NCBI GenBank assembly: GCA_026989655.1
Contig: JALSIX010000086.1
Location: 1-60,676, forward strand
Direction: 5' to 3'
Length of the DNA stretch: 60,676 nucleotides
Source: Caldilineaceae bacterium
GTDB lineage: Bacteria; Chloroflexota; Anaerolineae; Caldilineales; Caldilineaceae
Shown: in pieces, positions 1-60,676 of the stretch
Layout of the letters: each line of letters starts with the position of its first letter
Position numbering within the stretch: the stretch's first letter is position 1
Notes under the pieces: model-generated
What the model was told of the DNA's origin: nothing
Database searches by the model: none
The model's input: the letters and a program-made list of their open reading frames with translations, nothing else
Program-made: the position numbers and the translations under genes

Positions 1-3000
1 TGCAGGGGGGGACGGTCCCCGTGCCCCAGCCACTGGAGGGATCTTCGAAGTCGTCCCGGTAGGTGGGCACCGTGGGCGTGGGGGTGGGGGTGAAGGTGGG
101 CGTCGCGGTGGGCGTGTCCGTGGGGGTGGGCGAGGGGGTGCCCGGCGGCAGCGGAGTGTTGGTGGCCGTGGGGGTAGGGGTCTTCGTGGGGGTGGGGGTG
201 AAGGTGGGCGTCGGGGTAGGGGTGTTCGTGGGCAGCAGCGGGGTGCCCGTGGGGGTCACCGCGGGCGACGGGAAGGGCGTGAAGGTGGGCGTCGGCGTGG
301 CCGTGGGCGGCACGGGTGTGGGGGTGTTCGTGGGTGTCGGGGTGGGGGCCACCCCGCCCCGGCTTACCTGGGGCAGGTAGATCCGCTGGGCCGGCGGCGT
401 GCCCGAGGGCCGTGTGGGGGTCGGTGTGGGCTGGGCTGCCAGGAACACCCGGAAGACGCTGCGGCCGTGGGTGGCCGCGAAGAGCTGGCTGCCATCCGTG
501 GTGATGTGGAGGTCCACCACGGCCACGTTGGGCATCCCGTTGTCGAAGGGCTCCCAGGTCTGGCCGTCGTTGGTGGAACGGAAGACGCCCACGTCCGTGC
601 CGATGTAGAGGGTGTTGGGCCGGACCGGGTCCAGTACCACGGAGAGGACCGGCACGTCGGGCAGGTTGCCACTGATGTCCTGCCAGGTGTTGCCGCCGTC
701 GGCGCTCTTGAAGACGTGGCCCTTCTGGCCCGGGGTGTGGACGTTGAAGCCGTTGAAGACCACGTAGGCGGTGTTGGGATCGGTCTGGGAGACCGCGATC
801 CGGGAGATGAAGCGGTTGGGCAGCGGGCTCTTGGTCACGTCCTGCCAGGAACCTCCGGTGTTCCGGGTGACGTGGACCTTGCCGTCGGAGGTGCCCACCC
901 AGATGGTCTTGGGATCCGACGGTGCCACCGTGATGGCGGAGACCATGCCCTGGCCCTTGGTCAGATCGCCGCTGATGGGGGTCCAGTTCTCGCCCCGGTC
1001 CGCGGTGCGGTAGACCCGGTGGGTGCCGAAGTAGAACACGCCCCGGGTGTTGGGGTCCCCGGCCATGGGCGGATAGAACAGGGCCCGATCCTGCTGTTCC
1101 ACGCCCTTCATCTTGACGGGCCAGAAGGCGTCGTCACAGGCGCTGGGACAGCCCTGGTTGCGCTGGAAGCTCTTGCCGAAGCGGGTGCCGTACCAGATGG
1201 TGGGGTCGAAGGGATCGGCCAGGGAGAAGCCGCCGTCTCCCACGTCCATGGCCGTCCACTCGGTGGTGCGGGCCTGCAGGTCCACGTAGGCCTTGTTGTT
1301 GTCCTGCATCCCGCCGAAGAGATAGCGCGGGTTGCGGGGGTTGTCCAGGGCGATGCCGGTGAACTGGAGGGTGGCCAGGTTGGTGTTGCGGTTCTGCCAG
1401 GTCTTGCCCCCGTCCGTGGACTTCCAGACGCCGCCGTCGTTGCCGATCCACACCACGCTGGGGTTCGAGGGCGCGAAGGCGATGGCATGCATGTCCGGGT
1501 GCAGGGTGGTGGCGGGGGAGGTGTTGGGCGAGAGGTCCTCCCAGGTCTGGCCCGCGTCGGTGGAGCGGATCACCACCTTGCGGATGGAGAGGTCGCTGTC
1601 GTTCTGGCCGCCGTACAGGGCCATTCCGCCCAGGTAGATGGTGTTCGGGTCTCCGGGGTGGATCTCCACCACGTGGGAGTACCAGCACTGGCTGCCACAG
1701 AAGTTGTACCCCGTCTGGACCTGGGACCAGCTCTGGCCGCCGTCGGTGGAGCGGAAGACCAGGGCGCCGTTGTACCGGTTCGGGACGGTCACCTCGTAGC
1801 TGGCCACCAAGATCTGGGGGTTGGACGGGCTGATGGCCAGGAGAACCCGACCGATCTGGAACTGCCGGGGGCTGGGAAGGCCGTTGACGAGCTGGCTCCA
1901 GTTGGTGCCGCCGTCCGTGCTCTTGAACACTCCGTAGCCCCAGAAGGCCGCGTAGACCACGTTGGGGGTTCGGGGATCTATCTCCAGGTCACTGGCACCG
2001 AAACAGTTGGGGTCCCGACAGGCCAGGAGCGCCTCCCAGGTCTGTCCCCCGTCCTTGGAGCGGAAGATCCCCCGAGGCGGTGTGGCCACCCCGGGGATGC
2101 CGGCACGGGACGACGCCACGTAGAGGGTGTTGGACTGTTGGGGATGGACCTGGATGCGGGCAATGGCCATGCCCGCGAACACGTCCCGGCCCAGGGAAGT
2201 CCAGGTCTGGCCGCCGTCGGTGGAGCGGAGGATGCCCGCGCCGTAGTAGTTGTCCAGGCCTGGGGTGGGCTCGCCGGTCCCTGCGTAGAGGGTGTCGGGG
2301 TTGCCCGGGTCCAGGGTCAGGGCACCGATGGCCAGGGAGGGCTGGTCGTCGGTGAGGGGCGTCCAGGTGTCGCCGCCGTCGGTGGTCTTCCACACGCCGC
2401 CCAGGGCCAATCCCAGGTAGACGGTGTCCGGATCGCCGGGATGGACGGCGATGGCCCGCACCCGGCCGGTGACGTCCACTCGCTGGCGTCCCATCTGGGA
2501 GTTCTTCATGGGGGCCGGGCCCAAGTTCTCCCAGCGGGGCAGAGCGGCCGCGGCCTGGATGGGCCGCATCTCCTCCAGGGCCTCCACGGCCCGGGCGAAG
2601 CCGGCGACCGGGAGGGTATCCAGGGGGTAGGCCCGTTGGGCTACCAGGTAGTTGGCCCGTCGCTGGGGGCCGTCGCCTATGCCCTCCAGGGCGCTCGTCG
2701 GAGGCCGGGCCACGAACGGTTCGAGGTCCCTGTCCTTGGGTTTCCCAGCATGGACCGTGGGAAAGGCCGTTGGATCGGGCTGCCACCAGGCTGTGGACTC
2801 GGGCACCCTTTCCAGGGAGAGCACCTGATGCGGGCGCAGGGCGGGGGCCTTGGCGTTGTGTTCCGGCATGGGAAGCCTGCCGAGCCCTGGGGGCGGCCCC
2901 GAGGGCTCGGGGAGGGCCCCGGTGCCACAGGCCACCAGGAAAAGGGCCAGGATCCATATCCACTGTACGGTGAACCAAGACACGAACCAACGAGGGCGAG

Positions 3001-3025
3001 GAGTGGAAGCAGCAGAGGTGTCCAC
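1..3025 (-). CDS. Propeller-repeat (BNR/Vps10-like) surface lipoprotein, partial at window edge
   Basis: The frame stays open from a GTG at 3025 to base 1, so about 1008 residues are visible and the C-terminus is missing. A GGGAGGTC ribosome site sits just before the GTG. Residues 22-32 form a hydrophobic stretch ending in a lipobox (LFLVAC), so the protein is probably lipidated and displayed outside the membrane. Most of the rest is a series of repeats of the type '[10 protein letters not shown]' alternating with 'DPxNPxTLYxG', typical of sortilin/Vps10 and YCF48-like beta-propellers. Near residue 890 a motif IYLPQVSRG precedes a roughly 90-residue Thr/Pro linker. After the linker comes [11 protein letters not shown], the start of what looks like a C-terminal beta-sandwich module. 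No catalytic site was recognised; binding or glycan-related roles are only guesses. Confidence 0.85.
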
Positions 3026-3341
3026 GATGACCTCCCTTCCGGTGTGCAGAGGGTGGGACGGCAACGGCTGCTCAGGGATCCGTGCACCAAAATGTGCCCT
3101 GCGGACACAGGAATCCAGGGGAATGATCGAGCACGGGCGGTCCGGACGGAGCCCGGAGGCCTCTGGGGCGGTTCGATGCCCGGGGACAGGCCAGGCCCCC
3201 CGCGGGGGTCGGACACCCGATAGGCGGCACGCTCAATACCTGCTTTGCTGCCATTGTATCCTGGATCTTCTCAGAACTGTCTCAGGAAAAAGGCACGGGT
3301 TCCGGGCCCAAGGGGCATCGCGAATTTGTGAAATCCAGAAC

Positions 3342-3371
3342 TTGACGGGAGGGCCCTCTTTGGTATATGAT
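3342..3371 (+). promoter_or_regulatory. Predicted sigma-70-type promoter, orphan
   Basis: TTGACG (3342-3347) and TATGAT (3366-3371) are separated by 18 bases. Transcription would start near 3378 and run to the hairpin at 3415-3449, with no plus-strand protein gene downstream. It therefore either drives a short RNA or is fortuitous. Confidence 0.45.
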
Positions 3372-3414
3372 ACGATCTGGACGGCAGCTTTAGCGGTTTA
3401 GGCAATGTCGACCT

Positions 3415-3449
3415 GGGTTTCTGCCTCGGTCCCCCGGAGGCAGAAACCC
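3415..3449. terminator. 13-bp perfect hairpin, likely terminator of the mrp-metC-kinase operon
   Basis: The arms 3415-3427 and 3437-3449 are exact reverse complements with a 9-base loop. It lies about 100 bases past the stop of the sugar kinase on the minus strand, and about 40 bases past the predicted plus-strand start near 3378. There is no clear T-tract on either side. It could act in both directions. Confidence 0.5.
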
Positions 3450-3551
3450 TTCCCCGGTCTTTCTCCCCGGAGATCCGGGCGGCGAACTCGCTCCTTTTCG
3501 CCTCTCCAGCCCTGCCGTCTCTCCCTGCCTCCCGGTCCCGGGAGCGCTTCC

Positions 3552-5096
3552 TCATTCCCACCCTGCAGGCCAGGATCTCTCCACGGTGGAGGCAGGACCC
3601 ACGATCCGGGTGTAGAGGGCCTCCTGACGGGCCAAGGCCTGGGTATAACGGCGGTGCGCCTGGGGGTCCGGGACATGGACGGTCCTCGATGGCGGTGGGA
3701 GGGCCGCCCTTCTCCCGTTCAGGGCCTCCACGGCCAGGAGCGCGGCGCCCCGGGCCGTGGCCACGTCGCCCTCCACGTGGTGCACCGCCCGCCCCAGCAC
3801 GTCGGCCAGGATCTGGCGCCAGAGAGGCAGGGCGGCCAGGGCACCGCCGCTGGCCATGCCCGGAGCCTGGGGGGCCAGGAAGGGGGACAGGCGCTCCACC
3901 ACGGCCCGCAGGCGCAGGGCCACGGCCTCCAGCCCGGCCCGCAGGATGTGGGCGGGCTCGGTCTCGTCGGTGAGGCCGTGGAGGGTCATGGTCGCGTGGG
4001 TGGCCCAGCCGGGACTGCGTTCACCCCGGAGGAAGGGCAGCACCGTGAGGCCATGGCTGTCCGGCGGGAGCGCGGCCGCGGCCGCCAGCAGTTCCCCCTC
4101 GGAAGGGGTCTGGAGCACCCTGCCCAGCCAGCGGTAGAGGGAGCCGCCGTCGGTCAGCGCGCCGCCCACCAGCCAGCGGGATCCGTCCACGGGATAGCGC
4201 CACAGGCCCGGGGGCAGCGGGGGGACCGCGCCCGGGTCCGATGTGGGGACCACCACTCGAGCCGCTGCGCTGGTGCCGATGGTCAGGGCCAGACGGGAGG
4301 GGTCTGTGCAGCCGCTGCCCACGCTGGCCGCCACCCCGTCGCCCACGGCCAGGAAGAGGCGGGCCTGGGCCAGCTCGGGCCAGCGGGCCGCGTGGTCTGG
4401 GGCCAATCCCTGCAGCCCCTGGTGGAACTCGCGGAGGGGGGGAAGGGTCTCTGCCGGGATGGCCAGCCGTTCCAGCCAGGGGGTGTGCCAGGTGCCGGTG
4501 AGGCCGTCGAAGAGGCCGGTCCAGCCGGCCTCACTGGTGCTCACCGGGGCGAAGGGTCGGCCGGTCCAGCGGGCCAGCAGGTGGGCGGCGCCGGTCTGCC
4601 AGCGGGCCACCCGGGCCAGGAGCTCGGGCTGGGTTCGACGGAGGTGGCGGAGCTGTGCCGGCGCGTAGGCGTTGTGCACGGGGACGCCGGTGCGCTGGTA
4701 GGTGGATGCCAGCCGTCCCTCCTGGGCCAGCTCCTGGCGCAGGGCCTGCGCGTCCTGGCCGCTGCGGGTGTCCGCGTAGGTCAGCAGGGGGGTGACCGGG
4801 GTACCCTGGGCATCCACGCCCAGCCAACACATGGCAAAGGAGGCCCAGGCCAGGGCCTGGACATGGATCTGGTCTCGGAATGGGCTGGCCCGGAGCTGCT
4901 CCAGACAGTGGTTGACCGCGGTTTCGACGCTTGCCACCAGCTCCTGGGGCGAGCCGGTGCCGTCCGGGGCCAGGGAGAAGGGGGACCGGCCTTCGGTCCC
5001 GGGCAGAGGGGTGCCGTCCTCCTGGAAGAGGAGACAGCGGACGGAGGAGCTGCCCAGGTCCAGCGCGGCGATGACAGGACGGCGGGCTGGGGGCAC
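3552..5096 (-). CDS. FGGY-family carbohydrate kinase (gluconokinase/xylulokinase-like)
   Basis: This 514-residue protein has the length and fold markers of FGGY kinases, which phosphorylate a sugar or polyol with ATP in the cytoplasm. The N-terminal phosphate-binding motif is ALDLGSSSVR near residue 11. The second actin-fold half begins near residue 240 (AVGDGVAASVGSG), followed by LTIGTSAAARV. ASGGALA near residue 420 is the adenosine-binding signature. The gluconokinase-like spacing is closer than glycerol kinase, but the substrate cannot be read from sequence. It starts 3 bases after the stop of the upstream PLP enzyme, so the two are co-transcribed, probably as the tail of the mrp operon. 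A hairpin at 3415-3449 probably ends the transcript. Confidence 0.85.
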   Translation of the reverse strand: MPPARRPVIAALDLGSSSVRCLLFQEDGTPLPGTEGRSPFSLAPDGTGSPQELVASVETAVNHCLEQLRASPFRDQIHVQALAWASFAMCWLGVDAQGTPVTPLLTYADTRSGQDAQALRQELAQEGRLASTYQRTGVPVHNAYAPAQLRHLRRTQPELLARVARWQTGAAHLLARWTGRPFAPVSTSEAGWTGLFDGLTGTWHTPWLERLAIPAETLPPLREFHQGLQGLAPDHAARWPELAQARLFLAVGDGVAASVGSGCTDPSRLALTIGTSAAARVVVPTSDPGAVPPLPPGLWRYPVDGSRWLVGGALTDGGSLYRWLGRVLQTPSEGELLAAAAALPPDSHGLTVLPFLRGERSPGWATHATMTLHGLTDETEPAHILRAGLEAVALRLRAVVERLSPFLAPQAPGMASGGALAALPLWRQILADVLGRAVHHVEGDVATARGAALLAVEALNGRRAALPPPSRTVHVPDPQAHRRYTQALARQEALYTRIVGPASTVERSWPAGWE

Positions 5097-5099
5097 GGC

Positions 5100-6287
5100 T
5101 CAGGGCGCCTCTCCGCTGCGGCGGTAGATCTCCAGGGCCTGGGCCAGGTCCTGGAGCAGGTCCTCCGGGTCTTCCAGCCCGATGGAGACCCGATAGTGGT
5201 CGTCTGTGAGGCCGAGCTGACGCCGGAGCTCGTGGTTGCCGTAGTAGCTGAAGGCCAGGGGGGAGAGGAGGCTCTCGAAGCCTCCCCAACTGTAGCCCAG
5301 GTGGAAGAGGCGCAGGCTGTTGACGAACGCGGCCCGGGCCGCCTCGCCCCGGGGCCGAAGGCGGAAGGAGAAGAGGCCGCTGTCGCCCATGCACTGGCTG
5401 CGGTGGAGGGCATGGTGGGGGTGGCTTTCCAGGCCGGGGTGGAGCACCTCCACCACCTCTGGGTGTTCCTGCAGCCAGCGCGCGATCCGCAGGGCCGAGG
5501 TCTCGTGTTGGCGCAGCCGGATCGGCAGGCTGCGCAGCCCCCGGAGGGCCAGGTAGGCGTCGTCCGGGGCCAGGGAGGCCCCCAGGAGGGTGTAGACCCT
5601 CCGCACGGGGCGCATGGCCTCCTGGGTGCCCACCACCAGGCCCAGGAGGAGGTCTGAGTGGCCCGCGATGTACTTGGTACCGGAGTGGACGCTCAGGTCC
5701 AGTCCGAGGTTCAGGGGTTTCTGGTAGAGGGGTGTGGCCCAGGTGTTGTCGATGGCGGTCCAGATGCCCCGTTCCCGGGCCAGGGCGGCCACGGCCCGCA
5801 GGTCCTGGATCTGGAAGAGGCCGCTGGAGGGGGATTCCAGGAAGATCAGGCGGGTGTTGTCCTGGAGGTAGGGGCGGAGGTCCTGGGACGCCTCGGCGGG
5901 GAAGAAGGTGGTCTCCACGCCGAAGCGGCGGTAGAGGGACTGGAGCGCGGACCGGGTGGGGCCGTAGACGGTGTCCACGCAGAGGACGTGGTCGCCCGTC
6001 TGCAGGAGGGCGCTGAGGACCAGGTTGATGGCCGCCATGCCCGAGGCGGTGGCCACACAGTCGGCCCCGTGTTCCAGGTGGGCGATCTTCTCCTCCAGGA
6101 TCCGGACGGTGGGGTTGCTGCCCCGGTGGTAGACGTAGGGGCGGCTCTGTTGGCCGGCCACGTGGGCCTTCCAGGTCTCGTAGTCGGGGAAGGCGAAGAG
6201 GCTCGCATGGTAGACGGGCGGGTTCACCGCGCCGTGCTGCTCCTGGGGCTCCTCAAAGAGGTGGGCGATCGCGGTGGATTCGTGCAT
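5100..6287 (-). CDS. metC: Trans-sulfuration family PLP enzyme (cystathionine beta-lyase-like)
   Basis: A 395-residue member of the Cys/Met-metabolism PLP family (MetC/MetB/methionine gamma-lyase), which act on cystathionine or related sulfur amino acids. The PLP lysine is in SVHSGTKYIAGHSD, the phosphate-binding region is TASGMAAINL, and the aspartate that contacts the pyridine ring is in AIDNTWATP. The family member YHRGSNPT (residues about 65-72) is near the usual YxRxxNPT tyrosine/arginine signature. The ATG at 6287 is chosen because GAGGG lies 6 bases upstream; an upstream ATG at 6335 has no such site. EC-level assignment among lyase types is uncertain; the long aromatic C-terminal part (GYSWGGFESL) favours cystathionine beta-lyase. 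It lies between mrpG (53-base gap) and the sugar kinase. Confidence 0.8.
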   Translation of the reverse strand: MHESTAIAHLFEEPQEQHGAVNPPVYHASLFAFPDYETWKAHVAGQQSRPYVYHRGSNPTVRILEEKIAHLEHGADCVATASGMAAINLVLSALLQTGDHVLCVDTVYGPTRSALQSLYRRFGVETTFFPAEASQDLRPYLQDNTRLIFLESPSSGLFQIQDLRAVAALARERGIWTAIDNTWATPLYQKPLNLGLDLSVHSGTKYIAGHSDLLLGLVVGTQEAMRPVRRVYTLLGASLAPDDAYLALRGLRSLPIRLRQHETSALRIARWLQEHPEVVEVLHPGLESHPHHALHRSQCMGDSGLFSFRLRPRGEAARAAFVNSLRLFHLGYSWGGFESLLSPLAFSYYGNHELRRQLGLTDDHYRVSIGLEDPEDLLQDLAQALEIYRRSGEAP

Positions 6288-6340
6288 GGCTTTCCCTCGG
6301 GGTGGGGATGGTGGATCCGGGGCGGGGTCCGGCACGGCAC

Positions 6341-6685
6341 TCAGTCCTGACGGGCATCGGCCAGGTCGTCGTGGCGGAGGATCAGCCGTTCGAAGCGCTG
6401 TTGTGCTCGGTAGGTGGCTCGGGCCATGGTGGTGGTGGCGATGGGGCCCGTGATGAAGAAGAGGAGGATCAGGGCCACCATGCGGGGCAACTGGGATGCA
6501 TCCCAGAAGTAGATGCCCGTGGCCAGCAGGATCCCGCTCACTCCCAGGGTGGCGGCCTTGCCCGCGGCGTGCATCCGGGTGTAGATGTCGGGGAGCACGT
6601 TGATGCCCAGGGCCGCGATGGCCATGAAGGCCACTCCCAGGCCGGCCACCCCCACCACCAGCAGACGGATCAGCTCCTCGCTCAT
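6341..6685 (-). CDS. mrpG: Mrp cation/proton antiporter subunit G
   Basis: A 114-residue membrane protein with three hydrophobic segments and the MrpG/PhaG pattern: GLGVAFMAIAALGI, then LPDIYTRMHAAGKAATLG, the family's best-conserved stretch. MrpG is a small subunit of the hetero-oligomeric Na+(Li+,K+)/H+ antiporter in the cytoplasmic membrane. The ATG at 6685 overlaps the mrpF stop by 4 bases (ATGA), so translation is coupled. It is the last Mrp gene of the operon. Confidence 0.92.
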   Translation of the reverse strand: MSEELIRLLVVGVAGLGVAFMAIAALGINVLPDIYTRMHAAGKAATLGVSGILLATGIYFWDASQLPRMVALILLFFITGPIATTTMARATYRAQQRFERLILRHDDLADARQD

Positions 6686-6978
6686 CCTTCCATCTCCTCC
6701 TCTTCTTCCCCGGATCGCTCCAGGTAGCGGGCGAACATCACCGTGCCCAGGAAGCCCAACACCGCGGTGACAATGGCCCCCTCCAGCAGGACGAAGGAGC
6801 CGCTGTGGACCGCGAAGAGGGCGAAGATGGCCACGGCATGGATGGCGATCAGATCGAAGGCCACCGTTCGATTGGGCACATCGGGCCCTCGGTAGAGGCG
6901 GATGAAGCACACGGTGAGGGAGGCGGCCAGGACGAAGATCAGGATCCCGATGGCGGCCTCGAAGGTGGTGGGGCTCAT
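6682..6978 (-). CDS. mrpF: Mrp cation/proton antiporter subunit F
   Basis: A 98-residue protein with three transmembrane helices and the MrpF motif RLYRGPDVPNRTVAFDLI in the first loop. It ends in a short acidic tail (SGEEEEEMEG). The start codon at 6978 overlaps mrpE by 4 bases and its stop overlaps mrpG by 4 bases. Confidence 0.92.
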   Translation of the reverse strand: MSPTTFEAAIGILIFVLAASLTVCFIRLYRGPDVPNRTVAFDLIAIHAVAIFALFAVHSGSFVLLEGAIVTAVLGFLGTVMFARYLERSGEEEEEMEG

Positions 6979-7514
6979 GGTCGGGCCTCCTGTTGGGCCT
7001 GTTCCACGGCCTCCACCAGACGGCGCAGGCGGAGGATGCGTTCCTCGAACCGATGCGCGATCTCGGCCCGGAAGGCCTCGGGGTCGGTCACATGGATGGC
7101 GTGGACGTAGAGGGTGTCCCGGCCCATGGGGTCCTGGGCCAGGTCCACGCTGAGGGTGCCTGGGGTCAGGGTGATGAGGGTGGCCAGGGCGGTCCGATCC
7201 AGGTCGGCCTGGAGCCGGAGGGGGATGCCCACGATGCCGGGATGGAGGGGCCGCTGTCGGTGTCCTCGGAGGGTGCTCACCAGGTAGCGCAGGACCAGCC
7301 AGGCCAGGCGCACGTTGCTCTCCGCGATGGCGTAGGCGGCGAAGGCCAGGAAGCGGGCCAGGTGGAGGGCAAAGCGGCCGTAGTTGGGCTCGCCCAGGGT
7401 CAGGACCCCGAACCCCAGGGCAAAGCCGAAGAAGAGGTGCACCAGGGTATATTGGCCCGAGAGCGCGGGCCACAACAGGGAGATGAGCAGGTTGATGACG
7501 AGCAGCCGGGCCAT
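6975..7514 (-). CDS. mrpE: Mrp cation/proton antiporter subunit E
   Basis: This 179-residue protein matches MrpE/PhaE: two N-terminal transmembrane helices followed by a cytoplasmic domain containing ATLITLTPGTLSVDL, the conserved core. MrpE is required for assembly and activity of the antiporter in species where it was studied. It is separated from mrpD by 4 bases and overlaps mrpF by 4. Confidence 0.92.
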   Translation of the reverse strand: MARLLVINLLISLLWPALSGQYTLVHLFFGFALGFGVLTLGEPNYGRFALHLARFLAFAAYAIAESNVRLAWLVLRYLVSTLRGHRQRPLHPGIVGIPLRLQADLDRTALATLITLTPGTLSVDLAQDPMGRDTLYVHAIHVTDPEAFRAEIAHRFEERILRLRRLVEAVEQAQQEARP

Positions 7515-7518
7515 CGCT

Positions 7519-9105
7519 CTACTCCTTCTGGGGGAGCTTGTCCAGGGGAGGGATGGTGGGATGGGGGGCGACGGCTCGGATGTAGCCCTCTCGGTCCAGG
7601 GTCTGCTGGGCCGCCACCTGCATCCAGCCGAAGGCCCGTTCGCCGCCCAGCCCCAGGGCCAGGCTCAGGAGGACCGTCCCGGCCAGAGGGGCCAGGACCC
7701 GGGTCCGCCGCCAGGGTTCCTCCAGGGGGCGGACTCGGCTGCGGCCTGGGCGGCGGTACCTTCCCCAGAAGGACTGCTGCCACAGGCGCATGATGTTGAT
7801 CAGGGTGAGGAGGCTGGCCACCAGGCCGGCGGCCACCACCCACCAGTGGCCCGCATCCAGGATGGCCTGGAGGAGGCTCAGCTTGCCGATGAAGCCGCTG
7901 AACGGTGGGATCCCGGCCAGGGAGATGGCCGAGAGGAAGAACAGGGTGGCCAGCAGCGGGCGACGGGCGGCCAGCCCGCCGATGCTGGCCAGGCGTCCGC
8001 TGCCCATCTCCAGCTCCACAGCGCCGCCGGCCATGATCAGGCCGGTCTTGACGATCATGTGGTGGACCAGGTAGAGGAGGGCGGCGGCCAGCCCGAACCC
8101 GGGGGCCAGCCGGTAGATGTCCACGGCCACGGCCAGGCCCACGAACATGAAGCCCACGTGGCTGATGATGTGGAAGCTCAACACCCGGCGGATGGTGGGC
8201 TGGGCCAGGGCGCCCAGGGCCCCCGCCACCATGGTGACGCCCGCGAGGGTCAGCAGGAGCGGTTGCCAGGCCACCAGCAGCTCGGGGAAGAGGAGGGTGT
8301 AGCTGCGGAAGAGGGTGTAGATCCCCACCTTGGTGAGCAGGCCGCCGAAGAGGGCGGTCACCGCGGGGGGCGGCGTGTGGTAGCTGGTGGGCAGCCAGAA
8401 GTGGAAGGGCACCAGGGCCGCCTTGCTGCCGAAGCCCACCAGCAGGAGGCCGGCCAGCAGGGTCCGCACACTGGGGTCGGCCATGTCCAGCCGTTGGGCC
8501 ATCTGGGCCATGTTCAGGGTGCCCAGGGTGCCGTAGGCCACGCCCGCCGCGGCCAGGAAGATGATGGAGGCCAGCAGGTTGAGCACCACGTAGTGGATGC
8601 CGCTGTTGGTCTGGGCGGGCTGGCCGCCCACGGTCAGCAGCACGAAGCTGGCCATGAGGAGCACCTCGAAGAAGACGTAGAGGTTGAAGAGGTCTCCGGC
8701 CAGGAAGGCCCCGTTGACCCCCATGACCAGCACCAGGTACAGGGGATAGAACCCCATCCGCTCCCGGTGGTAGTCCAGGGTGGCCATGGCGTAGGGGAAG
8801 ACGGCCAGCGCGACCACGCCGCCCATCACCAGCATGATCGCGGTCAGGCCGTCGGCCACCACGCTGATGCCGAAGGGCGCGTCCCAGAGGCCCACCTGGA
8901 GGACGTACCGGCGGCCCTGGCCGATGGTCTCCACGGCCACGGCCAGGGCCACTGCCAGGTTCAGGGTCAGGGCCACCGTTCCCAAGGTCCGCTGGAGCCA
9001 GAGCCACCGCCGGAATCCCCATCGGCCGATGAACAGCAGCAGGGCTCCGGTGAAGAGGGGAAGGGCCACCGGAACGACCAACCAGTTCGGGCTGAAGCCG
9101 CTCAC
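7519..9105 (-). CDS. mrpD: Mrp antiporter subunit D (NuoN/NuoL-like proton channel)
   Basis: A 528-residue polytopic membrane protein of the proton-translocating antiporter-like family shared with complex I. Features seen are MGVNGAFLAGDLFNLYVFFE near residue 120, SKAALVPFHFWLPTSYHTPP near residue 230 (the lysine/histidine region of the channel), and FHIISHVGFMFVG in the central helices. It has about 14 hydrophobic helices. The slightly hydrophilic C-terminus (about residues 430-528) is longer than in compact homologues. The stop lies 4 bases before the mrpE start, and the start overlaps the end of mrpC. Confidence 0.93.
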   Translation of the reverse strand: MSGFSPNWLVVPVALPLFTGALLLFIGRWGFRRWLWLQRTLGTVALTLNLAVALAVAVETIGQGRRYVLQVGLWDAPFGISVVADGLTAIMLVMGGVVALAVFPYAMATLDYHRERMGFYPLYLVLVMGVNGAFLAGDLFNLYVFFEVLLMASFVLLTVGGQPAQTNSGIHYVVLNLLASIIFLAAAGVAYGTLGTLNMAQMAQRLDMADPSVRTLLAGLLLVGFGSKAALVPFHFWLPTSYHTPPPAVTALFGGLLTKVGIYTLFRSYTLLFPELLVAWQPLLLTLAGVTMVAGALGALAQPTIRRVLSFHIISHVGFMFVGLAVAVDIYRLAPGFGLAAALLYLVHHMIVKTGLIMAGGAVELEMGSGRLASIGGLAARRPLLATLFFLSAISLAGIPPFSGFIGKLSLLQAILDAGHWWVVAAGLVASLLTLINIMRLWQQSFWGRYRRPGRSRVRPLEEPWRRTRVLAPLAGTVLLSLALGLGGERAFGWMQVAAQQTLDREGYIRAVAPHPTIPPLDKLPQKE

Positions 9106-9674
9106 GGTGCCTCCTCTTCCATGGACTCGAAGGTGTCTTCCTGGGTGTGTCCCATCTCCTCCGCCAGCGCTGGGGGAAGGTCCTCCCGGTCGTAGAGGGG
9201 ATCCACCTCGTAGGCCAGCCAGTCGTACGGGGGCTGGGCCCGGGAGGCCAGGTTCTCCTCTGGGGCGAAGGGGTCGTTCTCCCGCAACAGGGGCACGAGC
9301 TCGCCGTAGACCACATCCATCTTGGTGATGGTGAGACGTCGATGGACCAACATGATGACGAAGGCCGTGATGCCGAAGCTGATGACGATGGCTGTCAGGA
9401 TCAGGGCCTGGGGCAGCGGATCGGCCATCTGCTCCAGGGCGCCGGTGGAGAGGGCCTGCTGGAAGCTCTCCTTGTCCAGGAAGAGGGGCGGGCGCCCCCG
9501 AGCCAGCCGGCCCGAGCCGAAGAGGAGCAGGTTCACGCCATGGCTGAGCAGGCCCAGGCCCAGCAGGAGCTTGATCTGCCCTCGACGCAGGATCAGGTAG
9601 GTGCCACAGGCGAAGAGCACGCCCACGGTCAAGGCCAGCACCCAGGAGGCCGGGAGGGACGGGATGGCACTCAT
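9102..9674 (-). CDS. mrpC: Mrp antiporter subunit C (NuoK-like) with long acidic tail
   Basis: The first about 115 residues are a normal MrpC/NuoK-like subunit with three helices (GTYLILRRGQIKLLLGLGLL; DPLPQALILTAIVISFGITA). The protein continues to 190 residues with an acidic, non-membrane tail of about 75 residues (NDPFAPEEN, YEVDPLYDRED, ESMEEEAP), longer than the roughly 113-residue MrpC of Bacillus. The tail would face one side of the membrane and might bind cations or a partner; that is inference. Both ends overlap neighbours by 4 bases. Confidence 0.92.
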   Translation of the reverse strand: MSAIPSLPASWVLALTVGVLFACGTYLILRRGQIKLLLGLGLLSHGVNLLLFGSGRLARGRPPLFLDKESFQQALSTGALEQMADPLPQALILTAIVISFGITAFVIMLVHRRLTITKMDVVYGELVPLLRENDPFAPEENLASRAQPPYDWLAYEVDPLYDREDLPPALAEEMGHTQEDTFESMEEEAP

Positions 9675-10114
9675 TGTGGGGCGTTCCTCCTGCTGGCCTC
9701 CTCGGCCAGGCGGTTCAGGGTCAGCAGGTAGGAGGTGGCCACGCTGACCACCACCAGGTAGACGCCGATGTCGAAGAGCACCGGGGTTCCCAGCTTGAGT
9801 TCCCCCAGGGGGCCCAGGGAAAGCTCCACCCAGACGCCGGCCATGAACGCGCCCCGGGAGAGGCCCACCACGCCGGAGCCCACCGCGATGAGGAGCCCCA
9901 GCCCCAGGGCCCGGTTCAGGTAACGGCCCACGTCCCGGCGGACGCTCGCCTCGCCTCGGCTCAGGATCTGGAGCTCGAAGGCCGCGGCGGTCATCAGGCC
10001 CGCGATGAACCCGCCCCCTGGCAGGTTGTGCCCCCGCAACAGCAGGAAGATGGAGAGGACCAGCAGGACCGGCGTGAGGACCCGATCCAACATGCGCAGG
10101 TAGAGCTCAGGCAT
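9671..10114 (-). CDS. mrpB: Mrp cation/proton antiporter subunit B
   Basis: A 147-residue protein with four transmembrane helices and the MrpB signature RGHNLPGGGFIAGL near residue 28. The next conserved stretch, GTPVLFDIGVYLVV, is near residue 110. It overlaps the end of mrpA by 8 bases and the start of mrpC by 4. Confidence 0.93.
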   Translation of the reverse strand: MPELYLRMLDRVLTPVLLVLSIFLLLRGHNLPGGGFIAGLMTAAAFELQILSRGEASVRRDVGRYLNRALGLGLLIAVGSGVVGLSRGAFMAGVWVELSLGPLGELKLGTPVLFDIGVYLVVVSVATSYLLTLNRLAEEASRRNAPQ

Positions 10115-12521
10115 GGCGGGCCTCCGTGGGGGTCGGGGTCTCCTCGGGGGTGGGCCGGTCGGGCACGGTGGGGGATGCCGTGTCCCGCCGCAGCCGCCTG
10201 GGCAGGAAGACCGGGGGCGCGTGGTAGAGGGCGTAGCCGCCCAGGGCCGCCAGGGCCAGGACGGTGATCTCGCCCATGGTGTCGAAGCTGCGGAAGTCCA
10301 CCAGGATCACGTTGACCACGTTCTGGCCGAAGGCCTCGGGCAGGGAGCGTTCCAGGAAGAAGCGGCTGATGGGCGCGTCCACCTGCAGGGACCCGCTGGC
10401 GTTCACCAGCACCATGCCGGCCCCCAGCAGGCCCGCGGCCCCGGCCACCACCCAGTTGCGGACCCGCCGCCAGCCGGTGATGGGCGGACGCCGGTCCTCG
10501 GGGAGGCGGTAGAAGACCAGGACCAGCAGGACCACGGTCAGCACCTCGATGAGGAGCTGGGTCAGGGCCAGGTCCGGCGCGCCGAAGAAGACGTAGAAGA
10601 GGGTGACCGTGATCCCCACCACCCCCAGGCTGATGATGGCCCCCAGCTTCCGCTGGGCGCGGATGGTCACCACCGCGGCCACCATGGCCAGCGCGGCCAG
10701 GATCCCCTCGGCCCAGGGCAGGCCCGGGTAGCCGGCCGGATCCGGCTGCAGCGCCTGCCATGGGTCCCCCAGCTGGGCCAGCCCGATCGCCAGGGGCACC
10801 AGGGCCGCGACCATCACCACGCTGGCCTGGTTGGCCAGGGTCCGGAGCTGCACGGCCCGGGCCGTCTGATCGGCCAGCCAGGCCAGCCCCTCCAGGAGGC
10901 GCTCGAAGGTGCGCGCGGCCTGGGTCCACGGGGGCAGGCTGTGCAACAGGCGACGCCAGGCAGCCCGGGCCAGGAAGAGGAGCAGGCCGGTCCCCACGAG
11001 GCCCAGGCTGGTCCACAGGACGAGGTTGAAGCCCCGCCACAGGGCCAGATGGGCCTCCACCGGCGCGGCCAGGACCGCGCCCGCGGCCAGGTCCACCAGA
11101 GGGGCCCACAGGCCGATGGTGAAGGGGGCCAGGGTGCCCAGGAGGACCAGGACCAGGGGGGCGGCCTGGAAGGCCAGGTTCGGCGGATGGTGTACGTGGG
11201 CCTGCTCCACGGCCTCGGACTCCGGACGCAGGAAGGCCTCCCACAGGAGGGTCAGGCTGTAGGCCACGAAGAGGGCGCTGGTGAGGCCGACCACCCCCAG
11301 CGCGATCCAGCGGCCCTGGGGCGCGTACAGGGCCACATCCAAGAGGCCCTCCTTGGCCAGGAAGCCGAACAGGGGAGGGATGCCCGCCATGGAGAGGCCG
11401 GCCAGCAGGGCCAGGGCCGTGGTCAGGGGCAGGTCTCGGTGCAGCCGGGCCAGGCGGCGCAGGTCCCGGGTGCCGGTGGCATGGTCCACGATCCCGGCGA
11501 CCAGGAAGAGGGGACCTTTGTAGAGGGCATGGGCCAGGATCCCCACCACCAGGGCCACGGCCGCGGCCTCCTTGGAGAAGGCCAGCAGGAAGGTCAACAC
11601 CCCCAGCTGGGCGATGGTCGCGTAGGCCAGGAGGGCCTTCATGTCCCGTTGGCCGAAGGTGCCCACCGCGCCCACCACCATGGTGGCCCCCCCGACCAGG
11701 AAGAGGGCCCAGAACCATAGGGGAAGATGGGCAAAGGCCGGGTGGAGGCGGGCCAGGAGGAAGACCCCGGCCTTGACCATGGTGGCCGAATGGAGGTATG
11801 CGCTGGCCGGCGTGGGCGCGGCCATGGCACCGGGAAGCCAGAAGTGGAAGGGGAACTGGGCGGATTTGGTGAACGCGCCCAGGAGGATCAGCAGGAGTGC
11901 CGCGAGGGCCAGGGGGGAATCGGCCAGCCCCGAGGTGGCCAGGAGCTGGCTGATGGTGTAGGTCCCGGCCTCCTGGCCCAGGAGGATGAAGCCGGCCAGC
12001 ATGGCCAGGCCCCCGGCCCCGGTGACGATCAGGGCGTTGCGGGCGCCGTTCCGGGCCCCGGCCTGGTCGTGGGCATAGGCGATGAGGAGGTAGCTGGTGA
12101 TGCTGGTCCCCTCCCAGAAGACGAAGAGGGCCAGCAGGTTGTCGGCCCACACCAGGCCCAACATGGAGACCATGAACCCGAAGAGCACCGCGTAGAAGTA
12201 GCCCTGTCGGGGGTCGTCCTCCAGGTACCAGTGGGTGTAGTAGGCAATGGCGGCGCCGATGCCGGTGATGAGCAGGCCGAAGAGCAGGGACAGGCCGTCC
12301 AGGCGCAGGGCCAGCTCCAGCCCCAGGCTGGGCATCCAGGCCAGGGTCTCCTGGAGCGGCCCGGCAGAGGAGGCCACGACGGGGATCTGGGCCACCAGCC
12401 ACAGGGTCGCAAGGGCGGGGACCGCTGCGGCCATCCCCGCAAATCCGGGGTGGCGGTGCGGTCGGACCAGCCAGAGCAGCAGCCCGGTGGCGGCCAACAG
12501 GATCAGCCAGGTGAGCATCAT
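10107..12521 (-). CDS. mrpA: Mrp antiporter subunit A (NuoL-like large subunit)
   Basis: This 804-residue protein is the first gene of the operon. The N-terminal two thirds are a NuoL-like proton channel (ITSYLLIAYAHD; KSAQFPFHFWLPGAMAAPTP; SATMVKAGVFLLARLHP). The C-terminal part carries the MrpA/MbhE-type extension (GAIISLGVVGITVTLFYVFF, then GAPDLALTQLLIEVLTVVLL) that docks subunit B. The tail is Pro/Thr-rich (TPEETPTPTEARHA). The start follows a GGAG site with a 7-base gap; an in-frame second ATG follows immediately. No strong promoter was found in the gap upstream. Confidence 0.94.
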   Translation of the reverse strand: MMLTWLILLAATGLLLWLVRPHRHPGFAGMAAAVPALATLWLVAQIPVVASSAGPLQETLAWMPSLGLELALRLDGLSLLFGLLITGIGAAIAYYTHWYLEDDPRQGYFYAVLFGFMVSMLGLVWADNLLALFVFWEGTSITSYLLIAYAHDQAGARNGARNALIVTGAGGLAMLAGFILLGQEAGTYTISQLLATSGLADSPLALAALLLILLGAFTKSAQFPFHFWLPGAMAAPTPASAYLHSATMVKAGVFLLARLHPAFAHLPLWFWALFLVGGATMVVGAVGTFGQRDMKALLAYATIAQLGVLTFLLAFSKEAAAVALVVGILAHALYKGPLFLVAGIVDHATGTRDLRRLARLHRDLPLTTALALLAGLSMAGIPPLFGFLAKEGLLDVALYAPQGRWIALGVVGLTSALFVAYSLTLLWEAFLRPESEAVEQAHVHHPPNLAFQAAPLVLVLLGTLAPFTIGLWAPLVDLAAGAVLAAPVEAHLALWRGFNLVLWTSLGLVGTGLLLFLARAAWRRLLHSLPPWTQAARTFERLLEGLAWLADQTARAVQLRTLANQASVVMVAALVPLAIGLAQLGDPWQALQPDPAGYPGLPWAEGILAALAMVAAVVTIRAQRKLGAIISLGVVGITVTLFYVFFGAPDLALTQLLIEVLTVVLLVLVFYRLPEDRRPPITGWRRVRNWVVAGAAGLLGAGMVLVNASGSLQVDAPISRFFLERSLPEAFGQNVVNVILVDFRSFDTMGEITVLALAALGGYALYHAPPVFLPRRLRRDTASPTVPDRPTPEETPTPTEARHA

Positions 12522-12855
12522 TGGTGTGCTCCGGAAAGAACTACGGCGACATCGGTATCATCGGATGGGCGTTCTCGTCATCGACATCGGCATTATGCAT
12601 GAATGATCATCAGCAGTTCACGAATTCGTAGCGGAGTCGGCATCTGAGGATGCCGACTCCAGAGGGGCGATGCCGCATCGGAATCGGTATCAGCAAAGGT
12701 GTTATGCAAAGCGGTGTCCTTGGAAACCGCCGGGAACGGCACCCCCTCTGTTTATCACAACCGGTTGCCTTTGCCAAGTTCTGCCAGGGGATGGGTTACG
12801 GTCCATCCAGGTGGTAGAGGGGAGCGGCGTCGGAGACCCCACACTGTATCCTGTG
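12522..12855. other. Intergenic region between mrpA and the SARP regulator
   Basis: No protein gene is supported. It contains copy 1 of a dispersed palindromic repeat (12611-12682), preceded by loosely repetitive 'atcgg' motifs (12550-12600). A small hairpin (GCGGT/ACCGC near 12711-12730) is also present. Nothing clear as promoter of mrpA was found. Confidence 0.5.
12611..12682 (+). repeat. Dispersed palindromic repeat, copy 1
   Basis: This stretch shares near-identical sequence and order with 20848-20922, in the same orientation. Its core is a perfect 12-bp inverted repeat (12633-12644 and 12649-12660) with a TGAG loop. Flanks are CAGCAGTTCACGAATTCGTA on the left and AGAGGGGCGATGCCGCAT on the right. 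It resembles a REP/MITE-type intergenic element. No coding capacity. Confidence 0.75.
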
Positions 12856-15800
12856 CTACCGGCCTCTGCGCCGTCGGCGCGTGTGCGGTTGCACACCGGC
12901 CTGCACCAGCGCCCTTATGTCCCGCAGCACCGTGCGTCGGCTGACTCCCAGCGCCCGGGCCAGATCGGCATCGGTGGGGACAGCGCCCTGGGCTGCCGCT
13001 TCCGCGAGCAGCCGCTGCAGCGTGTGCCGCCGACGCTCGATTTTGGAGGTGATGCGGTCGTCTTCCGGGGTGTAGAGGGTCCAGGTGACCCATGTATAAT
13101 CCTGGTCCCTCAGGGAGCGTCCCAGGGGGACATCCACACGGGCCAGGCGCACCCGCACCCGACGTGTGTGGGCCTCCAACGCGGCGCGGACGCGGCGATT
13201 CATGGGATCCCGTGCCAGGAAGCGGGCGCGCGCATCCGGCAGCAGGAGCGTGGCCAGCTCGCGCATGGCTCCTTCCGCCCGTCGCAGGTGTTCGAGCGCG
13301 GTGGCGGTATGCCCCTGGGCCAGCAGCACGCGATAGGCGGCATAGTGCACATGTTGGTGGAGGTCGGCCCGGAAGTCGGGCTGGAGCAGCGCCAGGGCCA
13401 TCTGTACGTGGCGCCAGGCCGCGTCCCCTTTTCCCTCTGCCAAGGCCACCAGGGCCAGGTGGGCCCGGGTGGCGGCCAGCGCGTCCTGTTCCCCCATGGT
13501 CTCCCAGAGGGCGCACGCCGTTTCGAAAGCCCGCTGTGACTCGGCCAGGCGGCCCATCTCCAGGAGGGTGACCCCCTGGCCGTGCAGGCTGTGGGCACGG
13601 GGAGGCCCACAGCCTGTGCCGCGGGCCAGGGCAAAGGCCTCGTTGAAGCAGGCCAGGGCATGCTCCAGCTCTCCCAGCTTGTAGTGGGTGAGGCCCACAT
13701 GGCACAGCCCCAGCGCGATCCGCACCGGATTGTCCTCCGCTCGGGCAAGGGCCAGGGCCTGGCCTTTCAGTTCGAGAGCTGCCTCGTAATCTCCCAGGGT
13801 ATCTGCCAGCGCGCCCAGATGGGTTAGGCTGACCTCTTTCATCCGGTGGTCGCCCATCCTGCCGCTGTGGGCTAAGGTGCGTTCCCAGAGGGCTCGGGCT
13901 TCGGGGTAACGGCCTGCCCTCTGGAGGGCGATGGCCAAGTTGCTCGCGGCACGCAGTTCGTGGTGCAGGTTGCCGATGGCTTGCTGGGCCTCCATGCTTC
14001 GGGTGTGGTAGACGATGGCCTCCTGGAGCCGACCGTGTCGTTGGGCCTGGATGGCCAGCATGCCTTCCACCCAGGCCACGCCGGGGTCGTCGCCCAGTCG
14101 GGCGTAGCGGTCGCGGGCCTGTTGAAGCCATGCATGGGCTCGGCCATACGCTCCTCGATCCTGCGCGGCGCGGCCGGCTATCTCCAGCAAGCGCGCTTCC
14201 TGGCGCAGATCTCCGATCCGGCGGGCCAGGGGAAGAGCGGCCTGGGCAGTGGCCTGGGCCTGGGAGAAAGCGCCTGTACTCCACTCCAGGTTGGCCTGGT
14301 GCCAAGCGGCCTCGGCGCGACGTCCATCGTCGTCCAGGGCCTCGGCCAGTTTCCACAGCCGGCGTATCGCTCGCCGCTGTGCCTCTCGCTGGGCGAGAAC
14401 GTCCAGGGCATATGCCAGGCCCCGGGACGCGGCGTAGCGTGCGGCATGGTCGTCGGGGGGCAATCTGGCCAGCGCCTGCTCGAAGTATCGCCGGGCCGCC
14501 CGATAGCGGAAGCGTTCCAGCGCCCGTTCCCCTGCCTGTTGGGCATAATGGGCGACTTCTGCCCAAGCGCCTGCCTGCTCCGCGTGGTGGAGAAGGGGCA
14601 GGGGGTCGTCGGGGTGGGTCTGGCGCAGGACGGAGAGCGCGCGCCTGTGCCATCCCTGGCGCTCGGACTCGGCCAGATGGGTATAGATGGTGGCCCGGAG
14701 GAGCTCGTGGGCAAAGCGATAGCCATCGTCCTCCAGGCAGATCAGCTTGGCCTGCTCGAGCTCTCCCACCAGCTTCGGCAAGGTGCGCACCGCATAGCCT
14801 GCCTGTTCCAGCATGGCCTCCCAGGTGCTGTAGTCGAACTGCAGCCCGAGCACGGCTGCTGCTTCCAGGGCGCCTCGAGCTGGGGCCGCGAGGCGGGCCA
14901 GCCGGCGCCGGATCACCTCAACCAGGAAGGGGGGCGCAGCGACGGGGTCCAGGCTGCCAGCCTGCAACAAGGTCAGCGCTAGGAGCGGGTTGCCGCCGCT
15001 TGCGGCCTCCAGCCTGGCCACCCGGACGGCGGGATAGTCGGTCACGCCGCAGGCAGCCACCATCTGGGCCAGCTCCTCGCGGTTCAGACCCTCCAGGTGC
15101 ACCACGGGGGTCCCGGCGCGATCCCAGGCCTGCACGGTGGACCAGGCGGGTTGGCCGCGCAGTTCATGCCCCCTTCCGCTGAGGACGAGCAGGACAGGGA
15201 TCTCGGCCAGTGTGCCGGCCAGGGCCTCCAGCAGGGGCCACAGGGCCGGATCCGCCCACTGGACGTTGTCCAGGATGAACAGATGGGGTGCGATCTGTCC
15301 CAGACCGTGCAACAGGTGACCCACGGCCGTGTGGAGCCGATGCCGGTCCGCGCTGCCAGGTGCCGAGGTGTCCGTGTCTGGAATGTGGGAGGGGGGAAGC
15401 ACCAGGCGGGCCGCGCTGGCCAGCCAGGCGGGTTGCATCAGTCGCGCCAGCTGTCTCCAGCGAGGTGTCGGCAGGGCCTGGATCAGGGCCTGCCGTAGAG
15501 GAGCATAAGGTGCCGGCGGACCCGGTGCCTCTTCCTTGCCCCAGGCCACCTGCCATCCACGCCAGGTCGCCGCGTGGGCCAGCTCCTCCAACAGGCGCGT
15601 CTTGCCGCTGCCTGCGTCTCCCAGCAGGACGAGGATGCCGCCCTGGCCGGCATGGGCCCGATCCAGGCGGGCCAGCAACTGCCCGCGCTCGGCCAGGCGC
15701 CCCACGAAGGGGGGGCGGTTGAAGGGGTTGTTCGTGGAGGTGGGCGCGCGGGCCTGATCCAACCCATTCTGGAGCTGTTCGGCCAGGGCCCGGGTCTCCA

Positions 15801-16491
15801 CGGCGGGCAAGACGCCTAGCTCTCGGTCCAGCACCTGTGCCAGTTCGGTGTAGGCCGCCACTGCGTCGGTCAATCTCCCCATGCCCGCCAGGGCGCGCAT
15901 GAGGCCGCGATGGGCCTCCTCGTGCAGCGGGTCGGCGCGGATCAGGCGGCGGAAGTGATGGGCGGCAGCCTGCAGGTCGCCCTGGTCCTCCGCGGTCTTC
16001 CCTAGGCGTAGGAGGCAGGCGAGGTACTGTTCGTGGAGAGCGGTGCGGAGGGAGAGGAGCCAGTCGTCGTAGAGCTCGGGCAGGAGTTCGCCGGTGTAGA
16101 GGGCAACGGCCTGTTGCAGCTCGGAGCACTCTTGGGAGGCGGCGAGCTGCTGAAACGCCCAGACGTCCACCCATAGGTCGGGGCCACTGTGCAACGCGAT
16201 GCCGTGGCGTTCCACATCCAGCCATGTGGGGCCAAGGGCCTTGCGCAGACGATGGAGGAGGGTGTTGAGGTTGCGACGCATGCGGGCCGGAGGGGCATTG
16301 GGCCAGAAGAGCTCGGCCAGCCGCTCGCGCGTGTGGGGGGCTTGAGGATACAGCACCAGGAAGGCGAAGAGGCTCTGCGCTTTGGGGCTGGAAAGCCGGA
16401 TAGGGCCCTGTGATCCCTCGATTCGCAACGCGCCGAAGAGACGGATCCGGCGCGGGCAGCTCGGAACCCGGGCACCGGTGGGGGCATACAT
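12856..16491 (-). CDS. SARP-family giant regulator: OmpR-type HTH, BTAD, AAA ATPase, TPR, C-terminal HTH
   Basis: This is a 1211-residue cytoplasmic transcription factor. Residues about 15-100 form a winged-helix of the SARP type, with RMRRNLNTLLHRLRKALG as the typical recognition/BTAD junction. Residues about 100-250 are the bacterial transcriptional activation domain. An AAA_16/NACHT-like ATPase follows, with Walker A GDAGSGKTR near residue 292 and Walker B-like LFILDNVQWAD near residue 410. Residues about 590-1080 are TPR repeats (for example GDYEAALELKGQALALA). The last 40 residues contain a second helix-turn-helix (DLARALGVSRRTVLRDIRAL) and a very basic end. The target is unknown; neighbouring surface-protein genes are the natural candidates. 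A promoter is visible at 16541-16570 and an AAAGGA site precedes the ATG. Confidence 0.88.
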   Translation of the reverse strand: MYAPTGARVPSCPRRIRLFGALRIEGSQGPIRLSSPKAQSLFAFLVLYPQAPHTRERLAELFWPNAPPARMRRNLNTLLHRLRKALGPTWLDVERHGIALHSGPDLWVDVWAFQQLAASQECSELQQAVALYTGELLPELYDDWLLSLRTALHEQYLACLLRLGKTAEDQGDLQAAAHHFRRLIRADPLHEEAHRGLMRALAGMGRLTDAVAAYTELAQVLDRELGVLPAVETRALAEQLQNGLDQARAPTSTNNPFNRPPFVGRLAERGQLLARLDRAHAGQGGILVLLGDAGSGKTRLLEELAHAATWRGWQVAWGKEEAPGPPAPYAPLRQALIQALPTPRWRQLARLMQPAWLASAARLVLPPSHIPDTDTSAPGSADRHRLHTAVGHLLHGLGQIAPHLFILDNVQWADPALWPLLEALAGTLAEIPVLLVLSGRGHELRGQPAWSTVQAWDRAGTPVVHLEGLNREELAQMVAACGVTDYPAVRVARLEAASGGNPLLALTLLQAGSLDPVAAPPFLVEVIRRRLARLAAPARGALEAAAVLGLQFDYSTWEAMLEQAGYAVRTLPKLVGELEQAKLICLEDDGYRFAHELLRATIYTHLAESERQGWHRRALSVLRQTHPDDPLPLLHHAEQAGAWAEVAHYAQQAGERALERFRYRAARRYFEQALARLPPDDHAARYAASRGLAYALDVLAQREAQRRAIRRLWKLAEALDDDGRRAEAAWHQANLEWSTGAFSQAQATAQAALPLARRIGDLRQEARLLEIAGRAAQDRGAYGRAHAWLQQARDRYARLGDDPGVAWVEGMLAIQAQRHGRLQEAIVYHTRSMEAQQAIGNLHHELRAASNLAIALQRAGRYPEARALWERTLAHSGRMGDHRMKEVSLTHLGALADTLGDYEAALELKGQALALARAEDNPVRIALGLCHVGLTHYKLGELEHALACFNEAFALARGTGCGPPRAHSLHGQGVTLLEMGRLAESQRAFETACALWETMGEQDALAATRAHLALVALAEGKGDAAWRHVQMALALLQPDFRADLHQHVHYAAYRVLLAQGHTATALEHLRRAEGAMRELATLLLPDARARFLARDPMNRRVRAALEAHTRRVRVRLARVDVPLGRSLRDQDYTWVTWTLYTPEDDRITSKIERRRHTLQRLLAEAAAQGAVPTDADLARALGVSRRTVLRDIRALVQAGVQPHTRRRRRGR

Positions 16492-16540
16492 CGCCGATTG
16501 TCCTTTCCTGGGGCTCTTCCTTGGAGCACGATGATGGATG

Positions 16541-16570
16541 ATCTTAGATTGTTGTGGGTGGCGATGTCAA
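16541..16570 (-). promoter_or_regulatory. Promoter of the SARP-type regulator
   Basis: On the minus strand TTGACA (16570-16565) and TAAGAT (16546-16541) are separated by 18 bases. The -35 matches consensus exactly. The start point would be near 16535, giving a leader of about 44 bases before the ATG at 16491. Confidence 0.65.
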
Positions 16571-16707
16571 ACCGAGGGGAAACCAGAAGGTGTACCGTGG
16601 GACAGGAGGGGAAAGGGGACCACCGGCTCCTCAGGAAAGGGGTTGGGTCCATGCATGGGAGATGTTCCTGGGGCCGTCCTGGACCCTGGGCGTAGCCGGA
16701 GATGTCT

Positions 16708-16745
16708 CCCTAAAGGCCCCGGGCCGAAACCTGGGGCCTTTAGGG
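16708..16745 (-). terminator. 13-bp perfect hairpin after the small exported protein gene
   Basis: The arms 16708-16720 and 16733-16745 are exact reverse complements with a 12-base loop. It lies directly after the stop at 16758 on the minus strand and upstream of the regulator's promoter, so it should insulate the two units. There is no long T-tract. Confidence 0.65.
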
Positions 16746-16757
16746 GATGGGTTGCCG

Positions 16758-17033
16758 TTATCGGGCTACCAGGGGCAGGTAGAGGGAATATCCGATGGCT
16801 GTGTCGTTCCAGAACCCCCCAGTCAGCGTGTAGACGCCGCCGCCCATGGTGCCCGCATCCGGTTGGCCCATGGTGCCGCTGAGGACATAGGGGCCGCCGG
16901 AGGCGGTACCGCCTCCGGCATCGACGGTGCTCCAGCGAAGGCCATAGCCGCTGTCCGCTTGGGCCAGAGCCAGGGTGGCCAGGAGGAGCAGGGCGACCAG
17001 GAGGGTATAGGGCACCGCGCGTCGTCCCCTCAT
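16758..17033 (-). CDS. Small exported protein with C-terminal LYLPLV motif
   Basis: A 91-residue protein with a clear signal peptide (hydrophobic segment at about residues 9-23, cleavage likely after ALAQA). The mature part is Gly/Thr-rich (GGGTASGGPYVLSGTMGQPD; GGGVYTLTGGFWND). It ends YSLYLPLVAR, a terminal motif I associate with exported Chloroflexota proteins; that association is from memory. The first ATG codons overlap the stop of the beta-roll gene by 4 bases, so the two are translationally coupled and probably work together at the surface. Function is unknown. Confidence 0.75.
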   Translation of the reverse strand: MRGRRAVPYTLLVALLLLATLALAQADSGYGLRWSTVDAGGGTASGGPYVLSGTMGQPDAGTMGGGVYTLTGGFWNDTAIGYSLYLPLVAR

Positions 17034-20000
17034 CGCCTACCTCCTCTGTGCTGCCGCCAGGCGAACAGGCCGACCAACAGGAGGAGGCTCGCCCCGGGCA
17101 GGAGGGTGCCTGGAACGGCCGAGGTCGGGCGGCCCTGCTCCAGCGCGCTCAGACGTTCCTCCAGGGCATCCATCCGGGCGCGCAGGTCCGCGTTCTCGGC
17201 CTCCAGCTGCGCGATCCGTGCCGTCTGCGCCTGGTTCTGTTGGTACAGCCCCTGGATGGCCGCCAGGGCCACGCCGTCGGCGTCCACGGTGGCGATGTAG
17301 GTGTCCTCCTCGCCCAGGCCGAAAGCGGCATAGAAATCCTGGGCCGTCGGTCCCATGTGGCGGATGGAGGCGTCCTGGGCCTTGTAGTTCCAGGTGGCGA
17401 TGGGCAGTTGGGCCACCTGCTCCAGCACGGCCTGGGGATCCACCGGTGCAATGTTCTCCTTGACGTTGCGGTCGCTCAGGCTGGCCCAAGTGCCGGAGCC
17501 GGCGGACAGGCGCGCGCCGGTGGTGAGATTGGAATTGGTGTAGATGTAGAAGCCGCCGGAGGAGCGGAAGATGGTACGGTTGACAGTGTTGCAGGAAACG
17601 TTGGCGTTGGTGCTGTCGCCCCAGACAAAGCAGCCGGCGCTGTTCGCGTTGGCCCGGTGGCCGGCGGCGAACGAGTAGTTGCCGCCCGCTGAATTGTCAA
17701 GCCCGCCGGGGACCGTGGCGTAGAGGCCGCCGGCCCCGTTGTCCCGGCCCCCGCCCACGGTGGCGGCGAAGCCGCTGGCGGCGTTGTCCCGGCCCCCGCC
17801 CACGGTGGCGTAGCGGGCATCGGTCGGGTCTCCATCGCCGCTCCCGGCCCGGTTGCCGCCGCCGCCGGCGATGGTGCCGTAGTCGTCGAAGATTCGGTTG
17901 TTGGTGGCGTTTGGGTTGGAGGGGTCGGAAGGCCCGCCGCCGGCGATGGTGCCGTAGGCCGCGGTGACCCAGTTGTACCCGCCGCCGCCCACCGTGGCCC
18001 TGTTGCCGCTGGCGCTGTTGTTCTGGCCGCCGCCCACGGTGGCGTTGGCGCCGCTGGCGGTGTTGTCCTGGCCGCCGCCCACGGTGGCATAGTTGCCGGC
18101 AACGGAGTTCTGCTGGCCGCCGCCCACGGTGGCATAGTCGCCGGCAACGGAATTCTGCTGGCCGCCGCCCACGGTGGCTCTGTTGCCGCTGGCGGTGTTG
18201 GTCTGGCCGCCGCCCACGGCGGCCGCAAATCCGTTGGCGTTGTTGGCGACGCCGCCGCCCACGGTGGCATAGTTGCCGGCAGCGGAATTCTGTTGGCCCC
18301 CGCCCACGGTGGCCCTGCTGCCGCTGGTGGTGTTGGTCTGGCCGCCGCCCACAGTGGCATAGGTGCCGTTGGCCGTGTTGTTGTAGCCCCCGCCCACGGT
18401 GGCATAGGAACTGCTGGCCGTGTTGTTGTAGCCCCCGCCTATGGTCGTGCCGCTGCTGTTGGCGGTGTTGCTGTCCCCGCCGCTCACCGTGGCCGCGCTG
18501 CCGCTGGCGGTGTTGCCCTGGCCGCCGCCTACGGTGGCGTAGGGGGCAGTGGTTGTGTTCCCATCGTCGCTTCCGGCGCGGTTGTTGCCACCGCCGGCGA
18601 CGGTGCCGTATTCGTCGAGAACCCGGTTGCTGGTGTTGGCCGGGTCACCGGTGTTGGATGGTCCGCCGCCGGCGATGGTGCCGTAGGCCGCGATGACCTG
18701 GTTGTACCCGCCGCCGCCCACGGTGGCGTTGGCGCCGCTGGCGTTGTTGGCAATGCCGCCGCCCACGGTGGCATAGTCGCCGGCAACGGAGTTCTGCTGG
18801 CCGCCGCCCACCGTGGCCCTGCTGCCGCTGACGGTGTTGCCCTGGCCGCCGCCCACGGTGGCGTTGGCGCCGCTGGCGTTGTTGGCAATGCCCCCACCCA
18901 CCGTGGCCCTACTGCCGTTGGCGGTGTTGCTCTCGCCGCCGCCCACGGCGGCCGCATATCCGTTGGCGTTGTTGGCGACGCCGCCGCCCACGGTGGCGAA
19001 GGAGCTGCTGGCGGTGTTGCTGTCGCCGCCGCCCACGGTGGCCGCGCTGCCGCTGGCGGTGTTGTTGCTGCCTCCACCCACCGTGGCGGAGGGTCTATCC
19101 GAAGGTGTCCCGGCCCCATCTCCGACCTGGTTGCCGTAGCCCCCGCCCACCGTGCCGTAGTTGTCGGTCACCCGGTTGTGGTCGGGCCCACCGAAGCCGT
19201 CGTCCGGCGCGCCGCCCCCGGCAATGGTCGCGCCCACCACGCCGGCCACGACGCTGTTGTCGCGGAGGCCGCCGATGAGGTTGGGGGTGTTGTCAGTGGG
19301 CTCGATACGCAGGGCGCGCAGGTTGTTGACGCGAAGTTCCAGGGCCTGGTTGTCCGCCGTGCCCAGAAAATTGGTGGTGGGATCGGTGCCGGGATTGCCG
19401 CCGAGCTTCCAGTATCGTCCATCGGTGTAGTCCACGTCCAGGGACAAGGTGACGCTGCCGGAGGTGCCGCCTCCACTGAGTCCCGTTCCGGCGTTCACCG
19501 CGGTGATGTCTCCGTTGCCCGCGTTGTTGCCGCACGCCCACTGGCTGCCGTTCCACTCGGCGATCTGGCCACTGTTGCAGGATTGGGGAAGCCGGTACGT
19601 GCCTGCCAGGCTGAGCTGGGTGCCGTTGAGGGTGAGGCCCGTGCCGGCGGTGTAGGTGGTGTCGTTATCGACCCCGTCGGCGAAGCCGGCAGGGATACCG
19701 GTCAGGTTGCTCCAGGCGGTGCTTTCCGCATAGTCCGCATAGAGGGCGTAGGGGGTGGGATGGAGGGGCTGCCGGGGGGAGAGGGGGGTGTAGGCGCTGG
19801 TGCTGTTGCCTGGCCGCACACGGATTTCGAGCCACAACGCCGAGCCGTCGAACACGTTGCCGAAATCCAGGTCGACGGTGAAGAGGCCGTTGTTGAGGAG
19901 CACATCGTCTTTGGAGAGGGTGTTGCCCACCTGGGAGCCAGAGGACGGGGCGTTGAAGAGGGCGAACTGGAAATCGTAGGTGCCGTTGGCCGGGGCGCCG

Positions 20001-20179
20001 TTGTCGGTGAGGCGTCCTTGGTAGGTGAAGGCGGTCCCCAGGGAGGTCTGGGTGTCTGTCACGGTCTGTGGCGTGGACTGTTGCGCGTGGGTGGGGCGGG
20101 AGCTTCCCAGGCCGGCGGCCAGGGCAAGCAGGAGGAAGAAGGACAACCGGATTCTCGGGAGAAGGTTGGACCAGTGCAT
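17030..20179 (-). CDS. YadA-head-like beta-roll surface protein with S74 chaperone domain
   Basis: A 1049-residue exported protein. The ATG at 20179 follows AAGGAG and begins a signal peptide (LSFFLLLALAAGLG). Residues about 40-130 contain FTYQGRLTDNGAPANGTYDF, a module common at the start of such proteins. From about residue 330 to 840 there are some 30 repeats of about 15 residues of the form ATVGGGxxNxASGxx, the left-handed beta-roll pattern of YadA heads. SDRNVKENI near residue 902 starts an S74 intramolecular chaperone domain, including RHMGPTAQDFYAAFGLG. A coiled coil follows (AQLEAENADLRARMDALEER). It ends in a hydrophobic segment plus basic tail (LLPGASLLLLVGLFAW, then RQHRGGRR). A trimeric fibre anchored in the cytoplasmic membrane is inferred. 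No YadA beta-barrel is present. Confidence 0.85.
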   Translation of the reverse strand: MHWSNLLPRIRLSFFLLLALAAGLGSSRPTHAQQSTPQTVTDTQTSLGTAFTYQGRLTDNGAPANGTYDFQFALFNAPSSGSQVGNTLSKDDVLLNNGLFTVDLDFGNVFDGSALWLEIRVRPGNSTSAYTPLSPRQPLHPTPYALYADYAESTAWSNLTGIPAGFADGVDNDTTYTAGTGLTLNGTQLSLAGTYRLPQSCNSGQIAEWNGSQWACGNNAGNGDITAVNAGTGLSGGGTSGSVTLSLDVDYTDGRYWKLGGNPGTDPTTNFLGTADNQALELRVNNLRALRIEPTDNTPNLIGGLRDNSVVAGVVGATIAGGGAPDDGFGGPDHNRVTDNYGTVGGGYGNQVGDGAGTPSDRPSATVGGGSNNTASGSAATVGGGDSNTASSSFATVGGGVANNANGYAAAVGGGESNTANGSRATVGGGIANNASGANATVGGGQGNTVSGSRATVGGGQQNSVAGDYATVGGGIANNASGANATVGGGGYNQVIAAYGTIAGGGPSNTGDPANTSNRVLDEYGTVAGGGNNRAGSDDGNTTTAPYATVGGGQGNTASGSAATVSGGDSNTANSSGTTIGGGYNNTASSSYATVGGGYNNTANGTYATVGGGQTNTTSGSRATVGGGQQNSAAGNYATVGGGVANNANGFAAAVGGGQTNTASGNRATVGGGQQNSVAGDYATVGGGQQNSVAGNYATVGGGQDNTASGANATVGGGQNNSASGNRATVGGGGYNWVTAAYGTIAGGGPSDPSNPNATNNRIFDDYGTIAGGGGNRAGSGDGDPTDARYATVGGGRDNAASGFAATVGGGRDNGAGGLYATVPGGLDNSAGGNYSFAAGHRANANSAGCFVWGDSTNANVSCNTVNRTIFRSSGGFYIYTNSNLTTGARLSAGSGTWASLSDRNVKENIAPVDPQAVLEQVAQLPIATWNYKAQDASIRHMGPTAQDFYAAFGLGEEDTYIATVDADGVALAAIQGLYQQNQAQTARIAQLEAENADLRARMDALEERLSALEQGRPTSAVPGTLLPGASLLLLVGLFAWRQHRGGRR
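17690..19160 (-). repeat. Coding tandem repeats of the beta-roll protein (about 45-base unit)
   Basis: About 30 in-frame units encode ATVGGG-type turns. Within them a longer module recurs three times: a GxIAGGG unit, an insertion with an N-R-(V/I)-x-D-x-Y-G-T motif (DNYGT, DEYGT, DDYGT), then AGSxDG-type acidic insertion. The insertions begin near 19230, 18720 and 17990. This shows duplication of a super-module, not only of the single turn. Confidence 0.85.
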
Positions 20180-20258
20180 GGGGGGACGCTCCTTGGTTGG
20201 TTCTCCACCGTGGGGTTTTGCGTTGCCACGGTGCAAGGGATACACCTGCTTTCGTCGT

Positions 20259-20290
20259 TTTGGGTCCTCTACAGTTTCGGTCGTCTACAG
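20259..20290 (-). promoter_or_regulatory. Tandem 16-bp direct repeat, candidate operator of the beta-roll gene
   Basis: Two adjacent 16-base units (20259-20274 and 20275-20290) match at 14 of 16 positions. On the minus strand they read CTGTAGAxGACCxAAA twice. They end 80 bases upstream of the ATG at 20179, a normal place for an activator site. SARP regulators bind direct repeats, and one is encoded two genes away; the link is inference. Confidence 0.45.
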
Positions 20291-20847
20291 CGGTTTGAAC
20301 TGCCATGGTTCACTTGCCGGGCACCGGAACCGTGTACCCGATTCGGGGTCGGTGCGCTGAAGGGGATGCCGTAGCGTAACATGGGGGGTGATCGCCACCG
20401 ATCCTCCGTGCGCGCGGCCCCAAGGCGAGGTGTTGTCGGGTCCTGGGCTCGGCCATTCTGGATCTAGGGTAGTGTGCGTCTATTTCGTGGGCGTCTCTTG
20501 GCTCTCTGCATTGGCGGCTGTTGTGACGGAATAGGTGGGAAGTGGGTGGTTGGTTGCGGGGGAGACAGAGATGGGTGAGGTGTTTGGGGGTGGTATTGTG
20601 ACAAAGAGGGGATCCAGCCGGCGATGACCGTGAGAGCGTCCGGAGGAGATGGATGGAGAGCAGACAAGCCCACACGGCGTGGATTCGCGAACCGGTTGGG
20701 GCTGAGGTCGGGACCGTAGCCCGCACGGCCACCATGTGGTGAGGCCCGGATTCCAAATCGCCTGGCCGCTGGGAAGGAGGAGATGCCCTTTCCCGTGTCT
20801 CGTGGACGGCGTCCCGGGCCGGCTCTGCGGTGCTCTGTATCCAGTCT

Positions 20848-20922
20848 CAGCAGTTCACGAATTCGTATTCGTAGCGGAGTCGGCATCCTCAGATGCCGAT
20901 TCCAGAGGGGCGATGCCGCATT
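20848..20922 (+). repeat. Dispersed palindromic repeat, copy 2
   Basis: It has the same order and orientation as copy 1 at 12611-12682, with a 6-base duplication (TTCGTA) before the palindrome and a few substitutions in the stem. The stem here is GGAGTCGGCAT with ATGCCGATTCC. It continues into a related short inverted element (GGAGGATGCCCACTCC, 20923-20938). Confidence 0.75.
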
Positions 20923-21082
20923 GGAGGATGCCCACTCCTCAGTTTGGCTAAAATCGTGAATTACTGAGTCTCTTTGTCCGACTGTGCGGTGCACCCGCCC
21001 CGAACGGAGCGAGTGGACGGGGTGCAATCGCTTGTGGGCCCCGGGCGGAGCGGAGAGCTGGGATGGCATACCTGGGCCGCGC

Positions 21083-21113
21083 GTTAGCGCCGAAGCGGAG
21101 CTTCGGCGCTAAC
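21083..21113 (-). terminator. 14-bp perfect hairpin downstream of gdhA
   Basis: The arms 21083-21096 and 21100-21113 pair perfectly around a 3-base loop. It lies about 60 bases past the gdhA stop on the minus strand. No T-tract follows, so it may be a Rho-independent terminator of the GC-hairpin type seen elsewhere here, or an mRNA 3' stabiliser. Confidence 0.5.
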
Positions 21114-21171
21114 AAAGCCCTCTGCGGTGGGGCGGGGGAGCTCGGCAGGGATCATGGGCAGTCGGAACCCT

Positions 21172-22623
21172 TCACGGGTAGATGCCCCGAAGCTTGACCG
21201 CCTCCACGATCCGGCCGATGGCGATGGAGTACGCGGCGCTGCGCATGTCCATACCGGTGCGCACGGTGGTCATGATCACCTGTTCCAGCGCGTCCAGCAG
21301 CTTGCGCTCCATGAGCCGTCGGATCTCGCCCTCGTCCCAGAAGAAGGCCTGGATGTCCTGGACCCACTCGAAGTAGCTGACCACCACGCCGCCGGCGTTG
21401 CACAGGATGTCGGGGATGATCAGCACGCCTTTGTCCTGGAGGATCTGGTCGGCCTCGGGGGTGACCGGGCCGTTGGCGCCCTCCGCGATCACCCGGGCCC
21501 GGACCTGGGACGCGTTCTCGTGGGTGATCTGGCCTTCCAGGGCCGCGGGCACCAGGATGTCCACGTCCAGCTCCAGCAGCTCCTCGTTGGTGATGGCCTC
21601 CGCGCCGGGGTAGCCCACCACCGTGCCGGACTCCTCCGCGAAGCGCTTGACCAGCCGGGGATCCAGGCCATTGGCGTTGTAGATCCCCCCCTGGACATCG
21701 CTCACGGCCACCACCCGGGCGCCCCGTTCGTGCATGGCCCGGGCTGCCCAGCTTCCCACGTTGCCGAAGCCCTGGATGGCCACGGTGGCGTCCTCCAGCT
21801 CCATGCCCAGCTTCTGACGCAGGGTGGCCCGGATCACGTAGGTGATGCCCAGACCCGTGGCGTACTCCCGGCCCGCGGTGCCGCCCACCCCCACGGGCTT
21901 GCCCGTGACCACCGCGGGCACGGAATAGCCCTTGTGCATGGAGTAGGTGTCCATGATCCAGGCCATGATCTGGGCGTTGGTGCCCACGTCCGGCGCGGGG
22001 ATGTCCATGTCGGGGCCGATGAAGATGCTGATCTCCGTGGTGTAGCGTCGGGTCAGGGCCCGGAGCTCCCGCTGGCTCAGCTCCTTGGGGTCCACGATGA
22101 CGCCCCCCTTGGCGCCGCCGTAGGGGAGGTTCATCAGGGCGCACTTCCAGCTCATCCACATGGCCAGGGCCCGGCATTCGTCCAGGGTGACGCTGGGGTG
22201 GTAGCGGATGCCGCCCTTGGTGGGGCCCAGGACCGTGCTGTGGTGCACCCGGAAGCCGGTGAACATCCGGATGGAGCCACTGTCCATCACCACCGGGAAG
22301 TGGACGATCAGCTCCCGGCGGGGCATGCGCAGGTACTCGAACATGTCGTCGTCCAGGTCCATGAGCTCGGCCACGTGGGCCAACTGGGCCTGGGCCACCT
22401 CGTATGCGCTGGCTCGATGGACCGTGGTGTCGGTGATGCGTTTCTTGGGCATGGGCGCGGGATGGGTCACCTCTGGGAAGCGGTTCTCGTCCATGTGGAT
22501 CACCCTGGGGGTGGGAGCATCGCCCGAGGCCTTGGCGCCGTTGGGGTGCTCGGCCGGGCTGGGGGGCCGAGGCGCGGCCTCCGACGGCCTGGCAGCCTGG
22601 GACTGGGCACGACGTTTCGCCAT
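21172..22623 (-). CDS. gdhA: Glutamate dehydrogenase (Glu/Leu/Phe/Val family)
   Basis: A 483-residue NAD(P)-dependent amino acid dehydrogenase that interconverts glutamate and 2-oxoglutarate plus ammonia. The glutamate-binding lysine region is [20 protein letters not shown] and the catalytic region is [14 protein letters not shown]. The Rossmann motif is [30 protein letters not shown] and [13 protein letters not shown] are also present. The ATG at 22623 follows AAAGGAGCG at a good distance. The N-terminus carries about 60 extra Pro/Ala-rich residues before the dehydrogenase fold. The family typically has about 415-450 residues. guaB lies upstream in the same orientation, 163 bases away. Confidence 0.93.
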
Positions 22624-22704
22624 TGAAAACGCTCCTTTCGTCTCCGTCGACGAATCACAATAGGGGCCCCTGGGCCCGGACAACCCAGGAGCGCCCTTAT
22701 CCTA

Positions 22705-22720
22705 CCACAGGCGGCTGTGG
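22705..22720 (-). terminator. Small hairpin between guaB and gdhA
   Basis: CCACAG and CTGTGG (22705-22710, 22715-22720) form a 6-bp stem with a GCGG loop, 66 bases past the guaB stop. It is a weak candidate terminator or processing signal. Confidence 0.3.
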
Positions 22721-22786
22721 GGCATGGTGCCGGACTCGTCCATCGCGGGGCACGGTGCCCCGGAGATGCCACCGGCCCTCCCTCGT

Positions 22787-24247
22787 TCAGATCCGGTGGA
22801 CATCGTGGGGCAGGCTTTCCCGGACCCCGGCCGGGGTGATCTGGATGAACTCCGCGTGGCGTTGGAGCTCGGGAATGGTCCGGGCGCCGCCGTAGCTCAT
22901 GCCAGAGCGAAGGCCTCCTACCAGTTGTTGGAGGATCTCGTGGACATGGCCCCGGTACGGCACCACCGCCTCCACCCCTTCGGGGACCACCTTGTCCCAG
23001 TCCTGGGGGTCCTCCGCGCTCTCGTCCTCTCCCTGCTCCGCGAGGCGCCGGTGGATGGCCGCGCCCAGGGAGGCCATGCCTCGGACCACCTTCACCTTCT
23101 GGCCGTCCCGGAGGACGGGTGCGCCCGGGGCCTCCTCGCAGCCCGCGAACAGGCTGCCGATCATCACCGTGTGGGCCCCCGCGGCCAGGGCCTTCACCAG
23201 GTCGCCGGAGGTCCGGATCCCCCCGTCCGCGATGATGGGCACCTGCCGGCCGCTCTCCTGCACGCCGGCCACGCTTTCCAGGATGGCCGTGAGCTGGGGA
23301 ACGCCGAAGCCGGTGACGATGCGGGTGGTGCAGATGGAGCCCGGGCCGATGCCCACCTTCACCGCGTCCGCGCCGGCCATGGCCAGGTCGTAGGCCCCTT
23401 CCCGGGTGGCCACGTTGCCCGCGGCGATGGGGGTCTCCGGGAAGCGGCGGCGCAGTTCTCGAAGCTGGGCGAGGCAGTGGTCCGCGTGGCCGTGGGCGAT
23501 GTCCAGGACCAGCAGGTCCACCCCGGCCTCCACCAGGGCCTGGGCCCGTTCCAGCTCGCCCGGGGTCACCCCCACGGCCGCGCCCACCCGAAGACGCCCC
23601 TTCTCGTCCACGGTGGCCTGGGGGTCCTGGGCGGCCTTCATCACATCCTTGGCCGTGATCAGCCCCACCAGGCGTCCCTCCTCGTCCACCACCGGGAGCT
23701 TCTCCAGGCGGTGCTGGTAGAGGACGGCCCGGGCCTCCTGGGGCGAGATGTCGGGCCCCACGGTGATCAGCCGTTCCGCGGGGGTCATCACATCCCGCAC
23801 GGACAGGTGGTCGTGGGGGGCCAGGAAGAGGTCCCGCTGGGTGAGCATGCCCACCAGCCGCTCCCCCTCGTCCACCACCACCAGTCCCCCCACGTCCAGG
23901 TGGCGCATCTGTTCCTCGGCCTGGTGGAGGGGGGTGTCCGGGCCCACGGTGTAGGGGTTCTCCACGATATGCCCCTGGGCCCGTTTCACCTGCCGAACCT
24001 GCTCCACCTGTCGCTGGACGGACATGAAGCGGTGCAGGACCCCCAGGCCGCCCGCCCGGGCCATGGCGATGGCCATCCGGGCCTCGGTGACCGTGTCCAT
24101 GTTCGCGCTGAGGATGGGGATGGCCAGCCGGATCTGGGGGGTGAGAGAGGTGGAGGTGTCCACCAGTCGACGGGAGGTCACGGGAGATCGCCTGGGGACC
24201 AGCAGGACATCGTCGAAGGTGAGCCCTTTCTCCGCTCGGATCTTCAT
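22787..24247 (-). CDS. guaB: IMP dehydrogenase
   Basis: A 486-residue enzyme of the usual length that oxidises IMP to XMP with NAD+, the committed step of GMP synthesis. The N-terminus is [15 protein letters not shown]. Two CBS domains lie at about residues 95-210 ([40 protein letters not shown]). The catalytic cysteine loop is [14 protein letters not shown], the flap is near [20 protein letters not shown], and [17 protein letters not shown] binds phosphate. The ATG at 24247 gives the standard start [14 protein letters not shown] promoter and palindrome are visible at 24405-24455. Confidence 0.96.
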
Positions 24248-24404
24248 CGTTCCCCAAAGGTCCTTTCCAGGGAAGACGGTTCGACCCGCCCGTGCCCTGG
24301 ACGCCCCATGGGGACCTTCCAGGGCCCCGGTCCTCGGACGGGTGGAACGGCCTTCCGGTGCCGGGGGCCGGCCCCGAGGCCCGGAACGGGGGAAGGGTCG
24401 GCCG

Positions 24405-24426
24405 GGTACAGGAGATCGCCTGTACC
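24405..24426. promoter_or_regulatory. Palindromic operator candidate at the guaB promoter
   Basis: GGTACAGG (24405-24412) and CCTGTACC (24419-24426) form a perfect 8-bp inverted repeat with a 6-base spacer. It starts exactly at the downstream edge of the guaB -10 element, so a bound dimeric repressor would cover the start point. Confidence 0.5.
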
Positions 24427-24455
24427 AGTATACTCTGTTCCGGCCGTTCCGTCGA
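24427..24455 (-). promoter_or_regulatory. guaB: Promoter of guaB
   Basis: On the minus strand TCGACG (24455-24450) and TATACT (24432-24427) are separated by 17 bases. Start near 24420, giving a leader of about 170 bases to the ATG at 24247. Confidence 0.55.
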
Positions 24456-24464
24456 AACCCACAG

Positions 24465-24490
24465 AAAAGCCCGGCCACCGAGACCGGGCT
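24465..24490 (-). terminator. Intrinsic terminator facing guaB
   Basis: On the minus strand AGCCCGG (24490-24484) pairs with CCGGGCT (24474-24468), followed at once by TTTTCTG. This is the only hairpin in the window with a clear T-run. It lies upstream of the guaB promoter, so it ends a transcript coming from beyond 24490, where no protein gene is visible. Confidence 0.6.
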
Positions 24491-25071
24491 CTGCCTGTCG
24501 GGGGACCACCTACAGGCCATGGCGTGGCGAGGGGGCGGCTCTGGAAGGATTCGAGCCGATGGCGTTGGCCCATCCTGTAAAGGGTCGGGGGAGGCCCTCT
24601 CCAGGATCCGTCTCTCCCTAGCATGAGCTGTGGGCCTGGCCATCGGGCCCGAACGCTCCAGAACGCCTCTCTCGTCTGCGGGATCGGGGTTCAGGCTGAG
24701 GTGTGGCCATGGACGCCGCACGGTGGTCCTGGAGCTGTCCGCATCCCCACGTCTGCCAAGGAGCCGACCTCGCATGCTCCCCAGCTTCCGGCTGTTGCAC
24801 GACCCAGTGGCCGTACCGGGCGTACCACCGCGTCGCCAATGCCTTGGGGGCGACAGCCCTTCTCCCACCCAATTGTAGCGGAGAAATGTGGATGTCCGTA
24901 TGGCCAAATGAGGCTATGGCGACCCCCTCGCCCCTCCCCGGAAAGGGGGAGGGAACCGCCCACGGCTGTCCAGTCTGCAGGCCCAAGGCCCGCGTTCACA
25001 TGGGCAGGCAGCAGGGGGGGGGCGCCTCACCGAAGGGCCGGGGTCATGCCCGCGGGAGATGGGTGGACCGG

Positions 25072-25100
25072 TTGTGAAGCCCCGGGGGCAGTGGTATACT
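25072..25100 (+). promoter_or_regulatory. Promoter of the SDR/acyl-CoA dehydrogenase unit
   Basis: TTGTGA (25072-25077) and TATACT (25095-25100) are separated by 17 bases, with an extended -10 TGG. Start near 25107, about 50 bases before the ATG at 25157. Confidence 0.7.
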
Positions 25101-25156
25101 GCCTGGGTCCAGCTCGATCTCGCGCTCTCGGTTCCACGATCCACGGGGAGCATCCC

Positions 25157-25942
25157 ATGCGCTGCGCAGACTTCGACCTCTCCGGCAAGGTGGCCCTGAT
25201 CACGGGCGCCTCTCGGGGCATTGGGGAGGCCATCGCCCGCTGTTACGCGGCGGCTGGCGCCGCGGTGGTCCTCAGCAGCCGCCGCCAGGAGGCCCTGGAC
25301 GCGGTGGCCGCGTCCATCCGGGAGGAGGGCGGGCAGGCCCTGGCCCTTGCCGCCCACACCGGGGACCGGGCCGCGGTGGAGCGGCTGGTGGAACAGGCCG
25401 TGGACGCCCTGGGCGGCGTGGACATCTTGGTGAACAACGCGGCCACGAACCCCCATTTCGGTCCCATCCTGACGTCGGAGGAGAGCCATTGGGCCAAGAT
25501 CCTGGACGTGAACCTGGTGGGCTATTTCCGCATGGTCCAGGCCTGTGTGCCGGTCATGCGGGAGCGGGGCGGCGGCAAGATCGTCCAGGTGGCCTCGGTG
25601 GCCGGCCTCCGGGCCCAGCCGGGCATGGGCATCTACTGTGTGTCCAAGGCCGGGGTGCTCATGTTGACCCAGGTGTTGGCCAACGAGCTGGCGTCGGACA
25701 ACATCCAGGTGAACGCCATCGCGCCGGGCTTCATCCGCACCCGCTTCAGCCGGGCCCTGTGGGACAACCCCGAGCTCTACCGCCGTATCGTCCAGGCGGT
25801 GCCCATGCACCGGATGGCCGAACCCCAGGAGCTCACCGGCATCGCCCTCTACCTGGCCTCGGATGCCTCCAGCTTCACCACCGGCGCGGTGTTCACCGTG
25901 GACGGTGGCCAGTTGGCGGCCAGTGGCCTGCCAGAGGGATGA
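25157..25942 (+). CDS. Short-chain dehydrogenase/reductase (FabG/glucose dehydrogenase-like)
   Basis: A 261-residue classical SDR that moves hydride between NAD(P)H and an alcohol/ketone. The cofactor motif is TGASRGIG, the structural motif is LVNNAATNP, and the active site is Ser (VQVASVAG) with YCVSKAG (Tyr/Lys). The conserved Asn is in LDVNLVGYF. The end [10 protein letters not shown] and TVDGGQLA are typical. The ATG at 25157 follows GGGAG. The next gene is an acyl-CoA dehydrogenase in the same orientation (67-base gap), suggesting a fatty-acid or other acyl-CoA catabolic pair. Substrate unknown. Confidence 0.9.
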
Positions 25943-26009
25943 GGCAAGGCGCCTCCATGCCCGCACCCGTTCTCCTCCCGCACCGGTTTCCTCCTAAGAG
26001 GTGTTGACC

Positions 26010-27200
26010 ATGGACGAGGATCCCCTGCTTCAGGAGCTGTTGCCCCGGATCCGTCGCTTCGTGGACCAGGAGCTGATCCCCCTGGAGATGGAGTTCATCC
26101 GTCGGCCCTGGGACCAGGTGGAGCCCCTGTTGGCGGCGAAGCGTCGCCGAGTCCAGGAGATGGGCCTGTGGGGGTTGGCCCTGCCCACGGAGGTGGGCGG
26201 CCACGGCCTGACCCTGGCCCAGTTTGGCCGGGTGAGCGAGGAGCTGGGCCGGACGCCCATCGGCCACTACGTCTTCGGCTGTCAGGCGCCGGACATCGGC
26301 AACATGGAGCTGCTGCTCCACCACGGCACCGAGGCCCAGAAGGCGCGCTGGCTGATGCCTCTGGTCCGGGGGGAGATCCGTTCCTGTTTCTCCATGACCG
26401 AGCCCGACTACCCGGGCTCCAACCCGGTCTGGATGGGCACCACCGCGGTCCGGGAGGGCGACCAGTACGTGATCAACGGCCGCAAATGGTACACCTCGGC
26501 CGCGGAGGGCGCGGCCTTCGCCATCGTCATGGCGGTGACCAACCCCGAGGCCGAGAGCCGTCACCGTCGGGCCAGCCAGATCATCGTGCCCATGGACACC
26601 CCGGGCGTCCACCGGGTGCGCAACATCCCGGTGATGGGCCAGGCCCATGGGGGCTGGCACAGCCACGCGGAGATCCACTACCAGGACGTCCGGGTTCCGG
26701 TGAGCCATCGCATCGGCCCGGAGGGCGAGGGCTTTGCCCTGGCCCAACAACGGCTGGGCCCTGGCCGCATCCACCACTGTATGCGCTGGATCGGCATCTG
26801 TGAGCGGGCCTTCGACATCATGTGCCGCCATGCCGCCCACCGGGAGCTGGCCCCCGGCCGGGCCCTGGGCGACCAGGGAATGGTCCAGAGCTGGATCGCG
26901 GAGAGCCGGGCCGAGATCCACGCGGCCCGGCTCATGGTGTTGGACACGGCCCGGAAGATCGATGCCGCGGGCACCTACGCGGCCCGGGACGAGATCTCCC
27001 TGATCAAGTTCTACGTGGCCAACGTGCTCCAGCGGGTGTTGGACCGGGCCCTCCAGACCCTGGGGGGGCTGGGCATGTGCGACGATACGCCCATCGCATT
27101 CTGGTTCCGCCACGAGCGGGCCGCCCGCATCTACGACGGGCCTGACGAGGTGCACAAGATGAGCGTGGCCCGCCGCATCCTGCGCCGCTACCGACCGTGA
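26010..27200 (+). CDS. Acyl-CoA dehydrogenase (ACAD10/11-like)
   Basis: A 396-residue FAD-dependent acyl-CoA dehydrogenase that introduces an alpha-beta double bond into acyl-CoA thioesters. Seen are CFSMTEPDYPGSNP (FAD/substrate loop), INGRKWYTSAA, LGGLGMCDDTPIAFWFR and YDGPDEVHKMSVARRIL near the C-terminus. The glutamate of that motif is at the usual catalytic position for many family members. Of the family branches it is closest to ACAD10/11-type enzymes by these motifs. The ATG at 26010 follows AAGAGGTG; a GTG 9 bases upstream is less likely. Its TGA overlaps the GTG of the next gene by 4 bases. Confidence 0.9.
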   Translation: MDEDPLLQELLPRIRRFVDQELIPLEMEFIRRPWDQVEPLLAAKRRRVQEMGLWGLALPTEVGGHGLTLAQFGRVSEELGRTPIGHYVFGCQAPDIGNMELLLHHGTEAQKARWLMPLVRGEIRSCFSMTEPDYPGSNPVWMGTTAVREGDQYVINGRKWYTSAAEGAAFAIVMAVTNPEAESRHRRASQIIVPMDTPGVHRVRNIPVMGQAHGGWHSHAEIHYQDVRVPVSHRIGPEGEGFALAQQRLGPGRIHHCMRWIGICERAFDIMCRHAAHRELAPGRALGDQGMVQSWIAESRAEIHAARLMVLDTARKIDAAGTYAARDEISLIKFYVANVLQRVLDRALQTLGGLGMCDDTPIAFWFRHERAARIYDGPDEVHKMSVARRILRRYRP

Positions 27201-29641
27201 GACGGGTGTGGCCCTGGCCGTTCCTGGCCCTGTTGGCCCTGGTCTTCACCTGGCCCCTGGTTCGCGAGCTGGGGCAGGCGGTGAACGACCCGGTGGATCC
27301 CCTGCTCAACACGTGGATCCTGGCCTGGAACAGTCGGGCTCTCCTCCATGGGCCGCTGCGCCTGCTGGACGCCAACATCTTCTACCCCTATTCCCGGGCG
27401 CTGCTCTACTCCGAGACCCTCCTCCTGCCCGGGCTGCTCCTGCTCCCGGTCCAGGTGGCCTGGGAGAACCCCATCCTGGCCTACAACGCCATGGTGTTCC
27501 TGGGGATCGTGGGCACGGCCTGGGCCGGATACATGCTGGGCTCCTGGGCCACGGCCAGCCGTTGGGGCGGGCTCGCCGCAGGCGTGGGGCTGGCCTTCAA
27601 CAGCTACATGGGCAGCGTGATGCCCAAGGCCCAGCTCCTCCAGCTGGCATGGACGCCGTTGGCCCTGCTCTACGTGGGCCGGATGGGAACGCGTCCGGGC
27701 CGGCGCCATGGCCTTCTCCTGGCCCTGTTTCTGGCCTTCCAGTTCTACACCACGGTCTACTACGGCCTCTTCGCCTTCCTGGCCGTGGTGTTGGTGGCCG
27801 GGCTGGCCCTCCTCGGCGGAAGAGGGCCCCTGGCCCCCTCCTCCACCGGCTCGCCCGCCACTCCCTCCCCGGGTGTGGGCTCGCGCCTGCGGGGGCTGGG
27901 CCTGGGGATCCTGGTGGGCCTTGGCCTCTCCTTGCCCCTGGGCCTGGCCTACTATCGGCTGAGTCGGGAGCTGGGGTTCTACCGGACCCTGGAGGACGCC
28001 TGGCCCTTCTCCGCCTCCCTGGCCATGTGGCTCACGCCCTCGCCCCACCGGCTGCTCTACCGTTGGATGGAGCTGCCCGAGCTGCCTGCCGTGGGGATCT
28101 ACCCGGTGGAGGCGCTCTTCCCGGGCGTGGTGTTGCCCCTGCTGGCCCTCTGGGGCGGGATCCGGGGCGCAGAGCGGGGCCCGTTGGCATCTCCCCGGCT
28201 GCGGGGGCTGGTGGCCGTCCTGTCGGTTGGGTTCTTCGTCCTCTCCCTGGGCCCCTATCTCCAGATCCGGAGTCTGCAGCCCGATCGCACGTTTTCCCTG
28301 CCCTACGCCTGGCTCCACACCTATCTGCCCGGTTTCGATGCCCTGCGGGCGCCGGTTCGCTTTGCCGCGTGGGTCTACCTGGGGTTGGGGCTGTTGGCCG
28401 GCTGCGGGGTGAGCCGCATCTCCTCCCGCCCGATGCGGGTGGTGTGGCTGGCGCTGCTCTTTCTGGACGCGCTGAGCCTGCCCGGTGTGGGCCGTTTCGT
28501 ACCGCCGCCTCCCCGACCTGTCCATCGCTGGTTGGCCGAACAGCCGCCCGGGGTGGTGGTGGAGCTGCCGGCCTATTTCCCCAATGTCTGGGCCCCGGAG
28601 GAGGCCGAGCGGTGGCTGATGGCCCAGTACCACAGCACGGTCCACTGGCAGACCACGCCGGCCGGCTACAGCGGCTTCGCACCTCCCCGACACGAGGCCC
28701 TGTTGACCCTGCTCAACCGCTTTCCCGCCCCGGAGAGCGTGCGCCTGTTGCAGGATCTGGGGGTGAACTGGGTGGTGTTGCGGGCCGGAGAGTGGCGCCC
28801 CGAGGCACTGGACCGGGTGGCCGCGGAGGCCCGCTTCCGAGGGTGGACCCTGACCCAGATAGGGCCCGACTGGGTGGTCTCGTTGCCCCAGGCCCCTGCC
28901 GGGGCACCCCCGGAGATCCGCTACTGGGTGCCGAACACGGCCCAGGCCGGCGGCACGTTTGGGCTGGGCGCGATCTACACCGCGGAGGGGATGGCCACGC
29001 GACCGCCGGCCTGGGGCCTGGAGCGCCTCTGGATCCGCTGGTCCCGGGCCGGGGGTTCAGGGCCGGTGTTGGAGCGGCAGATCCGCCACCAGCCGCCTTT
29101 CGTGGTGGATCGGCTGGCAGTGTCCACGGTGCCTGTGACGGTGCCCCAGGAGCCGGGGAGCTACCTCCTGGAATGGGGCCTGGAATCTGGCCCCCAGGCC
29201 GGCCGCGCCCGGGTGGAGGTACAGGCCGCGGCCGATGCGCCCGAGGTCCGGCTCCTGCCCGTGCTTCCCTGGAGGGCGTGTGTGGAGGTCCAGGGACAGG
29301 AGACCTGGCTCCAGGTGACCATGCGCACCGTCGGCTGGTACGATGAGCCCTTCACCCTGAGCGCTCGGGTGGTGGACTCGGTGGGCCAGGAGTGGGCCCG
29401 CACCCTGCAGGACGTGGAGTTCCCGCCCTATCAGCCGCGCAGCCACCTGTTGACCCTCCATGGATATCGCCTGCCCCTCAGCCCCCTGCCGGCCCGCCCG
29501 GGCCCTTGGTTCGTCCGCCTGACGGCCTACCGGTGGAGCCAGCCCATGGAGGCCACCGTGCCCCGCCGTTTCGTCACCGCCTCCGGAGAGGCGGTGGAGG
29601 TCTTCGTTCTACCCCTGGACCGGTGTGGTCCACGCCCCTGA
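27197..29641 (+). CDS. Large polytopic membrane protein, GT-C/YfhO-like with C-terminal soluble domain
   Basis: An 814-residue protein starting with GTG in the overlap GTGA with the previous gene. The first about 430 residues contain some ten transmembrane helices. An early acidic loop motif DPLLNTWILAWN resembles the first loop of lipid-linked sugar glycosyltransferases (GT-C fold). Residues about 440-814 are mainly soluble beta-rich (VVLRAGEWRPEAL; QPPFVVDRLAVSTVP). It is probably a surface glycan enzyme or flippase-like protein, but I do not recognise a named family. Its stop lies inside a hairpin shared with the convergent M24 peptidase. Confidence 0.75.
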   Translation: MRRVWPWPFLALLALVFTWPLVRELGQAVNDPVDPLLNTWILAWNSRALLHGPLRLLDANIFYPYSRALLYSETLLLPGLLLLPVQVAWENPILAYNAMVFLGIVGTAWAGYMLGSWATASRWGGLAAGVGLAFNSYMGSVMPKAQLLQLAWTPLALLYVGRMGTRPGRRHGLLLALFLAFQFYTTVYYGLFAFLAVVLVAGLALLGGRGPLAPSSTGSPATPSPGVGSRLRGLGLGILVGLGLSLPLGLAYYRLSRELGFYRTLEDAWPFSASLAMWLTPSPHRLLYRWMELPELPAVGIYPVEALFPGVVLPLLALWGGIRGAERGPLASPRLRGLVAVLSVGFFVLSLGPYLQIRSLQPDRTFSLPYAWLHTYLPGFDALRAPVRFAAWVYLGLGLLAGCGVSRISSRPMRVVWLALLFLDALSLPGVGRFVPPPPRPVHRWLAEQPPGVVVELPAYFPNVWAPEEAERWLMAQYHSTVHWQTTPAGYSGFAPPRHEALLTLLNRFPAPESVRLLQDLGVNWVVLRAGEWRPEALDRVAAEARFRGWTLTQIGPDWVVSLPQAPAGAPPEIRYWVPNTAQAGGTFGLGAIYTAEGMATRPPAWGLERLWIRWSRAGGSGPVLERQIRHQPPFVVDRLAVSTVPVTVPQEPGSYLLEWGLESGPQAGRARVEVQAAADAPEVRLLPVLPWRACVEVQGQETWLQVTMRTVGWYDEPFTLSARVVDSVGQEWARTLQDVEFPPYQPRSHLLTLHGYRLPLSPLPARPGPWFVRLTAYRWSQPMEATVPRRFVTASGEAVEVFVLPLDRCGPRP

Positions 29642-29680
29642 GGGGGATCCTGGGGGGAGGATCTCCGCTCATCCCCTCAG
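29638..29680. terminator. Bidirectional terminator candidate between convergent genes
   Basis: CTGAGGGGGAT (29638-29648) pairs with ATCCCCTCAG (29671-29680) apart from one extra G. The arms include the stop codons of both convergent genes. The loop is 22 bases and partly self-complementary (GGATCC and GGATC). No T-tract. Confidence 0.45.
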
Positions 29681-30898
29681 GGGGATCACCAGGTCGTAGG
29701 GGTACTCCGTGAGCGGCACCATGGCACCCGCTGCATCGAAGGCCACCGCGTCCTCGATGCGGATGCCGAACCCCTGTTCCGGGTAGTAGAGCCCCGGCTC
29801 GATGGTCACCACGTGGCCGGGGCGCAGCACGTCGGTGTTGCTGGCGAGATGGCTGAAACGAGGCCCTTCGTGGACCTCTAGGCCGATGCCGTGGCCCAGG
29901 CTGTGGACGTATCCCTCCTGGGTGCCCGGATGGCTCCGGACCGTGGGGTGGCCCAGGGCCTCGAAGTGGTCGCAGACCATGAGCTGATAGTCCCGGCAGG
30001 CGCGCCCCACGGCCAACTCGGCCATCACCCGATCGAAGGCGGCCTTGCACTGTTCCCAGGCCGCCGCCACCTGCTCCGGGGCGTGGCCCAGGCACCAGGT
30101 GCGGGTCATGTCGTGGACATAGCCGTTCTCCCCGCGGGGAAAGATGTCGAAGACCAGGGTCTGGCCCAGCCGAAGGGGCATCTCCGGGTCGCCGTGGTTG
30201 TGGGGAATGCCCGCGTCCCGGCCCTGGGCGAAGATGGTGCCGTGGTCCTCCTGGAGGCCGTGGTGGAGGAGCCGGGCCCGGATGAAGCGCTTGACGGCTC
30301 CGATGGTGAGGGGGGTGCCGTCCTCCTGGAGCACGGTGTCCTGCCGGGCCCGATGTCCTTGGATGAACTCCTGGACCTCGGCCACCACCGTGCAGGTGGC
30401 CTGGGCCACCTGGCGGAGGGCGGCCAGCTCCTGGGGGTCCTTGGTCTCCCGGGCCCTGGCGAACAGGTCGTCGCCGTATTCGCCCACCAGCTCCACCTCC
30501 TCGGCCATGGCCCGGAGTCGCGCCTGGAGGGCCAGCATGGAGCCGGCCTCCACCAGGCCGTAGACGCCCACCCGGCCCCGGAGGCCCACCCGCTGCATGG
30601 CCTGGAGGATCAGATCGGCCTGGGCGCCTGCCCGATCCCCCCGGTGCCGTTCCAGGAGCTGGGAGATGTCGAACGCGGTGTCCCGGTTGATCAGGGCCAG
30701 GCCTGTCTGGGCCGCGATGTCCCGCTCCATGTTGCCGTGGACCAGGGTGAGGGGGCCGTTGCGGGGCTTGAGGAGGAAGGCGCCCTCCAGATAGGCGTTG
30801 CCGGTCAGGTAGCGCATGGCCGCGCCCCGGGGATCGCCCAGCACCAGGAGGCCGTCCAGGTTGCGCTGGGCCAGAAGGGCATCGAGATCGGATCGCAC
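29669..30898 (-). CDS. Xaa-Pro aminopeptidase-like metallopeptidase (M24)
   Basis: A 409-residue creatinase/prolidase-fold peptidase. The N-terminal domain (about 1-150) is followed by the pita-bread catalytic domain. Metal ligands are visible in FDIFPRG, YVHDMTRTW, HSLGHGIGLEVHEG, TIEPGLYYPEQG and RIEDAV, giving the D-D-H-E-E pattern. The enzyme would remove or cleave X-Pro dipeptides. It ends at the hairpin 29638-29680. The next gene on the minus strand upstream is the exported protein at 30951, 52 bases away. Confidence 0.9.
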   Translation of the reverse strand: MRSDLDALLAQRNLDGLLVLGDPRGAAMRYLTGNAYLEGAFLLKPRNGPLTLVHGNMERDIAAQTGLALINRDTAFDISQLLERHRGDRAGAQADLILQAMQRVGLRGRVGVYGLVEAGSMLALQARLRAMAEEVELVGEYGDDLFARARETKDPQELAALRQVAQATCTVVAEVQEFIQGHRARQDTVLQEDGTPLTIGAVKRFIRARLLHHGLQEDHGTIFAQGRDAGIPHNHGDPEMPLRLGQTLVFDIFPRGENGYVHDMTRTWCLGHAPEQVAAAWEQCKAAFDRVMAELAVGRACRDYQLMVCDHFEALGHPTVRSHPGTQEGYVHSLGHGIGLEVHEGPRFSHLASNTDVLRPGHVVTIEPGLYYPEQGFGIRIEDAVAFDAAGAMVPLTEYPYDLVIPLRG

Positions 30899-30950
30899 GG
30901 TGGGCTCTCCTTGGGACAGGGTGGTGGGTGGCGGGGAGAAGCCGGCCCGG

Positions 30951-31721
30951 TCAGGGTGGCGGCGGCTGGATGCCCTGGTCGGCCAGCATCTTGGTCGGCC
31001 GGGGCGGGGCGTTGGGCTCCACGGGGGTGGCCGGCGGTGGGGAGAAGTTCTCCGCGGGGGCCGGCACGGCGGACCAGTACAGCGGGAGGCTCACCGCGGC
31101 CAGGAGGGCCTCCGGAGACGGCTGCTCCAGGACGGTCACGGGGATGGGGCCCCGCATGCCCCAGCGTTGGGCGGTCCGGTAGTCCACGTCCACCACCCAG
31201 CCTCGCCGCAGCAGGTACTGGATGTGCTTGGTGGCCGCGGCGTCGATGACCCAGAAGGGGCCCTCCTCCAGGTGGCCGGGCCGTTTGAGCCACACGCGGC
31301 GGTCCAGGTCGCCGGCCCGGAGCATGGCTGCATAGCCGATGCATTCGGGGCATTCGGTCACATGGCCTGCCTGGCGGCGAAAGGCCAACACCCGTTCCAT
31401 GACGCCGGGATTGTAGTACATGGCCAGCCCGGAGATGGGCAGGGGCGAGGCGGCCCAGTATGCGGGCTCCAGCTCCTCCACGGCGAACTCGGCCTCGGTC
31501 TCTGCGGGCGCTGCGGGCCGATCCGACGGCTCGGAAGGCGAGGTGGCCGTCTCGTCCGCGTGGACGGGCAGGGCCGTGGCCGAGAGGAGGAGCCCTCCCA
31601 GCAACACCGGGTAGATGCACCGGGCCCAGCCGGCCATGGAACGGCCTTGGGGTGCCGGGGAGATGGCTCTCGTGGTCTCGTCCTCGAGCGGGCAGAGGAC
31701 CTTCCCGTTCGTCCCTTCCAT
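30951..31721 (-). CDS. Exported protein with possible double-psi barrel-like core
   Basis: A 256-residue protein. GGAGG lies 7 bases before the ATG at 31721, so the long N-terminus before the hydrophobic segment (about residues 36-55, YPVLLGGLLLSATALPVHA) is probably real; an internal ATG at 31637 has a weaker site. The core (residues about 90-210) has a conserved-looking stretch VTECPECIGYAAMLRAGDL, then EEGPFWVIDAAATKHIQYLL and DVDYRTAQRWGMRGP. The pattern suggests an RlpA/3D-type barrel, but this is a guess. The C-terminus is Pro-rich. It lies just downstream of rodA, so an envelope role fits. Confidence 0.65.
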   Translation of the reverse strand: MEGTNGKVLCPLEDETTRAISPAPQGRSMAGWARCIYPVLLGGLLLSATALPVHADETATSPSEPSDRPAAPAETEAEFAVEELEPAYWAASPLPISGLAMYYNPGVMERVLAFRRQAGHVTECPECIGYAAMLRAGDLDRRVWLKRPGHLEEGPFWVIDAAATKHIQYLLRRGWVVDVDYRTAQRWGMRGPIPVTVLEQPSPEALLAAVSLPLYWSAVPAPAENFSPPPATPVEPNAPPRPTKMLADQGIQPPPP

Positions 31722-31785
31722 GGGAACGCCTCCAGGGGGAAAGGTGCAGGCCGGCCACGGGCTCCGGGTCGGCCTGTGATCCGGT

Positions 31786-32889
31786 CTAGGTCAGGAAGTC
31801 GATGGTACGATGGCGCATGATCACGCTCTGGGCCAGGCCCACGGCCATCAACATGGAGACCAGGCTGCTGCCGCCATAGCTGAGGAAGGGCAGGGTCATG
31901 CCGGTGACCGGGGCCAGGCCCATGTTCATCCCCACGTTGATGGCGGTCTGGAAGAAGAGCAGGGCGGCCACGCCCAGGGTGATCAGCCGCCCGAACTCGT
32001 CCTGGGCGCGGTCCGCGATGCGGACCAGCCGGGCGATGACGAAGAAGAGGAGGGCCAGGACCAGGGTGGTGCCCACGAACCCCAGCTCCTCCGCGATGAC
32101 GCTGAAGATGAAGTCGCTGTGGCGGACCCGCAGGAAGTGGAGCTGGTTCTGGCTGCCGTTCAGCCAGCCCATGCCCCACAGGCCGCCGTTGCCGATGCTG
32201 ATGAGGGCCTGGATCACGTTGAAGGAGGCATCCGGATTGGACTGGGGATCCAGGAAGATCCGGATCCGCTCCAGCATGTAGCCCTGGAGGGTGCCCCACA
32301 GGAACGGGAGCGCGGCCAGTCCCATGCCTCCCAGCAGGGCCACCTGCCACAGGCGGACACCGCTGACCAGGATCAACACGCCGCCGATGAAGAGGTAGGT
32401 GATGGTCATCCCCAGGTCTGGCTGGACATAGACCAGGACCAGGGGAAGGACCAGCAGGAAGACTGCGCCCAGGAGGTAGGAGATGCGGTGCAGGTGTTCC
32501 TGGAAGCGGCTCAGGTACCAGGAGAGGAAGATGATGAGCGCGAACTTGCCGGCCTCGGTGGGTTGGACCACGGTGATCCCGATGTCCAGCCAGCGACGGG
32601 CGCCGGTGTTGTTGTCCGTCCCCACCAGGAAGACCGCGACCAGGGAGAGGAGGAAGGCCAGGTACGCGGGCTGGGCCAGGAGTTCCAGGTGGCGGTAGTC
32701 GATCGCGGCCACCACGAACAGGCCCACCAGGCCGATGCCCAGGAAGATGAGCTGGCGCTGCCAGTAGTCGGCCAGATCCACGGTGTTGGCCGTGGCGCTG
32801 TAGATCATCGCGATGCCGATCCCGCAGAGGGCCACCACCGCGATCAACAACGTCCTGTCGAAGTACCGCCAGTCAGAGCGTGCCGGCAT
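31786..32889 (-). CDS. rodA: Rod-shape SEDS peptidoglycan glycosyltransferase RodA
   Basis: A 367-residue SEDS protein with about ten transmembrane helices that polymerises lipid II together with the class B PBP encoded in the same operon (mrdA). Signatures are the PTEAGKFALI loop, QPDLGMTITYLFIGG, the extracellular region with NPDASFNVIQALISIG and FIFSVIAEELGFVG, and TLPFLSYGGSSL near the end. It starts 45 bases after the minD stop. It is the last rod-shape gene in the operon. Confidence 0.93.
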   Translation of the reverse strand: MPARSDWRYFDRTLLIAVVALCGIGIAMIYSATANTVDLADYWQRQLIFLGIGLVGLFVVAAIDYRHLELLAQPAYLAFLLSLVAVFLVGTDNNTGARRWLDIGITVVQPTEAGKFALIIFLSWYLSRFQEHLHRISYLLGAVFLLVLPLVLVYVQPDLGMTITYLFIGGVLILVSGVRLWQVALLGGMGLAALPFLWGTLQGYMLERIRIFLDPQSNPDASFNVIQALISIGNGGLWGMGWLNGSQNQLHFLRVRHSDFIFSVIAEELGFVGTTLVLALLFFVIARLVRIADRAQDEFGRLITLGVAALLFFQTAINVGMNMGLAPVTGMTLPFLSYGGSSLVSMLMAVGLAQSVIMRHRTIDFLT

Positions 32890-32934
32890 GGTCTCCTTTT
32901 CGGGTCCTGGGCGGCCTGGGCCCGGGTCCAGGCC

Positions 32935-33726
32935 TCAGAAGGACAGCCAGGAGCGAATGCGTTGCCACAGGGTCTGGTCTCGGAACGGCATCAAGGGCAC
33001 GTTGTACCCCAGGATCCGGCGGGCGATGTTGTGGTAGGCCATGCTGGCGTAGGCGTTCTGGTCGAACGCGATGGGGTGTCCCCGGTTCATGGCCACCAGG
33101 ATCTCGTCGTCCTCGGGTACCACGCCCAGCAGGTCCACGGCCAGGATGTCCAGGACGTCCTGGCGGGAGAGCATGTCGCCCCGGCGGACCAGGGGCACGT
33201 TGTAGCGGTTGATGACCAGCCGGGGCGGCAGGCCCACGTGCCGCTCCAACAGGTAGATCACCTTGTCCGCGTCCCGCAGGGAGCTGACCTCTGGGGTGGT
33301 GACCAGCAGGATCTCGTCTGCGGGGGCGATGGCGTTCTGGAAGCCTCGCTCGATGCCCGCAGGCGAGTCGATGAGGATGTAGTCGGCCCAGGTGCGGAGC
33401 TCGTGGCACACCGCCACCATCTGCTCCGGTGCCAGGGCCATCTTGTCCTTGGTCTGGGAGGCCGGCAGGATGTACAGGTTGTCCAGCCGTTTGTCCCGGA
33501 TCAGGGCCTGTTCCAGGGCGCAGCGCCCTTCCACCACCTGGATCAGGTCGTAGAGGATGTAGCCCTCCAGCCCCATGACGATGTCCAGGTTGCGCAGGCC
33601 GATGTCCGCGTCGATCACGACGACCGTCTGCCCGGTCATGGCCAGGGCCACGCTCACGTTGGCTGCGGTGGTGGTCTTGCCCACGCCTCCTTTGCCCGAA
33701 GTTACCGTCAGTACAGTACCCGCCAT
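32935..33726 (-). CDS. minD: Septum-site determining ATPase MinD
   Basis: A 263-residue ParA/MinD ATPase that binds the membrane and recruits MinC. The deviant Walker A is TSGKGGVGKTTTAAN, followed by VVIDADIGLRNLDIVMGLE and ILIDSPAGIERGFQNAI. The C-terminus (LWQRIRSWLSF) is a short amphipathic helix suited to membrane targeting. GAGGAG precedes the ATG at 33726. minC is 94 bases upstream. No minE-like gene is next to it. Confidence 0.95.
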   Translation of the reverse strand: MAGTVLTVTSGKGGVGKTTTAANVSVALAMTGQTVVVIDADIGLRNLDIVMGLEGYILYDLIQVVEGRCALEQALIRDKRLDNLYILPASQTKDKMALAPEQMVAVCHELRTWADYILIDSPAGIERGFQNAIAPADEILLVTTPEVSSLRDADKVIYLLERHVGLPPRLVINRYNVPLVRRGDMLSRQDVLDILAVDLLGVVPEDDEILVAMNRGHPIAFDQNAYASMAYHNIARRILGYNVPLMPFRDQTLWQRIRSWLSF

Positions 33727-33820
33727 GCCGCGCTCCTCAACCCGCTGTGATCTCCGGTATCCGACGGCGTCGTCCCCGTTGTCTCCTGGGTCTCCGGCCT
33801 CCACCTCCGGTGTAGGCGGC

Positions 33821-34690
33821 CTACTCCCGCCGGAAGCGAGCCCCCGGGGCATCCCACTTCTCGACCACGATCTCCTCGTCCACCACCCGGGCCAGCTCCG
33901 GCCCCGCGATCCGGGTGCGCCTGAACCACCGGGCCGGCGCCTCGCTCTCCTCCTTGGCGGTACGAGCCACGTACTGGCTGATGCGCAGCTGGACGGGCTC
34001 GAAGTCCAGGGCAGCCACCACGGCCCGAGCATCGCCCAGGGCCCCCGCGTGGACGGTGCCCCACAGCCGGCCCCATACCAGGACGTCGCCCCCGGCGATG
34101 ACCTGGCCTCCGGGGTTCACATCTCCCAGGAGCACGATGCTCCCCGCGTGGCGCAGGATCTGGCCGGAGCGGACGATGCCCCGGAAGATGTAGGGGGGCA
34201 CAGTGGGGAGCACGTCCACGGAGATGGCCAGGGGTTCCTCCTCCCCGTCCCCGGGGGCATCGTCCCCGGTGGCGGGGTCGGTGGTGCGCTCGGGCCGCTC
34301 CGCGGAGACGAGGACCTCCCAGGGGGGGCGCAGGTAGTTGGGGGTCTCCTCTGGGGTGGCCTCGGCCAGGAGGATGGACAGGGTTTGGGCGGCCTCCTGG
34401 GTCTGGTCGTTGTCGGCCATGAGCGCGCTCAGGTCCATCTTCTGCTCGGCCAGGAGGTCCCGGAGCTGCTGCAGGCCGTCCACGTCCAGGGGCCGTTGGC
34501 CCAGGTCCACGGCCACGGGTTCCCCGGCGAAGAAGCCTCGGGCCTGCTCCAGGTGGGCCCGCAGGAGGGCCAGGACGTCCTCCCAGGGCTCTTCCTCGGG
34601 CAGCTCGAACACCACCTGGTTGCCGCGCCCTCGGATGCGGACGGTGGGCGACTCGGATGGGCTGGATGACGACGAATGGGCCATGGGCAT
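33821..34690 (-). CDS. minC: Septum-site determining protein MinC
   Basis: A 289-residue cell-division inhibitor. The C-terminal beta-helix domain is clear from about residue 165 (VRSGQILRHAGSIVLLGDVN, GGDVLVWGRLWGTVHAGALG), the part that binds MinD. The N-terminal domain is less conserved. A Glu/Pro-rich linker at about residues 128-155 separates them. A tail of about 45 residues follows the beta-helix (SQYVARTAKEESEAPARWFR). A second in-frame ATG is 9 bases after the first. The stop of mrdA is 7 bases away, so minC belongs to the rod-shape operon. Confidence 0.9.
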   Translation of the reverse strand: MPMAHSSSSSPSESPTVRIRGRGNQVVFELPEEEPWEDVLALLRAHLEQARGFFAGEPVAVDLGQRPLDVDGLQQLRDLLAEQKMDLSALMADNDQTQEAAQTLSILLAEATPEETPNYLRPPWEVLVSAERPERTTDPATGDDAPGDGEEEPLAISVDVLPTVPPYIFRGIVRSGQILRHAGSIVLLGDVNPGGQVIAGGDVLVWGRLWGTVHAGALGDARAVVAALDFEPVQLRISQYVARTAKEESEAPARWFRRTRIAGPELARVVDEEIVVEKWDAPGARFRRE

Positions 34691-34697
34691 CCCCAGT

Positions 34698-36836
34698 CTA
34701 CGGGCGCAAACGGTTGAAATAGGCGTCTAGGATCTCCTGGGCCACGGGCACGGCCACCGCGGACCCCTCGCCGCCGTTGTAGAGGAAGACCACCAGGGCG
34801 ATCTCGGGGTCCTCGTAGGGCGCGTAGGCCACGTACCAGGCGTGGAACGGGAGGTTGCCCTCTTCGGTTCGGTAGGCACAGTCCTCGATCTCCGGATCCC
34901 ACTCGCAGAACTCGGCCGTGCCGGTCTTCCCGGCCACGGTGACCCCCTCTACCTGGCTGGCGATGGCCGTGCCGCCGGGCTCGTTCACCGCGGCCCACAT
35001 GCCCCGTTGGACGACGCCCAGCAGTTCCGGCGAGACGGGAAGCTCCCGGATCACCGTGGGTTCCGCCCGCCACACCACCTGGCCCTCCGCGTCGATGAGC
35101 TCCTGGGCCAGGCGAGGCTGGAGCACCTGCCCGCCGTTGGCCACCGCGGCCGTGGAGACCAGGACCTGGAGGGGGGTGGCCAGCAGGTAGCCCTGGCCGA
35201 TGGACATGTTGTAGCTGTCGCCGGTGGTCCAGGACTCGGCCAGCCGCTGGCGCTTCCACTGGTCGTCCGGCACGGGGGCGGCCACCTCTCCGGGCAGGTC
35301 GATGCCCGTGAGCTCGCCGAAGCCGAAGAGCCGGGTCCACTTGGCCAGCCGCTCCTCCCCCAGCCCCTGCATCTGGTTCGGGAAGCCCCCGCCGATGAGG
35401 TAGAAGAAGATGTCGTTGGAGAGGCGCATGGCGTCCACCACGTTCAGGGGGCCGTGGACGATGCCCAGCTTGTGGTTCCAGCTCACGAACTTCTGGGCCT
35501 GCTCCGGGTCGTCGGGAAAGAAGCGGTTGGGCAGGTAGATGGGGCCGTTGTCCACGATGACGGTGAAGGGCGTGATCACCCCTTCGGCCAGGGCCGCGGT
35601 GGCCGAGACCAGCTTGAAGGTGGAGCCCGGCGGGTAGAGCCCGCCGATGGCGTAGTTGATCAGGGGGCGCCGTTCGTCCTGCTCCAGGGCCAGGTACTCC
35701 TCGCCGATGCCCTCGGAGAAGATGTTGTTGTCGAAGCCGGGCAGGCTCACCATGCCCAGGATGGCCCCGGTCTGGGGGTCCATGGCAATGGCCACGGCAT
35801 TGGGCGCGTTCACCTCCTCGGCCTTGCGGGCCAGGGCCTGGTACATCACCTCCTGCAGGCGGATGTCCAGGCTCAGGCGCAGGTTGAAGCCGGGGACAGG
35901 CTCCACCGGCTGGCCCACCGTGCGCACCTCCCGTCCCAGGATGTCCACCTCCACGAACTTCCGACCCGGCTGGCCCCGGAGCGCATCCTGGTAGGTGAAC
36001 TCCAGGCCGTTCAGCCCCACCTGCTCGTTGATGTCGGTGTAGCCCCGTTCCTGGTACAGGGAGAGCGCGCCCGCGGGGATGGGGCCCAGGAAGCCCAGCA
36101 CGTGGCTGACCATCTCCTGGTACGGGTACTCCCGCACCGGCTCTTCCAGCACCTGCACCCCCGGGAGCTGGTACAGCTCCTCGGCGATGGCGAAGGCCTG
36201 TTCCCGCTCCAGCCGTTCCAAGATCGGCACCGGCTCCAGGGCGCTGCCCTGGCTCTTCAGCTCCACTGCCCGGTACAACAGGGCCGACAGCCCGGTCAAC
36301 GGCAGGGGACGGGAGAGATCGGGGATGATGGTGGGCACCTCGTGGACCACCGGGCCCTCGGGAGTGTCCTCGGCCACGCTCACGTTGACCACCCGGAAGG
36401 TGACCTCGATGCCCGCGCGGCGCAGGGTCTGGGTGAAGTCGGTGCGCCCCAGGAAGAGGAAGAGGCTCTCCCCCAACTCCAGCGCGAGCTCCGGGTCCCG
36501 GTCGGCCTGGAGGAGGAGCAGGAGCTTGCGGATGGCCAGGGCCCGTTCGTCCACCGGGGTGTCCAGATCGTCGGCCGGCAGGTCCTCGGGCACGATGGCC
36601 AGGCCGAAGCTGGGGCGGTTGCGGGCCAGGATCTCCCCCCGGCTGTCGTAGATCACCCCTCGCGGGGGCGGCAGGTCGATCCGACGCAGCCGGTTCGCGT
36701 TGGCCGCGGAGCGAAAGGTCGGCCCCTGCACCACCTGGAGCTGGTAGAGCCGGGCCACCAACACCAGGAACACGGTGGTCAACCCCAGGTAGAGCAGGAA
36801 CGAGGTCCGTGGAGAGTGCCGGGCCTGGAGGCTCAT
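34698..36836 (-). CDS. mrdA: Penicillin-binding protein 2 (class B transpeptidase)
   Basis: A 712-residue single-pass membrane protein. The transmembrane helix is at about residues 13-33, the PBP dimer domain follows, and the transpeptidase domain starts near residue 340. Active-site motifs are PPGSTFKL (SxxK), SNDIFFY (SxN) and AGKTGTAEF (KTG). It cross-links peptidoglycan during elongation, with RodA. The start overlaps the mreD stop by 4 bases. GAGGSAVAVPVAQEIL-type ending is typical of PBP2. The stop is 7 bases before minC. Confidence 0.93.
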   Translation of the reverse strand: MSLQARHSPRTSFLLYLGLTTVFLVLVARLYQLQVVQGPTFRSAANANRLRRIDLPPPRGVIYDSRGEILARNRPSFGLAIVPEDLPADDLDTPVDERALAIRKLLLLLQADRDPELALELGESLFLFLGRTDFTQTLRRAGIEVTFRVVNVSVAEDTPEGPVVHEVPTIIPDLSRPLPLTGLSALLYRAVELKSQGSALEPVPILERLEREQAFAIAEELYQLPGVQVLEEPVREYPYQEMVSHVLGFLGPIPAGALSLYQERGYTDINEQVGLNGLEFTYQDALRGQPGRKFVEVDILGREVRTVGQPVEPVPGFNLRLSLDIRLQEVMYQALARKAEEVNAPNAVAIAMDPQTGAILGMVSLPGFDNNIFSEGIGEEYLALEQDERRPLINYAIGGLYPPGSTFKLVSATAALAEGVITPFTVIVDNGPIYLPNRFFPDDPEQAQKFVSWNHKLGIVHGPLNVVDAMRLSNDIFFYLIGGGFPNQMQGLGEERLAKWTRLFGFGELTGIDLPGEVAAPVPDDQWKRQRLAESWTTGDSYNMSIGQGYLLATPLQVLVSTAAVANGGQVLQPRLAQELIDAEGQVVWRAEPTVIRELPVSPELLGVVQRGMWAAVNEPGGTAIASQVEGVTVAGKTGTAEFCEWDPEIEDCAYRTEEGNLPFHAWYVAYAPYEDPEIALVVFLYNGGEGSAVAVPVAQEILDAYFNRLRP

Positions 36837-37336
36837 GCGTTCACTCCTCCCCTGCCGGAGAGGGTCAGCAGCCAGGGCGTGGCCAGGAGCATCAGCGCGG
36901 CGTCGTAGACCGCGGCAGGCAGCACCAGACGCTCCAGCAGCACGTCCATCGGCCCCAGCCCCTGGAAGAGCCAAAGCAGCGCCAGCAGGCTGACGCCGTA
37001 CGCGATACCGGCCAACAGTCCTGCCATGAAGGGCACCAAGGGGTTCTGGAAGAAGAAACGGTGGTGGCCCATGCCGGCCACCAACACCGCGGCCATCAGG
37101 GCCAAGCTGGAGCCCCCCAGGGGGCCGCCGCCCATCAGGTCCAACCAGATGCCGCCGGTGAAGGCCCAGAGCAGGCCCACGTGGCTGCCCTGGACCAGGG
37201 TGACCACCACCACCCCGATCAGCACCAGGTCCGGCTGGATGCCGAGGATGGCCAGCCGAGGGGCCAGGGTCGACTGGAGGAGGGCCACCAGCCCCAGCAG
37301 CGGCACCATCACCGCGTATCCGGTGCTCCGTCCCAT
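36833..37336 (-). CDS. mreD: Rod-shape determining protein MreD
   Basis: A 167-residue integral membrane protein with about five helices. The pattern LGIQPDLVLIGVVVVTLVQG, then GGIWLDLMGGGPLGGSSLAL, is typical of MreD. It scaffolds the elongasome in the membrane. The gene follows mreC by 5 bases and overlaps mrdA by 4. Confidence 0.9.
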   Translation of the reverse strand: MGRSTGYAVMVPLLGLVALLQSTLAPRLAILGIQPDLVLIGVVVVTLVQGSHVGLLWAFTGGIWLDLMGGGPLGGSSLALMAAVLVAGMGHHRFFFQNPLVPFMAGLLAGIAYGVSLLALLWLFQGLGPMDVLLERLVLPAAVYDAALMLLATPWLLTLSGRGGVNA

Positions 37337-37341
37337 GGGGT

Positions 37342-38292
37342 CTACTCCCCCTGACCTGTGGGCAAGGGCGGTTCGGGTGCGGGCTCGGCTTCGCCCGTTG
37401 GCGCCCCCTCCACCTCCTCCGGGACCACGTCCAGCACCGGGACGAACTCCAGCGGATCAAAGCCGATGACCACGGCCACCAGTTCCAGACGGGTGAAGTC
37501 CACGTTGGGGCGGACCTCGGCCTCCTGGAAGATCTCGAAGTCCTGTTGGCGCACGGCCACCACCTGGCCGATGGGTATGCCCTTGGGGAAACGCCCCCCC
37601 AGGCCCGAGGTGAGCACGATCTCGCCCACGGAGACCGGGCTGCCCTGGGGAAGGAACCCCATCACCGGGTTCTGGCCCGGTCGCCCCCGCAGCACCCCCG
37701 TCTGTCGACTGCTCTGGAGGATGGCGTTGACGATGCTGGTGGCGTCGGTGATCAGAAGCACCTTGGAGGTGGTGTCGGTGACCTCGCTGATCCGGCCCAC
37801 CAATCCCTGTTCGCTGACCACGGGCATGCCCACCTGGATGCCGTGGCGGCGGCCCAGATCCAAAAGGAGGATGTCGTTCAGGTTGTTGGTGCCGAACCCG
37901 ATGGGACGGGCCAGGATCTGGGCGCCCCGCAACTGGATGCCGGGGCGGGTCTCGGCAAACTGGAGCAGCTCTCGCAGGCGCTGGTTCTCCCGTTCCACCT
38001 CCTGGAGGCGCAGGTTTTCCACCAGCAGGCTCGCGTTGACCCGCTCCAGCTCCGCCACCCGTCGCTGGAGCCGTCGAAACTCCCAGGCCCCGCGCCACAG
38101 CTCCGCCACCCGCCCGGTGATGCTGGCCACGGTGCTCTGCCCCGGGGAGATGAGCCCGGCCAACGCGCTCTCCAGCGGGTCGATGCGCCCGGTACGCTCC
38201 AGGGAGAGCAACAGCAGGGCCCCCAGGGACAGCAGGAGCAGACGGAAGCCGAGCTCTTTCGGGGAACGCAGCAGGCCTCGAGTCGTGCGCAT
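37342..38292 (-). CDS. mreC: Rod-shape determining protein MreC
   Basis: A 316-residue protein with one N-terminal transmembrane helix (LLLLSLGALLLLSLERTGRI), a coiled coil (LQRRVAELERVNASLLVENL) and the paired beta-barrel domain (GAQILARPIGFGTNNLNDIL; GLVGRISEVTDTTSKVLLIT). The Pro/Glu-rich C-terminal tail (about 30 residues) is a species extra. It links MreB filaments to PBP2 outside the membrane. Confidence 0.92.
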   Translation of the reverse strand: MRTTRGLLRSPKELGFRLLLLSLGALLLLSLERTGRIDPLESALAGLISPGQSTVASITGRVAELWRGAWEFRRLQRRVAELERVNASLLVENLRLQEVERENQRLRELLQFAETRPGIQLRGAQILARPIGFGTNNLNDILLLDLGRRHGIQVGMPVVSEQGLVGRISEVTDTTSKVLLITDATSIVNAILQSSRQTGVLRGRPGQNPVMGFLPQGSPVSVGEIVLTSGLGGRFPKGIPIGQVVAVRQQDFEIFQEAEVRPNVDFTRLELVAVVIGFDPLEFVPVLDVVPEEVEGAPTGEAEPAPEPPLPTGQGE

Positions 38293-38313
38293 GGATGGCC
38301 TTCACCACCCCCG

Positions 38314-39414
38314 CTACCGGGAGATGGGGCGCCGCTGCAGGCGGGCCAGGGTCTCCTGGTAGTACTCCGGCCGCTCCAGGATCATGCCGGTGCCCACCAC
38401 CACCGCTGTCAAGGGGTTGTCCGCGACGTACACATGGATGCGGGTCTCCTCCTGAAGCCGTTGGGCCAGGCCGTGGAGGAGCGCGCCCCCGCCGGCCAGC
38501 ACAATGCCGTGCTCCATCAGGTCCGCCACCAGCTCCGGAGGGGTCTCGTCCAGGGTATCCCGCACGGCCTCCACGATGACGTCCACGGAGTTGGAGAGGG
38601 CCTCGCGGATCTCCACCGAGCTCACCTGGATGGCCTCCGGCAGGCCGGTGATCAGGTTGCGCCCCCGGACGATCATGGTCCGTTCCTGTTCCATGGGGTA
38701 GGCCGAGCCGATCTCGATCTTCACCCGCTCGGCCATGCGCTCGCCGATCAACAGGTTGTACTTCTGTCGGACGTAGTTGACGATGTCCTCGTTCATCTCG
38801 TCCCCGGCCACCCGGATGGAACGGGAGACCACGATGCCGCCCAGGGAGATGACCGCCACCTCTGTGGTGCCGCCCCCGATGTCCACGATCATGGAGCCGA
38901 TGGACTCGGTGACCGGGAGGCCCGCGCCGATGGCCGCGGCCATGGGCTCCTCCACCAGGCCCACCTCTCGGGCCCCCGCGCTGAGGGCCGCGTCCTGGAC
39001 CGCCCGCTTCTCCACCTCGGTCACCCCCGAGGGGATGCCGATGACCACGGCCGGCCGAGCCGTGCCCAGGGCCCGGTTGCCGTGGACCCGGCCGATGAAG
39101 TAGTGGATCATCTCCCGGGTGATCTCGAAGTCCGAGATCACACCGTCCTGGAGGGGACGGACGGCCACGATGTGGGCCGGCGTCCGCCCGACCATCTCCT
39201 TGGCCACCGCGCCCACCGCCTTGATGCGCCGTTGTCGGCTGGTCTTGTCGATGGCCACCACCGAGGGCTCGTCGATCACCACGCCCCGGCCCTTGACATG
39301 GACCAGGGTGTTGGCCGTGCCCAGGTCGATCCCAATGTCCAATGAGAAGAGGCCCAACAGCCAATCCAGCGGGTTTGCCACCCCGGATATTCTCCCTTCG
39401 CTTCGGTAGCCCAT
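38314..39414 (-). CDS. mreB: Actin-like rod-shape protein MreB
   Basis: A 366-residue bacterial actin. Nucleotide-binding motifs are DIGIDLGTANTLV, SMIVDIGGGTTEVAVISLGG and GIVLAGGGALLHGLA. EPMAAAIGAGLPV is also typical. The hydrophobic NPLDWLLGLFSL before the first beta-strand fits a membrane-binding helix. The ATG at 39414 has no good ribosome site. A GTG at 39378 (giving a 354-residue protein starting at ANPLDWLL) has GGGAGAA about 10 bases upstream and is a serious alternative. It is the first gene of a seven-gene shape and division operon. Confidence 0.94.
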   Translation of the reverse strand: MGYRSEGRISGVANPLDWLLGLFSLDIGIDLGTANTLVHVKGRGVVIDEPSVVAIDKTSRQRRIKAVGAVAKEMVGRTPAHIVAVRPLQDGVISDFEITREMIHYFIGRVHGNRALGTARPAVVIGIPSGVTEVEKRAVQDAALSAGAREVGLVEEPMAAAIGAGLPVTESIGSMIVDIGGGTTEVAVISLGGIVVSRSIRVAGDEMNEDIVNYVRQKYNLLIGERMAERVKIEIGSAYPMEQERTMIVRGRNLITGLPEAIQVSSVEIREALSNSVDVIVEAVRDTLDETPPELVADLMEHGIVLAGGGALLHGLAQRLQEETRIHVYVADNPLTAVVVGTGMILERPEYYQETLARLQRRPISR

Positions 39415-39487
39415 GATGGTGTGCGATCACCCGTGCGCAGGCACGGCCCAGGGGTGCACGGGGGCGGACGGTCCGGGCCGCCCCATC

Positions 39488-39523
39488 GGGAGCGGCCCAT
39501 GCCCCACCGCCACGGCCGCTCCC
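39488..39523 (-). other. 10-bp hairpin in the mreB leader
   Basis: GGGAGCGGCC (39488-39497) and GGCCGCTCCC (39514-39523) pair perfectly around a 16-base loop. It lies inside the predicted mRNA leader, about 75-110 bases before the mreB start. Confidence 0.45.
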
Positions 39524-39646
39524 CGGATCCCGTCCCCCGGTGTCCAGGGGAGCTCCCCAGTATCCGGGCACCGCCCACTGCGGCTGGGGCCTGGTTCCAG
39601 GAGGAAGGGCTCGCCCGCGACCTCACCGTTCCACAACGTACGTGCC

Positions 39647-39674
39647 ATTATACCACCGGGGAAAAGTCGTACAA
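39647..39674 (-). promoter_or_regulatory. Promoter of the mreBCD-mrdA-minCD-rodA operon
   Basis: On the minus strand TTGTAC (39674-39669) and a perfect TATAAT (39652-39647) are 16 bases apart, with an extended -10 TGG. Start near 39640, so the mreB leader is about 225-260 bases. Confidence 0.75.
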
Positions 39675-39749
39675 AACCCAGTGCTCCAGCGGGACCGTAT
39701 CCCACCCCAGGAGGTGGGGCCTGGGGTGCCAGGGCCGGGGGCGTCGGGC

Positions 39750-41480
39750 TCACGGTACCACCCGCCAGAGTTCGTAGAGGGGTGTCCCATCCCTCTGGGA
39801 GAACTCCTGGAGCCGCTCGGCCCGATAGCCTCGAAGCCGGACCTGGTCGAAGAAGGCCTCCCGGCGACCCCGGAAGACCTGGTTCCCCGGCGCCCGCAGC
39901 AGGTAGACGTTGTCCGGGTTCGACAGGAACGGGCCCAGGCGCAGGGCGAACCCTGGGTCGGGGGCCTCCAGGGACGCGTAGCCGAAGATCTCGATGGGGG
40001 TGACCGTGCCCTGGCTCAGGTAACGGACCGGCGCGTCCATGCCCCAGTCCAGGGCGATGGGCGCGCCCAGCCCGTTGTAGCGCAGGTAGTAGGCCAGATG
40101 GTAGCTGGCGTCCGAATGGTCCACCAGGCCGCCGCTCCGGCCCAGGTCCCGGTGGTAGGCCAGGCTGGCGCCCACGTCCAGGAGCAGCCAGGCCGCGACC
40201 AGGGCCCCCAAGGCCAGGGTCTGCAGCCGGGATCGGGCCCCGGGCCCGGAAGAGGAGGCCCCCAGGGCGTCCAGGCCCAGGGCCACCAGGGCCACCAGCA
40301 GGGGATGGAGGAGCGCGTAGTGGGTGATGAACAGGTCGCTCACGGTGAAGAGGCTGGCCCCCACGGCCAGCGCGACCAGGAGGAGCGGGGCTCCCAGGCG
40401 TCGCCGCCCCCTGGCGGTGGCCAGGGCCAGGCCCCCCACGAGCCCTGCGGCCCACGGAGCCAGGGGATTGCCGTGGACACCTCCCAGGTACCACAGGTGA
40501 TCCCCCCGGAGCACCTGGACCACCTGGACCAGGCGTCGGGAGAGGTTGCCCAGCACATCCGCGTTCTCCACCCCGTAATAGCTGCGGGCCAGGTTGCCCA
40601 GGAGCTGTTGCAGGGTGCCCTGGGTCTGGAGGTTGAAGAGGAGCAGGGGGAGCAGGGGCAGGAGGAGGGCCGCCGCCCCCCCGGCCAGGAGTCTGGGCGT
40701 GAGAGGAGGGCGGGGCCATCTCTCCCCGGCCTCCGTCGTCTCCCGCTCCTTGGGGCGGGGGGCCAGGGCCCACCAGGTGGCCATCATCAGCCAGAAGGGG
40801 CCCACCACCCACAGGGCCAGGAGCTTCGCGTACAGGGCCAGTCCGGTGGCGGCCAGGGCCAGGAACAGGTCTCGGGACGAGGCGGTCCGCAGCCAGCGGA
40901 GCCCCAGCCACAGGGCAGCATAGCTGGCCGGCAGGGTGGCGTTGGTCACGAAGAGGCCTTGGCGGCTCCAGAAGACGAAGGTGGGCGCGGCGGCCAGGAG
41001 CACGGTGGCCAGCATTCCGGCCCGGGAGGGGAAGGGGGGCGAGGGGGAGCGGTGCCTTCCCTCGACCCGGGCCGTCCACTCGGCCAGGGCCCTTTCCAGC
41101 AGGACCAGGGCCAACAGGGCCAGGAGGATGGGCAGCGCCCGCAGATTGGGCACCCCGATGCCGGTCAGTGCCAGGAAGGGAAGGGCCAGGTAGACGTTCA
41201 GGGCCCCGATGTAGTCCTGCACCATCAGCGGCCAGTCCCGGCCGAAGAGGGAGACGGTGGCCCCCCGAAAGGCGGTCACCGGGGCGCCGGTGAGGATCTC
41301 CATCGCGTTGACCCCGGCCTCCCGGGCCTCGTCGTAGTGGAGGCCGGGCAACCCCAACTGGTAGCCGGCCAGGGCCAGGAAGAGGAGCCAGCCGGCCAGG
41401 AGGACGCCCCGGCGGGGGCTCCAGAGGCGGCGCGGGATGGGCCGGGGGCCCAGAGGGGCTGGGAGGGGCGGCGGGCACAT
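39750..41480 (-). CDS. GT-C family glycosyltransferase (ArnT/PMT-like membrane protein)
   Basis: A 576-residue protein with about 11-12 transmembrane helices. The first extracytoplasmic loop holds HYDEAREAGVNAM, the Asp-Glu motif of polyprenyl-phosphate-dependent glycosyltransferases (PMT/ArnT). It would transfer a sugar from a lipid carrier to an extracytoplasmic acceptor; donor and acceptor are unknown. A soluble C-terminal part (about 470-576) contains YNGLGAPIALDWGMDAPVRY and FRGRREAFFDQVRLRG. It is the last gene of a five-gene unit with FecR-like, TPR, hypothetical and HEAT proteins. Confidence 0.8.
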   Translation of the reverse strand: MCPPPLPAPLGPRPIPRRLWSPRRGVLLAGWLLFLALAGYQLGLPGLHYDEAREAGVNAMEILTGAPVTAFRGATVSLFGRDWPLMVQDYIGALNVYLALPFLALTGIGVPNLRALPILLALLALVLLERALAEWTARVEGRHRSPSPPFPSRAGMLATVLLAAAPTFVFWSRQGLFVTNATLPASYAALWLGLRWLRTASSRDLFLALAATGLALYAKLLALWVVGPFWLMMATWWALAPRPKERETTEAGERWPRPPLTPRLLAGGAAALLLPLLPLLLFNLQTQGTLQQLLGNLARSYYGVENADVLGNLSRRLVQVVQVLRGDHLWYLGGVHGNPLAPWAAGLVGGLALATARGRRRLGAPLLLVALAVGASLFTVSDLFITHYALLHPLLVALVALGLDALGASSSGPGARSRLQTLALGALVAAWLLLDVGASLAYHRDLGRSGGLVDHSDASYHLAYYLRYNGLGAPIALDWGMDAPVRYLSQGTVTPIEIFGYASLEAPDPGFALRLGPFLSNPDNVYLLRAPGNQVFRGRREAFFDQVRLRGYRAERLQEFSQRDGTPLYELWRVVP

Positions 41481-41513
41481 GGGCCGGAGGCGGGACGTGG
41501 CGGGCGCGGGGAG

Positions 41514-42836
41514 CTATTCCACGATCAGGCTGATCTCGCCCAGCAGAGACTCGTAGTTCCATCCGCTGGCGTAGACCCGGATGCCCTGGATGTAGGCCGG
41601 TCGGGTGTCCACCAGGAGCTCCATCAGGTTGGGGGACTCGTAGCTGTACCAGACCCGGGCCGCGATCTTCTCGCCGCCGAACAGGGGCCACTCCGGCGGC
41701 GGATCTCGGAAGTAGAAGCCCCACCCCCAACGCAGCTCCTTGCCGTAGATGTCCGTGTACTGGATCTCGAAGCGGAGGGGGAACTCGGAGCTCTTCTCGC
41801 CCGCGCCCCGGAGGGTCTGTCGCAGCAACTGGACGTCCAGGCGGACGATCAGGGAGTCGTAGCCGTTCACGTCCTGTTCGATGGTCTGTCGGATGCCCAC
41901 CTCGGTGTGGACGCCGTCCTCGCCGTCCCGGACGAAGCGGGCCACCCGCCGTCCGGCCAGCTCCACCACCTCCACTGCGCCCGGGGTCACGTAGGGGGCA
42001 TCCGTGTAGGTCTCCCAGGTGTCCAGCAGGGGTTGGCTGAAGTCCCCGTTGCGGATCAGGTTGCGCTCTGCGGAGACCGGCGCGGGGGGCGGTGTCTCCG
42101 TCCCCATCCAGGTGCGCAGGCCCGGGGACACGGTCCGGGTCGCACCGGTGAGGTGGGTCATCTGGGCGGTTCCCAGGCGGACGGCCACGTCCGTCTGCTC
42201 GGGGGTGACGCTGAGGGTGTAGGCTCCCTGGTCCAGCACCACCTTGCCGTGGGGGGTCTCCACGGTCACGGCCAGAGGGCGGCCGTCGGTGCTGTTGGTG
42301 AACAGGCGCACCCGCCCCTCGTGCAGGCGGAGCCATACCCGGTAGGGCTCTGGGCTGGAGTCGAAGCGGGGACGGCGCAGCCGCACCAGCTCCAGGGAGG
42401 TGCCAGGGTAGAGGTGGACCGTGCCCACCGCGGGCTCGTCCGGATCCGCGCTGAGCATCAGCCCCAGGACACCCTGGGTTCCCTCGCCCACGGTGACCAG
42501 GCGGCTGCCCTCCGGGATGTCCAGCCGGCTCTCGGTGATGGCGATGGGCTCCACGTCCTTGGGCTTGGGGGGATAGAGGAGCACGGTGCCCAGGGTGGGG
42601 TTGAACTGGGCCGTCTGGGCCACCGTGGCGTAGCGGACCGTGTAGCGGACGGCCAGCGGAATGCTGACGGCCAGCACCAGGAAGACCCCGAAGGCCAGGA
42701 AGAGGACCACCCAGGCCACCCGTTCCGGGTTTCGCTCCCAGAGGGCCCGAAACCATCCGGTGGAGGCCGTGGTGGGGGGGGCAGCCCGCTCCGTTCGGGC
42801 CGAGACACGCCGGGCCGCGGGATTGCCCGAGGTCAT
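41514..42836 (-). CDS. Membrane-anchored protein with FecR-like and beta-sandwich domains
   Basis: A 440-residue protein with one transmembrane helix at about residues 41-62 (AWVVLFLAFGVFLVLAVSIP). Residues about 140-265 read like a FecR-type domain (LEGRVRLF-type strand here HEGRVRLFTNS, then VTVETPHGKVVLDQGAYTLS). Residues about 290-440 look like a beta-sandwich with NLIRNGDFSQPLLDTWETYT and end GWNYESLLGEISLIVE. It is extracytoplasmic. The start overlaps the TPR gene stop by 4 bases. Role unknown; it might sense or bind a glycan made by the neighbouring GT-C enzyme. Confidence 0.7.
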   Translation of the reverse strand: MTSGNPAARRVSARTERAAPPTTASTGWFRALWERNPERVAWVVLFLAFGVFLVLAVSIPLAVRYTVRYATVAQTAQFNPTLGTVLLYPPKPKDVEPIAITESRLDIPEGSRLVTVGEGTQGVLGLMLSADPDEPAVGTVHLYPGTSLELVRLRRPRFDSSPEPYRVWLRLHEGRVRLFTNSTDGRPLAVTVETPHGKVVLDQGAYTLSVTPEQTDVAVRLGTAQMTHLTGATRTVSPGLRTWMGTETPPPAPVSAERNLIRNGDFSQPLLDTWETYTDAPYVTPGAVEVVELAGRRVARFVRDGEDGVHTEVGIRQTIEQDVNGYDSLIVRLDVQLLRQTLRGAGEKSSEFPLRFEIQYTDIYGKELRWGWGFYFRDPPPEWPLFGGEKIAARVWYSYESPNLMELLVDTRPAYIQGIRVYASGWNYESLLGEISLIVE

Positions 42837-43519
42837 GATCTCCCGTCCTCCGGGGCATCCTCCTCCGGGGAAGACGGCTCGGCCCCTGGGGAGCGCTCCG
42901 GGGAGGCGTCGGCGCTGCCCGGCTCCTCCCCAGAGGTGCCGTAGGCCTCGGCCAGGATGCGCCCCAGCCGACGGAGCCAGTAGCGGGCGTCCCGGTCCTG
43001 GGGGTTCACCTCCAGCGCGCGCTGGAAATGGGCCGAGGCCCGTTTCAGATCGCCCCGTTCCTTGTAGATCAGCCCCAGATGGTAGTGGACGTTGGGCACG
43101 TTGGGGTCCACCTGGAGGGCCTTTTCATAGGCCCGGATGGCCCGTTCCTGTTGCCGGGGCCCTGCGGTCTCCAGCCGGCCCAGGTAGGCCGCCGCGAGGT
43201 TGGACCAGAGGAGAGCGTTGTCCGGATGTCGGGCCACGGCCTCTTCCAGGAGCTTGACAGCCCGGTTCCACTTGCGCTGGAGGATGAGCGCGCCCCCCAT
43301 GTTGATGGCCACGTCCGGGTCGTCGGGATATTCCCGGACCAGGTCCTCCAGCACCTTCATGGCCTCGCCCGGGCGGTTGGCGCGCAGCAGGCGGGCGCTC
43401 TCGTTCAGGCCGTCTCGATAGCGGGCACGGGACCCTGGGGAGCTGGGGGAAGGCGCGGCCTCGGGGCCGTTCTCTTGGGGCTCCTGTGCCGGTGTATCCG
43501 GCAGCCGATCTTCGTCCAT
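42833..43519 (-). CDS. TPR-repeat protein
   Basis: A 228-residue soluble protein. TPR units are visible at about residues 50-185 (KVLEDLVREYPDDPDVAINM, AVKLLEEAVARHPDNALLWS, AIRAYEKALQVDPNVPNVHY, ASAHFQRALEVNPQDRDARY). The N- and C-termini are acidic and disordered. It probably acts as a scaffold with the FecR-like protein, whose gene it overlaps by 4 bases. Confidence 0.85.
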   Translation of the reverse strand: MDEDRLPDTPAQEPQENGPEAAPSPSSPGSRARYRDGLNESARLLRANRPGEAMKVLEDLVREYPDDPDVAINMGGALILQRKWNRAVKLLEEAVARHPDNALLWSNLAAAYLGRLETAGPRQQERAIRAYEKALQVDPNVPNVHYHLGLIYKERGDLKRASAHFQRALEVNPQDRDARYWLRRLGRILAEAYGTSGEEPGSADASPERSPGAEPSSPEEDAPEDGRS

Positions 43520-43552
43520 GGGCTGTGTGAGGCCGGTTCACTCCGGCATCGG

Positions 43553-43879
43553 TCACTCCGCGGCATCCAGGTTGTGGAAGACCTCGTAGTCCTCCAGATA
43601 GGGCGCGAAGAACTCCACCACGTACTCGTTGGGCACCCCCATGGGGTGGACCAGCTCCTGGAGCAGGGCCTGGATGAAGGCCCTGCGCTGGGCCGGTTTC
43701 AGCCGACGAGAGGCCTCATCCCAGAGCAGAATGGTCCCGTAGGTGCCCTCGCCGGTGTAGTGGAGGTCCAGCTTGCCGATGGTCAAGGGCTCCTGGTCCT
43801 CGTCCAGCTGCTCCAGGTCGAACAGGGCGTACTGCTCCGAGCTCTGGGTGCGCACCAGCCGTTTGAGCTTCAGGTTCAA
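43553..43879 (-). CDS. Conserved-looking hypothetical protein, 108 residues
   Basis: A small acidic protein without signal peptide or membrane helix. Readable stretches are KLDLHYTGEGTYGTILLWDE and FIQALLQELVHPMGVPNEYV. It sits between HEAT and TPR genes in the same orientation with short gaps (15 and 33 bases), so it is likely real and co-expressed. No family recognised. Confidence 0.7.
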   Translation of the reverse strand: MNLKLKRLVRTQSSEQYALFDLEQLDEDQEPLTIGKLDLHYTGEGTYGTILLWDEASRRLKPAQRRAFIQALLQELVHPMGVPNEYVVEFFAPYLEDYEVFHNLDAAE

Positions 43880-43894
43880 GGGCGGCCTCCTGGA

Positions 43895-44893
43895 CTACCA
43901 TTCCTCGTACGGCTCCGACCAGTCCCAGTCCGAGTCCTCCAGGCTGAGCTCGTCGAACAGGGGGATCTCCTCGTCCTCGTAGAAGATCATCTCCTCCAGG
44001 GCGTCCTCCGCGGCCTGGGCCTCCGCCAAGTCGCCGCTCAGGAGCACCGTCTCCAGGGCCACCCGGGCCTCGTCGCCCCCCAACCGGCCCAGCGCGAAGA
44101 TCGCGGCCAGCCGGACCTCCTGATCCGGGTCGTCCAGGAGTTCGATGAGGGTCTCCAACGCGGTGTGGGCCTCCAGCTCCCCCGCGGCCCGGGCCGCGGC
44201 CGCGCGGATCGCGGGGGAGGGGTGGGTCAGCTCCACCCGCACCGTGCCCCGCCACCGGATGTCCGCGCTGCGCCCCATGGCCACCAGAGCCGCCACCTGC
44301 ATCTCCTCTTCGGCCGCGTAGTAGCCGTCCTCGATGAGCTGCCGGACGCCGGTCTCGCCGGAGAAGGAGATGCTCTCCAAGGCCCGGCAGCGCACCTGGA
44401 GGGGCTCCTGGGGGTTGTGGAGCACCTGGAGCAGGGCCTCCTCGGCCCGCATGGCCAGGGCCGGGTTGAACTCGTCCAGCTCGCCGGCCAACACGAATGC
44501 GCCCAGGGCCTCCGCGGCCGCGGCCCGGACCTCCTCCTCGGGGTCGTGGAGGAGGAGGTGGGCAAAGGGCCCCACCAGATCCTCGCCCAGGTCCTCCCAT
44601 AGGCCCTGGATGGCCAGCGCGCGGACACGGCCGCTCTCGTCCCTCAGGGCCAGGCGCAACAGGGCCCCCAGATGGAGGTGGAGGTTCTCGTAGCTCTCGG
44701 CCACCAGGCGATGGAGCACGTAGTAGCGCCGCTCCTCGGGGATCTGGGGCCAGACGGCCCGCACGGCCTCCACGCCCTGGCGGGTTAGGTCGGAGAGCTG
44801 GACCAGCTCCGCGGGGGTGGGCAGCCAGTCCTCCGAGAGCAGCTTCTGCAGGAGACCGGTCAGGGATGGCGGGGTCGAGGTGGATGGCACCAT
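43895..44893 (-). CDS. HEAT-repeat protein
   Basis: A 332-residue alpha-solenoid made of HEAT units, e.g. RVRALAIQGLWEDLGEDLVG, EEVRAAAAEALGAFVLAGEL, AIRAAAARAAGELEAHTALE and EVRLAAIFALGRLGGDEARV. The C-terminus is strongly acidic (YEDEEIPLFDELSLEDSDWD). It is presumably a protein-binding scaffold in the cytoplasm. A TATAAT at 44993-44998 lies upstream and would start the whole five-gene unit. Confidence 0.85.
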   Translation of the reverse strand: MVPSTSTPPSLTGLLQKLLSEDWLPTPAELVQLSDLTRQGVEAVRAVWPQIPEERRYYVLHRLVAESYENLHLHLGALLRLALRDESGRVRALAIQGLWEDLGEDLVGPFAHLLLHDPEEEVRAAAAEALGAFVLAGELDEFNPALAMRAEEALLQVLHNPQEPLQVRCRALESISFSGETGVRQLIEDGYYAAEEEMQVAALVAMGRSADIRWRGTVRVELTHPSPAIRAAAARAAGELEAHTALETLIELLDDPDQEVRLAAIFALGRLGGDEARVALETVLLSGDLAEAQAAEDALEEMIFYEDEEIPLFDELSLEDSDWDWSEPYEEW

Positions 44894-44992
44894 GCTGGTT
44901 CGACGATCCCTTCGTCAGCGCGCCCAGGAACCGAAAACACGGCCCTCCGCGCATCGCCACACACGGCCCAGCCGTCTGGGCCGCGATATCCC

Positions 44993-45021
44993 ATTATACC
45001 CCAACTCTTCGGTCCGGAGAA
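44993..45021 (-). promoter_or_regulatory. Candidate promoter of the HEAT-TPR-FecR-GT unit
   Basis: A perfect TATAAT (44998-44993) has a weak -35, TTCTCC (45021-45016), at 17 bases. Start near 44986, about 93 bases before the HEAT gene. Confidence 0.5.
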
Positions 45022-45024
45022 ACG

Positions 45025-46680
45025 TCATCGCCAGGTGAACTCCCGCAGCTCGCTGGGGGGGCTCGTCGGGGTGCCATCCCGCAGGACCTGGACGAACCAG
45101 CGCCAGCGGCGGCCGTACTCCTGGGGGGCCAGGTTGCAGAGGGTGTGGTCCATGCGCCAGTCGGTCCGCTGGCCGGTGCTCAGCTCCAGCACCCAGGTGA
45201 TGGGCGCCTCCCCTGTCCCCTCCTCGGGCCCGCTCACGTAGCCCAGGTGGAGCACGTACTCGTCCTCCGGCTCCATGTCCGGCACCGGAGCCCAGCGCAT
45301 GTAGCGCTCCCCCCGGCACTCCACGTTGATGTCCGGCTCGGGGTTCAAGAGCCGGGGGGGATCCAACGGATAGGAGACCCTGGAGGGTTCCGAACCGGCG
45401 GGCGGGGAGGCCTCGCGGTCGGAGACCGCCGTGGGTGTGGGCGTGGGGAAGACCTGGTCCGGACGGGGAATGGTGAGCACCTGCCCCGGCCGGAGGCGGC
45501 GGGCATCTTGGGCGCTGAGACCATTGGCCGCCATGAGCTGTTGGGTGGAGACGCCGAAGCGACGGGCGATGCCCACCAGGGTGTCGCCGGGCTGGACCGT
45601 GTACTGCCGCGGTGGGGTTGGGGAGGGCAAGGGCGTGGGTCGGGCCCCTGGAGCCGGGATGATGAGGACCTGGCCGGGCCGAAGGCTCGCGGCCTGGGCC
45701 GGGGTCAGGCCGTTGACCTGGCGCAGGAGGTCCAGGGGCACGTCGAAACGGGCCGCGATGCCCACCAGGGTGTCGCCGGGCTGGACCGTGTAGCGCTGCC
45801 CCTCGCCCTGCTCCGGGCTGGGGACCCCGGGCAGGAAGAGCACCTGGCCAGGCCGAAGGCGGGTGGCCTCCTCCGGGGTCAGGCCGTTGGCCTCCAGGAT
45901 GCTCTCCACCGTGAGCCCGTATCGGGCGGCGATCCCGACGATGGTGTCGCCGGGCTGGAGGGTGTAGGTGCTCCCGGTGGGCGCAGGGGAGGGTGTGGGC
46001 GACGGTTGGGCCGTCGGCGTGGAGGTGGGAACCACGGTTGGGGTGACCGTTGCCGTGGCCGTGAGGGTCGGGGTGCTGGTGATCGTTGTCGCCGCTGGCA
46101 GGGTGGGCGACAGGGTGGGGGTCACGGCAACGGTGGCCTGGCGGGCAGGGGATGGGCTCGCCTCGGGGCCGGCCGTGGACGGTGGGGCCTGGGCCTCCGG
46201 GGCAGAAGGGGAGGCCGCAGGCGTCTCGGTGGCCAGGCTCGCCCGCGCGGCCTGCGGTCCCGCCTCTGGAGGGAGACCGGCCTCCACCCGGACCGGTGTG
46301 ATGGCGATCGCCTCCGCGGCCGGTTGCCCCGTCTCAGAGGCCAGCCGGCCCGAGACCCAGGAGGTCAACGCGGCGACGAAGAGGGCCACCACCAGGCCCG
46401 GCAGGACCCAGGTCCACAGTCGGGAGGGGGCCGGCTGCAGCTCTCGGCCACAGGATGGGCAGAGGACCAGGGCCGAGGAGCTGCGCTGGCCGCAGTGCCG
46501 ACAGCGGATCTGCTCGGCCCGGGGCTGCAGCCGCGTGCCACATTCCGGGCAGACCTGGACCCCCATGGCGACCACCGCGTCGCAGCCCGGGCAGGCTCGG
46601 GTGCCCATGGCCGCCACGATCCGTTGGCCGGGAACCCCGGAGGGACGGGGGGGCGACGAGTCGACCGGTCTGTCCGTCAT
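45025..46680 (-). CDS. Zinc-ribbon/transmembrane/three-LysM envelope protein
   Basis: A 551-residue protein. Two zinc ribbons (CPGCDAVVAMGVQVCPECG; CRHCGQRSSSALVLCPSCG) lie at residues about 30-80. One transmembrane helix follows (about 88-108), then a long Pro/Thr/Ser linker (about 120-235). Three LysM domains at about 239-285, 299-345 and 358-404 each begin YTLQPGDT or YTVQPGDT, and should bind peptidoglycan or related glycans outside the membrane. A C-terminal domain (about 430-551) has WAPVPDMEPEDEYVLHLGYV. The ribbons would be cytoplasmic. rseP is the gene just upstream. Confidence 0.85.
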   Translation of the reverse strand: MTDRPVDSSPPRPSGVPGQRIVAAMGTRACPGCDAVVAMGVQVCPECGTRLQPRAEQIRCRHCGQRSSSALVLCPSCGRELQPAPSRLWTWVLPGLVVALFVAALTSWVSGRLASETGQPAAEAIAITPVRVEAGLPPEAGPQAARASLATETPAASPSAPEAQAPPSTAGPEASPSPARQATVAVTPTLSPTLPAATTITSTPTLTATATVTPTVVPTSTPTAQPSPTPSPAPTGSTYTLQPGDTIVGIAARYGLTVESILEANGLTPEEATRLRPGQVLFLPGVPSPEQGEGQRYTVQPGDTLVGIAARFDVPLDLLRQVNGLTPAQAASLRPGQVLIIPAPGARPTPLPSPTPPRQYTVQPGDTLVGIARRFGVSTQQLMAANGLSAQDARRLRPGQVLTIPRPDQVFPTPTPTAVSDREASPPAGSEPSRVSYPLDPPRLLNPEPDINVECRGERYMRWAPVPDMEPEDEYVLHLGYVSGPEEGTGEAPITWVLELSTGQRTDWRMDHTLCNLAPQEYGRRWRWFVQVLRDGTPTSPPSELREFTWR

Positions 46681-46735
46681 GGTGTCCGTTCCCTGGTGGG
46701 CAAGGTGGGGGAGGGGCGGAGCTCCACGGCAGGGC

Positions 46736-48103
46736 CTACTGCCCCAGGATCTGGGTCCAGTCGATGGCCTCGGGGCCGGAACGGATGTCGCTGATGGTCA
46801 CCAGGGCCATGAGCCCCAGGAGCAGGGCGAAGCCGATCAGGTGGATCATCCCCTCCTTCTCCGGATCGATGCGTCGGCCTCGCAGCTTCTCGATGGCAAT
46901 GAAGAGCAGCCGTCCACCGTCCAGGGCCGGGATGGGGAGCAGGTTGGCTACTCCCAGGCCTGCGCTGATGATGGCCGCGAGCTGCAACACCGGGAACCAG
47001 AAGCCGGTCTGGGCGGTGGCGGAGACCGCGCCCCCCACCAGTTGGGCAATGCCCACCGGACCGGAGACCGAGGCCTCGTTGGGCGAGACCTCCCCCAGGA
47101 GGAGCAACACCGGCAGGGCCAGCAGGGTCCGCACGTAGAGGACGATGTTCCACGCGCCCTCCCATACAGCCCGCCACAGGGGGTACTGCACCGGCGCGGT
47201 CACGGCCTGGATGCCCACCCCCATGGAGCCCTGGCCCGGCGGCGGGTTCTCCCGGGCCAACACCTGGATGTCCAGCCACTGGCCGTCCCGGAGCACGGTC
47301 AGGGTGACCACCTGGCCCTTGTGTTCCTGGACCAGGTCGGACAGGGGGCGTTCCGGGGTGACCAGGATGCCGTTCAGCGCGTAGATCCGATCGCCCACCT
47401 GGACACCTGCAGCCTCGGCGGGACTTCCCTCGGCCACCAGGAAGATCCGGCTGAACAGGACGGGTTCGTAGGCGGTACCCTCCACCAACTCCTCAGGGCC
47501 GACACCGTCCGGCAGGGCCAGGATCTGGGCACGGCGGTCGCGGTAGAGCTGCAGGTCGGTCACCGCCGGGGGGCGCTCCGCGGGCAGCAGGCGGACCTCC
47601 CAGAGTGCGCCCGTCTCCGGATCCACGTAGATGGGGCTGTCCCGGTGCTGGACCAGGATATCCCCGGCCTGGAGGCCGACCTGGGCGGCTCGGGTCTCCG
47701 GGGGTACCTGGGTCAACGCAGGATGGCCCACCCAGGCCGGCGCTCCGGAGAGCAGGGCGGCCACGGAGAAGAGCACGGCCAGGATCAGGTTCATGGCTGG
47801 GCCGGCCACCAGGACCACGGTGCGGGCCCCGGCGCTGGCCGCATTGAAGGAGCCAGGCTCCATGTCCCCCGCGTCCTCCCCCTTCATGCGCACGAAGGCA
47901 CCGAAGGGGATCGCGTTGACGGTGAACTTCGTGCCCCTGTAGGTGAACAGGGTGAAGAGGCGCGGCGGAAAGCCGAAGACACCGAACTCCTCCACCTCGA
48001 TCCCTGCCCTCCGGGCAGCCAGGTAGTGGCCGAGCTCGTGGAAGAACATGAGCAGGCCCAGGAGCAGGAAGAAGGAGACAATGGTCAGGAGCATGGAAGA
48101 CAC
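46736..48103 (-). CDS. rseP: Site-2 intramembrane metalloprotease RseP
   Basis: A 455-residue M50 protease that cuts transmembrane segments of regulators, often after a first cut outside the membrane. The zinc motif is FHELGHYLAARRAG at about residue 21, and the third ligand region is NLLPIPALDGGRLLFI near residue 385. Two PDZ-like segments lie between them, at about residues 130-180 (GLQAGDILVQHRDSPIYVDP) and 215-275 (GVQVGDRIYALNGILVTPER). The gene has a clear promoter at 48182-48211 within the end of ipk. lysM gene follows 55 bases after the stop. Confidence 0.93.
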   Translation of the reverse strand: MSSMLLTIVSFFLLLGLLMFFHELGHYLAARRAGIEVEEFGVFGFPPRLFTLFTYRGTKFTVNAIPFGAFVRMKGEDAGDMEPGSFNAASAGARTVVLVAGPAMNLILAVLFSVAALLSGAPAWVGHPALTQVPPETRAAQVGLQAGDILVQHRDSPIYVDPETGALWEVRLLPAERPPAVTDLQLYRDRRAQILALPDGVGPEELVEGTAYEPVLFSRIFLVAEGSPAEAAGVQVGDRIYALNGILVTPERPLSDLVQEHKGQVVTLTVLRDGQWLDIQVLARENPPPGQGSMGVGIQAVTAPVQYPLWRAVWEGAWNIVLYVRTLLALPVLLLLGEVSPNEASVSGPVGIAQLVGGAVSATAQTGFWFPVLQLAAIISAGLGVANLLPIPALDGGRLLFIAIEKLRGRRIDPEKEGMIHLIGFALLLGLMALVTISDIRSGPEAIDWTQILGQ

Positions 48104-48181
48104 TCGTGCATGGAACCGAACGGCACGTCGCCGTGGGTGGGAGGGGCTCCCCCACCTCTACCTATGGGCCGATCGGACTGC

Positions 48182-48211
48182 ATTATACCCCATCGGGAGG
48201 ATCTGCCTCAA
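48182..48211 (-). promoter_or_regulatory. rseP: Promoter of rseP
   Basis: TTGAGG (48211-48206) and a perfect TATAAT (48187-48182) are 18 bases apart. The -10 overlaps the stop codon of ipk. Start near 48175, a leader of about 72 bases. Confidence 0.7.
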
Positions 48212-49016
48212 TCCACGTGCCCGGCACCTCTGCCTCGCCCCGCAGGGCCCGCTCCACCACCCCGGGCACCCGACCGTCGCAGAGGAGGACCCGGAGGCCG
48301 GGGTGGCGTTGGACCATGCGCAGGGCCTGGGCCACCTTGCTGGCCATGCCTCCGGTGACGTCCACGCCCGCGCTGGGGCCCATCCCCGCGCGGAGGGCCC
48401 GATAGGTGCGGGGCGTGATCCGGGGCAGGTGTCGGGCGTCGGAGGCCCGTTGGGGATCCGCGGTGAAGACCCCCGGCACTTCACCGGCCAAGATCAGCCG
48501 GGTCGGCGGGATCTGTTCGGCCAGCCGCTCGAAGAGCTCCTCGGTGCTGGCGATGGTGCCGCCCCGGACCGTGTCCAGCACCACATCGCCGTAGACCAGG
48601 GGGATGAGCCCCCGAGTCAGGGCCTCTCGGACGGCCTCCTCGGGGCCCCGGACCAGGCGGCCGTCCTGGCAGAGGGCCGCGGCACCCGGCTGGATGCTCC
48701 ACACGGGCAGGCCCACGGCCAACAGCGCGGCCGTCACCCGACGGTTGAGCCGGGCGGCCGCGTCTCCGGTCACGGCAAAGCCATACCATTCCTCTGGGGT
48801 GTGGACGCCCTGGCGGGTGCCGTACCGCCGAGCCGCGACGTGGCCGAAGCTCCCGGAGCCATGGCCCAGCACCAGGTGCATCCCGGGCCGGGCGGTCCAG
48901 GCCGCGCGGATCTCCTGGGCCATCCGTTCCAACACCTCCAGCCGGGGCGCCTCGGGTCTCTGTTTGTCCGTGATCAGGGAGCCACCGAGCTTCAGGTAGA
49001 CCACAGAGGTGTTCAT
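48183..49016 (-). CDS. ipk: Isopentenyl phosphate kinase
   Basis: A 277-residue amino-acid-kinase-fold enzyme that phosphorylates isopentenyl phosphate to IPP, a step of the alternate mevalonate route known from archaea, plants and some Chloroflexi. The start is VVYLKLGGSLITDK, and the substrate-binding motif is LGHGSGSFGHVAARRYG with the characteristic histidine. Later motifs are LIPLVYGDVVLDTVRGGTIA and GVDVTGGMASKVAQAL. The ATG at 49016 overlaps the selA stop by 4 bases. Whether the rest of the mevalonate route is present cannot be told from this window. Confidence 0.88.
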   Translation of the reverse strand: MNTSVVYLKLGGSLITDKQRPEAPRLEVLERMAQEIRAAWTARPGMHLVLGHGSGSFGHVAARRYGTRQGVHTPEEWYGFAVTGDAAARLNRRVTAALLAVGLPVWSIQPGAAALCQDGRLVRGPEEAVREALTRGLIPLVYGDVVLDTVRGGTIASTEELFERLAEQIPPTRLILAGEVPGVFTADPQRASDARHLPRITPRTYRALRAGMGPSAGVDVTGGMASKVAQALRMVQRHPGLRVLLCDGRVPGVVERALRGEAEVPGTWIEADPPDGV

Positions 49017-50413
49017 GGGGAGTCCGTGCACACGCGGCGGAGCTGGGCCAGCAGGTCCCGTTCCTGTTCGGGCAGCACCGTCCGGGGATCCAGGAGCAGA
49101 CGATCCTGTCGGATCCGGGCGATGACCGGGGGGTCGGCCTGCCGCAGCCGGGCGGCCAGGGCCTCGGGCTCCGGGGACTCCAGGGCCAGGAGGGTGGTGG
49201 GCAGGGTCTCGCCGGGCAGGCTGCCACCGCCCACCGCGCTCTCGCCGGGAAGCAGCACCGCAGCGATCTGGTGGCGGGCCAGCCACCGTCGCCAGCGGGC
49301 CGCCCGGCGCCGCAGCTCCTGGGGCGAGGCCGCGATCATCCGCCACACGGGGATCTCCTCCAGGGCCCGGCCCCGGCGATAGGCCTGGAGGGTGGCCTCC
49401 AGGGCGGCCAGGGTCATCTTGTCCACCCGGAGGGCCCGGGCCATGGGGTGTCGGCGAAGACGCTCGATCAGGGGGGTCCGCCCCAGAACGATGCCGGCCT
49501 GGGGGCCTCCCAGGAGCTTGTCGCCGCTGAAGGTGACCAGGTCGGCCCCTGCGGCCAGGCTCTCCTGGACGGTGGGCTCCGGTGCCAGGCCGAAGTCCCG
49601 GGTGTCGATCAGGGTGCCGCTGCCCAGGTCGTCGATGACCAGGATCCGTTCCCCGGAAGGGGGGGAGGCCTGCCGGGCCAAGGCCACCAGCTCCTCCAGG
49701 GCGGGCGCGATCACGAACCCGATCTGGCGGAAGTTGCTCGCGTGCACCCGCATGATCGCGGCGGTTTCCGGCCCGATGGCGGCCGTGTAGTCCCGGAGAT
49801 GGGTGCGGTTGGTGGTGCCCACCTCCACCAGCCTGGCCCCGCTCTGGCGGAGGACATCCGGGATGCGGAAGCCGCCCCCGATCTCCACCAGTTGCCCCCG
49901 GCTGATGATCACCTCCCGGCCCTGGCAGAGCCCGGCCAACACCAGGTAGACCGCGGCCGCGTTGTTGTTCACCACCAGGGCGTCCTCGGCGCCGGTCAGC
50001 TCCCGAAGGAGGGTCTGGGCATGGACGTGTCGACTGCCCCGGGTGCCGCTCTCCAGGTCGTACTCCAGGTTGCTGTAGCCCCGGGCCACCTGGGCCACCG
50101 CGTCCAGGGCCTGGGGGCTGAGGGGCGCCCGTCCCAGGTTGGTGTGGACGATGACCCCGGTGGCGTTGATGGCCGGACGCAGGAGGGGGCGGCCGTGTCG
50201 GGCCAGGTGTTGGGCCACCAGCTCGGGCCACGCCTCTGGGGGCGGCGTCGATTCGCCGGCCCGGACCCGGGCCCGCCACTGGTCCAGCAGGGCGCGGATC
50301 GCGTCCGCCACCGCGCGGGCGCCGTGTTCGGCGCGCAGCGGCTCCAGGGCTGGATGGTGGAGCAGGCGGTCCACCCCCGGCAGCTTGCGGAGTTCCTTCT
50401 CCACTCCGGACAT
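49013..50413 (-). CDS. selA: L-seryl-tRNA(Sec) selenium transferase
   Basis: A 466-residue PLP enzyme, normal length for SelA, converting seryl-tRNA(Sec) to selenocysteinyl-tRNA(Sec) with selenophosphate. Seen are RPAINATGVIVHTNLGRAPL, YSNLEYDLESGTRGSRH, VVNNNAAAVYLVLAGLCQGR and the PLP lysine in TFSGDKLLGGPQAGIVLG. The ATG at 50413 lies 2 bases after the stop of the methyltransferase. selB, selC and selD are not in this window, and no selenoprotein gene was seen here. Confidence 0.94.
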   Translation of the reverse strand: MSGVEKELRKLPGVDRLLHHPALEPLRAEHGARAVADAIRALLDQWRARVRAGESTPPPEAWPELVAQHLARHGRPLLRPAINATGVIVHTNLGRAPLSPQALDAVAQVARGYSNLEYDLESGTRGSRHVHAQTLLRELTGAEDALVVNNNAAAVYLVLAGLCQGREVIISRGQLVEIGGGFRIPDVLRQSGARLVEVGTTNRTHLRDYTAAIGPETAAIMRVHASNFRQIGFVIAPALEELVALARQASPPSGERILVIDDLGSGTLIDTRDFGLAPEPTVQESLAAGADLVTFSGDKLLGGPQAGIVLGRTPLIERLRRHPMARALRVDKMTLAALEATLQAYRRGRALEEIPVWRMIAASPQELRRRAARWRRWLARHQIAAVLLPGESAVGGGSLPGETLPTTLLALESPEPEALAARLRQADPPVIARIRQDRLLLDPRTVLPEQERDLLAQLRRVCTDSP

Positions 50414-50415
50414 GG

Positions 50416-51057
50416 CTATCCCTCTCCTCCAGGCGCCTCCTGGGCCTGGGGCTTCTGGAGCACCACGCCGTCGCTGTACCGGGCGGCGCCCTCCTGCCCG
50501 CCGGTATGGTGGTCCAACACGGGCCAGCCCCAGCTCTCGGCCAGCCGCAGCCATTCCCCCGGCTCCAGGAGGTAGGCCGGGTTCGTGGTGGGCCGGACCT
50601 TCCGCCAGGTGCGGTTGAAGGTCTGCATGACCAGGAGCCCCCCGGGGCGCAGGGCCCGGGCCAGCCCCGGCCACAAACGCCGGTCCAGGAAGTAGAAACA
50701 GAGAACCAGGTGGACGTGGTGGGGCCGAGGTCTCCAGCGGTCCAGATCGGCCTGCAGAAAGTGGCAGCGGTGGGCCAGGCCCAGGCGTCGAGCCGCGGAG
50801 CGGGCTTGCTGGAGGGCTTCGTCGCTGATGTCCACCCCGACCACCCGCCACCCCCGAGCAGCCAGCCAGAGGGCATTGCCGCCCGGGCCGCAGGCCACGT
50901 CCAGGGCTTGGGGGACCTCCCCCTGGGCCTGGACCTGGGCCGCGAGCTCCTGGAGCAGGGGCGTGTGGGCCGTCAGCCAGGGGCGGGGCCGGAGGCGCAC
51001 CGGCGCGTCTCCGCGGCGATAGCGTCGATTCCAGTGGACACGGTCCCTCTCGGCCAT
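50416..51057 (-). CDS. Class I SAM-dependent methyltransferase (TehB-like)
   Basis: A 213-residue methyltransferase. The SAM-binding motif I is ALDVACGPGGNALWLAARG, followed by VVGVDISDEALQQA. The start DRVHWNRRYRRGD resembles TehB-type enzymes acting on small oxyanions such as tellurite or selenite. Position directly before selA makes a link to selenium plausible but unproven. The start codon has no Shine-Dalgarno and sits about 9 bases after the predicted -10, so it may be leaderless. Confidence 0.85.
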   Translation of the reverse strand: MAERDRVHWNRRYRRGDAPVRLRPRPWLTAHTPLLQELAAQVQAQGEVPQALDVACGPGGNALWLAARGWRVVGVDISDEALQQARSAARRLGLAHRCHFLQADLDRWRPRPHHVHLVLCFYFLDRRLWPGLARALRPGGLLVMQTFNRTWRKVRPTTNPAYLLEPGEWLRLAESWGWPVLDHHTGGQEGAARYSDGVVLQKPQAQEAPGGEG

Positions 51058-51066
51058 GGTGGATCC

Positions 51067-51095
51067 ACGGTAGCATCGCCGACCGGAGATGTCAA
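51067..51095 (-). promoter_or_regulatory. Promoter of the methyltransferase-selA-ipk operon
   Basis: A perfect TTGACA (51095-51090) and TACCGT (51072-51067) are 17 bases apart. The ATG at 51057 follows the -10 by 9 bases, which predicts an almost absent leader. Confidence 0.55.
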
Positions 51096-51237
51096 CTGGA
51101 CGGGCCCGGCGGCCGGTCTGGGTGGGGGGTGCCCGGGCCCCATCCGGCCTGTGGTAGAATGGGGGCGCCTGGAGCGCAGCTCCTCTGCCGTGGTTCCTCG
51201 TTGCAACGCTGGCCCGTGATGGGCTCTGGAGGCTGCC

Positions 51238-51597
51238 ATGCCCAATCTCTGGTACCCCATCGGTATCGGCATCAGCCTGCTGATGGTCCTCTGGTCCTGG
51301 CAGGATCGCCGAGCGCTGCGGCGGGATCCCGATGGGCTCCTCCTGCGCACCCTGCGGGGCGAGGGCGCCAACCTCTATCTGACCCTGCAGACAGCCCTGA
51401 ACCGGACGGTCCGTCGGGCGGCGCTGGACCTGGCCCACCTGCCCGATGCCCAGGCCCGCCAGGCCCGGTTGGAACAGGCCGTGTTGCAGATGCCCGACAA
51501 GGAGCGCGTTCTGCGTCGTCTGGAGTGGGAGCTGAACTTCCGTATGGCCATCTTCACCGTCATCGCCGGGGTCCTGGTCGCCGATCTCCTGGCCTGA
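51238..51597 (+). CDS. Small two-helix membrane protein, unknown
   Basis: A 119-residue protein with a hydrophobic helix at each end (WYPIGIGISLLMVLW; MAIFTVIAGVLVADLLA) and a charged alpha-helical middle rich in Arg/Leu/Ala. GGAGG lies 5 bases before the ATG. An extended -10 (TGGTAGAAT, 51152-51160) is a candidate promoter. No family recognised. Confidence 0.7.
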   Translation: MPNLWYPIGIGISLLMVLWSWQDRRALRRDPDGLLLRTLRGEGANLYLTLQTALNRTVRRAALDLAHLPDAQARQARLEQAVLQMPDKERVLRRLEWELNFRMAIFTVIAGVLVADLLA

Positions 51598-51669
51598 TTC
51601 GGCGTGCGTCTCGGGGCCCCCTCTGGGTGGGGGCGAGAAAACGGACCGTTGGCCCCCGTCTCCCCTACT

Positions 51670-51698
51670 TTGGTCATCCGTTTTCCCCACGGTATAAT
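51670..51698 (+). promoter_or_regulatory. Promoter of the VTT-ogt-yqeY unit
   Basis: TTGGTC (51670-51675) and a perfect TATAAT (51693-51698) are 17 bases apart. The first ATG, 51707, lies 8 bases after the -10, at or next to the expected start point. Confidence 0.75.
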
Positions 51699-51706
51699 GG
51701 GCTGCG

Positions 51707-52483
51707 ATGTCCGGCGAGGGAGTGCGTCTGGGGGCTCAACGGGAAATGCGCCGTCGTGGATACTGGATCGGGCTGGGTGTGGCCCTCTGTGTGGGGGGGC
51801 TGGCCCTCTGGCAGGGGAGCGCATGGCTTGCCTGGCTGGAGCAGGAGCGGGCGTTTCTCCAGGACGAGGAGCGGCTGGAGCTCTGGATCGAGCGGCTGGG
51901 CTGGGTGGGGCCCCTGGTGCTGATCGGCCTGAACGCGCTCCAGATCGTGGTCGCGCCCATCCCGGCCTACGGCATCTACGCGGTGGCCGGGTTCCTGTAC
52001 GGGTGGCTGTGGGGAGGCATCTACGGGGCCGTCGGGATGCTGTTGGGCGTGGGCCTGGCCATGGTCCTGGCCCGTTACCTGGGGCGTCCGGTGGTGGAAC
52101 GGCTGGTGGGCCCCGAGCGGCTGGCCCGTTGGGAGTCGGTGTTGGGCGAACGGCGTCTCTGGATCTGGGCCCTGCTCCTGCTGGCTCCCATCGGGGATCT
52201 GCCCTATTTCCTGGCTGGCCTGGCCCGGGTGAGCCTGCCGAAGATGCTTCTGTTGACCCTGGTCATCCGGGTGCCCACCGTCTTTGTCCTCACGGCTGCG
52301 GGCGATCAGGCCGGCCAATTTCCGTGGCGATGGTTGGCCATTGCCCTGGCCCTCCTGGTGGCCGCATTGGCCCTGGCCATGCGCTACCAGGAGCGCTGGT
52401 TGACCTGGTTCGAGAGACGGATCCTGGGCCACGAACGGGTTCTGTCCCGAGAAGCTCCCCCATCGGAGACCGAGTGGCTATGA
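51707..52483 (+). CDS. VTT-domain (TVP38/TMEM64, DedA-related) membrane protein
   Basis: A 258-residue integral membrane protein of the VTT family, which includes lipid scramblase-like proteins. A first helix is at about residues 20-38, the VTT core at about 65-200 contains PIPAYGIYAVAGFLYGWLWG, then LLGVGLAMVLARYLGR and LAPIGDLPYFLAGLARVS. The ATG at 51707 lies at the predicted transcription start with no ribosome site. An ATG at 51746 (MRRRGYWIG) preceded by GGGGG is the alternative start. Its stop overlaps ogt by 4 bases. Confidence 0.85.
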   Translation: MSGEGVRLGAQREMRRRGYWIGLGVALCVGGLALWQGSAWLAWLEQERAFLQDEERLELWIERLGWVGPLVLIGLNALQIVVAPIPAYGIYAVAGFLYGWLWGGIYGAVGMLLGVGLAMVLARYLGRPVVERLVGPERLARWESVLGERRLWIWALLLLAPIGDLPYFLAGLARVSLPKMLLLTLVIRVPTVFVLTAAGDQAGQFPWRWLAIALALLVAALALAMRYQERWLTWFERRILGHERVLSREAPPSETEWL

Positions 52484-53001
52484 CCGAAGCGATCCTCCGG
52501 TGGGGCACCCTGGACTCGCCCCTGGGCGTGCTGTACATCGCGATCTCGGAGCGAGGGGTGTGTGCCATTGAACGGGACACGGAGCCGGGCCTGTTCGTGG
52601 CGGACCTGGCACGACATGGGCCCCAACCATCCCAGATCCGCCACCATCCGGAGGCCATCCGGCCGGTGGCCCAGGCCCTGGCCCGGTTCTTCGAGGATCC
52701 CCAGGCCTGGCCCAGGGAGATCCCGGTGGATCTGACCGGGCTGACACGGTTCCAGCAGGCGGTCCTGGAGGCTACCCGGACGATCCCCCCCGGACAGACA
52801 GCCACCTACGGCGAGATCGCCCGCTGGGTGGGGCGGCCCCGGGCCGCTCGGGCCGTGGGCCAGGCCCTGCGGCGCAACCCGGTTCCCCTCCTCATCCCCT
52901 GCCATCGGGTGGTCGGCAGCGGTGGGCATCTGGGAGGGTATGGCGGTGCCGAAGGGCTTTCCGTGAAGATCCATCTCCTCCGCCACGAAGGAGCGCTGTG
53001 A
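52480..53001 (+). CDS. ogt: Methylated-DNA-protein-cysteine methyltransferase
   Basis: A 173-residue suicide DNA repair protein that removes methyl from O6-methylguanine. The active cysteine is in LIPCHRVVGSGGHLGGYGG, preceded by the helix-turn-helix PPGQTATYGEIARWVGRP and the arginine finger stretch RAVGQALRRNP. The N-terminal domain lacks the Ada zinc site. The ATG overlaps the VTT stop (ATGA) and the TGA overlaps the yqeY ATG by one base. Confidence 0.93.
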   Translation: MTEAILRWGTLDSPLGVLYIAISERGVCAIERDTEPGLFVADLARHGPQPSQIRHHPEAIRPVAQALARFFEDPQAWPREIPVDLTGLTRFQQAVLEATRTIPPGQTATYGEIARWVGRPRAARAVGQALRRNPVPLLIPCHRVVGSGGHLGGYGGAEGLSVKIHLLRHEGAL

Positions 53002-53474
53002 TGAGCGAGCTCTCCCTGATCGAGCGCATCGACGCGGATCTGCGACAGGCCATGCGGGAGAAGGACGAGGCAGCCAAGCTGGCCCTGCGCTCGATCAAGG
53101 CCGCGTTGACCGAGGCGGCCAAGGCGGGCAAGGCCCAGCGTTCCCTGACCGACGAGGAGGCCCTGCAGGTCATTGCCCGGTTGGCGAAACAGCGCCGAGA
53201 GGCCATGGCAGAGTTCGAGAAGGCGGGGCGGGCTGCCCTGGCGGCCCGAGAGGAGGCCGAACTGGCCGTCCTCCAGCGGTACCTGCCCGAACCCCTCAGC
53301 CCGGCCGAGATCGAGGCGTTGGCCCGGCAGGCTATCCAGGAGACCGGGGCCCGCTCTCCCCGGGACATGGGCAAGGTGATGTCCGTGCTCATGCCCCGGG
53401 TGCGAGGCCGAGCTGAGGGCAAGGCGGTCAGCCAGATCGTCCGCGGTCTGTTGTCGGGCTCCGGGTCCCCGTAG
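53001..53474 (+). CDS. yqeY: GatB/YqeY domain protein
   Basis: A 157-residue protein with the YqeY fold, related to the tail of GatB. Seen are ADLRQAMREKDEAAKLALRS near the start, LAVLQRYLPEPLSPAEIEAL in the middle and SPRDMGKVMSVLMPRVRGRA near the end. The ATG at 53001 follows GAAGGAG; a GTG just before it is possible. It precedes pgpH, an order also known in Bacillus, where yqeY lies near yqfF. Confidence 0.9.
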   Translation: MSELSLIERIDADLRQAMREKDEAAKLALRSIKAALTEAAKAGKAQRSLTDEEALQVIARLAKQRREAMAEFEKAGRAALAAREEAELAVLQRYLPEPLSPAEIEALARQAIQETGARSPRDMGKVMSVLMPRVRGRAEGKAVSQIVRGLLSGSGSP

Positions 53475-53545
53475 GGCTCCATGTCCGTCTTCCCGCGCGA
53501 TTCCTTCCACGTCGACCCCCGGACGTGCATCCCAGGGCACTGCCC

Positions 53546-55834
53546 ATGAATCGAACAGGGGGAGCTGTGAGCAGGTGGATCGAACGGGGGCAGCGGGCGC
53601 TCGAGAGGGCGTCTCTGTGGTGGTCCCGCGGCCTGCGGCCCTTTCTACACCCCCTGGTGGTGGGGTTCCATCTCCTGGCCATGGCCCTGGCCGCGGTGGG
53701 TGTCCTCGCCTTCCCAGGCCCCTTCCAGGAAGACGCGTTGCTGCAGCCGGGGCAGGTGGCGCCTCGGGACTTCGTCGCGCCCCGGCGGATCACCTACGAG
53801 AGCCAGGTCCTCACCCAGATCGCCCGGGAACGGGCGGCCCAGAGCGTCCCGGACGAGTACGATCCCCCCCTGGCCCGGGTTCGGTGGGAGCAGGTGGAGC
53901 TGGCCCGTCGCCTCCTGGGGACCATCCGGGCCATTCGGGAGGCGACAGGGATCTCGCCGACCACCAAGCTGGAGCAGCTCCGAGCCCTTCCGGAGCTCTC
54001 CCTGTCCGCGGCCGTTGGGCAGCGGATCCTGGCTCTGACCCCGGAGGAGTGGCTGGAGGTGGAAGAGGCGGTTCCCGGGGTCCTGGACCAGGCCATGCGC
54101 GGGGAGATCCGGGAGGATTCCCTGGCAGATGTCCGGCGCCGGGTGCCGGCCCTCATCTCGCCAGACCTGAACCCCCGCAGTGCCCAGGTGACCGTGGAGC
54201 TGGTCCGGCCCCTCATCCGGCCCAACAGCTTCTTCAACCCCGAGCGGACCCAGGCCCTCCGCGAGCAGGCCCGGAACCGGGTGAGGCCTCAACTGCGTAC
54301 CCTGGAGGAGGGGGAGATCATCCTCCGGGCCGGCGATGTGGCCACCCCGGCCGATGTGGAGGCCCTGGAGCAACTGGGCCTGACCCAATCGGGCATGGGC
54401 CCTCGCGATCGGGTGCGCAACGGGGTGTTGGGGCTGATCCTCTGGGCTCTGCTCCTGGCGGCCGTGTACCGACAGCGGCCGGGCCTCTTCCGGGATCGGC
54501 GCCTGTTGGGGCTCTTCACCGTGTTGGTGGTCATGGGTTTGGTCACGGCCCGGCTGACCCTGGTCTCCCACCCTTGGCTGCCCTACCTGTATCCCTTGGC
54601 CGCGTTCTGCATGCTGGCCGTACTCCTGTTCGATGCCGGGATCACCCTGGCCCTGCTGGTCTTCTTCTCCCTGGTGGTCGCGCAGATCGGCTACGGGGAC
54701 ACCCACCTGATCACCTACACCGTGGTGGGTGCCCTGACCGGTGTGTTGGCCCTGGGCAAGGCGGAACGGCTCGGCATGTTCCTGACCGCGGGGCTGGCCA
54801 TCTCCCTGGCCAACCTGGCGGTCAGCGCGGCCTTCTGGGCCCAGGTGTGGCGCCCCACCGACACCCAGGCCCTGTTGCAGACCCTCTCCCTCGCGGCCCT
54901 GAACGGTTCCCTCTCCACCAGTTTGGCCCTGATCGGCTACTTTGCCCTGGGCAGCCTGTTCGGCATCGCCACCCCGCTCCAGTTGATGGAGCTGAGCCGT
55001 CCCACCCATCCGCTCCTGCGCCAGCTCCTGCTCAAGGCCCCCGGCACCTACCACCACACCATCCTGGTCAGCAACATGGCGGAGCGGGCTGCCGAGGCCA
55101 TCGGCGCGGACGCGCTCCTGGCCCGGGTGGGGGCCTACTACCACGACATCGGCAAGACCGTGCGCCCCTACTTCTTCGCGGAGAACCTGATGGACGGGCC
55201 CTCGCCCCACCAGGACCTGGACCCGAAGACCAGCGCGCAGATCATCATCAGCCACGTGAAGGACGGCCTGGACCTGGCCCGCAAGTATCGGCTCCCCGAG
55301 GCCATCCGGGCCTTCATCCGCGAGCATCACGGGACCCAGCTCATGCGCTTCTTCTACAACCGGGCCCTGGAACAGGGGCAGGAGGCCGTGGACGCGGGCG
55401 ATTTTCGGTACCCGGGGCCGGATCCCCACAGCAAGGAGACGGCCATCCTCATGTTGGCAGATACCTGCGAGGCCGCGGTCCGGGCGGAACGACCGGCTAC
55501 CCGCAGGGAGCTGGAGCAGATGGTGCGGGAGCTGGTGATGGCCCGGGTGGTGGAGGGCTCCCTGAACCGGAGCAACCTGACCTTCCGCGAGCTGGCCGTC
55601 ATCCAGGAGGTCTTCGTCCAGGTGCTCCAGGGGGTCCACCATCCCCGCCACCGGTATCCGGCCCATGTCCAGCCTCCGGCCTCCCAGGGGGTGGAGCCGA
55701 GCCCTTCCCAGGCCCCGGCCGCGGAGCTGCCCGGGACGACGGCCAACGGCGACGAACCGCTGCCGCGTTTCCCGTCCCGGGAGGAGGAACGCGGGTCGGT
55801 GTCCGTCATCGACCACGCGGAGAAGGCCGGGTAG
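53546..55834 (+). CDS. pgpH: 7TM-HD cyclic-di-AMP phosphodiesterase PgpH
   Basis: A 762-residue membrane phosphodiesterase. One N-terminal helix (about 40-57) precedes an extracytoplasmic 7TMR-HDED domain (about 60-270). Seven helices follow (about 290-470), then the cytoplasmic HD domain with YHHTILVSNMAERAAEAIG, YYHDIGKTVRPYFFAENL, HVKDGLDLA, EHHGT and ILMLADTCEA. It degrades c-di-AMP. The tail after residue 700 is Pro/Glu-rich. The ATG at 53546 is used, but GTG codons at 53525 and 53567 are alternatives; the latter has GGGGGAG very close. Its end overlaps the convergent PIG-L gene by 29 bases. Confidence 0.92.
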   Translation: MNRTGGAVSRWIERGQRALERASLWWSRGLRPFLHPLVVGFHLLAMALAAVGVLAFPGPFQEDALLQPGQVAPRDFVAPRRITYESQVLTQIARERAAQSVPDEYDPPLARVRWEQVELARRLLGTIRAIREATGISPTTKLEQLRALPELSLSAAVGQRILALTPEEWLEVEEAVPGVLDQAMRGEIREDSLADVRRRVPALISPDLNPRSAQVTVELVRPLIRPNSFFNPERTQALREQARNRVRPQLRTLEEGEIILRAGDVATPADVEALEQLGLTQSGMGPRDRVRNGVLGLILWALLLAAVYRQRPGLFRDRRLLGLFTVLVVMGLVTARLTLVSHPWLPYLYPLAAFCMLAVLLFDAGITLALLVFFSLVVAQIGYGDTHLITYTVVGALTGVLALGKAERLGMFLTAGLAISLANLAVSAAFWAQVWRPTDTQALLQTLSLAALNGSLSTSLALIGYFALGSLFGIATPLQLMELSRPTHPLLRQLLLKAPGTYHHTILVSNMAERAAEAIGADALLARVGAYYHDIGKTVRPYFFAENLMDGPSPHQDLDPKTSAQIIISHVKDGLDLARKYRLPEAIRAFIREHHGTQLMRFFYNRALEQGQEAVDAGDFRYPGPDPHSKETAILMLADTCEAAVRAERPATRRELEQMVRELVMARVVEGSLNRSNLTFRELAVIQEVFVQVLQGVHHPRHRYPAHVQPPASQGVEPSPSQAPAAELPGTTANGDEPLPRFPSREEERGSVSVIDHAEKAG

Positions 55835-56600
55835 CCGGGGCGCCGCCTCGCCGACGCCAGAGCCGTTCCCCGCCCACGCGGGCGGCGTATGTCCGTACCT
55901 GGCGCTCCAGGTCGGCCCGTCCGGTGAAGAAGGTGCTGAGCTGGGAGCGATAGGCCAGGATGGCCTGGATCCGGGCCTGTAGATCCGTCTCCTGGAGGGG
56001 AACGATCCGAGCCGTCCAGGCCTCCGGATCTCCCAGAGCTGCTTCCAGGGCGCCGGGTTCCTGGGCGTACGGATAGTCCTCGTAGTACCAGATCCGTTGA
56101 CCCCACACGGCCTCTGCCGCCTTCCGCACCAGCACATGGTCCACATGGTGGCCCACGGTCAGGGGAACGACGACCTCCTGGGCCGAGGGCAGGGCAGCCA
56201 GCCGCGGGATCAGCTCGGCCAGCAGGGTCCGGTCCACCGGGTGGACCGGACCGAAGATGTCCGGGTCCGAGGTGTAGAGCGGAGCCCCGGTGTGGGGATC
56301 CGAGCGGTAGATGCAGTCGGGGAGGCCCAGGTGGAGGGCTTCGGCCCCCAGGAGGGCACAGGCTGCCCGGTCCTCGGCGCGGCGAGCGGCCGTGGCCTCC
56401 CTCTCCAGGGCCCACCGGGCGTGGAGGCGTTGGGCGTAGTCGGAGAGCTGGGTGCGGGGCGGGTCACCGGCCATCACCGTGACCACCAGGACCCGCTCTC
56501 CGTGGCGGGTGGCCCGGTGGATCTGGCCTCCACAGGAGAGCACCGCGTCGTCCAGGTGGGGCGACAGGTAGAGACGGCTGTACCCAGGGCGGCAGCTCAT
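55806..56600 (-). CDS. PIG-L/LmbE-family GlcNAc deacetylase (MshB/BshB-like)
   Basis: A 264-residue zinc deacetylase. The zinc/catalytic motif is LSPHLDDAVLSCGG near the start, and the third ligand region is GHHVDHVLVRKA near residue 155. The family removes acetyl from GlcNAc-linked molecules, e.g. in mycothiol or bacillithiol synthesis. The ATG at 56600 is chosen because a longer frame to 56645 would begin upstream of the promoter (56617-56623). No ribosome site precedes it. It is divergent from a GT4 glycosyltransferase with an MshA-like N-terminus. Confidence 0.85.
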   Translation of the reverse strand: MSCRPGYSRLYLSPHLDDAVLSCGGQIHRATRHGERVLVVTVMAGDPPRTQLSDYAQRLHARWALEREATAARRAEDRAACALLGAEALHLGLPDCIYRSDPHTGAPLYTSDPDIFGPVHPVDRTLLAELIPRLAALPSAQEVVVPLTVGHHVDHVLVRKAAEAVWGQRIWYYEDYPYAQEPGALEAALGDPEAWTARIVPLQETDLQARIQAILAYRSQLSTFFTGRADLERQVRTYAARVGGERLWRRRGGAPATRPSPRGR

Positions 56601-56616
56601 GGATGGATAGGTAGGG

Positions 56617-56623
56617 TATAATA
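56617..56623. promoter_or_regulatory. Symmetric bidirectional -10 element
   Basis: GGGTATAATAGGG reads TATAAT on the plus strand (56617-56622) and TATTAT on the minus strand (56623-56618). The plus start would lie near 56629 for the glycosyltransferase (ATG 56666) and the minus start near 56611 for the deacetylase (ATG 56600). Neither side has a clear -35. Confidence 0.55.
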
Positions 56624-56665
56624 GGGTGCAGACCTCATTCGGCACTGGACCAGGAGAACCATGCC

Positions 56666-58039
56666 ATGTCCGAGCTCACCTCTCTTCGCATGCTGCGCCG
56701 GGTGGCCATGATCAGCATGCACACCTGTCCCCTGGCCCTCCTGGGCGGCAAGAAGAGCGGGGGGATGAACGTCTACGTCCGGGATCTGAGCCGGGAGCTC
56801 AGCCGTCGTGGGATCCAGGTGGATGTCTTCACCCGTTCCCAGGATCCATGTCAGCCCCGGGTGTGTCACGAGCTGGGGCCCTGCGGCCGGGTCGTCCATG
56901 TCCCCGCGGGGCCGGAACGGTTTCTCCCCCCGGACGCGCTCATCCCCCATGTGGATCCCTTCATCCAGGGGGTGCTGGCCTTTGCCCAGGCCGAGGGGGC
57001 CCGCTACCAGGTGATCCACAGCCACTACTGGCTCTCGGGCCGGGTGGCCGAGGCCCTGCGGGCCGTGTGGCATGTGCCCGTGGTCCACATGTTCCATACC
57101 CTGGGCCACATGAAGAACCAGATCGCGCGCACGCCCCAGGAACGGGCCCCCGCAGCCCGGCTGGAGGGGGAACGCCGGGTGGTGGCCATGGCGGATCGGC
57201 TCATCGCGGCCACCCCCCTGGAACGGCGACAGTTGGTGGAACACTACGGGGCCGAGCCCACCCGGATCCGGGTCATCCCCCCGGGGGTGGATCTCCACCA
57301 CTTCCATCCCATCCCCCCGGCGGAGGCCAAGCGTCGGGTGGGCATCCCCTGTGGCGACCGCAGCATCCTCTTCGTGGGCCGGATCGAGCCCCTGAAGGGC
57401 ATCGACACCTTGCTCCAGGCCCTGTCCATCCTGCGGGATCGCTGGCCCCATGCCCTGGAGCACACCTGTCTGGTCATCATCGGCGGTGACCCCTGGTCCC
57501 AAAATCCGGACGAGGAGATGGCTCGCCTCCAGAGCATGCGGGCCGAGCTGGGGCTGGCCGATCTGGTGGCCTTCATCGGCGCCAAGGGCCACGACGTGTT
57601 GCCCTTCTACTACGCGGCCGCCTCGGTGGTGGTCGTCCCCTCCTACTACGAGAGCTTCGGCATGGTCGCGCTGGAGGCCATGGCCGTGGGCACCCCGGTC
57701 ATCGCCTCGGATGTGGGCGGCCTCAGCTATCTGGTCCAGCATGGGATCACCGGCTTTCGGGTGCCCCGGCGCAGCCCAGAGGCCCTGGCGGAACGGCTCT
57801 TGGCCCTGTTGACCGACGAAGCTCTACGGCGCCAGATGGGGCACCAGGCCCGAGAGTACGCCCGGCTGTACGCATGGCCCCGGATCGCGGATCGGATCCT
57901 GGGCGTCTACGGGGAGGTGTTGGCGCCCCTGGCCCGGCTGGAGGCCTTCCGGGCCGTCTCGGCCCCGGAGTCGGACGGGGAGGAGACCCGGATACCCCGT
58001 TCGGCCAGGGCCTGGGACACATCCAGCCCCGGCACGTAG
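56666..58039 (+). CDS. GT4 glycosyltransferase (MshA-like)
   Basis: A 457-residue GT-B enzyme. The N-terminal SGGMNVYVRDLSRELSRRGI is the acceptor-side signature of MshA and sucrose-phosphate-synthase-like enzymes. The C-terminal domain holds ILFVGRIEPLKGIDTLLQAL and the E-x7-E motif region PSYYESFGMVALEAMAVGTP. The partner deacetylase next door suggests transfer of GlcNAc to a small acceptor, with later deacetylation. Family specificity is inference; sucrose-type synthesis is the alternative. The last about 44 residues overlap the HAD gene on the other strand by 133 bases and look low in complexity. Confidence 0.88.
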   Translation: MSELTSLRMLRRVAMISMHTCPLALLGGKKSGGMNVYVRDLSRELSRRGIQVDVFTRSQDPCQPRVCHELGPCGRVVHVPAGPERFLPPDALIPHVDPFIQGVLAFAQAEGARYQVIHSHYWLSGRVAEALRAVWHVPVVHMFHTLGHMKNQIARTPQERAPAARLEGERRVVAMADRLIAATPLERRQLVEHYGAEPTRIRVIPPGVDLHHFHPIPPAEAKRRVGIPCGDRSILFVGRIEPLKGIDTLLQALSILRDRWPHALEHTCLVIIGGDPWSQNPDEEMARLQSMRAELGLADLVAFIGAKGHDVLPFYYAAASVVVVPSYYESFGMVALEAMAVGTPVIASDVGGLSYLVQHGITGFRVPRRSPEALAERLLALLTDEALRRQMGHQAREYARLYAWPRIADRILGVYGEVLAPLARLEAFRAVSAPESDGEETRIPRSARAWDTSSPGT

Positions 58040-58596
58040 TGGATGGCCGTGAGCCCCAGCCGTCGAGCGCCCTCTACGTTCTCCGGGAAGTCGTCCACGA
58101 AGATGCATTCGGCCGGCTTCCGGCCCAGCCGTTCCAGCACCTTGCGGTAGATGGCCGGATCCGGCTTCATGGTTCCCTCCTCGGCCGAGATCACCACCGC
58201 GTCGAACGCGTCCGCGATGCCCAGGGTCTCTGTGAGCACCGGGCGGAGGTCGTCGAACGCGTTGCTGAGCAGAGCGGTCTGGTAGCGGGGGCGGAGTCTC
58301 CGGATGAGGGCCACCAGCTCCCGGTCCAGCCGATCTCCGGCCCAGAAGGCCGCCCGGAAGGCGGCCAGTTGTGGAGGGGTCAGCCCCAGCCTGTGGCCCA
58401 CCCATTGCCACAGCTCCTGGGCCGTGATCCGGCCCATCTGGGCCTGTCGGCCCATGGGGCTGTGGAAGACCAGGGCCTCGGCCTGCCCGGGGGACAGGCC
58501 GAGCTGGGCCTCCAGCCGTCGTCGAGGGGTGGGGTCCTCTGTGCGGAGGAGGACGCCGCCCAGATCGAAGATGACCGCGCGGGGGACGGTGGCCAT
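57907..58596 (-). CDS. HAD-superfamily hydrolase
   Basis: A 229-residue HAD phosphatase-like protein. Motif I is AVIFDLGGVLL (nucleophile Asp), motif II is ALLSNAFDD, motif III is the lysine in EEGTMKPDPAIYRKVLERLG, and motif IV is CIFVDDFPENVEGA. The last about 35 residues (SSPSDSGAETARKASSRARG) extend past the normal fold and lie in the overlap with the glycosyltransferase gene. The ATG at 58596 lies 8 bases after the flavin reductase stop. Substrate unknown. Confidence 0.88.
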   Translation of the reverse strand: MATVPRAVIFDLGGVLLRTEDPTPRRRLEAQLGLSPGQAEALVFHSPMGRQAQMGRITAQELWQWVGHRLGLTPPQLAAFRAAFWAGDRLDRELVALIRRLRPRYQTALLSNAFDDLRPVLTETLGIADAFDAVVISAEEGTMKPDPAIYRKVLERLGRKPAECIFVDDFPENVEGARRLGLTAIHYVPGLDVSQALAERGIRVSSPSDSGAETARKASSRARGANTSP

Positions 58597-58604
58597 GGGC
58601 AGGG

Positions 58605-59108
58605 CTACGGTGAGGGTTCCAGGTGCCGGTACTGGCCCCGGAAGAAGATCAGGGGCTCCCCGTCGAAGGCCCGGAGGTACTCCACACGGCCGATGAAGAG
58701 GGTGTGATCGCCCGCGGGGTGGGCCTCCACCACCGTGGCCACCATGTGGCCCAGGGTATCGGCCAGGAGCGGCATGTCGTGGACCCAGACGAACTTCAGC
58801 TCCAGGCCCTCCACGGGGCGTCCGGCGAAGTGTTGGCTGTAGGCCTGTTGTTGGGCCGACAGGATGCTCACGCCATAGCGTCCGGAGCGTTCCAGGAAGC
58901 CGTGCATGCGAGCCCGGCGGTCCACGGAGACCAGGATCAGGGGGGGCTCGAGCGAGACGGAGAGGAACGCGTTGGCCGTCATGCCGTGGACCGCGTTCTC
59001 CACCACGGTGGTCACCACGGTGATGCCGGTGGCAAAGCGCCCCATGGTGTCGCGGAACGCTCGGGAATCGATGGCAGGGTAGTCCTCGTGCAGGGTGGGC
59101 TCGGTCAC
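58605..59108 (-). CDS. Flavin reductase family protein
   Basis: A 167-residue FMN-binding split-barrel flavin reductase. The typical N-terminal stretch is FRDTMGRFATGITVVTTV; the C-terminal part has HTLFIGRVEYLRAFDGEPLI and FFRGQYRHL. It supplies reduced flavin to a monooxygenase; no partner monooxygenase is present in this window. The GTG at 59108 follows GAGGT. The upstream cyclase gene is separated by the hairpin at 59136-59170. Confidence 0.9.
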   Translation of the reverse strand: MTEPTLHEDYPAIDSRAFRDTMGRFATGITVVTTVVENAVHGMTANAFLSVSLEPPLILVSVDRRARMHGFLERSGRYGVSILSAQQQAYSQHFAGRPVEGLELKFVWVHDMPLLADTLGHMVATVVEAHPAGDHTLFIGRVEYLRAFDGEPLIFFRGQYRHLEPSP

Positions 59109-59135
59109 AGGATGTACCTCGTGTGTGGCGTGGAT

Positions 59136-59170
59136 GGGGGCCCGGCGCCAGGCCCTGGCGCCGGGCCCCC
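59136..59170 (-). terminator. 16-bp perfect GC hairpin after the cyclase gene
   Basis: The arms 59136-59151 and 59155-59170 pair perfectly around a 3-base loop, 5 bases after the cyclase stop. There is no T-tract. Such stability should stop or stabilise the transcript end. Confidence 0.7.
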
Positions 59171-59175
59171 ACGGG

Positions 59176-60006
59176 CTAGACCAGAGCGATGACCCGGCTG
59201 GGCCCCCCGGTGGCTCCCTGGATGGTGGGGCCGCCGGCCACGATGTAGGCCCCTCGAGGGGGGACCAGCCCCAGATTGGCCACGTTCTCCATGCCCCATC
59301 GGTTGGTGGGCAACCAGGCGTAGTGGGTGGCGAAGTCGGCCGAGGGGCCGTAGTCCAGGCTCAGGGTGTCCACCGCGATGCCCACCACGTTGCGCTCCTC
59401 CATGAGGAACTGGACGGCCTCCACGTGGAAGCCGGGGAAGTGCATCACCCCCTGGTCGTCCGCGTTCCGGAACTTGTCCGTGCGGACGAACTCCTCCCAG
59501 CCGCTGTACATGGCCACGCAACACCCCTCTGGCAGGGGGCCGTGCTGGGCCTCCCAGGCCCGGAGGTCGTCCGGGGTGAGCTGGGCGTCTGGGTTCTCCG
59601 CGGCCTTCTCCCGGATGTCCACCACGGCCAGGGGCACCACCAGGTTCTCGACGGGGACCTGGTCCGCGCTCCAGCCATCTGCGGAGAAGTGGAAGGGGGC
59701 GTCCATGTGGGTTCCCGTGTGTTCCACCACATGCCAGGTCTTCATGTTGTAGCCGTCCTGCTCGAAGACGGCCAGAATGTCCTCGGTGTAGTTCTGGCCG
59801 CCACCGAAGGTGGGGAAGGTGGGCCACAGGGTGTGGGTCAGGTCGATGACCCGGGTGAAGGAGAAGGGGGCCCGGGGCGGTGGGGGCGGGACCGGCGCGC
59901 AGGCGCTGGCAGCCATGGCGAGGGCGGCACCCCCTGCCGCACGCAGGAAGTTCCGCCGGGACAGCAGCCGTTGACGCACCATCTCTTGACAACCGGGGAC
60001 ACACAT
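59176..60006 (-). CDS. Tat-exported cyclase-family (kynurenine-formamidase-like) hydrolase
   Basis: A 276-residue metal-dependent hydrolase of the cyclase/AfmD-like family. The metal motif is EHTGTHMDAPFHF. The N-terminus has a twin-arginine signal (SRRNFLRAAGGAALAMAASAC); the cysteine after ASA is a lipobox-like site, so it may be a Tat-exported lipoprotein. AAAGGAGGT precedes the ATG at 60006 by 6 bases. A TATAAT is at 60070-60075. Substrate unknown. Confidence 0.85.
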   Translation of the reverse strand: MCVPGCQEMVRQRLLSRRNFLRAAGGAALAMAASACAPVPPPPPRAPFSFTRVIDLTHTLWPTFPTFGGGQNYTEDILAVFEQDGYNMKTWHVVEHTGTHMDAPFHFSADGWSADQVPVENLVVPLAVVDIREKAAENPDAQLTPDDLRAWEAQHGPLPEGCCVAMYSGWEEFVRTDKFRNADDQGVMHFPGFHVEAVQFLMEERNVVGIAVDTLSLDYGPSADFATHYAWLPTNRWGMENVANLGLVPPRGAYIVAGGPTIQGATGGPSRVIALV

Positions 60007-60069
60007 GGGCGGACCTCCTTTCCTGGGTGGAAACAGATGGGTGGACGATGGGTGGGGGAAGTTGGGGCG

Positions 60070-60075
60070 ATTATA
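60070..60075 (-). promoter_or_regulatory. -10 element of the cyclase gene
   Basis: A perfect TATAAT on the minus strand (60075-60070) with a weak TTAGAG 18 bases upstream (60099-60094). Start near 60063, about 57 bases before the ATG. Confidence 0.5.
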
Positions 60076-60127
60076 GCACAGGGAGCGGGGCCCCTCTAAA
60101 CGCGCGCTGGGATGCCCACGGGCCCAG

Positions 60128-60176
60128 ACGCGTGAAACGGGCGCCTGAACGTCCAGCCGCGCCCGTTTCAACGCGT
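60128..60176 (-). terminator. 17-bp hairpin (one bulge) after the cold-shock gene
   Basis: ACGCGTGAAACGGGCGC (60128-60144) pairs with 60159-60176 apart from one extra A. It lies 15 bases past the stop of the cold-shock gene on the minus strand. No T-tract. Confidence 0.7.
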
Positions 60177-60191
60177 CCACCCGGGCCGGTT

Positions 60192-60404
60192 TTACTCGAT
60201 GACGGTGACATCCCGGGCCTGGAGGCCCTTCTCACCGCGGACCACCTCGAACTCCACCAGCTGGCCTTCCACCAGGGTGCGATACCCAGCCATGTTGATG
60301 GTCGAGTAGTGGACAAAGACGTCCTCGCCCCCGGAGCGTTCGATAAAACCGTAGCCCTTGACGTTGTTGAACCATTTGACATGGCCCCGTTCACGTTCTG
60401 CCAC
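60192..60404 (-). CDS. Cold-shock domain protein
   Basis: A 70-residue single-stranded nucleic-acid-binding OB-fold protein of the CspA family. RNP1 is [10 protein letters not shown] and RNP2 is DVFVHYSTI. It acts as an RNA chaperone. GTG at 60404 is chosen because AAGGAG lies 8 bases upstream; the GTG at 60413 lies inside that ribosome site. A strong promoter is visible at 60632-60660, leaving a long leader. Confidence 0.92.
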
Positions 60405-60676
60405 GATGTCCACTCCTTTGCACTGCGGTTCGGATAGGGAGACGACGGGGTTGGCCGTTCCGATCTGGGGCCTTCCGGACTGCTATTGCGGTCCTTTTCG
60501 ACCGAAGGACGAGAGGCATCCTCAGCGGAGGGGGGATAGGGGGTTTGCCGCGAAGTGTACTCTCCAGTTCGGTCAACGGAGCGGTGCACAGCAGTGGAAA
60601 ACCGACCGAGATCCTGCCAACTTACGGCTCGAATATAGCACAAGCGCGCGGGGATGTCAACGTCTTTGGCCAAGGG
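60405..60676. other. Long 5' leader of the cold-shock gene and end of window
   Basis: From the predicted start near 60625 to the GTG at 60404 the leader is about 220 bases. It contains CGGTC/GACCG (60492-60507) and other short inverted repeats. A small open frame in the leader has no ribosome site and no recognisable product. Bases 60661-60676 show nothing specific. Confidence 0.5.
60632..60660 (-). promoter_or_regulatory. Strong promoter of the cold-shock gene
   Basis: A perfect TTGACA (60660-60655) and TATATT (60637-60632) are 17 bases apart. It is among the closest to consensus in the window. Confidence 0.8.

Follow-up and report, generated by a model that had tools for sequence, protein, structure and literature searches.

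The window analyzed here, a stretch of 60,676 bp from a Caldilineaceae bacterium whose genome assembly (G000) comprises 150 contigs and 4.09 Mb at 99% completeness, carries three genes on the minus strand between gdhA and an mrpA-like gene. They encode a SARP-type regulator, a small exported protein and an S74 surface protein. The initial annotation correctly recognized that exactly these three genes lie between two repeat elements in direct orientation, at 12611-12682 and 20848-20922, with the mrpA-like gene and gdhA outside. The regulator (12856-16491; 1211 aa) contains a Trans_reg_C-like region followed by BTAD, AAA_16 and TPR domains. The BTAD match scored 74.9 bits against a cut-off of 22.1, and Trans_reg_C fell just below its cut-off (23.4 versus 26.2). 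The BTAD, AAA_16 and TPR combination is shared with SARP/AfsR-like STAND regulators, but the protein differs from them in its C-terminal DUF1670/HTH region and in a score far below the AfsR equivalog cut-off. A paralogue (41%) is present on another contig of G000, C85.

The S74 gene (17030-20245) encodes a beta-roll surface protein of 1071 aa if translated from a GTG codon, although an ATG at 20179 is the likelier start. The protein is composed of a signal peptide, an FTYQGRL-type N-terminal domain, 15-aa (45-bp) ATVGGG repeats, a Peptidase_S74 domain (49.9 bits versus a cut-off of 22), a coiled coil and a C-terminal transmembrane segment with an Arg tail. It thus resembles other S74 (intramolecular chaperone) beta-roll proteins in having PF13884 above cut-off, a repeat-built stalk and a coiled coil. 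However, it differs from them in its C-terminal TM/Arg anchor and in its small exported partner, the gene for which (16758-17033, minus strand; 91 aa) overlaps the S74 stop with its start by 4 bp. The partner follows the pattern W-VDxGGG...GQPDAG...GGFW...YLPLVAR and matched no Pfam or NCBIfam model. The 45-bp repeats extend over 17600-19150 on the minus strand, where the blocks 17748-18047 and 18477-18776, shifted by 729 bp, are 80% identical. This suggests that the repeats grew by block duplication, and their copy number may be variable or mis-assembled.

The left and right repeat elements share 89% identity over 62 ungapped bases, or about 73 bases if the right copy's 6-base insertion is taken into account, a similarity that is not due to chance. 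The length of 72-75 bp originally assigned to the element describes only the part that the two copies share; the copies do match, but the right element has a full length of 119 bp. It is a complete copy (20848-20966, plus strand) that consists of a 113-bp form with a 6-bp TTCGTA duplication, and its terminal inverted repeats are CAGCAGTTCACGA and TCGTGAATTACTG. Perfectly matching 5-bp target-site duplications, AGTCT, flank it at 20843-20847 and 20967-20971 (both plus strand), which implies a simple separate insertion rather than a product of recombination between the two copies. The left copy (12611-12682, plus strand) is truncated after 72 bp: it retains the left terminal inverted repeat CAGCAGTTCACGAATTCG and the internal palindrome, and lacks the right half with the right inverted repeat. 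This truncated copy lies upstream of mrpA, 89 bp from the start of the gene (the intervening DNA being 12522-12610), and might influence mrp operon transcription.

A search of G000 with the repeat revealed about 40 copies matching most of its length, distributed over many contigs and in either orientation. In all, more than 40 copies were found, mostly of 112-123 bp and without coding capacity, and 42 distinct copies were collected for analysis, 41 of which have both ends. Alignment of the copies with their flanks defined a typical unit of 112-113 bp that begins with CAGCAGTTCACGAATTCG, finishes with AAATCGTGAATTACTG and has imperfect terminal inverted repeats CAGYARTTCACGA, this motif being present at both ends of most copies. 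A perfect 5-bp target duplication was found in 18 of the 41 copies; shuffling the flanks gave 0.8 on average and at most 5 in 2000 trials. Flanking bases matched at four or more of the five positions in 30 of 41 (3.2 expected; never more than 10 in 2000 shufflings). The combination of terminal inverted repeats with 5-bp target duplications indicates that the repeat is a product of DNA transposition, and it is a miniature inverted-repeat transposable element (MITE), a non-autonomous DNA transposon of about 113 bp. Most of the copies (38 of 42) are intergenic, even though the flanks are about 85% coding according to a crude composition-based gene caller. The full copy is predicted to form strong hairpins on both strands (folding z of -4.1 and -6.3). 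Both of these properties would also be expected if the repeats were not transposons but REP-like extragenic palindromes serving structurally as terminators or mRNA stabilizers. We consider this very improbable, since exact 5-bp target duplications next to terminal inverted repeats are a hallmark of transposition, as are the internally deleted forms of 78-94 bp in which both ends are retained. The MITE hairpin may still have a secondary role in transcripts.

Outside G000, diverged full-length copies (about 73-81%) that share the ends of the G000 copies and are flanked by 5-bp duplications were found in G013, G020 and G005, and weaker diverged copies in G011. A degenerate pattern recovered the repeat core from metagenome-assembled genomes labelled Chloroflexi, Anaerolineae, Anaerolinea and Litorilinea, and from one labelled 'bacterium'; a first pattern used earlier had given no match among genome contigs, in a collection that possibly omitted the window's own genome. 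The MITE was absent from the plasmid sequences searched, nothing in Rfam scored above threshold, and no account of the family was found in the literature searched. It shares with bacterial MITEs, such as MITEAba12 (PMC6382973) and the Correia, RUP and ERIC elements reviewed in PMC2229807, its small size (113 bp), terminal inverted repeats, noncoding nature, target-site duplication, foldback potential and dispersed, mostly intergenic copies. Unlike the named MITEs, it has a 5-bp duplication and an unrelated sequence, and was seen here only in Caldilineales-like Chloroflexota.

No autonomous element with the MITE ends was detected in G000 by scans of its 150 contigs with 0 and 2 mismatches, an assembly in which contig ends are close to several of the MITE copies and from which an autonomous copy could have been lost or collapsed. 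Single occurrences of the end motif in G013 and G020 had no transposase-bearing element nearby. The only pair of ends spaced by about 1 kb (C107:84-1055) was rejected as an autonomous element: the enclosed ORF is unlike a transposase and there is no duplication. Since no such element was found, the parent transposase can only be postulated. On the same contig, an end-like MITE motif recurs at C107:1055. The DNA downstream of the MITE copies at C107:1-1100 (L099) and C10:838 onward (L014) is shared for at least about 50 bp, indicating that both copies lie within a larger duplicated segment.

The initial annotation had further suggested that the two repeats might mobilize the enclosed block. This was not supported: the repeat is found at more than 40 other, mostly intergenic sites, and bracketing of the three genes beyond chance was ruled out by simulating copy placement. 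When about 46 copies were placed at random in 4.09 Mb, with the lengths of the 150 contigs approximated by random partition, 3.5 adjacent pairs within 8.3 kb were expected. Four were observed, namely on contigs C86, C112, C122 and, with a partial copy, C133. In 84% of the simulated placements, one or more same-orientation pairs fell within 8.3 kb. The observed number of pairs being that expected by chance, the bracketing needs no explanation. We nonetheless weighed a composite transposon, in which a transposase supplied in trans would have used the outer ends of both MITEs and transported the trio as a single unit of 8.36 kb. Both of these ends are indeed intact (12611-12626 and 20951-20966), and MITE pairs forming composite-like structures are known from Acinetobacter, where class 1 integrons are likewise flanked by a MITE copy on each side (PMC6382973). 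In contrast to the Acinetobacter composites, the copies in the window are unequal, one of them truncated and the two only 89% identical over the 62 ungapped bases, and they share no outer duplication. ATCAT borders the pair on the left and AGTCT on the right, and the right copy carries AGTCT on both of its sides. Moreover, the pair spacing is that expected by chance, the trio together with the repeats was not found a second time in the relatives searched, and neither an empty site without repeats nor the whole unit at a second site was found in the genomes searched. A composite transposon was therefore rejected on the grounds of its differing outer flanks and the right copy's own duplication, and is extremely unlikely.

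The two repeats are best explained as coincidental, independent MITE insertions that did not carry the enclosed genes, and we hold this explanation as a whole with considerable confidence. The origin of the trio is a separate matter, to which the corresponding locus in relatives is informative. In three members of the same family (G005, G008 and G014), the gene order is gdhA-yccF-(eamA)-mrpA, with a gdhA-mrpA interval of 1.8-2.8 kb. A YccF-domain gene lies there in each of these genomes, and two of them also have a gene for an EamA transporter. yccF and/or eamA were found beside mrpA in five further genomes (G001, G007, G009, G011 and G013), in which gdhA was not seen adjoining mrpA. In G000, the segment 12683-21171 between gdhA and mrpA stands where these relatives have yccF and eamA. 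The G000 interval contains no remnants of the two genes, and the G000 genome contains no close homologues of them, while six control genomes were all positive. Since relatives keep yccF/eamA at the locus and G000 is without both, the trio occupies the place of the family's ancestral yccF-eamA, having replaced these genes or been inserted with their loss in a lineage-specific event. The relatives compared are members of the family, none of them of the same genus, and do not fix the breakpoints or the timing of the replacement. In the three linked relatives, no MITE match was detected between gdhA and mrpA. A relative lacking the block and retaining one repeat was looked for, but none shows this arrangement, and yccF and/or eamA are there instead. 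Of the two observations originally named as telling against a cassette, one, the occurrence of the repeat at many unrelated intergenic sites of this genome, was made; the other, relatives carrying the trio without the repeats, was not made at the gdhA-mrpA locus. What survives of the idea of a transferable cassette is the absence of the block from this interval in the three linked relatives and its lineage-specific character, whereas a role of the repeats in moving it is unsupported.

The SARP and S74 genes show no clear sign of foreign composition: GC3 was 0.81 for the SARP gene and 0.87 for the S74 gene, not clearly outside the range of the window's genes, several of which were called in wrong frames. 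Carriage by plasmids or phages was likewise rejected, as the SARP gave only partial plasmid matches with less than 60% identity, and phage matches to the S74 protein were confined to the S74 domain.

The truncation of the left MITE at 12682 may or may not mark one breakpoint of the replacement. According to one scenario, the left MITE served as an end point of the rearrangement in which yccF-eamA were deleted and the trio arrived, being cut at 12682, and the right MITE was inserted later. The left copy breaks off, its right half missing, precisely where the non-native segment begins on the mrpA side, and yccF and eamA are gone from both the locus and the genome. On the other hand, truncation may be ordinary decay, given that other partial copies exist in G000 (C119, C133 and C134), and the missing MITE half with flank ATCAT is not among these partial copies. 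We regard this scenario as unlikely, though the truncated left MITE may have had a passive role in the rearrangement. MITE copies also adjoin another SARP/surface-protein locus (C85) and an S74-like gene (C107). A broader proposal, that the MITE upstream of mrpA was the end point of the yccF-eamA swap and that the family helps to exchange surface-protein loci of Caldilineaceae, seems to us quite improbable. The second SARP/surface-protein locus with a MITE, on C85 (L153:1503-8721), contains the SARP paralogue, after which come a MITE copy (about L153:4274-4386) and, beyond it, a Calx-beta/beta-helix surface protein.

For the content of the replacing segment, the analysis covered 31 S74-like loci, chosen without regard to the small protein or the SARP, whose proteins have an N-terminal domain in common with that of the window. 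A homologue of the small protein was located directly before or after the S74-like gene at about 20 of these 31 loci, in many genera, while control DNA from G000 and related genomes, 397 kb in all, contained no match to the small-protein family. Genes for an S74-like protein and for the small exported protein make up a conserved pair in many Anaerolineae. A SARP was found beside only 3 of the 31 loci, about what the density of SARP genes gives, and enrichment of SARPs beside S74-like loci was therefore rejected; adjoining so few of them, the SARP is weakly linked to the pair. The small exported family (window 16758-17033, minus strand, and loci L250, L253-L255, L260, L262, L263, L265, L269, L270 and L277) comprises proteins of about 90-120 aa with the pattern W-VDGGG...GQPDAG...GGFW and a conserved [IVLA][YFH]LP[LVIFT] tail, e.g., YLPLVAR. 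Every small protein inspected ends with a hydrophobic, LP-containing tail, which could be a sorting signal. Such a tail also occurs on other exported proteins, such as the Calx-beta protein at L153:1503-4280 (IHLPLVSR).

Taken together, the locus most likely has two separate histories. A single family of non-autonomous DNA transposons, presumably relying on a DDE transposase supplied in trans, would have spread between the genes of this Caldilineaceae-like genome and, as diverged copies, between those of its relatives. It would have inserted twice independently to give both repeats, the left copy being truncated later. Separately, the lineage would have exchanged yccF-eamA between gdhA and mrpA for a regulator and surface-protein set, the core of which is probably a two-gene unit of the S74-like protein and the small exported protein. 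Judging from domains and gene order, the repeat-built surface protein is likely secreted and anchored to the membrane by its C-terminus, and the neighboring SARP perhaps controls its expression. These results remove the tempting reading of the locus as a transposable adhesin cassette. They describe instead a MITE family whose target duplications have been quantified and whose copies occur in several genera within a single Chloroflexota family. They also point to a surface protein and its small exported partner, itself without a Pfam or NCBIfam model, as the conserved unit of a genuine lineage-specific replacement.
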